A stretch of DNA of 64,000 nucleotides, from contig NC_054704.1 in the NCBI RefSeq assembly GCF_016097555.1, forward strand, positions 24,925,736 to 24,989,735, read 5' to 3'. The stretch's first letter is position 1. Each line of letters opens with the position of its first letter. Below the pieces are notes generated by a model, which had not been told where the DNA came from, made no database searches, and was given only the letters and a program-made list of their open reading frames with translations. A program made the position numbers and the translations under genes. Origin of the DNA: Gigantopelta aegis (Eukaryota; Mollusca; Gastropoda; Neomphalida; Peltospiridae). Below are positions 1 to 64,000 of the stretch, piece after piece.

Positions 1-854
1 ATTCCCTACAGCAAGAGACGTTAAACATTTTTACACCTTGTTTTTTTTGTTCCACGAGCAAAAACGATCAGTCACATTTTGATGAAATGGAGATTTTTGT
101 TTTCCCTATCCTAATCTATCGACAGCATGGTTCCATTGTGTATTTGTACAACGGGACATATTATTCAGCTAGCCTACATTATTGAAAAACTGGATTCAGT
201 GTAATGAAATAATGATCAATGTCCACAAGACTAACGTTTGTTTCCTTAAATACGAGAATACTATTTTTTTTAAATAAATAAAAACATTAAATCATGTGTA
301 TCAATAACATGCCACCGCAGTAAAAAAAAAGAAAAAAAAAGAAGAAGAAGACAACAAGAGCGGCACTAATGTGCAGTGAATGTGAACACATTCGAGCAGT
401 TTCAAACTTTAAAATCAGTTAATTCTCAAAACGGTAAAATGTGACTTTGATCATTGGATTTTGCTCGTGGACTTGTCATAGCTTTCCGTTACTGCTATGA
501 TGTATCGGGTTAATACATACAAAACATTTTGAGGATGGTCTTTTAGTACACTGAGTGGAGCAGTTTCTTAATGTACGTGTTTACAGTGATAATAATGATA
601 TTGTAATAGTGGTTGTTAATGGTGGAATTAACTATATAAATGTAGTGTGGTCCCTTGTCACAGAGTACATGTCTGACATCAATAATATTCAATAAAGAAC
701 TCATAACTGAAATATGTTTTGTTTTTCTTTGTTATGTTTTCTAATTGTGTAGTGACTATTATGCTATTTATGTGCATAACTACCTGCATATCAAGTTGTG
801 AGATAAAGGAAAATTAACATTTCTGGAAAGGATTCTGGAAACAAATTCTATATA
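1..854 (+). other. Non-coding, possible 3' end of an upstream plus-strand gene
   Basis: No open frame. AATAAA at about 691 sits in an AT-rich context that could be the polyadenylation end of a gene starting left of the window. This is a weak guess. Confidence 0.2.
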
Positions 855-912
855 CTCTCTCTGTCTGTCTGTCTGTTTCTGTCTTTGTCTCTCAATCTGT
901 CTGTCTGTCTGT
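855..912 (+). repeat. (CTGT)n microsatellite
   Basis: Imperfect CTGT units. Confidence 0.85.
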
Positions 913-929
913 ATGCGTCTCTGTGAGCA

Positions 930-1087
930 TTAGAGCACATTGATTTATTAATCATCGGCTATTGGATGTCAAACATTTGGTAATGGTGACATATAGTCTT
1001 AGAGAGGAAACCCGCTGCCGAAGGGGGTCGATCCCAGACCGACCGCGCATCAAGCGAGCGCTTTATCACTGAGCTACGTCCCGCCCC
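930..1087 (-). mobile_element. SINE family B, internally deleted
   Basis: Contains the tail (AGCACATTGATTTATTAATC) joined directly to the tRNA-like head (reverse of GGGCGGGACGTAGCTCAGTG). The middle is missing. Confidence 0.8.
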
Positions 1088-1299
1088 TCATTTTTATTAA
1101 ATGCACATTTCGGTAATTTTTATTAATGCATGAAACATTCCACCTGATTAAATCAGCGCCACTGGTCAGACCAGTACTGCAGTAGAGCTCAGCATGTGCA
1201 ATATTTTGCGTGTACCAAGAGTCCAACCTCAATGAAATGATGTTTAGAAGTCATCTATGATCCAAAAAAACCCAGAAAGGTTTTCTTTGTTTAAAAACA

Positions 1300-1584
1300 C
1301 CACCAGAACACATTGATTTATTAAACATCGGCTATTGGATGTCAAACATAGTAATTTTTAACATATAGTCTTAGAGAGGAAACCCGCTACATTTTTTCTG
1401 TTAATAGCAAGGGATATTTTATATGCACCATCCCACATACAGGGTAGCACATACCACGACCTTTGATATGCTAGTCGTGGTGCACTGGCTAGAACAGAAA
1501 TAGGCCAATGGGTCCACTGACGGTGATCGATCCCAAACCGCCCGCACATCAAATGAGCGCTTTACCACTGGGCTACGTCCCGCC
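1300..1584 (-). mobile_element. tRNA-derived SINE, family B
   Basis: Near full copy. In reverse the head reads GGCGGGACGTAGCCCAGTGG with a B box at GGGATCGATC; the tail is the TTAACGACACC-like end. Confidence 0.83.
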
Positions 1585-1822
1585 TTGCCATTGGAGCAAA
1601 TCAAAACTTTATTAGGTCGAAACCATCGCTGTGCTTTTCTTTAATCCAAACCAATATCATCGATGTTACATTTGGAGCCGACGTAGGGACTGGGTGTGTT
1701 CTCAACACAAGAATACAATTATAACCCAGTTACGAACTGTAACAGTTCAACTCCGGGACGTAGCTTCACTTGAGTGGGGAGTGGGAAGTATGTAGTAGTG
1801 TTAGTATAAAGTGCTCCTACTG

Positions 1823-1826
<4 letters not shown>

Positions 1827-1864
<38 letters not shown>

Positions 1865-1940
1865 CCAAAGCGCTGGACTATCGTTCTGAGAGTCCGTGGT
1901 TCGAATCCTCTCAGTGGAGGTTGATTTTTCTGTTACATAT
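1827..1940 (+). repeat. Poly-T run and tRNA-like SINE fragment
   Basis: 36 Ts, then AAGCGCTGGACTATCGTTCT and GTGGTTCGAATCCTCTCAGT. This resembles the anticodon arm and T arm (GGTTCGAATCC B box) of a tRNA. The 5' half and a CCA-side acceptor stem are missing, so it is a SINE or tRNA pseudogene. Confidence 0.55.
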
Positions 1941-2164
1941 ATGATATTATTATGGAAAGCCAAGTAAGTTGGAAACCTTGTGCTTAACCCTTTTGTTTTT
2001 AATTGCAATAAAATATGTTTCAACCAAAGTAAACCGTATGCAATGATGTTTTAGTTTGCTACCTTTGGATAATAACAAACCGTTGAACGACGCCCCTTCC
2101 TGTCACCGTAATAATTAGCAACAATTAGCTCTCTCCACTAGAAAATGTAGGGACCGGCACACCT

Positions 2165-2284
2165 TTATTAACACAAGTCAAGTATGTCACTGGCATAATT
2201 CTGCAAGTAAGGTTTTGATTCGTGGACATCAACTGGCTGCTGTTAGATCCACATGTAATAGTGGAGCTAATTTTAATTAGATTG
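2165..2284. mobile_element. Single inverted-repeat arm of the MuDR-like family
   Basis: Closely matches the right arms at 47826-47925 and 60350-60471, with GTTAGATCCACATGTAATAG and ending AATTAGATTGG. No matching left arm was seen, so it is a truncated copy. Confidence 0.65.
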
Positions 2285-3122
2285 GCGTATTTTTGACCTA
2301 TTCACGTCAATACTGTACAAATAAGCCACGAATACGCTTACGTATTTCGTCCCAATACACTACGAATACGCAGTTGCGTTTTTGCGTAAACATACAACGA
2401 AGCATTTGGTTTAACTTCATGACAGAAATACGCACACAATATGCTTTGCGTAATCAGGTTAAAACAAAGCATTGCGTATTCATAGCTCAGAAACATAGTG
2501 TATTATTGATTGTGTGTTGTGTGATTTCTGTGCTGTTTTCAAATTGCATAATACGCAATTGTTTTACATGTGTATTATATTTTAATATATAGTTTATTTT
2601 ATTAGTATACATGTATATTAGTGAAATAAACCAACACTCTTTGAAATCTGTTTCGTGAATTGGGATGGTTGGATACACTGGATGACAGTCTGGCTTAAGC
2701 GTTAGATCTGCGTCATTGGGGAGGTGTACTGTATGAAAACAGATCAAATATGATCCTTATGTGTTGAAATGATGCATACTTGGACCACCGACACAGTTTA
2801 AGAAATGAAAAAAGACTTTATGTCAAAATGACTAAATGTTAGACACCCAATGAGTAATAAATTAGTGTACACTAATGGTGTTGTTAAACAAAAGAAAAAA
2901 AGAAGAAATTGATAAAGTCCATTACTATTTTAGGGGTGACAGGTTATTTGTTGGAGAACCTTTTAATTTTCTTCAGCCAAATGATGACACGGGTCAGGAT
3001 CCACAACATGTTAATAACACAAGTGCTTACATTTGCTCCATACTATTATACAAAGATTGGTAAAAGCAAATGCATCACAATATCCTGTGATATTAATAAT
3101 ACCATGTGTCTTCATTTTAAAA

Positions 3123-3503
3123 TGACCGGCCTCGGTGGCGTCGTGGTTAGGCCATCGGTCTACAGGCTGGTAGGTACTGGGTTCTGATCCCAGTCGAGGC
3201 ATGGGATTTTTAATCCAGATACCGACTCCAAACCCTGAGTGAGTACTCCGCAAGGCTCAATGGGTAGGTGTAAACCGATTGCACCGACCATGATCCATAA
3301 CTGGTTCAACAAAGGCCATGGTTTGTGCTATCGTGCCTGTGGGAAACGCAAATAAAATATCCCTTGCTGCTAATCGGAACGAGTAGCTCATGTAGTGGCG
3401 ACAGCGGTTTTCCTCTCAAAATCTGTGTGGTCTGACGCCATATAACCGTAAATAAAATGTGTTGAGTGCGTCGTTAAATAAAACATTTCTTTCTTTTTTT
3501 TTC
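3123..3503 (+). mobile_element. tRNA-derived SINE, family A, near full length
   Basis: The head GACCGGCCTCGGTGGCGTCG has a tRNA-like A box and a B-box-like GGGTTCTGATCCC. The body contains GAGTAGCTCATGTAGTGGC and the tail GTCGTTAAATAAAACATTTC with a T-rich end. Flanks CATTTTAAAATG and CATTTTCAAAAATG look like an imperfect target duplication. Confidence 0.85.
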
Positions 3504-3884
3504 ATTTTCAAAAATGTATATAGCTATTTTGAATTATGTTTGTTTATATTCTACGAATAGCTCCTGTTATCTTGTCACTATAAATATATCCACTGTACAA
3601 TAATTCCTCATATGCTGTCATTTGACGGCCTGAGTGTACAGAAATAAAGTTTCAAGTTTCAAGATACGTATACTTTTTTGTGTCTAGATGGCGGCGACGC
3701 TATCAGACAATTGCAATTGCGATTTAACTAGGTAATATTTTTCAATGAAATCCATTCAAATTGGTGAACAACTTGCATTAAAAGGTCATTCGGGAGGTGG
3801 GTGGGTGGTTAAGTTTTGAAATACTGTAGCAGTTTGGAGTGGTGATAAATTAGAAATCGATATATCATATATGGGTAGGTCAGA

Positions 3885-4335
3885 ATAATTTTCGGCATTA
3901 TCTCTTTGTTCATTCATTTCAATATTCATTTCAACTTATTTTCGTGCTTATATCCGATTAACGTTCAAGCACGCTGTTCTGTGCACACACATCAGCTATC
4001 TAGGCTGTCTGTCCAGGACAATGGGTTGGTGGTTAGTGAGAAGGAAGTAAAGTAAAGTTTGTTTTATTTAACGACGCCACTAGAGCACATTGATTTTTTA
4101 TCTTATCATCGGCGATTGGACGTCAAACATATGGTCAATCTGACACTGTTTTTTAGAGGAAACCCGCTGTCACCACATAGGCTACTCTTTTACGACAGGC
4201 AGCAAGGGGTCTTTTATTTGCGCTTCCTAGTGAGAAGGAAGTCGGTGTAGTGGTGTTACACCAACCCATGGAGTTGAACACACTACCTACCAATCTTAAG
4301 TCCGATGGCTTAACCACTCCGCCGAGGTCGGCATC
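3885..4335 (-). mobile_element. SINE family C, split by a family A insertion
   Basis: The two halves (to 4048 and from 4228) match the copies at 15030 and 31955: GCTTATATCC, GTTCAAGCACGCTGTTCTG, then TTACACCAACCCATGGAG and GGCTTAACCACTCCGCCGAG. Confidence 0.8.
4049..4227 (-). mobile_element. 5'-truncated SINE family A inserted into SINE family C
   Basis: Only the tail-side 179 bp of family A is present, bounded by a 15-bp duplication TAGTGAGAAGGAAGT (4034-48 and 4228-42). It splits the family C copy around it. Confidence 0.9.
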
Positions 4336-4560
4336 TCACTGTCGATGATTGATCATATAAGACGAACATATTTTCTGTGGTAAAGCCTAGCAAATATATA
4401 TTCTTCTACAAAGGTCCGGGAATGTGTTTAATATTAGATTCTGTATGAATAAAACACCATTTAAAAGTGTTTTTTTCATCGTACCTTTCAGTTCTCTTTT
4501 TTCACCATAGAACCCATCTAAAAAAGGCTATGCATTGTAAACATTGTGCATACTATTTGA

Positions 4561-4668
4561 AACTTTGTTTTATTTAACGACACCACTAGAGAACATTGAT
4601 TTATTAATAATCGGCTATTGAATGTCAAACATTTTGTAATTCTGGCATATAGTTTTAGACAGGAAACA
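4561..4668 (-). mobile_element. SINE family B tail, fused to a 130-bp repeat
   Basis: The tail of family B (TTTAACGACACCACTAGAGA) runs to AGGAAACACG, then switches directly into the repeat at 4666-4796. Confidence 0.7.
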
Positions 4669-4796
4669 CGTTTAATATATAACCACTAATATTTTATGCA
4701 GAAAAATACATTTGATATGTAATTACAGTCGTTAAAAAGTCTCTGTTAGTCGATAACATCTTTAAAATGGCAGCAAACTCGGGAATGTCTCTTTAA
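4666..4796 (+). repeat. Dispersed 0.36 kb repeat, 3' part
   Basis: Only the last 130 bp (ACCACTAATATTTTATGCAG to GTCTCTTTAA), fused to a SINE tail on the left. Confidence 0.72.
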
Positions 4797-4875
4797 GTGT
4801 GTCAACATTCCAATGCCAAAAACAGACGATTTGTAAACAAAGGGTGGACAACTCTTATCGCCTTACATACAGACG

Positions 4876-6109
4876 TGTCACGGGGATTCTATAATTCCCG
4901 TAACCGAATAAAACACGATTATCAAAATGTCTCTCCTACTTGTATATCTATTAGATCTCTCTGTAACAGGCTGTTAAACCCTAGTATGGCTCGTCTCTAG
5001 GTATGATCAGAGATACGATCTTATATAAGTATATATTATTATAGCACGTTAGTTCTCTAGAAAACACAACAAAACACAATACACTTTGGAATCTGTATTA
5101 ATCTACGCTGACATATGTACAGCCGTAGTAGTTAATTAATAACAGCAATAATAACAACCCAGAACTGATCACTTAATTAGTTAATCTCTAGGTGTCTAGT
5201 TACACAATATGCGAATCACTTCACCGTTACACCACACCAACACGTGTGATAATTGAGAAACGCTTCCAGGAGAAGTTAATTAATAAAGGAATTACACCAC
5301 CATTCCTAACTGGTTAATTTTTAATTAACCCTTACTACTCGTTCAGTAACGTGTGAGAATTTAGAAACGCTTCCAGTGGAACTTAATTAATAAAGGAATT
5401 ACAGCTCTATTCCTAACGGGTTAATTTTTAATTAACCCTTAACTACTCATTCAGTAACCTTGTAACACAGAATTAATACTTATCACAATAAAGACAATAA
5501 CCTACAGTGTACCTAGGTCCTCTAGGATGACTGGCTAAGCTTTATATTACCAAATACTCATATAATGTTAGAACAAGAAGTCTACGATTTACTTCGTCAG
5601 ATGACCGAAGACACTGTCTAAAGAATATTGGTATAATACAGTATTAAAATATTTAAAGTCACATCAATCACATCAAGGTTATACACAGAGCAGAAAATAT
5701 ATTTACCAAAGTCCAAACGGACTAACGTTCCCTCGGAGCCTTCCTATTCGTTCTCCTCGATATCTCTAAAGCACTAGCTATTTATTATAAATCAGGATTT
5801 TGCCTGGGGGTACAAGGCGGTACCTCACGTATCATCTCATATTCTACATCTACTAGAGTCGGTATATTTCTCTCTGATCGTCAGTCTGGCTGTCGCCAAC
5901 CGCGAGCAATCTCCTGGCCATAAACAGCACCACCGGAGATATTACGTACCTGGCTGGGTGTGTATTAGGCGTACCGATCGAGGACTGTCGCGCAGAAGTA
6001 TTACGTAACAAGTTGCCCATCTGGGCTACGGGCAATAAACTGCACACGGCCCTCTAACACAATTAAAATCGCCACAGGCGAAACAAATTTAAGAGCATGT
6101 TCCGTGACA
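4876..6109 (-). mobile_element. Solo LTR 1 (1234 bp) with 5-bp target duplication
   Basis: Termini read TGTCACGG...CCGTGACA and the element is flanked by AGACG on both sides (4871-75, 6110-14). It matches the element at 11961-13150 in inverted orientation over its length. An internal tandem duplication of about 110 bp, with AATTAACC and GAAACGCTTCCAG motifs, lies around 5240-5457. TG...CA ends and a 5-bp duplication are the hallmark of an LTR left by recombination. No internal retroelement genes remain. Confidence 0.85.
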
Positions 6110-6307
6110 AGACGTCATGTTTGAAAGCTAAGGTACCATTCTGTATGTACCTTGGTTTGCGAAGATCTTCAAACCCATTTAATAAAGGTATCTTTGTCCC
6201 AAATAAAACCACTGTATTTAACTAATTGCCGCCAATCCACCACCTTGTCTTTTACGGTTATAAGCTCAACCACAGACCTAATGTCACACCCACATACCGT
6301 CCTCTAA

Positions 6308-6548
6308 CAAGCGTTTGTTTAACGACACCACTAGAGCACATTGATATATTAATTATCGGTTTTTGGATGTCAAACATTTGGTAATTTTGATATATAGTCT
6401 TAGTATCAAGGGATCTTTTATATGCACCATCCCACAGACAGAATAGCACATACCACGGCACTGGCTGGAACGAGAATTAGCCCTATGGGACTGAGATTGA
6501 TTCCAGTCTCAGAGCGAGCGCTCAACCCAGGGCTATGTCCCACCCATC
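6308..6548 (-). mobile_element. tRNA-derived SINE, family B
   Basis: Tail TTTAACGACACCACTAGAGC to head GGGTGGGACATAGCCCTGGG in reverse; somewhat shortened. Confidence 0.8.
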
Positions 6549-6947
6549 CCCTATCATGTAACAAACAAACAAGTAAAACAAAACAAACCAAACCAATAAT
6601 CACATCTGAAATTATATTCTTTGTGTACGAGAAACAAGACAAGGGGCACGTTGCTAATGGTATGTATGCGCCAAATATAAACTTGAAAAATAATTTTAAA
6701 AATTAGTAAAACAATTATTTTTATATTAAAATACATCATATAAACTAGTCGTGTTTGAAACGCTGAACAAATAAAATGGTCGAATTATGGTTTTAAAAAG
6801 AAAAGAAATAATAAAAACCGTTCAAAGAGAAGACAACCATGTAATATGAACAACCTCAACAGAAGAGTCTGATCACGTATCTACAAAGTAGGATTATTTA
6901 CAACAAACTGGCAGTCTGCAAAAACACTGGGCAATGATAAATACATA

Positions 6948-7590
6948 CAGTCAAACCTGTCCTTGCCTAGCGGCCACCTGTAATCAGCGGTCGCCTGCCT
7001 TAAGCGGCCAGCGGTCGCCTGCCTTAAGCGGCCAGCGGTCACCCAAATCAGATCCTAAATCGCTAAAATACCTGTATTAAACGGCCACATTAAATGTTTA
7101 CTATTATATAAAAGGGATATTTTAACAACAGCGATAAGGTGAAACAAATAACCGATCTTCACACCTTCAGGAATACTAGTACCCATTCAGTCCCGACATC
7201 TCTACTGTGTATCAATTAAGAAAGAATGACTCTGCAATGCATCTAACTGCCTCTGGGCAGGCTACTCTGGACATTTGTAGATTCACTTACTATGACAATA
7301 CACCGCATAAAGTAGGAATTAAATAATTAAATAGAAAAAGAAAACAAACTTGTTGAGAACGGTTAATTTAAGACATTCCATTTGCATTTTTTCTGAAGAC
7401 GACATGCCATAAGTTGATTTATAGTCAACTGTGAAGAACACATCCGTTGATTAGCAGTACAGACGGTAAAACAAGTAACAACAAATGTTTTAAAGACTAT
7501 ATATATGGCAACATGTAATCAGCGGTCACCTGTTTTAAGCGGCCACTTTTATCTACTCCCTTGTGTGACCGCTTAAGATAGGTTTGACTG
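6948..7590. mobile_element. pogo-type non-autonomous element with TA target duplication
   Basis: 643 bp. Ends CAGTCAAACCTGTCC and GATAGGTTTGACTG are inverted repeats flanked by TA (6946-47, 7591-92). The sub-terminal region has tandem AGCGGTCGCCTGCCTTAAGC-type units. Related in its ends to the nested element at 18002. No coding seen. Confidence 0.78.
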
Positions 7591-8316
7591 TATAACCAAT
7601 CCCAATGTTTTTAGTTTTTCTCAATCTAAAATGCCCTTTTTAATTAATATTAAAATCATTACAATGCCCAAATGAACCAATTACAAGTACTGAAAACACA
7701 CACGTATATGAGCTTTCATAGGCATTAATACAATACAACACTTATGATAATCAAATGCATGGAAGTTAATGAATCAGTCCAGTGAAGTTCTATGATAAAA
7801 TATAAAATTAAGTAAATGCTAAATCTTTGTGTTCTTAATTAATGTACCACTAACAGTCGTCAATTATTCTAATATTTATCCAGAGTCATAAAGTGTTGGC
7901 AAGAATATATATCATTCAAGCATTAGTATCTACTTTCAGTACTGTTACCTTGTTAACAATATATTTAAGTGTGTCCAAACTGTTTTAATTGTATGAGTGA
8001 TTTACAAACAACAGATAATTACAATACATTACTTGTTACTAAAATAACCTAGTCACTAACGGTTACACTAACAATAGTAATTAATAATATATATATATAT
8101 ATATATATATCACAGACACCTGCAAACAATGTACAAGTTAGTGCATAATAATACATCTTTTCAGTTGGGTACACTGGTGTTAGGAGTAACGTTTCAAACT
8201 GGGGCAGCACAAAGAATCATGTGATTATAACAGTCATACAGTGTAAGTGTAAATTAATAACACAGATGTAGTTGCTGTACAGTAAAGGCACCGGAAGATG
8301 ACTGCAAAAGGAAGAT

Positions 8317-8344
8317 GGGGGGGGGGGGGGGGGGGGGGGGGGGG
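8317..8344 (+). repeat. Poly-G run
   Basis: 28 consecutive Gs. Length is uncertain because homopolymers are error-prone. Confidence 0.9.
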
Positions 8345-8552
8345 TTGCGATTATATTAATTTGGTTTCTTACCATCCCACCAATGCCATACAATCAATGA
8401 AAAAACAGCACGATTGAAATCGATTACATTGTGTGACGTATAGTTAACCTGACAATAATTTGTCTGTGACGCAAGTTAGTTACAAGTGCAAAGGCTGTAA
8501 ATAACTTTTGATGTTAAAATTTACTTTAAAACTGGTTTTCGAGGATATGTAA

Positions 8553-8704
8553 GAAATAGAATAATACATTTGTGTCCGTTAGATACCATTTATCTTACAA
8601 CTCGTTTAAAAATGTATCAAACTCGCTTTCGCTCCTAAGATACATTTTAAAGCAACTCGTAAGATAAATAGTATCTAACGGACACTCATGTATCATTCTC
8701 TATT
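8553..8704. repeat. Palindromic repeat
   Basis: Arms with GTGTCCGTTAGATACCA and GTATCTAACGGACACTC, and an inner loop around AACTCGCTTTCGCTCC. Confidence 0.75.
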
Positions 8705-10068
8705 TAAACGATATATATTGTCATTCAAAAACAGCAATCTGGGGGTTGGTCAACAGGTAAAAGCATATATTAAGACCTCTCCCAATATATTAATTTGATT
8801 TTCAACCCTCCCTCGTTTCCAACCCCTATGTTCTAACAGGGATAAAAATGATGTATGTTCCTGGGAGGTTTTTATCAAAGAATGACAGGACGTTTTCAGG
8901 TTGCTTTAAAATCTGGAATTCCAGGAAAAATCTGAGGAAAGTATAAAATGATACAATTATCCACCAGTTCCATGTACATGTACATCATACAAAATTTGTG
9001 TGACTGATACTTTATTATAACAATGCAAATGACAATATGTTTTCACGGACAATGACATAGTCCAAAAGCTGCCTATAAACTACTTTTTAAAATTAATTTT
9101 CTTAACCCATAAGCACATTTCAAAGCAGTGTGATTGTGACATCGCAGATCCAACCGTTGAGATATATTAAATATAACATGATCTCATATTTATATTGTCC
9201 ATTTTCCCCCCTAACCATACAGATAATAGAGGATAATAAAGGACTTACACCTTCGAGTTAAAATCATGTTTTCACTGAAAGAGAAATGACTCACTTGGTG
9301 TGTGATTTATTTTAGTTACTATTCCAGCTATCATTTATTTTCTCTAAATTATTTTTTACTTTTAATTAATAAACAAGTACACATATAAAAACTAAGTAAA
9401 ACCACTTCACACACTTCTCAACATCACAACCACTTTTTGTTTTGTCCACTTTCAAAGACAATTTAAAAAAAACCCATTAGGTCTAGGCCTATTATTCAAT
9501 TTTAAATATTTAATTAAATTTTAAAAAAAAAACATTATAAAGAAAGTTTTACACCCCCCCCCCCCCCGGTCCAAAAACTAAATAATAATAATAAAAACAA
9601 ATAATAATTAAACACTGGAATTAAGAGGCATAATAATATAGAAATGATATAACACCATTTTGCATGTTTTTCAACTTGTGATCATGTTATATTTAGTACA
9701 AGCAATTATAACTAGTTGGTAAACAGCTACACAAGATGGTACCTTACACCATTGAGTGTATTTGCTAGAGGAAAGCTGAAAAATATTTCCGATGTTGCGA
9801 GTGACTGTGGGAGTAATAAACAACCATATATGTAATGTGAACACAGTATAACACAAGATCGTATCAATGCAGTAGGCCTTCCTGAGTAATTGTTCATGCA
9901 AGTATTTATCTAGGGTTTTTTTTTTTTTTATCAGAGTCCTATGTCTGATGGAAGTGGGAAAATTAGCATGATTTAATCATGATTTGGATGGTTTCTGAGG
10001 CCAATGAATGATGCAATGCACCATTATTATATTATATTGTATTGTATTATATTAACTGAATAGGCACA

Positions 10069-10253
10069 GGACTAGCTCTATGTGCGAACAAAATTTCACC
10101 AAATCTATCAAACTTCAAAAACTGCAGAAAGCCAGTTATTTTTCTAACTAAATATCAATTATTTCTTGAAATTATTTCGCCAAATTAAAATACAATTCAC
10201 CAATCGTTTTTTAAATTCGCAATAGACGAATTTCGCGAGTGCCAGAGCTAGCA
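10069..10253. mobile_element. Short TIR element, GGGCTAGC family
   Basis: GGACTAGCTCTATGTGCG and CGCGAGTGCCAGAGCTAGC are inverted ends. Confidence 0.62.
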
Positions 10254-11842
10254 TTGACATGTTGTCTGATATAATTACAAAAACATTTACACATCAAATT
10301 GGGAATTTTCAGTACCACTTGCTTTTGGGAATCAGACTATGTTCGGTACTGCAGAAAGCCTGGATAAGTCCCTGTCATGGCATATGTCTAATGCTGGTTA
10401 TGACATAATGTATAATCATAATCTTAAAATATATACTTGTATAAAGTACAGTACGTTCTGTTAAACATAAAGCACCGGCTATGACTCCTACAATAAATGC
10501 CCTGAGTTTATCTTCCCAGCACCACTGTCCTAATAATAAATATACACATAACAAGCAAACAATTCTATGACCTACATGTAGACATGCTTGAACACTGAAA
10601 CATATAAAACAAATAGTAGAGTTTGTAGAAAAGATCTAATTTCCATGTGAGGTCATCAACAGCAAAATAACACAACCAAACAAGAATTTAAAAAAAGAAA
10701 AGAAATCATGGCACATATTGTTACATTAAAATACTATTTCCACCAATGATTTGATAGGGGAATTGCAAAGGATATTTATTTATATCTGTTATTGCCAATC
10801 CACCTCTAAGTGTTACCAAAATGAAGACCTAGTCATGAAAAAAAAATGAGGGCAGTGATTAATTGCTCCCCTAACTCAGATTATGGGGAGCCATTTAACA
10901 TTTTACCATAATATATTGATATCATATAAATTCACACGCTAAAGGGAGCTAAAAATTATTCTCCTTAAACGAGTCTGAGGGGAGTGAGCGTGACAGCTCC
11001 CCTTAAATTGTGAGGTTTAATCATGGTATGACAATTGACCATCATCAAGCTGTGTGAAGAATACTGTATAACCGGAAATTTTCGTGGTCTTAATTTTTCG
11101 TGGTTTGGGGTATAAAAACATTTCACGGTTTCTTATTTTCGGCATTTGCCAAATCTAAATTTAAAGTAGTTCATAGAATGAGTTACCAGTTGTAAATGCT
11201 ATAGTTAAATATCGAAAAATGTCTGGACAAAACAGATAAAATTAGAAAGAAACGCAAACTATTATTTGGTTTTATTTTATTTTGTACATCTATTTTTATT
11301 ATTTATGGACTTCGAAGAAAGATAATGTTATGTTCACGTGTAAATGCCACGAGTTATCTCCCTTGTTGTGGAAGTAATGCCTGAAAAACAAAATAAAAAA
11401 TACTATATACACTAACTCTTTTCGACTAAATCGTATTCCTTGGTGTCAGCATATACCCAAGTTATCATTGCTGAAATCTACACAATATAACCAGCTGTAC
11501 TGAGTAAACATAAATATGTATTTCCAATTTTGTTTACATTAAAAAATTAATACATTTACTCTGATCTTTCATTTAAATTAAGTTAAATTTTTCCAAGAGA
11601 CTATAATTTAAAGTATTGTGCCATCATACAACCGGGCTTACAATTTCAGAGCTGGTAGAATTCTGATGTTTCCATTAATTTTTAAAGTATAGCAAAATTT
11701 CAAGGTTTTTGAAGGCATGTAAAATGAGTTTTGAAACTTCAGGAATTGCCAGTCCCATTGAAACCCAGTGTCATAGTAATCTATGTTCCCTGCATGTAAT
11801 TAGCTCAGCTTACTGTATATGTAAATCAAATACCTGTTACTG
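10254..11842 (-). other. Region downstream of RCHY1, probable 3' UTR and flank
   Basis: No open frame. The RCHY1 3' UTR must lie in its right part. Several TTTATT (reverse AATAAA) candidates occur, for example near 11275-11310; the right one cannot be chosen. Confidence 0.4.
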
Positions 11843-11917
11843 TCAACCTCTTGCAGTATTATAAGATCCACAGTGACCACATTTCAATCCTAGGACGTGA
11901 AATTTAGTACTACTTTC
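11843..11917 (-). CDS. RCHY1: RCHY1 terminal coding exon 8 (aa 235-258, stop)
   Basis: Encodes [19 protein letters not shown] and a TGA stop, the second zinc-ribbon pair (C247, C250). It follows a 9.1 kb intron and a TATTTGCAG acceptor. A solo LTR ends only 43 bp upstream of the acceptor. The 3' UTR lies at lower coordinates; its end is not resolved. Confidence 0.93.
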   Translation of the reverse strand, partial: ESSTKFHVLGLKCGHCGSYNTARG

Positions 11918-14900
11918 CTGCAAATAGAAATATTGTAAACTGTTAAGTTACCTGGGCAAGTGTGACGGTACATGCTCTTAATTTGTTTTCGCCTGTGGCG
12001 ATATATATTATTTTAGAGGGCCGTGTGCAGTTCCAAATTGCACTTAAGCACACGTGATACCTTTGCGCGACGGTCGTCTAATACACACCCAGCCCAGGTG
12101 CGGAGCCCAGGTGGCCAGTAGTTACGTAATACCTCCGTAAGTGCGGTTTTTACAACCGTGATTTCTGGCGAACTGGCGACAGCCAGTCTGACGATCTAAG
12201 AAAATATACCGACTCTGGGAGAGGTGGAAATATCAGATGATAGGTGAGGTACCGCGTTGTACCCCCAGGCGATATTCGCTGTCTCTGAGTTTCGAATAAA
12301 TAGCTAGGATTTTAGAGATATCGAGGAGAACGATAGGAAGGCTCCAGGGGATCGCTGTCCGTCCACTGAACGATCTATATTAGTTCAGACGGGACTTTGG
12401 TAAATATATATTTTCTGCTCTGTGTGTAACCTTGATGTGATTGATGTGACTTTAAATATTTTAATACTGTATTATACCAATATTATTTAGACGGTGCTGC
12501 CGGTCATCTGACGCAGTAATCTGTAGGCTCACTGTCCTAAATAATTATATAAAGCTTAGCCAGTCATCTTAGAGGACCTAGGTAAACTGTAGGTTAATGT
12601 CTTTATTGTGATAGGTACCAGTATTAATTCTGTATTACAAGGTTATTGAATGAGTAGTTAGGGTTAATTAAAAATTAACCAGTTAGGAATAGTGTTGTAA
12701 TTCCTTTATTAATTAAGTTCCCCTGGAAGCGTTTCTCCATTATCGCACATGTGTGTTAGCGTTTCTCAATTATCACACGTGTGGGTATTGTGTCACGGTG
12801 AAGTGATTAGCATATTGTGTAAACTAGACACCTAGAGATTAACTAATTAAGTAATCAGTTCTGGGTTGTTATTATTTGTTGTTGTTAATTAACTACTGCG
12901 GCAGTACATTTGTCAGCGTAGGTTAATACAGATTCCAAAGTGTATTGTGTTTTTGTTGTGTTTTCTAGTGAACTAAACGTGCTATAATAATATATACTTT
13001 ATATAAGATCGTATCTCTGATCATACCTAGAGACGAGCCACAGCGGGTATAACTGCCTGTTACAGAGAGATCTAATAGATATACAGTTAGGAGAGATATT
13101 TGGACAATCGTGTTTTATTCAGTTACGGGTATTATAGAATCCCCATGACAGCAAGATACAATCTACAGTTAGGCAAAATATCGACTTCTCAAGCAGCAAG
13201 GCTGGTGAGGCTTCAGCCTGACCAACACTAGGCCTGATCAGACCTGTCAAGAGAAAGCAGAAGGTGTGTGTTGAAAAAGCAGGAGATTTTGTCAAAAAAC
13301 AGGAGATTTTTTAACTGCACATGATTTAACACAACTTTTTAAAAAGTACTACAATAAGTTATATGAGCACTACATAATGTCATGTATACTTGTCAACCTT
13401 AATTATTGGCATTAAAAAAAAAATTATATATGTATATATTAAATTTTGTTTTAATTATTTTTAAATATTATTATAATTTAATACATATTTTTAAAAATAT
13501 TTTAATCCAAAAAAATTTCATTTATCAATCAAATTTATCTCTCTTTTATCCAAAAATCTTAACACTAACAAATTTAAACATTAATTAGTACATTTACGGT
13601 ATTACACTTACAGGTTGCATCATCGTTATTTGTGTTTCATGAAAAGTAGACCCATGACAAATTTATATAGGCCTAAATCTTATAAATTAATATTCAGTTT
13701 TTACTACAATAAGGTACAGTGGTGTGGTACTTATTTAAAATCACCATAACCATGCAATAAACATTGTATTTCCACTAATCATTTCTACTTATCATACGTA
13801 AAAGCTCATTACTGACATCGTGTGAAATATACCGGAATTTTACCTATTTCCGTGAGTAACGTTATGTCAAACACAAGATTTATTAATCGTAGGAAAATAA
13901 TACTCTTTGTTACTAACATTTTACTGCACAAAACTACAAATCTACTTGATACAAGTATTGTTTATACAGCTAATTGGTCTTTCTGTTGTCTTCCTTTGAC
14001 GCGTGATTTTTGACATCGTGATCAAATACCGGGAGTCTCCCGCGGAACCCGGGAGGGTTGACAGGTCTGCCGCCTGATGTCACCAAACTCCTCACACTTG
14101 TTTTAAAACATGTCCTTCGCGCTTATGCATTATTTCACATCCTCCGCACATGGTGGAGTGAAACCAGTAATTGTGGGCTTCCTACAGGTCTGCCGACTCT
14201 TCACACCACACCACATACTTTCATATACACCCAGTAACATGTCTAGCACCTCAACCATGAGAATGTTATTTGCTGATTTCAACTGCATGGTGACAGCAAT
14301 TTTATTACGAGTGTTAACAAAATGAATGAATGAATGAATGAATGAATGAATAAATGAAAGAAAGAATGAATAAATGAGTGCTTAATGACACCCCACCATT
14401 TAAAGACATATCAGCCATTATTACCCCAGCGGTCACTCGTAACAGGGAAACAGGTAATAAATAGAATAACAAACTCGGTACCAGTTATTATCAAATTTAT
14501 GTCCCTCGTGAAATAATTTTTATTTGTCACTTGCTAAAGCTCGTGACAATTGAAAATTATTTCACTCGGGACATAAATTTGATAATAACTGGTAACTCGT
14601 TTATTATCCTCTATTTATTTACTGCCATAGATTGTTCAATTCAACGTACAACACTCTGAATGGACATCACCCAGGAACATTTTGTTTTCAAAATCTTGAT
14701 TAGCCATATTTCTAGTCAATTGAAAATATTTTAAAACTGTGTATAGCAATCTCTAAAACTTGTGTAGTGATTTGCGACATGATACTGATCAAAATGAACA
14801 ATGTGTTTCTGATGATGGCAAGGGATTGAGCTCAATGTTGGTACCAGAAAATTATTCATGCACACCAGTCATGGACAAAAAACCCAACTTGGCCAGAGTT

Positions 14901-17900
14901 CTGCCCACAACAGGTGTCAGTGTTGTTCTCCACTGGGTTTTATCAATGCTGGTGATGGACTCATCATGGAAGACTACATTGAGCACCTATTTCATGATTA
15001 AGATTCAAACACTCACTCATGGGCACACAAAGTTATCATTTCATTTCATTTCAACCTATTTCTGTGCTTATATCCAATTATGGTTCGAGCACGCTGTCCT
15101 GGGCACACACCTCAGCTGTCTGTCCAGGACAGTGGGTTAGTTGTTAGTTGGTTAGTGACAGAGAAGAGGGTGTAGTGGCCTTACACCTACCCATGGAGCA
15201 CTTAAGAACTCGCTCTGGGTTGAAGCCGGTACTGAGCTGCGAGCCCTGTACCTACCGACCTGTAGTTTGATGGCTTAACCACTGCACCACTGAGGCCGGT
15301 ACAAAGCTATCTGGGCTGTCTGTAGAGCTCCATATTAACACTTGTCCACTTGTCTGGCACAAGAAGATTTGGGTGTAATAAATTGGTGCAACAACTTGCT
15401 TGACTGAACAAATCAACTGAAAAGTACAGTGAAACCCCTCTAAACCAGACACCCTTGGGACCAAGACAAATGTCCTGGTTTTTAAAAAGGGACTCTGTGA
15501 AACGTCCGGTTTTGAGGAAATTTCGGTTTAGAGAGGGTCCAGTCTTGAGAGGTTTCACTGTACAATACATACTGAACCAAGGATTACCTTTAATGTACAG
15601 TAATTCATGAAAAGTAGGACACTATGACATACGTGTAGTTACCATACACAGCATGCAAGGTGTGAGGATCCCGTAAGAATTAATAACAAGAAGATATGCC
15701 CCAGATAAGAAAAGGTAATGGACACACGGATGGACAGAAAGAAAGAAAGAAATGTTTTATTTCACAACGCACTCAACACATTTTATTTACAGTTATATGG
15801 CGTCAGACATATGGTTACGGACCACACAGATATAGAGAGAAGAAACCTGCTGTTGCCACTTCATGGGCTACCCTTTTTTCGATTAGCAGCAAGGGATTTT
15901 TTATATGCACCATCACATAGACAGGATAGCACATACCACGGCCTTTGATGTACCAGTCTTGGTACACTGGCTGGAGTGAGAAATAGCCCAATGGGCCCAC
16001 TGACGGGGATCGATCCTAAACTGACCATGCATAAAGCGAGCTCTTTACCACTGGGCTACGTCCCGTCCCCCACCCCCCCCAGGGATGGACAGTGTCATAT
16101 CATAATTAGTACAGCTGGGCAGTATTGAAATTTCAGATTCGGTATGGGTATCAGTATTTTGGGGGTGATTTACCTGGGTAACAGTACGGTATTCGGTATT
16201 GATACAATATGATACTGATATCGAGCGGTATTTTCAGTATAATCGTCTTTAAGTGCATTGCAGAGTTAAGTCTCACCCGCTAATTTCATCTAAATAAAAT
16301 TAAAATTCCATACACACGGCCCTCCTCATCTCTCTTCTTTTTAGCTATTTTGTGTCCATCAGATATACTGTTATTGCTTTACTAAATGGTGAAAAACATT
16401 TTTCAATACCGAAATTTCTGTATTTTGAGATTTGAGATAAGGTAAATCGGTATTGACATGAACCAATACCGAATGCTATATATGGTATACCGCCCAGCTC
16501 TATTAATTAGAGAATACTTAACGAGCTATGAGGCAATACTATTTATCTTGAACTACTATTTATCTTGAACAAGCAGTGTTCGAGATTAACGGTATCCCAA
16601 TATCCCGGGGATACCAGAATTTAATTTTGGATACCAGACTTCAAGAACCCAGTATCCCACCGGCATACCATATAATACTAAATTCTCAGGTGGGATACCA
16701 GATTTTGAAATGTTAGTATCCAATTGGGATACTGGCCAAAAAATTTAATCTCGAACACTGACAAGTGAACTGATGTTGTCCTTCCCAAGCCTTTGGTGAG
16801 GGAAAGACATCAATTCACAAGTCAAAGATAAACGGTACTGCCGAGTAGTGAGTTGGGTATTCTATTTATTACCCATTATTAATCTTTATCATTTTATGGA
16901 AGATTTTCAAACGATACTGTTATTGAAAACAAGTTGAGAACAGGAGACAGTGTTGCATCATAGCTGTGATGTACATATCAGTGATGACTCAATTTAGTTT
17001 TTGACATGACTGCCACCATGGAAACTATTTTTACACTTAATAGGGTTGTTTGTTGTTGTCTAACAGTTGTGACATCAAAGCCTATAATTAAGCACTGATT
17101 ATGACTTCAAAACGTATCTTGGGGAAGAAAAGTTGTAATTAATGTATATTTATTTATGTTATTGTTACTGCAGACCTGTCAACCCTCCCAGATTCTGCGG
17201 GAGACTCCCGGTATTTGATCAAGTCTCCCGCGGGGAAAAACGTTTCTCCCAGGAAATTGTTATTTTCTAAGCATAAAAAAAATTCAAGCTACCGTGGCTG
17301 TGTATTGACGTTCAGTGTTGCCATATATAAAACTATCCAATTTAGTCCTAATAACACCTCTGACTCGTAAAATGTCTTCCCACTGGATTACATAACGCAA
17401 AGTTCTATGGCTGGAAGTGCCAGAGTAGACAGCGAACGCATGTATCAATACACACGATGTCAAAATCACATGTCAAAGCAAGACAAGAGAAAGACCAATT
17501 AGCTGTATAAACAATACTTGTATCAATTAGATTTGTAGGTTTGTGCAGTAAAATGTTAGTAACAAGAGTACACTTCAAGGGATTATTTTCCTACGATTAA
17601 TAAATTTTGTTTGACATAACGTTACTCACGGAAATAGGTATAATTCCGGTATATTTCACACGATGTCAGTAATGAGCTTTTACTTATGATTAGTAGAAAT
17701 GATTTGTGGAAATACAATGTTTATTGCATGGTTATGGTGATTTTAAATAAGTACCACACCACTGTACCTTATTGTAGTAAAAACTGAATATTAATTTATA
17801 AAATTTAGGCCTATATAAATTTGTCTTGGGTCTACTTTTCATGAAACACAAATAACGATGATGCAACCTGTAAGTGTAATACTGTAAATGTACTAATTAA

Positions 17901-20900
17901 TGTTTAAATTTGTTAGTGTTAAATGTTTTGGATAAAAGAGTTATTTAAAAAAATATGTATTAAATTATATTTAAAAATAATTAAAACAAAATTTAATATA
18001 TCAGTCAAACCTGTATATAACGGCCACCCAAGGGACCTGACAAAAGTGGCCGTTATAGAGAGGTGACCCTTATATACAAGTTCAAAATTAGAACCCATAT
18101 ATTAAACCCATTATACTGTCATAAAAAAAAATGTCACATTTTTAAACCATTCCCACACTAGCTTGTTTATGTCATCATTGCCTGTTGCTTTCTTCTGCCT
18201 TTTTCTTTTGGCTGAAACGTTATTGTCAAAATCAGCCAGAACATCGGCTTTCCTTTTTAAAATAGAATTAATCTGAAAACGTCCTACACCAAAATGATCA
18301 GCGATCTTTCACGCACTTAAATTGCCTTTCTCAGATTTGTTAATAACGTGGATTCTCTCTTCTAACATTAAAGCAGTACTAGTTTTCGGTGGCATTTTGC
18401 ATACAAATGTATTCGTTAATATATTTCGCAAACGCTAACATTGACTTGCAGAAGATATTTTGTGTAATTGAAGGTTATTACCCATGTGGCATTTTTGACT
18501 CATTTGTTTGTTTCATGTCACCGCTAATCCTTCAGTGGAGTATGACCGTTGATTACAGCTGAATAAAATCAGGAGTCGCTTAAAAAATCCGAACACGGGA
18601 CATCTGCAATGACCGCCGTCTTCAGCTATTCATGTTTATTTACCAATCATGTCTGGCTAGACGCAAGGAAACGCGTAACATAATACCTCATTTGTTTGGT
18701 TTCTCGAGACTTAATAGAGTGACCATACATACAAATTACATTATGTACAGCCAATGGGAAGTCGTCTACTATTCAGTGAGGATGCTGAGAACCAATCAAA
18801 TTACACCACCAGTATCTGCGTGTCACGGAAGTTACTGAGTGTCTGTTTTTCAATTACGATCAGAGAATTACAATGGAATTTTACTTTGACAGAAAATAAA
18901 CTCAAAGCTAGAGACATGACCATATAAACACATTTAATTTATAATTTTTAAGATGACTGAATAAGTAAAGAAATAACCAGGGTAAAAAAAATAAACCAAA
19001 AACCCGTCTTTACGACGATCATCTTGTGACCGTTATAGCAGGTTCAACCTGTGATTTTGGGTGAAAAATAGTGACAGCTGGCCGTTATGGACAGGTGACC
19101 GTTATGCACAGGTCAAATAAGGAAGGAAATGCATTGGGAGGGATTTATAGTGACCGTTATAGACAGGTGACCGTTAGATCCGGTTCGACTATATATAATT
19201 ATTTTTTTTGCCAATAACTAATGTTGACAAGTATACATGACATTATGTAGTGTTCGTATAACTTATTGTAGTACTTTTTAAAAAGTTGTGTTAAATCGTG
19301 TGCAGTTAAAAAATCTTCTGTTTTTTAACAAAATCTCCTGCTTTTTCAACACACACCTCCTGCTTTCTCTTGGCTAAAGGTTGACAGGTCTGTGTTACTG
19401 CAGATAAATGTATATTATATTGTTATTTTTGCTCTGCCCATATTTGGGTGTTATGCAAATAAATTATTCTTATTCTTATTAGTTTTTTTTTTCTTTCCCC
19501 ACTTCTCTCTGCCCATAAGCGTAATAATAACAGAAGAACACCATCATTCCACAATATGACCCGTTAAACAGGTGCATAAAAACAATCATTTTATTTACAA
19601 ATTTGATCATGTGATACATTTGACAGTTTTGTATTAACTTAGCAGAAGTTTTGCTGCCTAACAAATCAGACCACTTAAATATTGCTAAACTCCTTCAGCA
19701 GAAAGTTTTTTTGTGGGACAAGCACATTTCACACAGGACAAATACAAATGGAGAAGAAGTACCAGCCATAAGACCAATGACCTAACCACTAGGCCACCAA
19801 GACCAGTTACAGCACTCTGTGACAGAAAGTGCAATGTGGCATCCATGGCCTATCTTAACAGGTTTATTAAGAACTGATTACTGTTTGTAAACAGCAGGAA
19901 TCTATTGTCACCTGCCAGCTATTATTAACATTACAAATAAAATCAATACTTCATTTAGAAAGGAACACGAACTGGATATTAAAATGTCTAACATGATATA
20001 AAAACATTTTCCTAACAGTTCATTGGTTATTTGTGCAAGTACAGTTTAACACTGATCTATTTAACCTTTACCATAAATATATAGTTATAGTCTGTCCCAT
20101 CCTCTTACAAAAATGTAACAAGAAAAGTAAAAGTGTTTTGGAAATAACAAAAAAATTACTATTTTTGTGTGCAATTTAGAAAACAATTGGCTATTAAATA
20201 AATAACTTGTAGTAAATTTCATAGTATGAAAAAAGGTGTTTATTGTTGGATGGACTATAGAGTACTTTATCCCGATGAAAATAATAACCAGCAGCTTCAC
20301 CTGACGTGTACTATAACAGTCTGCAATCTACCACATGCCAGAGTTTCTAACTCGATATCTGAAGCAAACACAAAACAAAACAACCTAACAACAATGAAAG
20401 TGCAATGGTAAAAAACATGGTATTGTGACTGAACAAACCAAAGCAAGGATAATTTTCATTTAAGGGTCCAGTTGCAAGAAACAATAATTCACTTTTAAAA
20501 GTTGCTTTTGAACTCGTACTGAAAACACATCAGTCAGATTTATAGAACTTTGTAAAAAGAATAAGACAAAGTTTAAGTTTGTTTTGTTTAACAACACCAC
20601 TAGAGCACATTGCTTAATTAATCATCAGCTATTGGATATCAAACATTTGGTAATTTTGACATATAGTCTTAGAGAGCAATGTATTTTTTATATGCACCAT
20701 CTCAGACAGGCTAGCACATAACACAGCCTTTGATATACCAGTCATGGTGCATTGGCTTGAACGAGAAATAGCACAATGGGCCCAGAAGAATAACAGAAGA
20801 AAAAAATAATACATTTAATTGATTTTGTGTAATTGGATGTATTCTGGTAGGCAATAAATATTTTTTATGATAACAGTTATTGTGTATTTTATAACAATCT

Positions 20901-23900
20901 CACACATGCGATTGCAATAACAACTGAAATCTGGATGGTGCATTTTCATTGGACTTCAGTATATACTATGGCTGTGCTTTTTTCTGTACTCACTTTGTGA
21001 CAATCTCTACAGAGAACTGGCACCAACAAGTCTTTATATTCATCTGGCATCTCAGTGCCAGAGATCTCTTCATCCATGTATTTCCAAAGATTATCCATTT
21101 TTACCATTGATTCATTGCATGTTGGACAAGCGTAGTTACTAAAATGAAAAATAGTGCATATTTGAAGCTAGTTATTGTAACTTCACCTCCCCTACCCTCT
21201 CCAAGCTAGTACAGTGATATGATATTTTAGTATACTGTTGAAGATCCAGTAAACTTAATAGCTATAAATAGTTTTTAGTTATACATTTTTTTTTAAACAA
21301 TAGCAAAACAAAATCCACGACTAATACAAATTTGAATTAAAAAAAAAAATTGGAATTATCAACGTAACAGTCCTTCCGATTTCATGGAAACGATCATTTC
21401 TGGTAGCATGTCGGTAAAACCACAGAACCGAAATTTCATTTCCCATGATTATTATATCCAGTACGACTATTCAATGAAATAATATATATATATTTATTTT
21501 TTTACAAACAGTTTCCGATAGGTTCCCATGATCACAAGGTAAGGAACCAAAAAAGTATTTCCCATAAAATTTGAAATCCTAAGGCTTGCATAAAGAAAGG
21601 GGGAAATATGTTTAGTCATGATATCAAAATCTGCTAAAACTATGTAAGAAAGAAAAAAATACACTGATGGAAAGAAATAGGGGAACACATAAATAGAAAG
21701 TTTGTTTTCTTTAACACCACCACTAGAGCACATTGATTTATTAATCATCGGGGATCGATCCTAGACCGACCGCGCATCAAGCAAGCGTTTCTCCCTCATA
21801 AATAGAAACTATCGGCAAATACTGACAGCAACCAAAACCCTCATCTACAGTGCCATGATGTTAGCAGTGTTACTGGCAGTCTGTAACACAGTACTGACAT
21901 TCAGTTTCATATTACATCTCTGTACTTTATACACACATAACTACGGTAGTTGTCAAATATCATGTGTTGCCTTATTTCTTCCCATCAGTATATTTATCTC
22001 ATAATCTGTATGCTGGGCTAGCTCTGCCACTCATCAAATTTGCCAATTGTCAATTTTAAAAATAGCCAGTGAATTTTATTTTAATTTGGCGGGGAAAAAA
22101 TGGTGTAACAATTGATATTTTGTAGGAAAATAGCTATAGTTTTTGCATTTTTGAAATAATTTGGCAAAATGTTCTGGTCACCCAGTGCTAGCCCTGTCAG
22201 ATTGTTATTACGTTTTTTTGAAAACAAACATACCCAGTCTTCAGCAGGCTCAAATAACAAGTGCTGCAAATAAAAAATAAAGTTGCTAGTGCAACATCAA
22301 ACAGCAGAAGTGAACTATGAAAATGCATTATTTAGGAAATATAGGTGGGGTTTTTTAAATCTCAATTTTAAGTTAGACTCATTGGTATTAGTGCCCCTGC
22401 GTGTGCTGTAACCTCACCGTGGTGCAGGGGTGTAACATTCTCTTTGAGAATGGCCAATATGGCACAAAATTGAAGTTTTGAGTAAAATTCAGTATCCGTA
22501 AAATTCTGTGATATTTGTGTTTTTGCACAGTTCTTTACACTGTTTTTGTTTAAGTCTTGAATTTTTATATTGATGTTGATCATCACTTTATTTATTTGCA
22601 TTACCATAGTTTGACACCCAATAGCCGATGTATTTTTCGTGCTGGGGTGTCTTTAAACATTCATTCATTCATTTGGTATTAGTGTTAAAAATAAACTGGA
22701 ACATTTTGCTGGAACGTGACTTATATTTCAGCAAGACATGTCAGATCAGGGTTTCTAGATTATGGTAGCCCCACTCCCATGGCTAGTGAATTTCAGTGTT
22801 GGACTAGCAAATAACTACTATTGCCATGCCCGACGGCTAGTGGAAAAAAAGAGGTCAAATGCTGCAGTTACGTCTATTTTGTAAATATGAATCTCCTATC
22901 CCCACCACCACCACCCATTGTTAGTGTTTTTAAGCTCTTTCTAAATAAAGTAGGGCTAGTGAATTTTTAATAATGGCTAGTATATTTTTTAAATCCCTGA
23001 TCCAGTGGCTAGTGGATTTTATAAAAATTCTAGAAGCCCTGCAGATACAATGTTATATTCAATCTGAGAATGCACCAAACCACTTAAATTTGTAAATTAA
23101 ATTCTTTTAAATTCTGCTCTGTGGTTGAGAAAAAATAATGATGTTCGGATGGTTAAGGAGATGCCACACGATACGAGTTCCTCATAAGAGAATAGCCACA
23201 AGAATAGCTGACTGTCACAAAACAAACCTTATGATTTCATTGGTTGCTTAGCAACCGGCTATTCATGTATGAGGTACTTGTATTGTGTGGTGTCACCTTT
23301 AAGGAAAGGTTAACGAAGGAAGCAGCTATCAGGTGACTGGAATAGGTTGCACATGACACATTGGAAGATTTTAACCATTTGATTAGATCGTGGGATATTC
23401 AGGCCAGTCTATGGGTCATGGGGAAAGGTGCCATAGGTCACAAATTAGATCATGTGTGAAAATAACTGTTACATACATGGGTTTATCAGACAAGACACTA
23501 TGCTTATTCCAATGCCTGTAGTGAATATATTTTCATATTCTAGCAAGAAACTTAAGTATATTGTCATTTTAATGAATACGAAAGGCTAGACTTGACAAAC
23601 AGGATACAATGGTTGCAAACTTAGAATAATCACAAAACACATGACATTTGCACACACAGACACAATCAAAATCATTTACAGAACTCACCGATGCAAGATG
23701 TGTCCACATGGTGGTACATTCAGTTCCGTCCTGGACGTGTGCAGGTCCTCTCGGCAAATTGAACACACGTCATGGGACACTTTCTCTATACACTGAAAAA
23801 CACACGCATACAGGGAGAGTAAGTCATGAGAACAGAATCAACAAAAACGGTTTCAACAGTAAATCTCACGAGTATCACTAAGAATTTTTGAAAGGGATTC

Positions 23901-26900
23901 AACTTGGTACACTTTGTCTTAAATTGTTTTTAAACTGGTGAGAATGTATTTTCTTACTTGTTGATGTAGTCCTTCCTAAGAAGTTTTGCATATAAATTTA
24001 ATCCTTCCAAAGACATTTTGTGTATTTACTTAGTACTGTAAATCATGAAATAAATGCAAGATATTAATTATTTTAAAATGTGACCGACTTGGCACATTAT
24101 GTTTGTAACTAATAACACCTCCAAAAATACAAAAGAAAACAAATGCAAACACACACAGTGTGCATCTGTTAGGCTGAAAGTACTACATTATGTCCATAGA
24201 TAGTAATCATGTACCAAAGAAAAACAAACTTAAAATAAATGCATTCTGTACAGCAAAATAAATAGATAACGAATCATTGTTGTTATTATTCACACTTAGT
24301 TACCAAGTAGATTTACCATTAGTAGGTAGAACAACGAAAAAAAAATTAAAAAATATGTGGTCAAGTTTTTTATTTTAAACAAAAATATGTACCGAAGGAT
24401 GTAAATTAATGAAAATCGGACGGAAAAATATTTAGTGGTTAGAAAGTTATAGCCCTTTGAAGTTTTGTGTGCTGTGAAATATGTCTGCCAAATTTTGACT
24501 CGCTTTTTTAAACTTGCCGGTTAAACTCAACTACTGATCGCCATGTGTATATTTCACTTTAAAATGGAACAGAAACACGCCAAATATTATTCTGGAATAT
24601 GTAATAGTGTTTTTGAAGCCACTGGAAAATGGTAACATATACCATTATAATGATAAAATGTTATCATGAACCCTAACGTCGTTATAAACGTAAAATCAGA
24701 AAATAAGCAATACAAAGCGACGTTGTTGTTTTCACAACTTAATATATTTATTTAGCCTATCAGGACAATGCAACAATACCCCATTTATTTCCAACTTCTA
24801 TTATGCATAAATAGTGAAACAATGTTACATAAAAAATAAAGGTGGTGCACATGGGCGCTTGAATGAGCATATGACCGAAAGCTAGTGACAGGGACTAGTC
24901 CATTGTAATATACTACTCAAAAGAATTTAAGGGTCAAAAATTTATAACCAAATAAGTTTCAGAGTGTATTAGATTGATGATGTAAACTACACCAATTTTT
25001 TTATTTATTGTTCCATATTTACAAAAAACCACAAATAAACGTCACTGTATACAAGAAAGTCACATGACATGCTGTCAAAGTTGAAGGTTGTCAAACATGG
25101 ATTTTACACATTAGAACATTCGTTTAATAGTGTGTGAATCCACCCCTGGCGCGAATACACTCGACACATCGTTGCCTCATGCTGTTGATCAGACGTCTGA
25201 AGAACTCTTGGGGAATGGCCTGCCACTCTGCCATAAGAAGTTGACCCAGATCATGAAGGTTGGCCGGAGGGGCATGGTTATCCCGAACTCTCCTGCCTAA
25301 TTCGTCCCAGGCGTGCTCTATTGGGGCCAAGTCAGGCGAATATGCTGGCCAATCCATATTGGCGATACCTTGTTGTCTGAGAAAGTCCGTTACCACCCTG
25401 GCGCGGTGGGGTCTGGAATTGTCATCCTGCAGAACTGCCCCGCCGCCAATCTGCTGAAGACTTGGGAGAACCAACGCCCGGATAATCTCATTCAGATAGC
25501 GGATTCCATTCAGATTGCCATCCACCACATAGAGGGGGGTCCTGTGGTGGATAGAGATGCCGCCCCACACCATGACGCTGCCACCACCGAACCGGTGACG
25601 TTGTCTAACGTTAACGTCAGCGAAGCGCTCCCTAGGACGTCTGTAGACACGAACCCGACCGTCGTTGAACTGGAGACTAAACCTGGACTCATCAGTGAAC
25701 ATCACTCGACCCCACTGAACACGTTGCCACCGCCGATGAAGCGTGCACCAGTGACGTCTGGCCGTTCTGTGACGTGGTAGGAGTGGTGGTCGAACAGCCT
25801 GGCGACGGCAGCGTAGTTTATTGGCTCTCAGACGATTGCGTATGGTTTGATCAGACACTCGAGTTCCAGTCGCAGTCCGCAGATTGTCACGTAATCGGCG
25901 TGCAGTGGTTGTGCGTTGACGTAGAGCCATATTGGTCATGTAGCGGTCCTCTCTATTTGTAGTGCTTCGGGGTCTTCCCGAACGTGGACGATTTCGAACA
26001 GAATTCGTTGCTTGGTACCGTTGCCACAGTCGGCCAACGACACTCTGACTGACACCAAGTCTCAGAGCAACATTTCTTTGCGTATTGCCATCCTGAAGCC
26101 AAGCAATAGCCCTTCCTCGATCTTCGATAGTCAGTTGAAGTCGTACCATTGTCGAATTTGGAGTGTGCACCGTACACGAACGCAAGCTCCAATTATACGG
26201 AAATTCAGCATTGGGAACATGGAATACACGTGCAAAGCGTGCAAATGAAGCACTTTGTGAAAAAGCAAGTTATGGGCACTTAGCAGACCTTTTGCTTTCG
26301 CCCTAATTTACGTGCAAATGTAAGCATCTTTTCGCCATTAGAACTAGTCAACAGTGTCAATGACAGTGGATTTAAATTCATTTATGGGTTGCTTAGACCC
26401 ACTTTCGTAAAAATGGAACAATACCATGCGTGACATTATGGTCTAGCTAATATAACTGACATTCAGAAAATAATGTCGAAAATATCGTCTGACCCTTAAA
26501 TTCTTTTGAGTAGTATACAATAGGGTAAAATGATAGTGAAAATATCTTGAAGAAAAATAAAGTTGGTGGTTGGGGGAGGGGGTGATGGGTCTTTTGGGGG
26601 GTGGTGGGGGGGCGGGGGGTTGGGGGGTGGTGGTGGGGCGTTTGGGGGGGGGGGGGGAGTTCTTGATTTAAGCTGAGTAACAAAAAATACATTTTGTAAA
26701 ACAGGCGCCTGTGCAGGAAATTGTGTAGAGGTCTAGACTGTGGCTAGCAAAGGTTTTTGTGTGTGTGTTGGGGTGGGGGTGGGGGTGGGGTCATGTTTCT
26801 CCGGAAAATAGGCTACATTAAAAATGAACAATATAGCATGTAGCATATTACCTAAAATATCTATTTTTATTATTTAACTATTAAAATTGTGTTACTGTCA

Positions 26901-29900
26901 CACACAATTCTTTATAAAAACTGTAGGTGTGTTTCTATGAAGTTATGCTAATTAATGTGAGGCGAGATTGCAGCTTTAAAAAAAAACAGGAGAAAATGTC
27001 CATGCAAGAAACAAGCAAAACAATGTAATTGTGGGTGAGAGTTCGCTAGTCATAATGTATTCGGGCTAGATTCACCTCCAATATTTGACACATGGTCAGT
27101 TATAACAAAACACAATTTCAGCAACTTAGGCCCTAATATTTATTTTTAAAAACTAAAACACATGTCACATACTAGGCAGTGCCACCTTGAAGCGATGCAT
27201 TATGGGATTGATAAAATGGCTGCCGCCATGACTGCTGAGACAACCCTGGTTAGGACGCCTTGCGCTCAAATGCGCTAGGGTGAAATGACTTGAAACTTCA
27301 AAGAAAACATAGAAATAGGTATCAATTTAACAATTGAATATGTGAACTTGATGTGCTGAAGTATAGAAATATATTCAAAATCCATTTGAAGTTCAATGTT
27401 TTTCAAAGTACATTTAAAATATCACATTTCGTTATCAGTGACAAAATCGACCTTTCTCTACAATGAGCCACGTCTTGAACGCCTCAAAACACTTCTAAAA
27501 GAAGCCATTGACGTCAGATGTCGAGTTAAGACAAAATTATCATTATTAGCTGTAAAAATGGCCGCGACGTCATACTTTTTTGACGTCATTGACAGAGCTC
27601 TCTTGAAAATCGTTATTGGTGTAATTTTAACTGAATTACAAATTAAATAATTATATCTGTTGGAAAAGACGACATGTATGTACATCTATTTAATATCACT
27701 ACATTTAATTGGGAGGCTGTAATGTGTGTGTTGAAAAGTGAGTCATTTAAGCTGGTGGCAGATATGCAGCGCAAAGTGACGTCAAACTTTGTCATACCTA
27801 CCATTAGCTCCACATCTTGTCATTTCTGTCAAGTGTGGTACTCTGCATACGAAGTGGAGGAAACTACTACCAATTAACAAACATGGCTAGCTTGGACTGT
27901 AAAAATAAATGCCTACTTCCTGATGTAACATCATAATAAAATAAATTTACTGAAAACAAATGAGCATTTTTTTTTTTTTTAAATTTCATGTGTGATGTTT
28001 AAGTATATTTCGAATCTGCCAAGTTCAGTGAAGATGGGTTTTTTTCTCTTGTTCAATAAAATGTATGGGCTGGTCCAAACACAACATGATGTCTTATTTT
28101 TCAGGTATACAGCAGTTACTTCTTAATATAAAATCAGAATTATTTAGATCAACCGGTAACTGCAGTTATGTATTGTTAAAAACATAGTTTTTAGCATCTC
28201 ACCTTGTGGTTATCTTTTAGAGTATTGCCTAGACAAACGTCACACTTTTCACAATGAAAGAAATTTTCAGCACCACCTATTCTGAAAATATATAATAAGT
28301 ACATTAAATCTTCACTGTGCTATTACTGATAGCAATACATGTAAATTATATTCGTGTTCATGTCAATAGTAACAGTGGTATAGATGTTAAACCTATAGTT
28401 TACAGCAAAAAAATAAATTCAATGTTAATTCTACAGAATTTATTATTATGAGGGGGCAGGATCGATCCCCGTCAGTGGGCCCCATTGGGCTATTTCTCGC
28501 TCCATCCAGTGCACCACGACCGGTATATCAAAGACTGTGGTAAGTGCTATCCTGTCTATGGGATGGTGCATATAAAAGATCCCTTGCTGCTAATTGAAAA
28601 TAGCCCATGAAGTGGCGACAGCGGGTTTCCTCTCTCAATATATGTGTGGTCCTTAACCATATGTCTGACGCCATATAACCGTAAATAAAATGTGTTGAGT
28701 GCATCGTTAAATAAAACATTTCCTTCCTTATTATTATGACTGCTGTCACAACCATGGGATTCCAGAAAATATACACTTGCAACCCTGGCAATTAGGAAAA
28801 TGATTACGATAGTGATGTCCAATGAACAGTTATAATCGAAAATTGATTGTTTTGGCTCTACCAATGTAATAATTGATTCTAAAAATCCATAATCATTTGA
28901 GTGGGAAAAAGTTTGTTAACTGTCATTGTTCCTCCAGTTTAGATGGTAGAATTAATGTAAATATGGTGGGGTTTGGGTTTTGTTTTCATGCGAACACAAA
29001 GAAAAAAGATATTAAATAGATATTAAAGGTAACATTAGCCATTTGTATAATTTTTCCCAGTGAAGACAACAATAGGTACAATAGGCTTGAAATTCAGATT
29101 CTTCTCAAGTCAATATAATTCTAACCGACTGCTTAATCTAAAGTTAGTTGGCTGGTGCCAACCAATTATAAAGTCTGATGATGAAATTCCAACCGATTCC
29201 TAACACTAGACCACAGCAAAATATTTGCCACGAAAAAATTGTCTCCACTGCCTTTTCCATGGCAGTTTTGAGGTTAATATGTAAGAGAGCAGTTTAATTT
29301 CTTTATATTACAAAAATAAATAATTAACACAGAAAAATTAAAGAAAATTTTAAACACTGAAGCAGTTTTCACAGCATTGCGAGGGTTGTACATGAATGTA
29401 CAGTTTGTGATTTGCAGGCTCGTCCATTATATACTCTTCAAAAGAAGAAACGCAAAACCACATTGTCGTAACATTTGGAGAATTGATTTAATTATTGAAT
29501 GGTTAGTCCGATAATTACCAAATGTTGCAGGATTGTTCACAATTCACTCTAGTCCATTGTGAGTAAGTGATAGGACACACCACCAAGGTCAAGGTCATCT
29601 GGAGTCAATACCGGGTGTGGCCTCCGCGTGTGTTGACAACTGCCTGGCACCGCCTGCCCATTGAAGCAACCAGAGTACGGATGACGTCCCGGGGGATGGT
29701 GGCCCACTCGGCCTGCAAGGCTGCTACCAGCTCGGGCAGGGTCTGGGGCTGTGGTTGTCGCTGTCGGAGGCGTCGGTCCAACTCGTCCCATAGATGCTCA
29801 ATTGGGTTCAAATCCGGTGATATCGATGGCCAAGGAAGGACATTAATGTTGTTGTTCTGTAGGAAAGTCGTTGTGTGACGTGCTGTGTGAGGCCTGGCGT

Positions 29901-32900
29901 TGTCATGTTGGAACACTGCGTTGGCGTTGGCCATAACTGGAACGATGTGTGGCCGGAGGATCTGGTCAATGTAGCCCTGTGCATTCAGGTTGCCCTGCAC
30001 GTGGACCAGGTCAGTTCTGCCAGTGTGTGAGATGGCTGCCCACACCATGACACTACCCCCGCCGAATCTGTCCACTTCCTGCACGCAGTTTGCCGCATAA
30101 CGTTCACCACGACGCCTATACACGCGACATCTTCCATCATGACGTCGGAGCAGAAATCGGGACTCGTCACTGAACCACACCTGTCTCCATCGCAGTTGAG
30201 GCCATTGTCGATGAATCTGGCACCACTGCAGTCGGAGTCGACGGTGTTGTGGTGTTAAGATGACACCTCGAACTGGACGTCTGGCACGAATTCCTACCTC
30301 ACGTATGCGGTTCTGTGCGGTCTGGTCGGATATCCTGCGCAAACCTGGTATTGCTGCGGCTGTGGAGGTGGCAGTAGTCAATCGTTCCCGAAGGTGGCGT
30401 ACCCGGATGTAGCGGTCCTGCCCGGGGGTAGTGACCCGTGGTCGACCGGATCTATGGAGGTCACGTGTTGATCCATGTTGCTGGTAACGGTCCCACAGTC
30501 TGGAGATGGTGCTTGGGGACATATGGAATGCCCTGGCAACGGCCGTTCTGGATTCGCCTGCGTCTAGTCGGCCGATGGCATTGTTTCTCTGCGGTTCACT
30601 GAGACGTGGCATGTCCTGGATTGTCAACTGTCGGCCAGATACAGAGGCCAGGCAAGCGAACACCCTGCACTTTTATACTGTCGGTGTTCATGTTGCACGT
30701 GCAGACAACGCACGTGCAGTGGTGACATGGTTTGCACGTGGCTGCGTTTTTACGAATATTCACATTTTGGAACTTTATTGTACAGTAGCTGCGTTTTATC
30801 AAATGTAACCGTGGGAATGTGTTTGGGACATGCAATGACCTTATATTCACAAAGCATGAACCGGTAGGAAACATAAAATCGGAGTTATAACCCATTTGTA
30901 CCCTTTTGCGTTTCTTTTTTTGAAGAGTATATGTTTAACCTTCATTTTTACTTTCATTTTAATGTAACACTAACAGTGACATATTCATTATTATTTATTT
31001 ACTATCATTTTTTAAGGAAAATATTTAATAGGTTGGGGATTTTTATAACCAAAAGTAGTAGTATTTGACAATGAAACATTACGATTCAAACCTAGTGTCT
31101 AGTTCAGAGCATTCCCGAATGAACGTGGAACATTATAAAATAAACCAAAACATTTCATTTCGCCTATTTTTATCACACTAATCCTCCCATTTCTTCTGGG
31201 AAGGGAGAAGTCACAAATACAATTTAAAAAGTTGGTATTAAAAATGTTTTTACTATACATACCTGCATATACCACATCTATCACAATGAAACTGTTCTTT
31301 GTCTTTATCATCAAACAATCGGCAGATTTCACAAAAGTAGTTTCCAAATACAATTCCACATTTCTTGCACTTACTCCGAACCTAGTAAGAAAAAATAAAT
31401 ATATATATTAGTAAAACATAATGAAAATTGCAAGCAGCTGTGTGTACATTTGGATGTTTACTAAGGTCGATGACAGTCACTTTTTGCACCCTTGTTTCGG
31501 CTTCGTACACAATAGATAAAACATATTCAACGGTAATTTTCTTATATATTTGACAAAAGGTACTTTTATTTTGTTCTTCTTTTAAACCTTAAACTTAATA
31601 TTTTGTCCAGAATAATGGAAAATAAAAACATGCAGACCGGTAAATAGCACTGTCTGCTCACCATAGAATTTCAACAGGGGTCAAGGTTAGTAGACCAGTT
31701 TTTATTTTAATGAGGTGAAGCATTGCAATAATATAGCCAATTTTAAATTTTGATGACATCAGTATTCCAATGATGTCACTTTTCATCTCCTCACAATAAC
31801 CATTAACTGGGTACATGACGTTTCTGTTTTAAGAACGTTGGAAATATTCCAATGTAAAATTGCCATTGACAATTTTTTGTTTGAACATTACTAGTGCTCC
31901 TGAATGTATTTGTAGAAAATTATGTAATTAAAAAATTGTATCTTTTACGAAATACGGATTTCATTTCATTCTTTTCAAACTAATTCTGTGCTTATATATC
32001 CAATTAAGGTTCAAGCACGCTGTCCTGGGCACACACCTCAGCTATTTGAGCTGTCCAGGACAATGGGTTAGTGGTTAGTTGTTAGTGAGAGAAAAGAGGG
32101 TGTAGTTGTCTTATACCTACCCATAGAGTCGTTAAAACTCGCTCTGGGTGGGAGTCAGTACTGGACTGTGAACCCTGTACCTACCGGCCTTATGTCTGAT
32201 GGCTTAACGACGACACCACAGTGGCCGGTTATGGATTTCAAGTGAAATTATGGTAAGATGCGTTATATTTATTGTGTACGAAGCCAAAATAAGGGTGCGA
32301 AAAGTGAATGGTATATTTTGCACAATTTACCCCTTAGCAATATTATCTGATCAAAGTGCTTATTGGTCAATTTCTTGACAATCAATTCATAACTCTGTAT
32401 CTTCTCATCCCATTCCTGAGCTTTAAAAAACCCCAAGATTTTAACATCAGAAAATTGTGCTGCAAATTGCAACATAATACTGAACAAAATATTCCATACA
32501 ATGTACATCTACATGTATTTAAAAATTTATCAGTTACCATATCATTGTATGTTAACTTGAAAGAAAGATGAAGTTACATTTAACCCTACATGACCATGCT
32601 AACACAAACAGAGCAAAGACATTAATACACAAGGAGGAAAAACGGGAACCTCTTGTAACGTATCGCATTTGAGACACTTGATTGTTGTCACTTTTCTGCG
32701 ATCCATTTCATGCAATTCTTTCTCATCATGACAAACACGACAAATGTATTCCTTCTTGCAGCATGGAGCCTGAAAAATTAAACATTTTAACATACATTTG
32801 TACTTGTACATTAACAGGCATTTTAAGAGTACGGTTAAAGCAATAGATTGGTTTTTCCGATTGTCGCCCAGCAGTTTATGACGTTGCTGATAGATGGCGT

Positions 32901-34808
32901 AAACGTACGGCCGCCATTAAGGGAGTGAAATTCATGCAACAATAACATGTGACGGCACTGCAGCTGGGTGCAATTTCAGTCTTTATGACTTTTTGGAACG
33001 ATTTGCAAAAGCAAAACCAGCATCTCGGATAATTCAACCTTATTTAAAGATTGTATATTCATATAAATATCAGTGGAAATCTGTGAATGATTAAAAACAT
33101 AAATAATAAAGCACCTATATATGCCAATACAAAAGCATAGCGAATAAATTAAACACACGCAAGTGTAAATAATTTTGATGGTTATTAAGTGAAACTTTAC
33201 TGAATCAATTATGTACATTTGTAGAAAACGTGGTGTACCATTTAAAAAAACAAAAAACAAAGACTGACCTTAGATCTAGAATAGATGTCAATGTTGTCAC
33301 ATGTGGTCACATGGGGTTGAAGTGGGGCACAGTTAACACTGCCAAATATTTATCTCTTATTTATTTATTTATATTTTTTTTTATACATACGAGTTATTAT
33401 GATGATGTTAAATGTGTGCGATAAAATGATAAATAAATAATTTACTGATGTAACACACATGCATGCCACACCAAAAATTGCACCCACACCCATTTCGTCA
33501 AATTTTTTTATCATTATTTTATATTTTATTTATTTTTTAGTTTTATTAATATTAATTAATAAATAAATAATAATAATAAAAATAAATAAATAAAATAAAT
33601 TATTTATTTATTTATTTGCTATTATTTTATAATTATAATATATATTTTTTAAATTATTAATCTTTTGTTTCTTGGGGAAAAAAATGAAATTAATCATCCA
33701 CAATTATACAACACTAAATTACTAGAACGCTACAGAACGCTAAAGAAAGAAACCCGACAGCACCCACATTCAGCTACGCTTCGTGGCACTCCGTCGCAAC
33801 AATTGCAAAGCTCGGCAATCTATTTCGAGACGTAGACCACGTGATCGCGCACTGGGCGATTCCGCCTTGTGCAGCAGTTACAGGGGCCGTCTCATATCAA
33901 GCGAAGTTACAACATGGAAGAGTTGGCTAATGCCGTTTTGGATGAATTTGGATTTCATTACGTCATTAAACCAAAACAATTACACATTATTGATTCCATT
34001 TTGAATTTGAAGGATACATTTGGGGTGTTATCGACAGGATACGGCAAAAGTATGTGCTACGTACTGCCTCCTCTTATGAGATGACCCCTGTAACTGCTGC
34101 ACAAGGCGGAATCGCCCAGTCTCGAAATAGATCGCCGAGCTTTGCAATTGTTGCGACGGAGTGTCACGAAGCGTAGCTGAATGTGGGTGCTGTCGGGTTT
34201 CTTTCTGTAGTAAGTGTATTAGTGATTAATATGTGGATTTTTTTGTATCACTTAACTCGAAAATGATTGATGTAAAGGTATTTGACGTCAAACATAGGAT
34301 TGTTGTGGTATTAGAGCGGAACTCGTTGCCTACCGTTTGGTAGTCAGGAATTGCCAAAAAAATACATAGGTTGGTCTCTGACTGTAATGAGAGCGTGTTT
34401 ATGTCCAAATGTCCGTCTAGCTCTCTTACAGTCAGAGTACTCGGGCTAACCCACCCCGTGCAGGGAGAACGCTAAGTCAATACTTTTTTTTAACCACTTT
34501 CTTTCTACGTTAGTTCGGACTAACCTCCCACACAGACACACACTAAATCTGTTTATCACTGATTTACTGGTGTCAGTGGTAACTGATGGACTGATCATCT
34601 CACATCTGATGTCGTGATGGCAATGCCAATGTTTAGTACAGCTGCACTTATTATATGTAGGTTTCTCTACTGTACCAAATACAAATATAAGATTTCAACT
34701 AACAATCAGACAACATTTCCTGAAGTAATGTTCGCATCCTAGTTGATCTGATTCTGCATTTCCTTCAGAACTTTCTTCAATTTCAACCAAATTTTCTTTT
34801 GCCTCCAT
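11843..34808 (-). CDS. RCHY1: RCHY1/Pirh2 RING E3 ubiquitin ligase, 8 coding exons, 258 aa
   Basis: The human orthologue is a p53-induced E3 ubiquitin ligase that targets p53 and other substrates. Coding segments on the minus strand are 34808-34704, 32769-32650, 31381-31263, 28281-28203, 23792-23689, 22263-22234, 21138-20994 and 11917-11843. All introns are GT-AG and the phases join without a break. The product has three zinc modules. The N-terminal CHY finger starts at C25-E-H27-Y. A C3H2C3 RING uses C151, C154, C170, H172, H175, C178, C190 and C193. The C-terminal zinc ribbon has C229/C232 and C247/C250 and ends near GSYNT. Length is 258 aa against 261 in human as I recall it. The start ATG has A at -3 and G at +4. 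Introns hold two Tc1 elements, a solo LTR, two hAT copies and several SINEs. Domain order, spacing and phase leave little doubt about identity; ubiquitin-ligase activity is inferred from the family. Confidence 0.95.
11961..13150 (+). mobile_element. Solo LTR 2 (1190 bp) with 5-bp target duplication
   Basis: Starts TGTGACGG and ends CCATGACA, flanked by GCAAG at 11956-60 and 13151-55. It is an inverted-orientation relative of the LTR at 4876-6109. It lies in the last RCHY1 intron, with its left edge 43 bp from the exon 8 acceptor. Confidence 0.86.
13239..14069 (+). mobile_element. hAT-type non-autonomous element, copy 1 (831 bp)
   Basis: Termini CAGACCTGTCAA and TTGACAGGTCTG. The interior is the reverse complement of much of the element at 17171-19392. 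The candidate target duplication is imperfect: GGCCTGAT at 13231-38 against CGCCTGAT at 14071-78, offset by a base. A block of about 200 bp present in the other copy is missing here. No coding capacity seen. Confidence 0.75.
14321..14374 (+). repeat. (AATG)n microsatellite
   Basis: Eight AATG units, then AAAG/AATG variants. Confidence 0.9.
14457..14620. repeat. Palindromic repeat
   Basis: Long inverted arms: ACCAGTTATTATCAAATTTA and TAAATTTGATAATAACTGGT, with outer ends ATAAATAGAATAA and TTATTATCCTCTATTTAT. Confidence 0.82.
15030..15301 (-). mobile_element. tRNA-derived SINE, family C
   Basis: Reverse-strand head ACCGGCCTCAGTGGTGCAGT with tRNA-like boxes. The body has GCACGCTGTCCTGGGCACAC. 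A full copy in RCHY1 intron 7. Confidence 0.82.
15427..15560. mobile_element. Short pogo-type MITE with TA target duplication
   Basis: 134 bp. CAGTGAAACCCCTCTAAACC at the left and its inverse GAGAGGTTTCACTG at the right, with TA on each side (15425-26, 15561-62). Confidence 0.8.
15735..16066 (-). mobile_element. tRNA-derived SINE, family B (ATTTAC tail subtype)
   Basis: The tail subtype has CAACGCACTCAACACATTTT and ATATGGCGTCAGACATATGG; the head is as in the other family B copies. Confidence 0.83.
16112..16500. mobile_element. hAT-like TIR element
   Basis: Ends CAGCTGGGCAGTATTG and GGTATACCGCCCAGCTC are inverted. The interior is full of GGTATT-type motifs. No clear target duplication. Confidence 0.6.
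16508..16872. mobile_element. Palindromic element split by a nested TIR element
   Basis: With the nested 16574-16760 piece removed, the arms are inverted around a TGTCCTTCCCAAGCC centre. The outer ends resemble those at 14457, 8553 and 63402 (ATTCTATTTATTACC-like). Confidence 0.6.
16574..16760. mobile_element. 187-bp TIR element with 5-bp target duplication
   Basis: Ends CAGTGTTCGAGATTAA and TTAATCTCGAACACTG, perfect 16-bp inverted repeats, flanked by ACAAG (16569-73, 16761-65). The interior is rich in GGGATACCAG motifs. Confidence 0.85.
18002..19191 (-). mobile_element. pogo/Tigger-like element nested in the hAT copy
   Basis: Left end CAGTCAAACCTGTATATAAC and a matching right end GGTTCGACTA, inserted in the TA-rich middle of the hAT copy. 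The CAGTCAAACC terminus and the repeated ACGGYCACC motifs resemble pogo-type ends, and the transposase remnant inside supports that. Target-site bases are too TA-rich to resolve. Confidence 0.7.
18130..18395 (-). pseudogene. N-terminal fragment of pogo/Tigger (CENP-B-like) transposase
   Basis: Read on the minus strand from the ATG at 18395 the frame gives [20 protein letters not shown], a stop, then [20 protein letters not shown] and [20 protein letters not shown]. This is the CENP-B N-terminal helix-turn-helix layout, in which a K-E-K-G...IA..FGVG...ILK pattern precedes a basic linker. One in-frame TGA and the loss of the DDE catalytic region make it non-functional. Confidence 0.72.
20155..20275 (+). 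repeat. Dispersed repeat, empty-site copy
   Basis: ACTATTTTTGTGTGCAATTT and TAGAAAACAATTGG, then GAAAAAAGGTGTT. The same sequence surrounds the SINE at 36114-36415. Confidence 0.8.
20571..20792 (-). mobile_element. SINE family B, head missing
   Basis: Tail and body as at 1300-1584, ending at GGGCCCAGAAG, without the tRNA-like head. Confidence 0.78.
20994..21138 (-). CDS. RCHY1: RCHY1 coding exon 7 (aa 187-234)
   Basis: Encodes [10 protein letters not shown], the last RING ligands C190 and C193, then a helical linker with WKYMDEEI and MPDEYKD, and VLCRDCHK, the first zinc-ribbon pair. Compare human WRQLDDEV and MPSEYQ. Donor GTGAGT, ending in phase 0. Confidence 0.95.
21700..21793 (-). mobile_element. 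SINE family B, internally deleted
   Basis: The tail joins after AATCATCGG directly to GGATCGATCCTAGACCGACC; the middle is gone. Confidence 0.75.
22015..22193. mobile_element. Short TIR element, GGGCTAGC family
   Basis: GGGCTAGCTCTGCCACTC and CACCCAGTGCTAGCCC are inverted ends. Same family as 10069-10253. Confidence 0.62.
22234..22263 (-). CDS. RCHY1: RCHY1 coding exon 6, 30-nt microexon inside the RING
   Basis: Thirty bases encode TCYLSLLKT plus parts of the flanking codons R176 and G186, including RING ligand C178. Acceptor TTTGCAG and donor GTATGT are both good, and phase 2 to phase 2 continuity joins the RING exactly. Confidence 0.9.
22747..23041. mobile_element. Short TIR element in RCHY1 intron 5
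   Basis: CAGGGTTTCTAGA at the left and TCTAGAAGCCCTG at the right, flanked by CAGAT on both sides. Superfamily uncertain (hAT-like ends). Confidence 0.72.
23689..23792 (-). CDS. RCHY1: RCHY1 coding exon 5 (aa 142-176 start), first half of RING
   Basis: Encodes [20 protein letters not shown] and [13 protein letters not shown] ligands C151, C154, C170, H172 and H175. Acceptor TTTTTCAG and donor GTGAGT. Ends two bases into R176. Confidence 0.95.
24911..26515 (-). mobile_element. Tc1-like transposon 1 with TA target duplication
   Basis: A 1605-bp element with terminal inverted repeats of at least 26 bp (TACTACTCAAAAGAATTTAA at the left end) and TA on both sides (24909-10, 26516-17). It carries a full-length transposase on the minus strand and lies in RCHY1 intron 4 in the same orientation as the host gene. 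Confidence 0.95.
25124..26185 (-). CDS. Tc1-like DD34E transposase, 353 aa, intact
   Basis: A cut-and-paste transposase of the Tc1/mariner superfamily, predicted to bind the element's inverted repeats and insert at TA. The N-terminal part (about aa 13-120) is a paired-like double helix-turn-helix, with ERNRGRA-type [26 protein letters not shown] and an arginine-rich RPRSGRPR linker. The catalytic DDE domain follows: D in [10 protein letters not shown] in LQDDNSRPH and E in [15 protein letters not shown], with exactly 34 residues between the last two. The first ATG is used here; a second ATG at about codon 13 ([10 protein letters not shown]) is also plausible. There is no internal stop, so it could be functional or recently so. 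Expression is unknown. Confidence 0.95.
   Translation of the reverse strand: MRSCTVHTPNSTMVRLQLTIEDRGRAIAWLQDGNTQRNVALRLGVSQSVVGRLWQRYQATNSVRNRPRSGRPRSTTNREDRYMTNMALRQRTTTARRLRDNLRTATGTRVSDQTIRNRLRANKLRCRRQAVRPPLLPRHRTARRHWCTLHRRWQRVQWGRVMFTDESRFSLQFNDGRVRVYRRPRERFADVNVRQRHRFGGGSVMVWGGISIHHRTPLYVVDGNLNGIRYLNEIIRALVLPSLQQIGGGAVLQDDNSRPHRARVVTDFLRQQGIANMDWPAYSPDLAPIEHAWDELGRRVRDNHAPPANLHDLGQLLMAEWQAIPQEFFRRLINSMRQRCVECIRARGGFTHY
26566..26659 (+). repeat. G-rich tract next to Tc1-like transposon 1
   Basis: Many runs of four or more Gs separated by short T/C loops, able in principle to form G-quadruplexes. It lies 50 bp beyond the right end of the element. Confidence 0.85.
26660..28202. other. 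RCHY1 intron 4, right part
   Basis: Short open frames here (27396-27877) show no recognisable domain and contain TGACGTCA-like motifs and AAAATGGC scraps typical of degenerate repeats. I see no gene. Confidence 0.5.
28203..28281 (-). CDS. RCHY1: RCHY1 coding exon 4 (to aa 141)
   Basis: Completes R115, then encodes [18 protein letters not shown] and ends NHK, matching the FFHCLKCNLCL segment of human Pirh2. Acceptor TTTTCAG and donor GTGAGA, ending in phase 0. Confidence 0.94.
28449..28727 (+). mobile_element. tRNA-derived SINE, family B (ATTTAC tail subtype)
   Basis: Starts in the B box (GGATCGATCCCCGTCAGTGG) and ends TAAATAAAACATTTCC, in RCHY1 intron 3. Confidence 0.82.
29432..30929 (-). 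mobile_element. Tc1-like transposon 2 with TA target duplication
   Basis: A 1498-bp element in RCHY1 intron 3. Left end TACTCTTCAAAAGAAGAAAC, right end its inverse with a small difference in the A/T run. TA flanks lie at 29430-31 and 30930-31. Its inverted repeats and transposase differ clearly from those of Tc1-like transposon 1, so it is a separate lineage. Confidence 0.94.
29605..30663 (-). CDS. Tc1-like DD34E transposase, 352 aa, intact
   Basis: A second Tc1/mariner transposase, only distantly similar to the one at 25124-26185. Helix-turn-helix features are [12 protein letters not shown] and [13 protein letters not shown], then the basic linker [15 protein letters not shown]. Catalytic motifs are D in [12 protein letters not shown] in [11 protein letters not shown] and E in [14 protein letters not shown], with 34 residues between the last two. 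The likely true start is the internal ATG near codon 19 ([10 protein letters not shown]) rather than the first ATG, because the preceding residues look non-homologous. The base composition is GC-rich compared with the surrounding intron. No stop or frameshift. Confidence 0.95.
   Translation of the reverse strand: MFACLASVSGRQLTIQDMPRLSEPQRNNAIGRLDAGESRTAVARAFHMSPSTISRLWDRYQQHGSTRDLHRSGRPRVTTPGQDRYIRVRHLRERLTTATSTAAAIPGLRRISDQTAQNRIREVGIRARRPVRGVILTPQHRRLRLQWCQIHRQWPQLRWRQVWFSDESRFLLRRHDGRCRVYRRRGERYAANCVQEVDRFGGGSVMVWAAISHTGRTDLVHVQGNLNAQGYIDQILRPHIVPVMANANAVFQHDNARPHTARHTTTFLQNNNINVLPWPSISPDLNPIEHLWDELDRRLRQRQPQPQTLPELVAALQAEWATIPRDVIRTLVASMGRRCQAVVNTRGGHTRY
31263..31381 (-). CDS. RCHY1: RCHY1 coding exon 3 (aa 76-115 start)
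   Basis: Encodes [20 protein letters not shown] and [10 protein letters not shown], further zinc ligands between the CHY finger and the RING. Acceptor TTACTAG, donor GTATGT. It ends two bases into the arginine codon 115. Confidence 0.94.
31955..32229 (-). mobile_element. tRNA-derived SINE, family C
   Basis: Same body and head as 15030-15301, in RCHY1 intron 2. Confidence 0.82.
32650..32769 (-). CDS. RCHY1: RCHY1 coding exon 2 (aa 36-75), CHY zinc finger
   Basis: Begins with [16 protein letters not shown] and continues through [13 protein letters not shown], the core of the CHY finger, closely matching vertebrate Pirh2. Exactly 40 codons after a strong TTTTTCAG acceptor. The donor (GTTCCC) is weak, but it keeps the 11-residue Cys-to-Cys spacing seen in human once joined to exon 3. 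Confidence 0.93.
33744..34206 (+). mobile_element. TIR element carrying a RecQ-like helicase start, in RCHY1 intron 1
   Basis: 463 bp with near-identical inverted repeats of about 130-150 bp. The left arm begins AGAAAGAAACCCGACAGCAC, and its inverse ends at 34206. The left arm has an extra run of about 20 bp (GTAGACCACGTGATCGC) absent from the right. The centre is a short coding remnant. It looks like an internally deleted derivative of a larger DNA transposon that carried a helicase. Target duplication not clear. Confidence 0.75.
33914..34084 (+). pseudogene. RecQ-like helicase N-terminal fragment (56 aa)
   Basis: From ATG 33914 the frame reads [20 protein letters not shown], then [10 protein letters not shown] and [20 protein letters not shown], followed by a stop. 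This is motif 0 (a KPKQ glutamine motif) and the Walker A P-loop (STGYGKS) of a superfamily 2 RecQ-type helicase. Everything after motif I is missing. It belongs to the surrounding TIR element, not to RCHY1 or RMI2. Whether it is translated is unknown. Confidence 0.7.
34704..34808 (-). CDS. RCHY1: RCHY1 coding exon 1 (aa 1-35)
   Basis: Encodes the start methionine, an acidic and poorly conserved leader (aa 2-23), then GCEHY at 24-28, the first ligands of the CHY zinc finger. The upstream context is A-rich with A at -3. It ends in phase 0 at a GTTAGT donor. The 5' UTR and promoter are not resolved. Confidence 0.93.
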
Positions 34809-35314
34809 TTTTCTTTTTTCTCTCGCAATATCGCGCTTATGATATTAACAAATAGTAATCTTTGAAAATAATTAATTCAAGAATAGTTTATTTAAAAACA
34901 AACTATGCATATTAATGACAGGTATAATAAAATATAATAGAATAGTTGTGTAATAAATGTGATACTGTGTCTTTATCCCTTTTTTGTTTAGATATAAGCA
35001 CATTCTCGCGCTAAATTTAGATTTGTTTTCTAGATGACTTTTTCTTATGCATTGCTCGAGTTTGTAAATTGTAAGTATTTTTAGGAAACTAATGTTTGTT
35101 TAACGCCTAGCACGCAAAGCCAGACGCGGCGAAAGCTCAGCACCGCGAGCGACGCTGGTGCCAACTCACGCAAAGGGTGTTGGGGCGGGTGGGGTAGGGG
35201 GAAGGTGAAGGGTATGACTAGTCTACAGTCCGTTTCATCCTACAATAAATAAATAAATTGTAATTTTCGTTTTGTTTGACGTTTGAAGAAATGTAAAAGT
35301 GTTTTGGAAATTTA

Positions 35315-35520
35315 AAACATATGTCATGTCATGTCATAGGGTTTTACGTGCACATTCAGAACAAGCTATTATAGCGCACGCCTGTCGTGGACACAAGAAC
35401 CGGCCTTGGCCGGCTCCTCCGTCCATGACAGGAAAGGTAGGGGGAGGGGAGAGGAAGGACCGCCTGCACTGGCAGGTGCAAGGGAGCACCAGCAGCCCGA
35501 TCAAATCGGTAGCAGGCGGG
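35315..35520 (+). repeat. GC-rich dispersed repeat
   Basis: AGGGTTTTACGTGCACATTC through GGTAGCAGGCGGG. It looks like a common invertebrate repeat and ends at a G run that abuts the TIR element at 35540. Confidence 0.4.
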
Positions 35521-35539
35521 TGGGGGGGGGGGGGGGGTG

Positions 35540-35912
35540 CATGGGCGGATCCAGGAAATATTTTTAGGGGGGGACCAAAAAAGAAGGGCACATTGACTCG
35601 TCAAAAGGGCACCTTACTACAAGTTTTGATATTTACAATTAATATGAATTCCTACAGTTCTACGTCATAATATACTAGCAATAATGAAGTAAATTGGCGT
35701 CACTCGCGTTAGAACCTCAATGGGGCCCCATTGAGACTCAATAACACAGACACATATCTGCAAGCTTGCGCATCTACACGAAAATCTTGATTTCATTTAT
35801 CTACAATATAATTATTGTTTACTTAAAAAAAAAAAAATTCTACAAACAAAAAGGGCACTTGGACATTTTGAGGGCACTGGTCCCCCCCCCCCCCCCCTTG
35901 GATCCGCCCATG
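35540..35912. mobile_element. TIR element between RCHY1 and RMI2
   Basis: CATGGGCGGATCCAGGAA and TTGGATCCGCCCATG are inverted ends, with G-run and C-run subtermini and AAGGGCAC motifs. No coding. Confidence 0.72.
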
Positions 35913-36113
35913 GTGTGGTGCTATGGAATTTGAATGGAGCAGTTAAATGCCAAAGAGAAAAGGGTGCGCAATTTTGATTGAGGGAATTTGGCGCAATTTT
36001 TAACGGTCGGTCGAAAGGTAAATGGCCGAGCTAATATAGCTTTTGATATTAGTGAATCGAAATATATTATGGATATATATATACTATTTTTGTGTGCCAT
36101 TTAGAAAACAATT

Positions 36114-36415
36114 AAAAGAAAGAATTGTTTTATTTAACGACGCACTCAACACATTTTATTTACTGTTATATGGCGTCAGACATATGGTTAAGGACCATAT
36201 TGAGAGAGGAAACCCGCTGTCGCCGCTTCATGGGCTACTCTTTCCGATTAGCAGCAAGGGATCTTTTATATGCACTATCCGACAGACAGGGTAGTACATA
36301 CCACAGTTTTTGATATACCAGTCGTGGTGTACTGTCTGGATGAGAAATAGCCTAATGGGGATCGATCCCACACCGACCGCGCATCGAGCTGTACCACTGG
36401 GCTACGTCCCGCCCC
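36114..36415 (-). mobile_element. tRNA-derived SINE, family B, with 11-bp target duplication
   Basis: Flanked by AGAAAACAATT at 36103-13 and 36416-26. The host sequence around it is a copy of the repeat at 20155-20275, which lacks the SINE. Confidence 0.9.
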
Positions 36416-37943
36416 AGAAAACAATTGGTTCAGAAATAAATAATTTGAAGTAAATTCCAGGTAGCATGAAAAAAGGCGTTCCCCAGTGGGACGGACTATA
36501 TAGTAATGTGGCTTGAGTGTTCTCTAGCCGTGTCCTGGACCAGGCACGGCGCAGCAGGGGTGTGTGTGTGCGGCGCAGGGGACTCTAGCGCCCCCCCCCC
36601 CCCCCCCCCGCCCAATAATTCTGAATCAAAAATATTATTGGAGGTAAATCTTAAGGCAAAGATAAATTTTACTTGTAGCATGCAGGAAATTGGATTGCAG
36701 GACATGTAGTTTTCTAAATTTTACGGGGAGCATATCCCGAACCTCCTAAAAAAAACTTTGCTTTGCGCCTTATAGTGGGTGGAGGGTCCAGAGTTCGAGC
36801 CTGACCACTGATCACATATGTCACTTTACACCTTCATGTTATAGGTTACGCTTTAGAGGTACATGTAACTAGCGGTTTAACGTCACAGTGCCAACTTTTT
36901 GTAGTTTGATCCCATTCTTTCTGCCAATTGTGAATATAGTGTTTTCTTGCTTTGGACATGGTTTCTGTTATGCCTAATGGAACATTTTAAAAATAATTTT
37001 GTTGTTTTTGATTGAAAGTGCTGCTTTAGCTTCAAAGTCGGCTATTTCGTTGCCGTAGATTCAGACGTGGGTTGGTACCCATTCAAAGGTTACGTTTAAG
37101 TTGATAGATCACATACATGTATTTGAGAAATACCGTATCCAAACCACTTCTTTAAAGAAGAAGAAAAAAGATTTGCTGTTGATTTCTATATTGGGATTAT
37201 TAAAAAAGAAAATTGTTTCTGATAAAAAGTCTTCAAATAAATTATCATATTATATAATCAAACTTAACGACACAACCGACGGAAATTACCATTCGTTGAG
37301 ATATAAATTGCCGTAGGTCGGGAGCTTGTTAACGATGTCAAAATGTATACACCTGGTAAATACTATCTGCCAGTGTATGAAATTTGTACATTTAAGATAT
37401 ATCTACATACATCAAAATAACCTTTCAGTCAGTTTTATTTGCTGCAAAAAGTCACTTTAAAACATTGCCGCAGGCAGGGTCAAAATTGCCGTCTTAGGGT
37501 CATTTCATTCATGGCAATTAAGAACAAAATTGCCGTAGGAAGTTTTGGGTGTATAATGTAGACTGTTTTGTGGTGCGCCGTGTATATACATTTTATTTTA
37601 TTTTCATATATGTTAATCACATAAATTATCAAACATTATTAAGACAAGAATATTTCAATAACTTGATTGATGTCCAATGTAGATCATCCTGTTGTGCGCT
37701 GGTGACACTTGTTTTGATACAAGATTATCACAATAAGTAGTGGGCGGGTGATAAACATGTTAATAGTTTAGCTTGTTAAAAGTAATAAAATTATTAGCGG
37801 TAAAATTACCAAAACCCCACATTATATAGCCTACATGTATATTTGTTGTTAATGACGTACGATTTCTATTTTGTTGTGTATTCCAGAAGCTAGTATATGT
37901 TCTCCACATTTAGAAGAAAAGTTTTCGTGGTGTCAAAAACAAG

Positions 37944-42281
<4,338 letters not shown>

Positions 42282-42585
42282 CCTGGTATCGGTGGAATTT
42301 ATAGACCAGTCCTTCATGTGTAAATAACCTGGTATCGGTGGAATTTGTAGACCAGTCCTTCATGTGTAAATAACCTGGTATCGGTGGAATTTATAGACCA
42401 GTCCTTCATGTGTAAATAATCTGGTATCGGTGGAAGTTGTGGACCAGTCCTTCATGTGTAAATAACCTGGTATCGATGGAATTTATAGACCAGTCCTTCA
42501 TGTGTAAATAACCTGGTATCGGTGGAAGTTGTGGACCAGTTCTTCATGTGTAAATAACCTGGTATCGGTGGAAGTTGTGGACCAG

Positions 42586-42691
42586 GACCCCATTCCACGA
42601 AGCGATCTTAGCGCTAAAATCACCTAATTGCACAAGGTAGAAATGCATTTAAAATGATCTTAGGGCTAAGATGTCTTCGTGGAACGGGGCT
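42586..42691. mobile_element. MITE C inside the minisatellite, CAG target duplication
   Basis: A 106-bp near-palindrome with termini like ACCCCATTCCACGAAG at the left and its inverse at the right. It is flanked on both sides by CAG (42583-85, 42692-94), which occurs once in the intact 46-bp unit. Terminal sequence is similar to the element at 57726. No coding. Confidence 0.85.
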
Positions 42692-43384
42692 CAGTCCTTC
42701 ATGTGTAAATAACCTGGTATCGGTGGAATTTGTGGACCAGTCCTTCATGTGTAAATAACCTGGTATCGGTGGAATTTGTGGACCAGTCCTTCATGTGTAA
42801 ATAACCTGGTATCGGTGGAATTTGTGGACCTGTCCTTCATGTGTAAATAACCTGGTATGGGTGGAATTTGTGGACCAGTCCTTCATACGTAAATAACCTG
42901 GTATGGGTGGAATTTGTGGACCAGTCCTTCATACGTAAATAACCTGGTATGGGTGGAATTTGAGGACCAGCCCTTCATGTGTAAATAACCTGGTATCGGT
43001 GGAATTTGTCGACCAGTCCTTCATGTGTAAATAACCTGGTATCGGTGGAATTTGTCGACCAGTCCTTCATGTGTAAATAACCTGGTATCGGTGAAAGTTA
43101 TAGACCAGTCCTTCATGTGTAAATAACCTGGTATCTGTGGAAGTTGTAGACCAGTCCTTCGTACGTAAATAACCTGGTATCTGTGGAAGTTGTAGACCAG
43201 TCCTTCATGTGTAAATAACCTGGTATCGGTGGAAGTTGTAGACCAGTCCTTCGTACGTAAATAACCTGGTATCGGTGGAAGTTGTAGACCAGTCCTTCGT
43301 ATGTAAATAACCTGGTATCGGTGGAAGTTGTCGGTCAGTCTTTCGCTTGTAAATAACCTAGTATCGGTGGAATTTGTAGACCAG

Positions 43385-43531
43385 GGGCCCCATTTTCGAA
43401 GCTATCTTAGCCTACGAAATCGTGAAATCATCGTAAGCTATGACGTCACTATGGCGTGCTCTGTAGTGACGTCACAACCTACGACGGTTTTACGATTTCG
43501 TAGCGCTAAGATGGCTTCGAAAATAGGGCCC
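43385..43531. mobile_element. MITE A inside the minisatellite, CAG target duplication
   Basis: A 147-bp palindrome with termini GGGCCCCATTTTCGAAG and GGGCCCTATTTTCGAAG (reverse complement), with a TGACGTCAC inverted motif towards the centre. Flanked by CAG at 43382-84 and 43532-34. Confidence 0.85.
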
Positions 43532-43534
43532 CAG

Positions 43535-44202
43535 GACCCATATTCACAAAAAGGTGTAAATTTACATCTACGACTAGCATTTACGTCTGCCGTAGATTTA
43601 CCTTTACGCGCAAGAAGCACCTTATTCTCAAAGACGGTCGTAAATGTAAACGTAACTTAGTTGGACGTAAATCTACGATTTAACACTCTCACCGGATAAA
43701 TTAAGAAAAACCCATTAGAAACGATGGCTACCGGGTAAATAACAAATGCTCAAAACTCAATTTCGTTTGTCGTCTGCTAACAATAACATCGCGAACGGCG
43801 AACCATGACATTTTGGTATTGGTGAGGATCCGCGTTTTGTCACGAACTTGAGGACATTTCTTAAAAAGGAAAATATAACTCAGGAGAAATTGGCCGAATC
43901 AAAAACATCCGTTCGATCACCAACAAAACTATGTTAAATCCGTGAGGGTTCGCCATCGCAAACTGCTTCAGTTATTGGAAATGCTGCCAGTTTCCGTAAA
44001 TAATAGTAAATAACGGCGATCGTGCTTGATTTATTATATGTACACGACTTACGTGCAGCGTTAGTTGTAACCGGAGGCACTCTTATATTTACGTCCAACT
44101 TTAAACGTAACTTACGTTTTCGTTGTTTCGTGAATAGCTCTTCAGTCGTAGATTTACGTTTACGTGTAAAACTAGGCTTACGATGTTTTGTGAATATGGG
44201 TC
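43535..44202. mobile_element. 668-bp TIR element B inside the minisatellite, CAG target duplication
   Basis: Immediately follows MITE A, sharing one CAG, and is flanked by CAG again at 44203-05. Termini are GACCCATATTCACAAAA at both ends, with inverted similarity extending about 150 bp through TTTACG-rich arms. No convincing protein. Probably a non-autonomous member of the same superfamily as A and C. Confidence 0.82.
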
Positions 44203-44520
44203 CAGTTCTTCTTGTGTAAATAACCTGGTATCGGTAGCAGATTGAAATGAAGACATGGTACCGTCTTCCCAGGTTCAAATGTAGGATATATTCGAGGCTA
44301 AACAAAACTAATAGCAGACCGAGATGGATCCCCGATTCTCTCTCTTTCCTGGTTACAATATAGACAATATTATCTTCGAAGCTAAAAAAAGACCATTGCG
44401 ATAGTTGTTTGTTCCATAGTGAGTTGCTGCTTGCTTAACACCTGAATCATGTCATGTACAAACGGCCAGAACTTTCTCCAGCTCTGCAGTTGGCTCTTGC
44501 CTCACTGAGTGTTCTGTTAC

Positions 44521-45640
44521 CTTAAAGGTAGGGTCAACTCGAACAAGAGCCTTATGTGTTGGAATGATGCATACCCGGACCACCACACATACTGACACTT
44601 TAACAAATGAAAAACGCATAATTTTAGAGTTAATAAAAAAAACATTATTATTCCTGCTAACTGGGGGCAGCCGTTTTGTTCCGTTTTTGTGACGTCCCGT
44701 GATATAGTTGGGGTGAAGTGACGTCAGCTCCGTCCATCTCCTCTATGCACAGTCTAAAGAAACGCTCTAATTTACGACAAGGCGCTTCGCTTTCGTCAAC
44801 CTGACTTGTAAAACAACATGAATGACTTGATAGTACATGTATAATAAACTATTTAACTATATATATTTCAATTTGAATCAATAGAACGAAATGGGGTTAT
44901 AGTATTTTTCTTTTTAAAAAAAATCCAGAGAAAAAAATCATATTATTAGGCCTAGTGGTAGGCTACGTTCGATACCCAAGTGATACTTTTCTTTGGGACG
45001 ACGTAATTGGTCAGTTTTGTGATTTTAGATGGGAAAGTCTACTTAATCAAGGGTTTTACAGAATTACTTACAGTAATAAAGCAGGACGGCTGATAATGTC
45101 CATTACGATTTGAGTGGTATCCGTGCGGTTATCACACAATACCCTGTCATCTTAATAAAAGAGGCTCGTCTTTTTAGTGTGTCTAGACACAGTGTCTGGG
45201 GACCAGAAAACACTCCGATTATTGTTTCAGTACATGGGTTAATTTATGTACAAAACATAATACAGTTATTTCAACACTTTGACAATGGTGGTTTATTTTG
45301 TATTGAAAAATAATATATAATTGTTGCTGGCTTACTGGGGTGGCTATCATTACAGAACATTGCGATGCATCCGCAAAAATCAGGTATGTTTTGTTTCTTC
45401 AGTTCGAAGACTAATTCCTGACGTGACACGTTAGGTATTGCGTAACCACCAGCCCGCCAGAGGGCGTATTCACTGGGATGGTACAAAATGGCTGCGCCCG
45501 TTATATATAATAGCCGTCACATTTAACCGTTTTATTAATTAACTATACGATTATACTTGTTGATATTAAGCAATAATGTACATTATGTATAGTTGAATAT
45601 GCCTACCATCCCAAAAGCCTTGCTTAAGCATCCCTTTAAG
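44521..45640. mobile_element. Candidate 1.1 kb TTAA-type element
   Basis: Begins TTAAAGGTAGGGTCAACTCG and ends GCATCCCTTTAA, so both ends read TTAAAGG inwards. Part of its left region (GATGCATAC and GGACCACC) recurs near 2750-2800. Beyond the first bases the ends are not clearly inverted, so the assignment is weak. Confidence 0.35.
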
Positions 45641-46710
45641 GCCCAAAATACACCGGGTCTGGGTCTGGCGAATATGGTACCAGTCGAAAATCAAACGCAT
45701 TGAATCGAATGTAACGAAACACACCACGTCTGTGGTGGCGGGAACTACAGATCTGGCAACAGACGACATAGAACATGCGCTATATTTTAACACTGGCAGC
45801 TGCACAATGTTCGAATCTTACTTGTTCAGTTTTCTTAATAAACAACAGGAAAGGTATATATTAAGGCCGACAATTTTTTTTTACTTGTTTCCTATTACAT
45901 GCCAGAAAAATATAGGGTAGGTAGGTAGGAAAAATATTTTATTTTGGAAAATAATTTTATTTATGGATATTAAATAAAGGTGTTGACTACCGGTATCCAA
46001 AATAACCTCTGCATGTATAGAAATGCATTATGCAAACCAACAATACCATTCATCACAGTGTTTTCCCTAGAAATGAAGTAAGGCATGGTAAAGTGACGTT
46101 TTGGGGGCATATTTTATGTGCAGTTTGAAATATAAGGGCTTTTTTTTCCATTATACAATTTCCCAAAGGACAAAAACCTTATGACCATTTTATTTTAATG
46201 GAAAAAAGGAAATATGTAGTACTATCCACATAGGTGTGTTTAAAGGCTTCTTTTTACATGGGCAACTTATAAATTTATAAAAGGCAAGGCATTTTGATTT
46301 TGAGGGCAACATGGTGCTAACCTATCTGTGGGAGAGTACATACAAAAGACCCCTTGCTGTTTAATAATAGGCAGAAGGTTTGCTCTCATACTAACACTTA
46401 ACTTCTGTACTGGTCCAGGACAGACTTGGTTGAACCTTAAGTGGATAGAAACCAGTAAATAAGTTATAGCAATTTCTTTTAATGAAAACTGAAAAGAAGG
46501 GTTCTATATTTATCTGTCCAACAATAACATTTAAAAAAAAATGTTATAAATATCTTTCCTAGTGTATCTAAGAAATGGTAGACTTATCAATTTTATAATT
46601 TGCAATGTTAGTTTTATTCTGTATGCATCCAGTATTGGTTTGAAGCAATCAATTGGTCCAATGAATAGAAATGCAGTACAAATGCTCAGGATGCTCAAAT
46701 GAATGTTGAA
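45641..46710. other. Intergenic DNA, no gene seen
   Basis: AT-rich. A piece at 45640-45690 (ACCGGGTCTGGGTCTGGCGA) recurs in inverted form near 48815, so it is repetitive. Confidence 0.5.
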
Positions 46711-46830
46711 AAGTAAAGTTTGTTTTATTTAACGACGCCACTAGAGCACATTGATTTTTATCTTTAATATCATCGGCTATTGGACGTCAAACACATGGTC
46801 ATTCTGACACTGTTTTTAGCGGAAACACGC
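46711..46830 (-). mobile_element. SINE family A tail fragment
   Basis: Tail-side fragment with GTTTGTTTTATTTAACGACG and GGCTATTGGACGTCAAACAC; the head is missing. Confidence 0.75.
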
Positions 46831-47016
46831 GAAGTTCCCAGTGACCACTTACAAAAAATAACGAAACGCATCGAGATCTTACTGACATATTTAATCATTT
46901 GATTTGGCAGTAAACTCCATCAGTATCGGTAAACATTCCCTTCCCTAGTTTATCAGAAGGTCAATAAATTTCAACAAGGCCAGTTTGTCGCTGGAATAAA
47001 TCATTAAATATAGTTA

Positions 47017-47047
<31 letters not shown>
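47017..47047 (+). repeat. (TTA)n microsatellite
   Basis: About ten ATT units. Confidence 0.9.
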
Positions 47048-47048
<1 letters not shown>

Positions 47049-47219
47049 GGAACACCTCGCTATGCTAGATGTAGAGTAAATCGGAAAGGATCGCATATAT
47101 TCGTGAAAACAATTTTCCGACTCTTCGCCCGATATCTCACGAAAGTTACCGAACTTCAATTTGAAGGGAAATAACTCCATCAGTCAATTGTTAGAAGAAA
47201 ACATTTCATGGCTAACGGG

Positions 47220-47925
47220 CAATCTAATTAAAATTATCTCCACTATTACATGTGGATCTAACACCAGCCAGTTGGAGCTCATGTCCACCAATCCAAACCT
47301 TACTTGCAGAATCCTGCCAGTGATTTAAAAATAATTTGAAAACATTCCGAATTATTCTGAGGGTATACGACATGTTTTGTGTGAATTACGAATGCCTTAA
47401 AACATGTTTTATTTTATAAAATAAATAATTTGTAATGTAAAACTGAAGACTGATTTAGTTAGTTTTTTTTATAAATAAATAAATAATTTTTAATATAAAA
47501 TTGAAGACTGATAACCCACCCCGTACGTATTGGTATGGTTCGCAGTACTGCGGCCACTAAAATAGACTCGCCCATATTTTTAGAATTTGTATGCTCCCAA
47601 ATAACGTTATAAAAGGCGAAGTGAGATTGGTCAATATTTAAATTATTATTCCCGCCCCGGAGTTGGTCACTGGCGAAGTCAGAGGCCAGATCCGAGGTGG
47701 GCGTGCCTGAAACTTTGTGGATATGGGCACGTAAAAAGAGTTCCTATCCTATCCTAAATTACTATTTACAGACGAAATGTTACCTGGTCATTGGGGACTA
47801 CGCAGTGTTGTTAGTTTTAAATCACTGGCAGGATTCTGCAAGTATGGTTTTGATTGGTGGACATGAGCTCCAACTGGCTGGTGTTAGATCCACATGTAAT
47901 AGTGGAGCTAATTTTAATTAGATTG
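47220..47925. mobile_element. MuDR-like non-autonomous element with 10-bp target duplication
   Basis: 706 bp with inverted repeats of about 110 bp (left CAATCTAATTAAAATTA) and GGCTAACGGG on both sides (47210-19, 47926-35). Long inverted repeats with a 9-10-bp duplication are typical of Mutator-like elements. The interior contains a SINE-like piece ending in TCCTATCCTATCC near 47750. No transposase. Confidence 0.83.
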
Positions 47926-48238
47926 GGCTAACGGGTCGCCAATAAAACTAAATTTGCGACAGTAAAACCACCGATATAGTCCGCAAATCGGAAAACACAG
48001 TAGGGTTATCCCCTAAATGACACCAAATTAGTGCTTGTGATAGTTTTGGAATGTGTTCGTGGAAATCGTTGTTATATTAAAAAAAAAACATTTTTGGATA
48101 TAGCCTACAAAAAAAGTTTTAGGGTCGGCAGGTTCAAATTAGGGTCGGTTGGGTAACCGGAAACAAACAATATTTTATGATACGCCTAATTAATGTGGAT
48201 TTCTCATACTTATTTATAGAAGAAAATGTATTCAAAGA

Positions 48239-48318
48239 TATAGCTACCACCCATAACATACAACTTATTTAAATCAAGAATACATAGTTGATGAGATGCA
48301 GCAGACATTTACAGGCAT
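48239..48318 (+). repeat. 80-bp direct repeat, copy 1
   Basis: Starts TATAGCTACCACCC and ends TTTACAGGCAT. It matches 48889-48968 at 79 of 80 positions by eye. Confidence 0.9.
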
Positions 48319-48357
48319 GATATGTATAGAAGAAGAAGTTTGTTGCATTGTAAGATG

Positions 48358-48715
48358 TTTCCGACTAATAAAATATTTCTACGATTAAACTTACAAATTA
48401 AATATATTTTCTTGTTTAGGATATCAGTGTCTGTATATTCAGTGTGTTTCTGGTCGTCTTAATATTTTTAAGAAGCCCAAACTGGATTTTGTCTTCAAAT
48501 AATTTCGTACGTACGAATAAACAATATTTTAGGAAATAAAATGAAATTTAACAAAGTACAAATACGATCAGAAACACGATCAGAAACACGTTTAATATAG
48601 TCACTAATATTTTATGCAGAAAAATATATTTGATATGTAATTACAATCGTTAAAAAGTCTCTATTAGTCGATAACATCTTTAAAAATTGCAGCAAACTCA
48701 GGAGTGTCCCTTTAA
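48358..48715 (+). repeat. Dispersed 0.36 kb repeat, copy 1
   Basis: Starts TTTCCGACTAATAAAATATT and ends GTGTCCCTTTAA. Also found at 62770-63083 and, in part, at 4666-4796. The TTTAA end suggests a TTAA-inserting element, which is not proven. Confidence 0.75.
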
Positions 48716-48888
48716 AGATATGAACGCATTAATATATGTTGAAATCACGTAACATTTGCAGACGTAGATGTCAAAATACACCAAACATGGCGTATTTGCC
48801 ACATTCGCCAGACCCAGACCCAGCTTCGGTGTGTTTTGGACCTTGGGTCTGTTTTAAAATTGATCTCATAGGGAAAGGCAGTTATCTA

Positions 48889-48968
48889 TATAGCTACCAC
48901 CCATAACATACAACTTATTTAAATCAAGGATACATAGTTGATGAGATGCAGCAGACATTTACAGGCAT
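48889..48968 (+). repeat. 80-bp direct repeat, copy 2
   Basis: Second copy of 48239-48318. The 570 bp in between include the repeat at 48358-48715. Confidence 0.9.
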
Positions 48969-49117
48969 AAATACTAATTACCCACATGTGATTAATTCTG
49001 AAACTTGCTGGAACTGCTGCAAAATATGTGAACAAAATCAAGTTCCTGACCAAAATACATCAAAAACATTGCGTAACAACTCCAGATAGACATTGCTTGT
49101 TTGGAATAAAGGTTCAG

Positions 49118-49232
49118 GGGCTTAATTCACAAAGCTCTCTTAGGCTCTGCTGGACAACAAAGCATCCCCTTAGCAAGTCTTTGCATTGCACTGCGATATC
49201 GCAAAGTTCCGAGAGTTTAGTGAATTAAGCCC
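49118..49232. mobile_element. MITE D, palindromic, CWG-type flank
   Basis: 115 bp. GGGCTTAATTCACAAAG and GTGAATTAAGCCC are inverted ends. CAG lies on the left and CTG on the right, which abuts MITE E. Confidence 0.75.
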
Positions 49233-49235
49233 CTG

Positions 49236-49344
49236 GCTCCGTATTCATAATCATACTTAAGTCAATGTATGATACCTAACTAGATACTTAAAGTACATAG
49301 ATAAGTATCATACATTCACTTTAGTACGTTTATGAATATGGAGC
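49236..49344. mobile_element. MITE E, palindromic, back to back with D
   Basis: 109 bp. Ends GCTCCGTATTCATAA and TTTATGAATATGGAGC, flanked by CTG and CAG. It carries an inner ATGTATGATACTTA inverted motif. Confidence 0.75.
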
Positions 49345-50047
49345 CAGATCTCTAAAGAACCAATATTATAGTTTTGGTCGAATTAGGAAAATTTGAACAA
49401 CCATTAGTGAGAACCGGAATTACCATTTGGACACCGGTTAAGCAAAGCATAATGTCAGAAACATAATAATGTTTTAAATTTAAAAGCCAGGATAGCCCGG
49501 CAGATATCTGCAATATTTGAGGAAATTGTGCCTTTGATGATGCATGAGCATACCCTAAGAAAGATTTCTAGCTATAGGGCCATTACAGATTTGTTCTATG
49601 GCCATAATGGCGGCCATTTTACAAAATGGCTGCCACCGGTTATTATTTTATCAATAGCTCAGGTTCTAGACCACCTAGGATCTTGATTCCGGTAGCTAAT
49701 CTTACATGTTTAAGGACGAGGAATGCAGTGGTATTTGCAACACGCTAGCAACTACCTAACTACATATATTTAGCATTCAGGGAAATAAATAATAGTAAAA
49801 CCATTAACATATTTAATATTGGCGGAGCTATACATGCAGTACTTTCCCATGTGTTCTTTATAATACTTGGTATTTATTTATATGAGCACATAGTTTACGA
49901 GATTATGCTGTATCTTGCAAATTAATATTGCATGTCCCAATGTTGTTTGGCATGTTAGTGGTGACCACAAGTCCACGACAATCCCTCCATTATTAACCAA
50001 GTAAGGCCTCCCATGGTAGTTTTATAGGTTTGCAATGAAATGCAACG

Positions 50048-52760
50048 TTAGTTCTGAAACCACACTCCACCACAGTGGCAAAGGCCAGTGCACTGAAGTG
50101 CTACCTTGACACATTTGCACTGTCCTCTGCACCCCTTTTGCAACCACAGCGGAGGGGTCGCTTCTGGTAGTGTGCTCCAGTGAACTTCCCATCCACCTGT
50201 GTCCTTTCTCTTCCACCCCCAGTCACATGGGGGTGGGAGTTCAAGAGCTGCAACCATCATCTGTCCCCAGCGGTGACTAGCTTGGTAGGCAGCCCTCTTT
50301 GTGTGCTGACTCAGTGCTGGGGGGAGTCCATTAATTACTCTACATTTCTGGGCGAACAGCTGCTTGCGTGCCTGATTAACCGATTCCTGGCTGCTAATGC
50401 GGTCATAGAGCAATATCATCGCTCCAGAGGCTCCGTCCAGTTGTCTATGGCACGTGGGGTGGCATCCAAGGCACAGAAGGCTCCAGTGACGTCACCAAAG
50501 GTCGTCCATGTATCTCACGCCGTCTTCTTGCCACTGTCACCAAAAGATGACACCGTATCACATCCAGTAAAGGCATGGAACATTGGTAAGGCATGCATAG
50601 ATCCGGACCTAGTGCCCTCGCCATCTCATGAACTGCTAAATGCCTAAAACTCTTCCCAGCGCCAAAGGCAACCCACAGTTAGTGATGTTGAGGCGTTGGG
50701 CTGCTGTCACTGCCAGTACTAGCACATCCGTGTCAATTGTGCGTAATGACACCTTGGTATACTGTTCCTTCACAGCATCTTCTAGGTGCAGTAGGATGCG
50801 GGTATCAGCCTCCTCATGTGTGCATGGTGCAAGACCTGATATATCTCGGCGCTGAGTACAGAGGACTTCAGCTGATGGGTGCTGATTATTTGTTTTTCAG
50901 TGTCAAGGTCTGTCGCACTAGTAGCCAGAAAGGAGAACAGCTCAGCCTTGCTGTCGTCGATGCAGAAACTCTGGCCAGTTTCCAGGAATGGCACTGGATG
51001 GCTCTACGAACTCCATTCCCTCTCTTGCTGCGTGTTTCGGCCTTCAGATTATCATAGACATATCCATACCACACGACATCAACTCTGCTGACATGCTGCA
51101 GCTGAGACAGGATGTATGGTGCGAACACTTGCTGCCCGTAATCGGAAAATGTTTTAGCAGCACCAGGTCGTAGCATGTTCACGAGTTCAGCCCCATCAGA
51201 GATGATGTCCTGTACTATGGGGTTGGATGTATTCTCTTGTTAAGGAACCAGGTCCTCCATACAGCCCACCAAGTCTGACTTGGTACCAGTTCTCAGCTTG
51301 CCCATTTGCGATAATTCTGGTGGACACGCCGTCCAAATTTCCATCACTTGTCTGCGATGCAATGTACAGCCTAGAGAACAGGGAACATTCATTCTTCAGG
51401 GATGAGAGCTTTTGTTGGGACCTGGACTTCTTTCGGACTGGAGGCGGGCTGAATAGAGGGAGGTTGTTCCTCTTGATGGGATCGTTGATGGGTTTTGTGA
51501 TGTTGACCAGGTGCTCGCTGATATAGGTGTTATACTGGTTGTGTCCAAGTTTCTTAATCTGGTTCATAATGTCGATGACTGCTGCAACTGCCAGCTCTCT
51601 GATATCCAGTACGAGAAGATTTACACTGCTGTTTTTACAGAATTGATTGCCCATGTCTTCTATTGCACCGGTTAATGCTTTAACATCTCGTGCAAATGCC
51701 ATTTGTGCATGTTTAGTCTGCTGGTGGTGCCGGATGTCAGTGTCCTTTCTCTTCTCAGTAGAGGCCTTAAACTCAAATCACGCGTGCCATCTCTGGACCA
51801 GACACCATCCAGCATCGCAGAGTTGCAGCGTTCTCTGTCAGTCCCACAGCATGACCGTTACCTTTCAGAGAGGCATTGTTCTGCTTGTGAGCCTGGTCAA
51901 TGGCAATAACAGAGAAGCTGTGTGTCGTCTTCTTCACAGAAAAGTTTCCTTTTCAGAAACTGGTTGTGGACACCAGGATGAGTTCCTTTCAGCGTAATCA
52001 TGTCACGCAAGTAGACTGGTATCCATCTGGCATAGTGAGTGTGCCCCGTGGCGAAGAACCAAGGCACAATGTTGGCCAGGGCATCTATATATAGAGTAGG
52101 AAGTCGGCTTCTCTTACTGATTGCACGTAGACCGTCACATTTATCTCCAGCTCTAGGATGATGAACCAGAAGTGAAACTGGGGACATGACGCAGCTCTTT
52201 TATTGCACCAGTCTTCTAGGGACATCAGATCGTCTCCGTCATCCAGGTTATTGCTGTACTCAGTGTAGGCCTTCTGCAGGAGAAGATATAGGCTGCTGGC
52301 TGTGACTTGGTCAGCTCTTCGGGTGCGTGTCACATGGGAGGTTTTTAGAAGGGAATCTGGTGTCCCAGGAGTAGTAACTCCAGCTTGTACAAGTGCTCCT
52401 GTCCACCCGCTCCCCTCCAGGAGATCGCCAAATGTTTTGAGTGCCGCCATATCGATTTAAAGCCCACTAAACATCACAATACAGTGATATTCATCGTGAG
52501 TCTCTGGCCAGTTCCACTGGATTTCTTTTGCCACTTTGTACAGAGGTTAATCCACAGTGATGATGGGTACCTGACCAGGATTCAGAATATCCACTGCCTG
52601 CTTCATCACATCCTTGGAATGGCGAATCATGGCGACAGATTTGGCCTGGCCGTAGAAGAGAGGAAGTAGATGAGTGAACGCGACACTGCTCTCTGTTATC
52701 ATATCCTTGAAGGGTCTCAGTGGCCACTTGTATCACCAAAGGCACAATTCATTCACATAT
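50048..52760 (-). pseudogene. Decayed copy of a multicopy invertebrate gene family (HEEADTR/DTDV, Cys-rich tail)
   Basis: Minus-strand pieces in shifting frames collinear with a large family that I recall as uncharacterised proteins in cnidarian and mollusc genomes. In order: LLPLFYGQAKSVAMIRHSKD, AVDILNPGQVPIITVD (then a stop), KEIQWNWPETHDEYH, MAALKTFGDLLEGSGW, HVTRTRRADQVTAS, PWFFATGHTHYARWIPVYLR, MAFARDVKALTGAIEDMGNQ, DPIKRNNLPLFS, MLRPGAAKTFSDYGQQVFAP, CTHEEADTRILLHLEDAV, RTIDTDVLVLAVTAAQRL, FHAFTGCDTVSSFGDSG, RAAYQASHRWGQ and KGCRGQCKCVKVALQC. Several in-frame stops and frameshifts show it is dead. The locus has no visible introns, which fits a dispersed mobile or retrocopied family. 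Function is unknown. The acidic motifs could suggest a nuclease-like fold, but that is speculation. Confidence 0.75.
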
Positions 52761-52955
52761 CTGCCAGACTAGGACGAACACATGTAAAACGTCATGGGTA
52801 AATAATACATAGTATATTAAACGAAAGCGTTTATTTTTACAAACAAAAGTATTTATTTTTATAGTGTTAGTAGTGTCAATATGCTGATGCTCTGAATCGC
52901 ACAATTAAAATTGTTGTTTCTATTTTGTTTGTTTTCGTTGTTTGTTCTTTTGTTT

Positions 52956-53262
52956 TGGCGGGACGTGGATTAGTGGTAAAGCGCTCGACTGATGCGTGGT
53001 CGATCTAGGATCGATCCCCGTTGGTGGAACCATTGGGCTATTTCTCGTTCCAGTCAGTGCACTACAACTCGTATACCAAAGGCCGTGGTATGTGCTATCC
53101 TGTGGGATGCTGCATATAAAAGATCCCTTGCTACTAATGAAAAAATATAGTGGGTTTCTCCTCTAAGATATAATTATGTAAAAATTATCAAATGTTTGAC
53201 ACTCGATAGAGCAGGTGATTAATAAATCAATGTGCACTCGTTAAACAATACAAACTTTAACT
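52956..53262 (+). mobile_element. tRNA-derived SINE, family B
   Basis: Head GGCGGGACGTGGATTAGTGG with A-box and B-box matches, ending GTTAAACAATACAAAC. Confidence 0.84.
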
Positions 53263-53285
53263 TTTAAACTTATCTTCTTCTTTTT

Positions 53286-53473
53286 TTCCTTTTTTCTTTC
53301 TTCTTTTTTTTTTTTTTGGGGGGGGGGGGGAGAGAGGTATTGCTGTTTTTAGGTTTGTTTGGTTTTTGGGGGGTTTTGTTGGGGGTTTTTTTATGCGTTG
53401 TTTTGAGTGGGCGGTTTTTTAATTTTTACTTTAATTTTTTTTTTTTTATTTTTTTTTTTTTTATTATTATTAT

Positions 53474-53506
<33 letters not shown>

Positions 53507-53516
53507 GTGGGGAGGG
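53286..53516 (+). repeat. T-rich and G-rich low-complexity tract
   Basis: Alternating long T and G runs; the reading frames across it are artefacts. Confidence 0.9.
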
Positions 53517-53619
53517 GGGGATTATTTGTATCTTGGCAGCGTTGAGAAACACTGAATGTACAGTAACTGATATTTTCAATAAGAAAATGCATTTAACATG
53601 TTAAAATGGCAGCAAACTC

Positions 53620-54622
53620 GGGACCGTCTTTAATCACCGACATTGTTATCAGTCTATGTGGGATACAGTTACTACCATAAGCGTTCGAATCGGAGATGGG
53701 TATCAGCTACCCACTACACTCCTCCCAGTGCTGGAGCAAATTTTCGCATGTGGGCAAAAACGATGTAGACGTTCGCGCAAAATGAGCTGGCCTGAAACTT
53801 TTTCACCACGAATTTCCATCGTTTTACTCATTATTAGTTGATATCCATGTTAAAATATATAGTGATTGGTTAGGAACGCTATATAGTTGTTTGTTAGGGA
53901 TATAAATAAACATGTCTTGGACCCCACCGGGGAATCTCGGAGAATGTGCCCAAGACAGTCGTGCTTGAACCATTCAGTGGATGTAAGTACGAGTCAAATG
54001 ATTGATTAATTGATTGACATGAATAAACGTTGTTATATAGGTTTGGGCATTTGTGTTTAATTCGGCCAAAATGTAGCCTGTCACCCGACAGATATGGGAA
54101 AATCCTGCGTCAGGCGGCCACAATGGCTGCCAGCTCCGAACGGTCTCGTTAACAATAATAATATTTTTAAAATTATAATTAAAAAGAAATGAAAATAAAA
54201 AACGTGTATTTTGTCATTGGTCACGTGTTACGACACTACATATTAAAAACGTTCTCTTAAAATGTGGCATCCTGGAGTGTCCACTAACTTATTGATTATT
54301 ATGAAAAATGATACATTAATGAGTCAAACAAAACTAAACTGAGAGATCAGTTAGAAGACAAAGATTGCGAAGACACTATATCGATCCTGACGTAATTCTG
54401 CAGTTCTAACAGTCAAGAGCTTGTCCTCGGTTCACTGTCATTTTTCAGAAGTTTCTCACAAATAGCGCCTTTTAAAAAAAAACTAAAATTAACTATTAAA
54501 TACATTTTCCAGCCCTCGAAATTCAGACCATCTTGCGACAAAGGTTATGGGCGTAGGCTCGAAGGGGTGGGGGGCGAATTTGTCAAAATAATAACAAAGT
54601 AGTTATGGGGCGTAGGCTCGAA
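53620..54622. other. Intergenic DNA, no gene seen
   Basis: No convincing coding. 54545-54645 has a duplicated GGGGCGTAGGCTCGAAGGGG motif ending in a poly-G run. Confidence 0.5.
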
Positions 54623-54944
54623 GGGGGGGGGGGGGGGGGGGGGGTCGGGACGAACGCCCAGCTGAAGCAAATGGCCCGCTTTCAGAACTAAAACATACAG
54701 GTTTATACATATGGATTTTCTGGTGGTGCAAAACAAAACAAAAAAAGGGTCCACTTGGTTCATATTCGAACCTCCGCCCTCCCCCAGGTCCAGATCACGC
54801 TACGCCCCTGTAGTTTATACCCAATAATTACAGAAAGCCAAGGCCGTTTCAAATCAAATTTGCCACACCATTTGTGCGGCGACACTGCTGGTTGACGTCG
54901 CAAATTCCAAGGACTGAATTTTTCTTGTACACTGTATTATGTAA

Positions 54945-55336
54945 AAGTTTGTTTTATTTAACAACGCCACTAGAGCACATTGATTTTTTTATCTTATCAT
55001 CGGCTATTGGACGTCAAACATATGGTCATTCTGACACTATTTTTAGAGGAAACCCGCTGTCGCCACATATGCTACTCTTTTACGACAGGCAGCAAGGGAT
55101 CTTTTATTTGCGCTTCCCACAGGCAGGATAGCACAAACCATGGCCTTTGTTGAACCAGTTATGGATCACTGGTCGATGCAAGTGGTTTACATCTACCCAC
55201 TGAGCCTTGCGGAGCAATCACTCAGGGTTTGGAGTCGGTATCTGGATTAAAAATTCCATGCCTCGACTGGGATCCGAACCCAGTACCTACCAGCCTGTAG
55301 ACCGATGGCCTAACCACGTCGCCACCGAGACCGGTT
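54945..55336 (-). mobile_element. tRNA-derived SINE, family A, full length with 12-bp target duplication
   Basis: Same family as 3123-3503 in reverse. It is flanked by a perfect TGTATTATGTAA at 54933-44 and 55337-48. The head is GACCGGTCTCGGTGGCGACG in the reverse direction, and the tail carries TTAAATAAAACAAAC. Confidence 0.9.
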
Positions 55337-55777
55337 TGTATTATGTAAGTTTAGTCGTTAAGCATATGTTAGAAAGAAATGTGTTTCAATGGCAATACCT
55401 AAAGAAAAAAAGACAGGTCGTTTTGTCAATGCGGCACTTGGAAGGAAAAAGAAGCCAATGAACCACTGCCGCCAAGTGTAAATGGCTTCTCTTAAGACAG
55501 CATGTCTCCTTTTATTGACGCTTTCCTCACAGCTGTAATTATTAAAGACTTATATAGACTGGATGCGGCGCGTGCGTGCGTTCCGACTGTTGCGTCTGGG
55601 TTTTGCGTATTTACACAATATACGATTATTTCATTGCGACTGGCCGCATGCGTATAGCACACACATACATCGCACACATCCAGTCTAGACGCTTTCACTG
55701 AAACTAAAGTCCGAACTAAATTGTTAACAGCTACAATAAACTACTCTCTTACCTTTAACTACCGTTACATTTCTCTC

Positions 55778-56300
55778 AAATTTTGTCCACACACAAGTTG
55801 TGAAAAAAAACATTACAGTGACACCGATTCCACATATGAGACTGTAACGATGTCGCCAGTATCGACTTCGCTGAGATAGCATAGGGCAAAAATACATTAA
55901 TTTTTTTGCCGTCTGCCATTTTTTAAAATATTTTTTTTATAGAATACTCTTCAAGAGGGGTGAAAGCCTCCAAAGTATGTGACATAATTAATATAAAATC
56001 AATTATCTCTAGTGGTATCATTAATTTTTTTTTAATAATAACAATAAAATCAATATGACGTCATCACGTTTGCTTTTATATCATAACATGTTATGACGTT
56101 GTTAGATTAAGTCATATCCTTTCACCCCTCTTGGAGAATATTCCATAAAAAGTCAAAATGGCAGCCGGCACAAAATTACATGCTTTTTGCCCTATGCGAT
56201 CAAGGCGAAGTCGATATAGGTGTCATGGTTATCATCTGGTATGTGGAATCTGTGTCATTGTAATGTTTTTTTCAAGATTTCTGTCTGGACAAAATGTGGG
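55778..56300. repeat. Long palindrome running into the assembly gap
   Basis: The left arm (about 55778-55975) and right arm (about 56115-56300) are inverted: TTTTGTCCACACACAAG against CATTTTGTCCAGACAG in reverse, GCATAGGGCAAAAA in both, and AAGAGGGGTGAAAG in both. The N run begins where the right arm ends. Confidence 0.82.
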
Positions 56301-56500
56301 NNNNNNNNNNNNNNNNNNNNNNNNNNNNNNNNNNNNNNNNNNNNNNNNNNNNNNNNNNNNNNNNNNNNNNNNNNNNNNNNNNNNNNNNNNNNNNNNNNNN
56401 NNNNNNNNNNNNNNNNNNNNNNNNNNNNNNNNNNNNNNNNNNNNNNNNNNNNNNNNNNNNNNNNNNNNNNNNNNNNNNNNNNNNNNNNNNNNNNNNNNNN
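56301..56500. other. Assembly gap, 200 Ns
   Basis: Exactly 200 unknown bases. The true size is not known. Confidence 1.
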
Positions 56501-56747
56501 ATGAAGTACCCTTTAAACCTGTACCTTAGGCAAACTGCCCAGACAGGTGAACTATTTAATTGGATATAAACACGCGTTTAAAACAATTAACTTCACTAAG
56601 ACTTCTGTCTAATGAAGTGATCGCGTGTTTGATACTATTTCTAACAGTACCTTAGGAGATTACAGTATTCCTTGGAGATTACAGAAGAAAGAAAGTCTAG
56701 AATTTCCTTTAACGACCGTAAAAAACTAATTTAATGATTTAAAGGCA

Positions 56748-57344
56748 TACTGTCACGGATTTAAGGACCTTATTTCTCTGAAAATGGATAATAAATAAAA
56801 ATTACATTAACTGTTGCAAACCAAATCTAGCTATCGCATCACCTTAACTGAACCATGATGGAGTGAAATCCATGTCAACGCTCTCGGCAATTTTAGTTTT
56901 TTAATTATGGACCATTGCCATAATTCAATTATTTTTTTACAAAATATCATTAATAAATGGAGTACGATAGTTATGAAGATGGTTGAGTAAAGTACATTTA
57001 TTAACAAATCAATTTTTTTTTTTTTTCAGGTAATACTTTGTTAGACCATTAAATAAGTTAGTGGTCTCTGACAATATGCCTTTAATGTTATTTTTGGTTG
57101 TTTAAGTTTTATTTCATTTATTTTTATAAATGTTTTCTTTTTCCGTTTTAATTTATTTGTTTATTTGTTCGTTTCAGAAAAACAGAATTGGAAGTATTAA
57201 AAGAGATGTGTCAACATTGTTATTTTATTTTTGGTATAAATAACCCGATTTTCGCAAGACAAGGTACCAATTCGTATAACTACTGCATTTCAGTTATACG
57301 GAATGGTACCATGGTTTGCGAAGATGAAATAACCCGTGACAGTA
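56748..57344. mobile_element. Candidate TIR element
   Basis: TACTGTCACGGATTTAAGG at the left and AACCCGTGACAGTA at the right are inverted. It contains an inner hairpin around GGTACCAATTCGTATAAC. Low coding content. Confidence 0.5.
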
Positions 57345-57725
57345 CTATTTAATAAGTCGTCGTTGAACTAAGTAAAACTCGTATCTGAATTTTTTATGTT
57401 TTACAGGAGACGAAAAAACCTGTTTTGGTACAAGCTGATTCAATGTAACAAACGGTTCTTAAGATCTATAACTTTATGAATAAAGTCATTTTAAACTGAT
57501 GAATAGTATTTATCAATAACTGAATCTGAATGACAGAAATGTCATTTACGAGTATTTTACTGTGAAAATCTGAATTAAACTTTACTTACTAGTTTTTCAT
57601 ATTAATAATTTCTTCATTTAGTATGACCAGTAGACCTACATTGGTTTTCAAATTACCCTGATACTTAAATCTAGCCATGTAAGGTGTATCATATTATAAA
57701 CACTGCCAGTCTCAGTTGTGTCCTG

Positions 57726-57832
57726 GGCCCTGTTCCACAACACAATCTTAGTGCTAAGATCACCTCAGGTGAATAATTATATTATGTACTTGAGGTGATC
57801 TTAACGCTAAGATCGCTTCATGGAACGAGGCC
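57726..57832. mobile_element. MITE F, palindromic, CTG target duplication
   Basis: 107 bp with ends GGCCCTGTTCCACAACA and GGAACGAGGCC, and CTG on both sides (57723-25, 57833-35). Sub-terminal ATCTTAGTGCTAAGATCACC makes it a relative of MITE C at 42586. Confidence 0.82.
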
Positions 57833-57835
57833 CTG

Positions 57836-59911
57836 AATCAGTTAGCGTACTTGCCATGTGTACTTGTACTCATTTTTAATTGATAAGCCGCGCACATGGC
57901 CAGGTGTCCTTTGCTGGACCAGAAATTCCTCATTAAAATTAATAAAATAAAATGTCTTGTCCAATCAGTCAGGGACCAACAACATAAAGGTTGTTCAGTT
58001 TATCTGACTGATAATCTGCTGTTGGTAAAAAAAAAACCTGAAAGTGACCTGCAGGTACGTATGCAGGATATTGTGCAGGGGCGGGGGCCTAGATTGTGGT
58101 AAGCGATGTTTAGACAACACTTCTCCGGACAATATTTTATTTTTAAATCGCTTAAATCAGGAGCAGTTTAACAAAGGCTGCAACATGTAAGGGTCAAATT
58201 TTAAAACTGTATTTTCTAGAAATGTCGCTTTGTAATGTTCATTAGTATTGTCTGCTACATTCAAGAATGTGGCACAATAATGAATTTATTTTAAAAAACG
58301 ACCAAAGAAAATATTTTCACTAGCGATTGGTTACAGTAAATGTCTTTGTGAAACTGGCCCCGGGTCACCAATAGATTAGGTGTGTCTACGTTTTAATAAA
58401 CCTTGTATATTAGATCTTAAAAGTTACATGGTGGGTTTCCTATAGGGTGGCTGTCTGCCACTTGTTGGGTGTATAACAATATAATGTGCATACAAATTGT
58501 TCATTGTCCATTTAACTAACACGAATATTCATCAATGGTTTAGAAAAAGTGTCTTTTAATACATTTTCCACACATATTTTTAAAGTAATACATTTCGTTT
58601 TAGCTGAACATACTTATCTCACGGAATAAACTAAAATGTTTAAAATCTGGGACATGATTCATAGGTTCAACATCATTTACTTCATCCCAAGGTTACTGGG
58701 ATTTATGTCAAATGAAGCCCATAGGTTTAAAAACAGGAACATTCGCCGCATTTAAGACTATTGGCATGAATTCGAATACTATTTTAATAGAAATGTTCCC
58801 TGGGCTAACAAATGACATCTTAATTACTGTGTAACTGGAACAAATTTTATAACAAGATATTTTAAAAGAACTTTAAATAAAGATGCATCATCATGTTTGC
58901 TCTCTTTACATAAATAACAATAACAATGAAATAAAATAAAATAAACAAATAAACCTACATATTAATCGATACCATACATAATTTTTGCGTATGTAATAAC
59001 TCGATATTGTGAAACCTGTGCAGTGGCTTCCCAAAGAATCCGTTACCTAAAAACTGAAATTTTACATGAAGTAAACATCAGCTATCCATTAAAATAACCC
59101 AGTTATATCTATAGGCGTCGGGTGTACCTCCTCCCCTTTCCTCAACTATGAAACAGCTAGATGTCTAGAATATATATAAGTACTGCCCTTCATCATTTAA
59201 AATTAAAATTAATAACTGTTCCTCCTGTCCTACACAATGGTATTGAACATATGTTGTCTTGTAATTGAATGATATTGCATGTATGTTGTCTCCTGCTACC
59301 CTAACTTGGACTTTTCCCCTTTATTATATGTCCATGTATAGATACATTTTTTTCAGCTTCTTAATGTAAGTCCCAGACTTAATTTTAGATAAACCTTTAT
59401 TTTCTTCAAGATGGTATATATATATATATTATATATATATTTTATTATTTAAGCTTGGACCTTAAATACGGAAATACCTGGTGGGCCTACACTTCTTTTC
59501 TGGTATGATAGCTTTTCCTTGACCACCAGTTGAATACATAATATGTACATATATACAATAAAGACACTTTGGTCACTAAACATTTACCTTTACCCGATAG
59601 AAAAGGTTGAAATATGATGAGGGTAAAAATAATCAGTTGGTAGATACGAGGTTTTCATAACAGATAAACAGAGGTTTTCAAATACGTGTTTTACTTATTT
59701 GACATTTTCCATACTTCACATTGCCTGGACATGTACGAGGTTTTGACAACAAAAAGATAATAGATTTCTGCTTCTGAAAGAATAAAAAAGTGAAAACTGA
59801 CAAAACTGCACATACGAGCTTTTCTTAGTTCAGCGACGAAGTATTACCGTAAATCCCTGAATCGAGGTCTTAGAGCGTCGCGGAAAAAAAAATAGAGGCC
59901 TGCTTCGCTTG
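57836..59911. other. AT-rich intergenic DNA, no gene seen
   Basis: No recognisable exon or element end. A short TA-repeat occurs near 59418-59440. Confidence 0.5.
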
Positions 59912-59920
59912 GACGTCTGC

Positions 59921-60471
59921 CAATCTGATTAAAATTAGCTCTACTGGGTCTACCAGTAGATCTAACAGCATTGCGTGGACTCCCATGTCCAGGTGACATT
60001 TCATCTATAAATAACAATTTAAATACCGACCAATTACACTTCGCTTTTTATAGCGTTATTCGGGAGCATACAAATTCTGATAATACCGGGCGAGACTATT
60101 TATGCAATAGGCGAAATTGTTGGTCTATTTCAACATTGAAAAAACAGGGGAAAAGTACAGAAATAAATTCTGGATTGTATACGAGTATAAACAGATTTTA
60201 TGGCTATATCATCACGGGTTTTTTTTCGTCTTGAAACTAATTTTATATAAATTTTTATATTGGAATTAGTAACCGGCATACTTCGTACTTCACCCGAATC
60301 ATTTCGTATACCTTCGGCATAATTCCGAATGTTTTCAAATTCTTTTCAAATCACTGGCATGATTTTGCAAGTAAGGTTTTGATTGGTCGAATGAAAGGTC
60401 AACTGGACATGAGCTTCAAAGGGCTGCTGTTAGATCCACATGTAATAGTGGAGCTAATTTTAATTAGATTT
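59921..60471. mobile_element. MuDR-like non-autonomous element with 9-bp target duplication
   Basis: 551 bp, same terminal family as the element at 47220 (CAATCTGATTAAAATTAGCT), flanked by GACGTCTGC at 59912-20 and 60472-80. No transposase. Confidence 0.83.
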
Positions 60472-60675
60472 GACGTCTGCCTTACAAAAAGGCCTGTGAT
60501 TGCTAGTGTAGCTTTGTCAGGTTAACGGCCACATTATACTTGTTACTTCAAGTTCATGACGTCAAAGGGTTATAACATGGCGAGAAGAAGAGCCAAGAAT
60601 AAATGATTATTTTTGTTTCTCAGTGAGATGCAAAAAAGATTAGCCGAACAAAACAACAAAATAAAGGCTCTGTTT

Positions 60676-60816
60676 AAAAAAAAAAATAAAAAAAAAAAAA
60701 AAAAAAAAAAATAAAAAAAAGAAGAAGAAAAGAAGAAGAAGAAGAAGAAGAAGAAAAAGAAGAAGAAGAAGAAGAAGAAGAAGAAGAAGAAGAAGAAGAA
60801 GAAGAAAGAAGAAGAA
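60676..60816 (+). repeat. Poly-A and (GAA)n tract
   Basis: About 45 As with a few Ts, then roughly 90 bp of GAA repeats. Confidence 0.95.
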
Positions 60817-60997
60817 GGCTTTTGGAGATGAAATAAATATCAAAATTAGCTTTTAATAAAGAATGGCTTGCCACGGAAACAGAACGGAGCTGGATGATTA
60901 ATACCACATGCTTTATACTTGATGTTAGATAAAGTATATGTGATATCCAGTAATTATATTTTCTGTATGGAATTATCAAACCTTCATATCTGAGGCA

Positions 60998-61303
60998 GTC
61001 CTAAATGTGGTAAAGCCCTCGCTTGACACGCGGTCGGTTTGGAATCGATCCCCGTCGGAACGCCAATTGGGTTATTTCTTGTTCCAGCCAGTGCGCCGCG
61101 ACTGGTATACCAAAGGCCGTGGTATGTGCTATCCTACCTGTGGGATGGTTCTGTGGAATGCTGCATATAAAAGATCCCTTGGTACGAATGTAGCGAGTTT
61201 CTCCTCTAAGACAATGTCAAAATTACCAAATGTTTGATAGCCAATAGTCGATGTTTAATAAATCGATGTGCTCTAGCGGTGTCGTTAAACAAAACAAACT
61301 TTG
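60998..61303 (+). mobile_element. tRNA-derived SINE, family B, head truncated
   Basis: Begins in the A-box region (TGTGGTAAAGCCCTCGCTTG) and ends GTGTCGTTAAACAAAACAAA. Confidence 0.82.
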
Positions 61304-61649
61304 GGTTTTTTGTACGACGGTCAGACAAAAAACCAGGTATGTTGTAATAATGAAAACTTGCTGGAGTGTTTGTCATAGAAGACATCCAGGTGACTTCCTT
61401 GTTTTTTGTTAACACAGTGTTTATTCAATAAAATGGATTGGCTAACAAGCGGTAGGCCTATACAAATGCCTTTCCACCTGACTTCCTTGTTTTAATATAC
61501 CGGTAGCTACATGTAACATTTCATCGATAAAGCTATGTGGGTCTAATCATTGTGTATTTGTTTACTTTTGCTGAAAGAATATCCGGAAAGGAGCTCAAAC
61601 GATTAACGATAACTAAGCACATCATAGAAGCATAAGCTTACGAATGGGG

Positions 61650-61686
61650 ACTTTGTTTTGTTTAACGACACCACTGGAGCACATTT
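61650..61686 (-). mobile_element. SINE tail scrap
   Basis: TTTGTTTAACGACACCACTG only, immediately downstream of the open frame at 61705-62283. Confidence 0.65.
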
Positions 61687-61704
61687 GAGCCGCGGCCGAA
61701 AAAT

Positions 61705-62283
61705 TTAAAGTCCAACTAAGCCCCAAAAAGGAGGCTGCGTCGCGGGACTCATGGCGAGCTGTTCAGGTCTGAAATTGGGGAGTCCTTCAATCAGGTCGAC
61801 ACGGCACTTGTCTATGACTCTAAAGTAGACACCTTGTAACACCATCTTTAGAATACGGTGGATGATCGTATTGTCCATGGATGGCATCAAGAGTCCCTGC
61901 CTGTACAGCCCGTCCCGCTGTGCTGTCACGTAAAGTTTGTCCGAGTGATAGGCTCCTTGTATCTGGAACTTCCCTTGTCTGGATGGAAGATGGCGCCAGT
62001 GTTGTTCACTCCACGGACCTTTCATTTTCGAACTGTTAGTGAAGTCCCCCTGGAGCGCTCCTCGGTACTTCGCTGGCAGCTTGTCACAGACGAGATTCCA
62101 GTCGGGTAGGTCGGACGTCTTCGGTATGGTGGCCGTTGACACCTTCCTCCTCTTGGGGTCCCGCTGGACCGCCGCTGGAGCTGCAACAACCTTCGGAGGT
62201 GCTGGTGGACTTGCTGGCGAATCAGTCTTGACTACATGCCCGGTGTCCATCCGTGTCGGAACTTGAGCAGAAGGGGCCGCCAC
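61705..62283 (-). CDS. Unrecognised open frame, 192 aa
   Basis: An uninterrupted frame with a Pro/Ala-rich N-terminus (to about aa 50, including DPKRRK basic patch) followed by a compact domain: LPDWNLVCDKLPAKYRGALQ, GPWSEQHWRHLPSRQGKFQI, AYHSDKLYVTAQRDGLYRQG, and MPSMDNTIIHRILKMVLQGV. This looks like a real protein rather than chance: it is GC-rich relative to the flanks and has balanced amino-acid use with conserved-looking Trp/Gly/Arg. I do not recognise the family. Upstream, a Pro/Ser/Arg-rich frame continues to about 62620 but is shifted by the poly-C run at 62307-62329. The frame is then cut off by a GA microsatellite. It could be the end of a retroelement ORF or a truncated gene. Confidence 0.45.
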   Translation of the reverse strand: MAAPSAQVPTRMDTGHVVKTDSPASPPAPPKVVAAPAAVQRDPKRRKVSTATIPKTSDLPDWNLVCDKLPAKYRGALQGDFTNSSKMKGPWSEQHWRHLPSRQGKFQIQGAYHSDKLYVTAQRDGLYRQGLLMPSMDNTIIHRILKMVLQGVYFRVIDKCRVDLIEGLPNFRPEQLAMSPATQPPFWGLVGL

Positions 62284-62306
62284 TGTCAGTGGAGCTGACA
62301 GCTTTG

Positions 62307-62329
62307 CCCCCCCCCCCCCCCCCCCCCCC
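62307..62329 (+). repeat. Poly-C run interrupting the 62 kb open frame
   Basis: About 23 Cs on the plus strand (glycine codons on the minus strand). The Pro/Ser/Arg-rich frame upstream and the 192-aa frame downstream are in different phases across it, so slippage or assembly error here could explain the break. Confidence 0.85.
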
Positions 62330-62623
62330 AGCCCGCTCCTGGCGAGTGCTCCAGTCGAGTGGATCGGGACGTCGACGCAGAAGGAACCGCCCCCGGTGGT
62401 TGAGCCACCGGCTTTGGATCCCCCTGAACCGCCCCTGTCGGTCTCGTCCTCCTCTTCGAATCAGGTGGGGCCGCCCCCCGTGAAGCCATGGGTCGCCTCC
62501 TCCTTCTTCTACTTGTTGACCGGCGCGGCTTGTCAACGCCGTAAAACAGCGTGATGATCGCCGAGCCTCCATTGTGCTCCACGCGGACAACGGCCCAAGT
62601 TCCCGCAGCACAGCCCCTAGGGT

Positions 62624-62640
62624 GGGGGGGGGGGGGGGGG

Positions 62641-62712
<72 letters not shown>
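62624..62712 (+). repeat. Poly-G and (GA)n microsatellite
   Basis: About 20 Gs followed by about 34 GA units, at the 5' side of the minus-strand open frame. Confidence 0.95.
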
Positions 62713-62716
<4 letters not shown>

Positions 62717-62769
62717 TCCACGTTCTCACAACACAACTTCATCGTACAAGAGTTGCTAGTAGAATCCGG

Positions 62770-63083
62770 TTTCCGACTAATAAAATATTTCTACGATTAA
62801 ACTTATATATTAAATATATTTTCTTGTTTAGAATATCAGTGTCTGTATATTCAATGTGTTTCTAGTCGCCTTAATATTTGTAAGGTACGAAAAAAACATT
62901 TTTAGGAAATAAAATGAAATTGAACCTAGTACAAATATTAGAACGATCAGAAACACGTATAATATACAGCCACTAATATTTTATGCAGAAAAATATATTT
63001 GATATGTAATTACAATCGTTAAAAAGTCTCTGTTAGTCGATAACATCTTAAAAATTGCAGCAAACTCAGGAATGTCCCTTTAA
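62770..63083 (+). repeat. Dispersed 0.36 kb repeat, copy 2
   Basis: Same start and end as 48358-48715, with a short deletion in the middle. Confidence 0.75.
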
Positions 63084-63264
63084 TCATTGGCTATTGGATG
63101 TCAAACATTTGGTAATTCGGACTCGTATTCATCAGAGGAAACCCGCTACATTTTTGTCTAATGCAGCAAGGGATCCTTTATATGCATTTTCCCACAGACA
63201 ACACATACCACGGCCTTTGTCCAGTTGTGGTGCACTGGTTGGAACGAGAAAAAGCACAATCAGC
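63084..63264 (-). mobile_element. SINE family B, both ends truncated
   Basis: Contains GGCTATTGGATGTCAAACAT and CACGGCCTTTGTCC, then stops at a GT microsatellite. Confidence 0.75.
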
Positions 63265-63265
63265 T

Positions 63266-63267
<2 letters not shown>

Positions 63268-63319
<52 letters not shown>
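63268..63319 (+). repeat. (GT)n microsatellite
   Basis: About 26 GT units. Confidence 0.95.
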
Positions 63320-63321
<2 letters not shown>

Positions 63322-63401
63322 ATTCATTCGTGCGTGTGTTTAATTTGTTTTTATTTTTAAAAAGGTTATAAAATATCTATTAAACTCAGTTTTTGGCTTA
63401 T

Positions 63402-63550
63402 TTCAGATTTATTGGATATTAAACGAGTTTGGATTTCGTATTATGTTTTCAGCCGACACGAATTTTAGCGAGTGACAATGCAAATTATTTCACGACGGAT
63501 ATAAACATGATAAGAGATGGTAGCGAGTTTAATATCCTATTTATTACCCA
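63402..63550. repeat. Palindromic repeat
   Basis: Outer arms GGATATTAAACGAGTTTGG and GCGAGTTTAATATCC, related to the palindrome at 14457. Confidence 0.65.
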
Positions 63551-63846
63551 TAATCCATCTTAATTTAAATATCACTTAACTCGTTTGGTTGACGTTCTTG
63601 TACGGTTGTAATGCGCCAATCGATTACGTCATCGTGTGACATCGAAGTGTTACGTCCCACTTGACGATCTAGTGGGACGTATCACTTTGATATGCATCAA
63701 TATATTTTTAACCATATGTGTAATAAAATTTTGTTCCACCAAGATACTCACACTTAAGAGTGATTGTTGGGGTTTGGGAGATCTTTTTCGAGAATAAAAT
63801 ATTTTTCATTTTTATTTATTTATAATTATTTTCATACTTATATCGT

Positions 63847-63990
<144 letters not shown>

Positions 63991-64000
63991 TTGATGTTCT

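Follow-up and report, generated by a model that had tools for sequence, protein, structure and literature searches.

Three families of miniature inverted-repeat elements (MITEs) in the gastropod Gigantopelta aegis are flanked by 3-bp target duplications, and in about 30% of the copies flanked by CWG (W = A or T) this duplication is unfaithful at its middle letter. That is, one side reads CAG and the other CTG. The three families, here called A, B and C, have a common target, a CWG-centred palindrome roughly 17 bp long that reads approximately TAnaGACCWGGTCtnTA. We suggest, tentatively, that an excised element may carry a letter of its former site into the new one. The starting point was a stretch of 64,000 nucleotides, the window, which lies on contig C6 of a 1.15 Gb assembly and in which one copy of each family has entered the same tandem array. 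Positions without a contig name are those of the window.

The array begins where a gene ends. There, a frame of 48 residues running to 42278 gives a match to RMI2 (PF16100, E = 5.7e-12, profile positions 85–130), and a candidate upstream exon at 37914–38129 matches profile positions 2–51 with an E value of 4.9e-5, below Pfam's cut-off. These Pfam matches place the RMI2 gene at 37914–42278, with an exon near 37914–38129 and the end of the last exon at 42278. At the stop-codon end, at least 20 tandem repeats of a 46-bp unit follow downstream, forming an array at 42243–43384 (plus strand) that is split by element C. The unit contains GACCAGTCC and AACCTGGTA. Unit 1 is the end of the RMI2 coding exon, and each unit is a copy of the last codons of RMI2, the stop and the bases after the stop. 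Judged from this layout, the array and its inserts C, A and B should lie in the RMI2 3′ untranslated region.

Each array unit has two CWGs, one CAG and one CTG. The sequence-only reading held that all three elements sit at the unit's CAG with CAG on both sides, and direct reading and a script bear this out. Element C, a hairpin-like MITE of 106 bp at 42586–42691 (direct reading, script and folding), lies between CAGs at 42583–42585 and 42692–42694. Element A, a near-perfect hairpin of 147 bp at 43385–43531 (script, genome search and folding), lies between the CAG at 43382–43384 and a CAG at 43532–43534 that it has in common with B. Element B, of 668 bp with 17-bp inverted ends, occupies 43535–44202 (script and genome search), and its right CAG, at 44203–44205, opens a final partial array unit ending at 44245. 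All are given on the plus strand. By script, the inverted ends match at 17 of the first 18 bases in A, 17 of 17 in B and 14 of 17 in C. The entry point of C and of A is the GACCAG of the array unit, and joining the flanks by script confirms that removal of the inserts restores intact units. The further claim that two elements hit one unit holds insofar as A and B do lie in one unit. They do so through the common CAG, however, so that the second element used the junction made by the first, and the array alone is rejected as the cause of the two hits. By chance, two hits would fall on CAG alone in 1 of 4 cases and three hits in 1 of 8. Since the unit has two CWGs, the case for a site preference rests on the genome-wide target motif and not on C, A and B.

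A first look at the genome gave 2119 candidate places for A, 813 for C and 1113 for B, and the best 40 of each were scored. The best 40 of the 2119 A places match the query at 99–100% identity along 139 or more of 145 bases. With the window's own copies set aside, the best 40 show 94–96% identity for B and 85–90% for C. A pattern search for exact ends next to a CWG matched 908 times for B, 1012 times for A and 2516 times for C, and the reversed control pattern 0 times. The lengths (106–668 bp), inverted ends and high copy number of A, B and C are those of MITEs, and the window's frame listing holds no frame of at least 100 aa within A, B or C alone, the frames that cross the elements extending into the flanks. 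A and C fold as hairpins, as do two more elements of the window, D and E. A diverged copy of family C (76% identity over 100 bases) is present on the minus strand at 57727–57825. Elsewhere, seven C-type left ends lie on the same strand within 1.1 kb (contig C1, 16531201–16532287), as if the end of a MITE had been multiplied into a tandem array.

A search of the window for the bare structure, CWG beside inverted ends, gave 17 candidates, against 7–20 for other triplet pairs. Structure alone is thus weak evidence, and copies elsewhere were required. Thirty loci per family were fetched (90 copies, those of the window included) and the triplet beside each end was tabulated. Both ends were readable in 88 copies. 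CWG stands on both sides in 70 of the 88, whereas TWA was found in none of them. The tabulation therefore upholds CWG on both sides, but the two triplets are identical in only 48 of the 70. The sequence-only reading had named differing or missing target duplications as evidence against itself, and such copies occur: 22 of the 88 combine a CAG flank with a CTG flank, so that only the middle letter differs, and 14 differ otherwise (C 10, B 4, A 0). The remaining four have an identical non-CWG triplet on both sides (CAT, CTT, TTG and AAG). For two of these four, CAT (L029) and CTT (L045), an empty paralog contains the same single triplet, which points to duplication of 3 bp exactly. Several paralogous empty sites contain one CWG.

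The target preference extends beyond the triplet. The motif was built from 139 half-sites, with 8 that abut other elements, the window copies and one segmental duplicate (L021) left out. Counted outward, the letters that stand out against background are G at +1 (0.58 versus 0.23), C at +3 (0.47 versus 0.19), T at +6 (0.56 versus 0.29) and A at +7 (0.65 versus 0.32). Matrices trained on two families tell half-sites of the left-out third from background with an AUC of 0.81 for A, 0.88 for B and 0.82 for C. The array CAG scores 4.4–4.6, in the top 0.6–0.7% of 5,120 CWG sites, and the array CTG scores 0.39, in the top 11%; the higher score of CAG accounts for its choice over CTG in the array. Two A copies (L019 and L023), and more distantly a third (L022), occupy one and the same GACCWGGTC position in a dispersed repeat. 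The claim of a strong preference for one CWG trinucleotide is thus right as to the strength of the preference and too narrow as to its object, which is the palindrome.

Elements also stack. Judged by a fixed set of termini, 8 of 147 ends abut another element across one CWG, and inspection added one more case (L047). In the window itself, D (49118–49232) and E (49236–49344) form a stacked pair, CAG-D-CTG-E-CAG, at 49115–49347 on the plus strand, and the flanks of both are mixed. Stacks of different families comprise A|B and D|E in the window, D|E|C at L027, with CTT between D and E, E|D at L064 and C|D at L047. An abutment within one family, A|A, is found at L015. The ends of the elements score at the 82nd to 99th percentile of half-sites for A–D and at the 62nd for E, so that an insertion leaves fair targets at its own edges. 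The common palindrome accounts for both stacked MITEs and repeated hits at one repeat position, and of this part of the explanation, target site and stacking, we are highly confident.

Junctions between two B copies need more than this. Exact B|B junctions number 15, spread over 12 places, where 0.55 would be expected on the assumption of about 1000 B copies, and this is about 27 times the figure given by the target model. Something besides edge targeting is therefore needed. Three dimers that were examined are head to tail, and their members are 93.0–93.9% identical, as compared to 89.6–99.1% among other copies; they are no more alike than the other B copies compared. The B|B count is probably raised further by dimers that were duplicated or moved as one. 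One run of B copies with common CWGs (contig C12, 19591728–19594406) alternates between two junction spacings and between CTG and CAG.

The proportion of mixed flanks was obtained from two sources. In the fetched loci, mixed flanks are seen in 11 of 28 A copies (L021 omitted as a segmental duplicate of L020), 6 of 24 B copies and 4 of 17 C copies. Coordinate-ordered lists of ends, which avoid selection by similarity, were paired as well; among the first 100 listed ends of each family they yielded 30 pairs for B (of 908 ends), 23 for A (of 1012) and 12 for C (of 2516). Mixed among these listed matches were 7 of 30, 8 of 23 and 4 of 12, respectively. Overall, with a B copy seen twice counted once, 40 of 133 copies are mixed, or 0.30 (interval 0.23–0.38). 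The interval accommodates 1/3 and 1/4 and excludes 1/2 (p = 5e-6). Left and right letters are correlated in the 65 pairs of the ordered lists (p = 0.007). Full independence of the two sides is rejected on both grounds, and the correlation indicates that the target is usually, though not always, duplicated.

Mutation was considered as the source of the mixed letters in family A and rejected, as the middle letter is discordant in 12 of 30 copies, always A versus T, and the C or the G in 0 of 30. In control families with 5-bp duplications, 10 copies have 0 or 1 difference each. Only 3 of 50 positions differ, none of them A versus T (p = 0.0004 against the W data), although 9 of 19 control pairs, with at least 3 differences, had been dropped as false or nested, which favours a low control discordance. 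The scan for other duplications of 4–10 bp served only to locate these control families.

Paralogous empty sites give the old letter for five mixed copies: CAG for L016, L022 and L081, and CTG for L019 and L090. A second, weaker paralog of L016 reads TAG. For L019 and L022 the stated letter is found in two of three paralogs each, the third being different. The comparison behind L019, L022, L081 and L090 applied stricter filters and did not include L045, L048 or the window copies. All five copies keep the old letter on one side. These comparisons of related sites point to a target letter that persists at one end and is lost at the other. The concordant copies L017, L028 and L023 agree with their paralogs, and none of these few copies with a clear CWG empty site has changed at both ends. 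For L025 the paralogs are split, one CAT and one CAG, and the case is ambiguous. At two places (L044 and L015) the element entered the CAG at the end of a different transposon, whose own 5-bp duplication is intact (GATAT and TAGTC), and the side facing that duplication now reads CTG. A third place of this kind is L053. Finally, a C copy (L033) is flanked by CAG/CAG in a repeat for which 43 paralog matches were scored, 34 of them AAG and none CAG, while L045 carries CTT/CTT at the same repeat position. The CAG/CAG of L033 gives a hint that a donor triplet was retained; a prior mutation favoured by the target preference could also produce it.

To account for these findings, we propose the following. 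A, B and C would be non-autonomous elements, and D and E probably so as well. They would be mobilized by a single transposase or a small set of related ones, probably NuwaI-type enzymes, that recognize the palindrome. The array unit, having a near match to it, would be hit there, and the first insertion would leave junctions that are fair targets, so that a second element lands beside it, with A and B arriving in either order. Movement would be by cut and paste, and at both the donor and the target site the CWG would be cut with a 3-nt stagger. The excised element would retain the 5′-CWG overhangs of its donor site. These would anneal to the CWG overhangs of the target through C:G and G:C pairs, and ligation would follow in place of trimming and fill-in. 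In about half of the cases the middle W:W pair would be a mismatch, and each end would independently resolve it to the letter of the donor or of the target. If instead a 3-nt gap were filled, the two sides would come out identical, and mixed flanks would not be expected. If the donor overhang is retained, its pairing with the target CWG would explain why discordance is confined to W. With unbiased settling, the mixed proportion m would follow m = m/4 + 1/4, by our derivation, and reach a steady state of 1/3; the value found is 0.30.

The overhang proposal extends a published model of mPing excision, in which a staggered cut across the target duplication leaves 5′ overhangs (PMC4561436). The same source reports that, of 46 insertions from an mPing donor flanked by TCA, 45 were in TTA or TAA, which, for yeast at least, counts against retention of a donor letter by this related element. 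Retention is opposed, too, by the four copies that have an identical non-CWG triplet on both sides, which carry no donor letter, and by the absence of changes at both ends in the few concordant copies with a clear CWG empty site. We put retention of the overhang at slightly less than an even prospect, and the explanation taken as a whole at evenly balanced. Somewhat more doubtful is the broader suggestion that a group of eukaryotic DDE transposons integrates by sticky-end joining and carries one letter of the former site along at many of its moves.

Were this so, the 3-bp "duplication" would be a joint record of donor and target, and the strict preference for CWG could in part reflect base pairing with the donor overhang. 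Given a retained overhang, the flanks of old insertions would trace the origin of each copy, and carryover of donor letters in the PHIS superfamily could be tested through both junctions. On the practical side, filters that demand identical duplications would lose about 30% of these CWG-flanked insertions.

The strongest rival, in our view an unlikely one, is that a 3-bp duplication was faithful when made and later conversion, between the arms of a hairpin or from other copies of the family, produced the mixed flanks. Hairpin-like A, C, D and E have a stem that runs through the CWG, and when a CAG/CAG copy folds back on itself, the W:W is the single mismatch in the triplet. The hairpin A is mixed in 19 of 51 copies and B, with its long loop, in 13 of 53, a difference in the expected direction (p = 0.20). 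But the loop of B is about 600 bases, and about a quarter of its copies are mixed all the same. Moreover, mixed flanks occur in 3 of 13 A copies with equal ends and in 16 of 38 with unequal ends (p = 0.32), although under conversion both would become equal, and the oldest family, C, is no more mixed than the youngest, A.

Errors of assembly are a somewhat poorer candidate. On this account the duplication is an ordinary, faithful CWG, and consensus or polishing errors at repeat ends flip the middle base. The assembly was indeed made from noisy long reads polished with short reads (PMC7895826). Among the letters adjacent to the ends only W varies between copies, and the most uniform family, A, has the highest mixed proportion (p = 0.20 versus B). 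Away from the elements, however, W is stable: in the array, AACCWGGTAT reads CTG in 21 of 21 cases and GACCWGYYC reads CAG in 20 of 21. L090 matches its empty paralog at all 40 flanking bases and differs in W alone; L020 and L021, two distinct loci related by a 99% segmental duplication, are in the same mixed state; and the alternation of CTG and CAG in the B run on contig C12 is regular.

It is improbable that mixed flanks are what survives of tandem runs, abutting copies with different outer W letters having collapsed into one chimera. Abutting copies of one family do exist, as the B|B junctions and the A|A pair demonstrate. Yet a run started from one CWG keeps one letter unless the duplication was already unfaithful, about one-third of all copies would need to be survivors, and the mixed copies with an empty paralog lie in otherwise unaltered flanks. 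The idea that the triplet is part of variable inverted ends, a mixed pair CTG…CAG reading as an extended inverted repeat, has next to nothing left to it and is refuted by the empty sites that hold one CWG, as well as by the occurrence of all four CAG/CTG combinations and by the single-triplet paralogs of the CAT/CAT and CTT/CTT copies.

An outcome resembling the retention of a donor overhang is known from conjugative transposons of the Tn916 type, in which letters of the donor flank reach the new site as a heteroduplex. These elements use a tyrosine recombinase and a longer coupling sequence and make no target duplication; the likeness is one of outcome only. Natural mixed duplications, CAG/CTG or TTA/TAA, were not found reported in the titles and opening lines of abstracts of the open-licence literature searched, in which mismatched target duplications appear only as engineered mPing constructs (PMC4561436).

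As for classification, the proposed placement of the MITEs in a CWG, PIF/Harbinger-type group agrees with the CWG flanks but not with PIF/Harbinger in the narrow sense, which duplicates TWA, a flank absent from the 88 readable copies. We call A, B and C NuwaI-like MITEs that probably belong to NuwaI, a PIF/Harbinger-related group of the PHIS superfamily. NuwaI elements duplicate 5′-CWG-3′, as confirmed by paralogous empty sites, have inverted ends of 12–61 bp that usually start with GGG, and are found in animals, one mollusc included (PMC4482050). The CWG flanks (70 of 88), single-triplet empty sites and length of the inverted ends fit that description, whereas a GGG start is found in only part of the ends: A starts with GGG or GGC, B with GAC, C with GAC, GGC or AGC, D with GGG and E with GCT. 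Autonomous NuwaI copies encode a DDE transposase and a Myb/SANT ORF; the copies seen here are non-autonomous. The palindrome of about 17 bp, the stacking and the mixed flanks have no counterpart in the available part of the NuwaI description (PMC4482050).

The mPing and Tourist MITEs likewise make a 3-bp duplication and have a target preference that reaches beyond it (PMC4561436, PMC2836001); for PIF/Harbinger the preference covers 9 bp in plants and 15 bp in vertebrates (PMC2836001). They differ in that mPing duplicates TWA, and the accessible parts of these sources do not mention natural mixed duplications, in contrast to the mixed CWGs described here (PMC4561436, PMC2836001).

The sequence-only reading had also proposed to look for an autonomous relative with the same ends, and none was found among the DDE_Tnp_4 places, the frames and the stretch examined. 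The genome has 1104 DDE_Tnp_4 candidates, 150 of which were listed. No A, B or C end among the first 100 listed per family (the C ends covering part of contig C1, the A ends C1 and part of C2) lies less than 11.7 kb from any of 22 DDE_Tnp_4 places listed for C1, for C2 and for the initial part of C3. In 86 loci there are 51 open frames of at least 140 aa; Pfam domains in the 10 of these that were scanned were of Tc1 and other types, with no DDE_Tnp_4. Long Tc1-type transposase frames (DDE_3 with HTH_Tnp_Tc3_2) are also present in the window, on the minus strand at 25124–26269 and 29605–30672.

Facing B ends bound longer stretches of about 2.2–2.9 kb at four places: 5019445–5022355, 24297107–24299284 and 37702619–37704911 on contig C1, and 10314939–10317112 on C2. 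The first of these, a B-ended element of 2.9 kb, has no frame longer than 80 aa in its middle 1,001 bases. The B-bounded stretch of 2.9 kb (L091) has a short sequence, with matching terminal letters, in common with an inverted-repeat stretch of the window at 33852–34117, and another repeat may possibly be nested inside it. Other inverted-repeat families, with the ends CATGGGCGGATCCA, CAGTGTTCGAGATT and CAGGGCCGTAGCTA, make 5-bp duplications; they were found at L018, L036, L038, L040, L041 and L042 and at 16574–16760 of the window.
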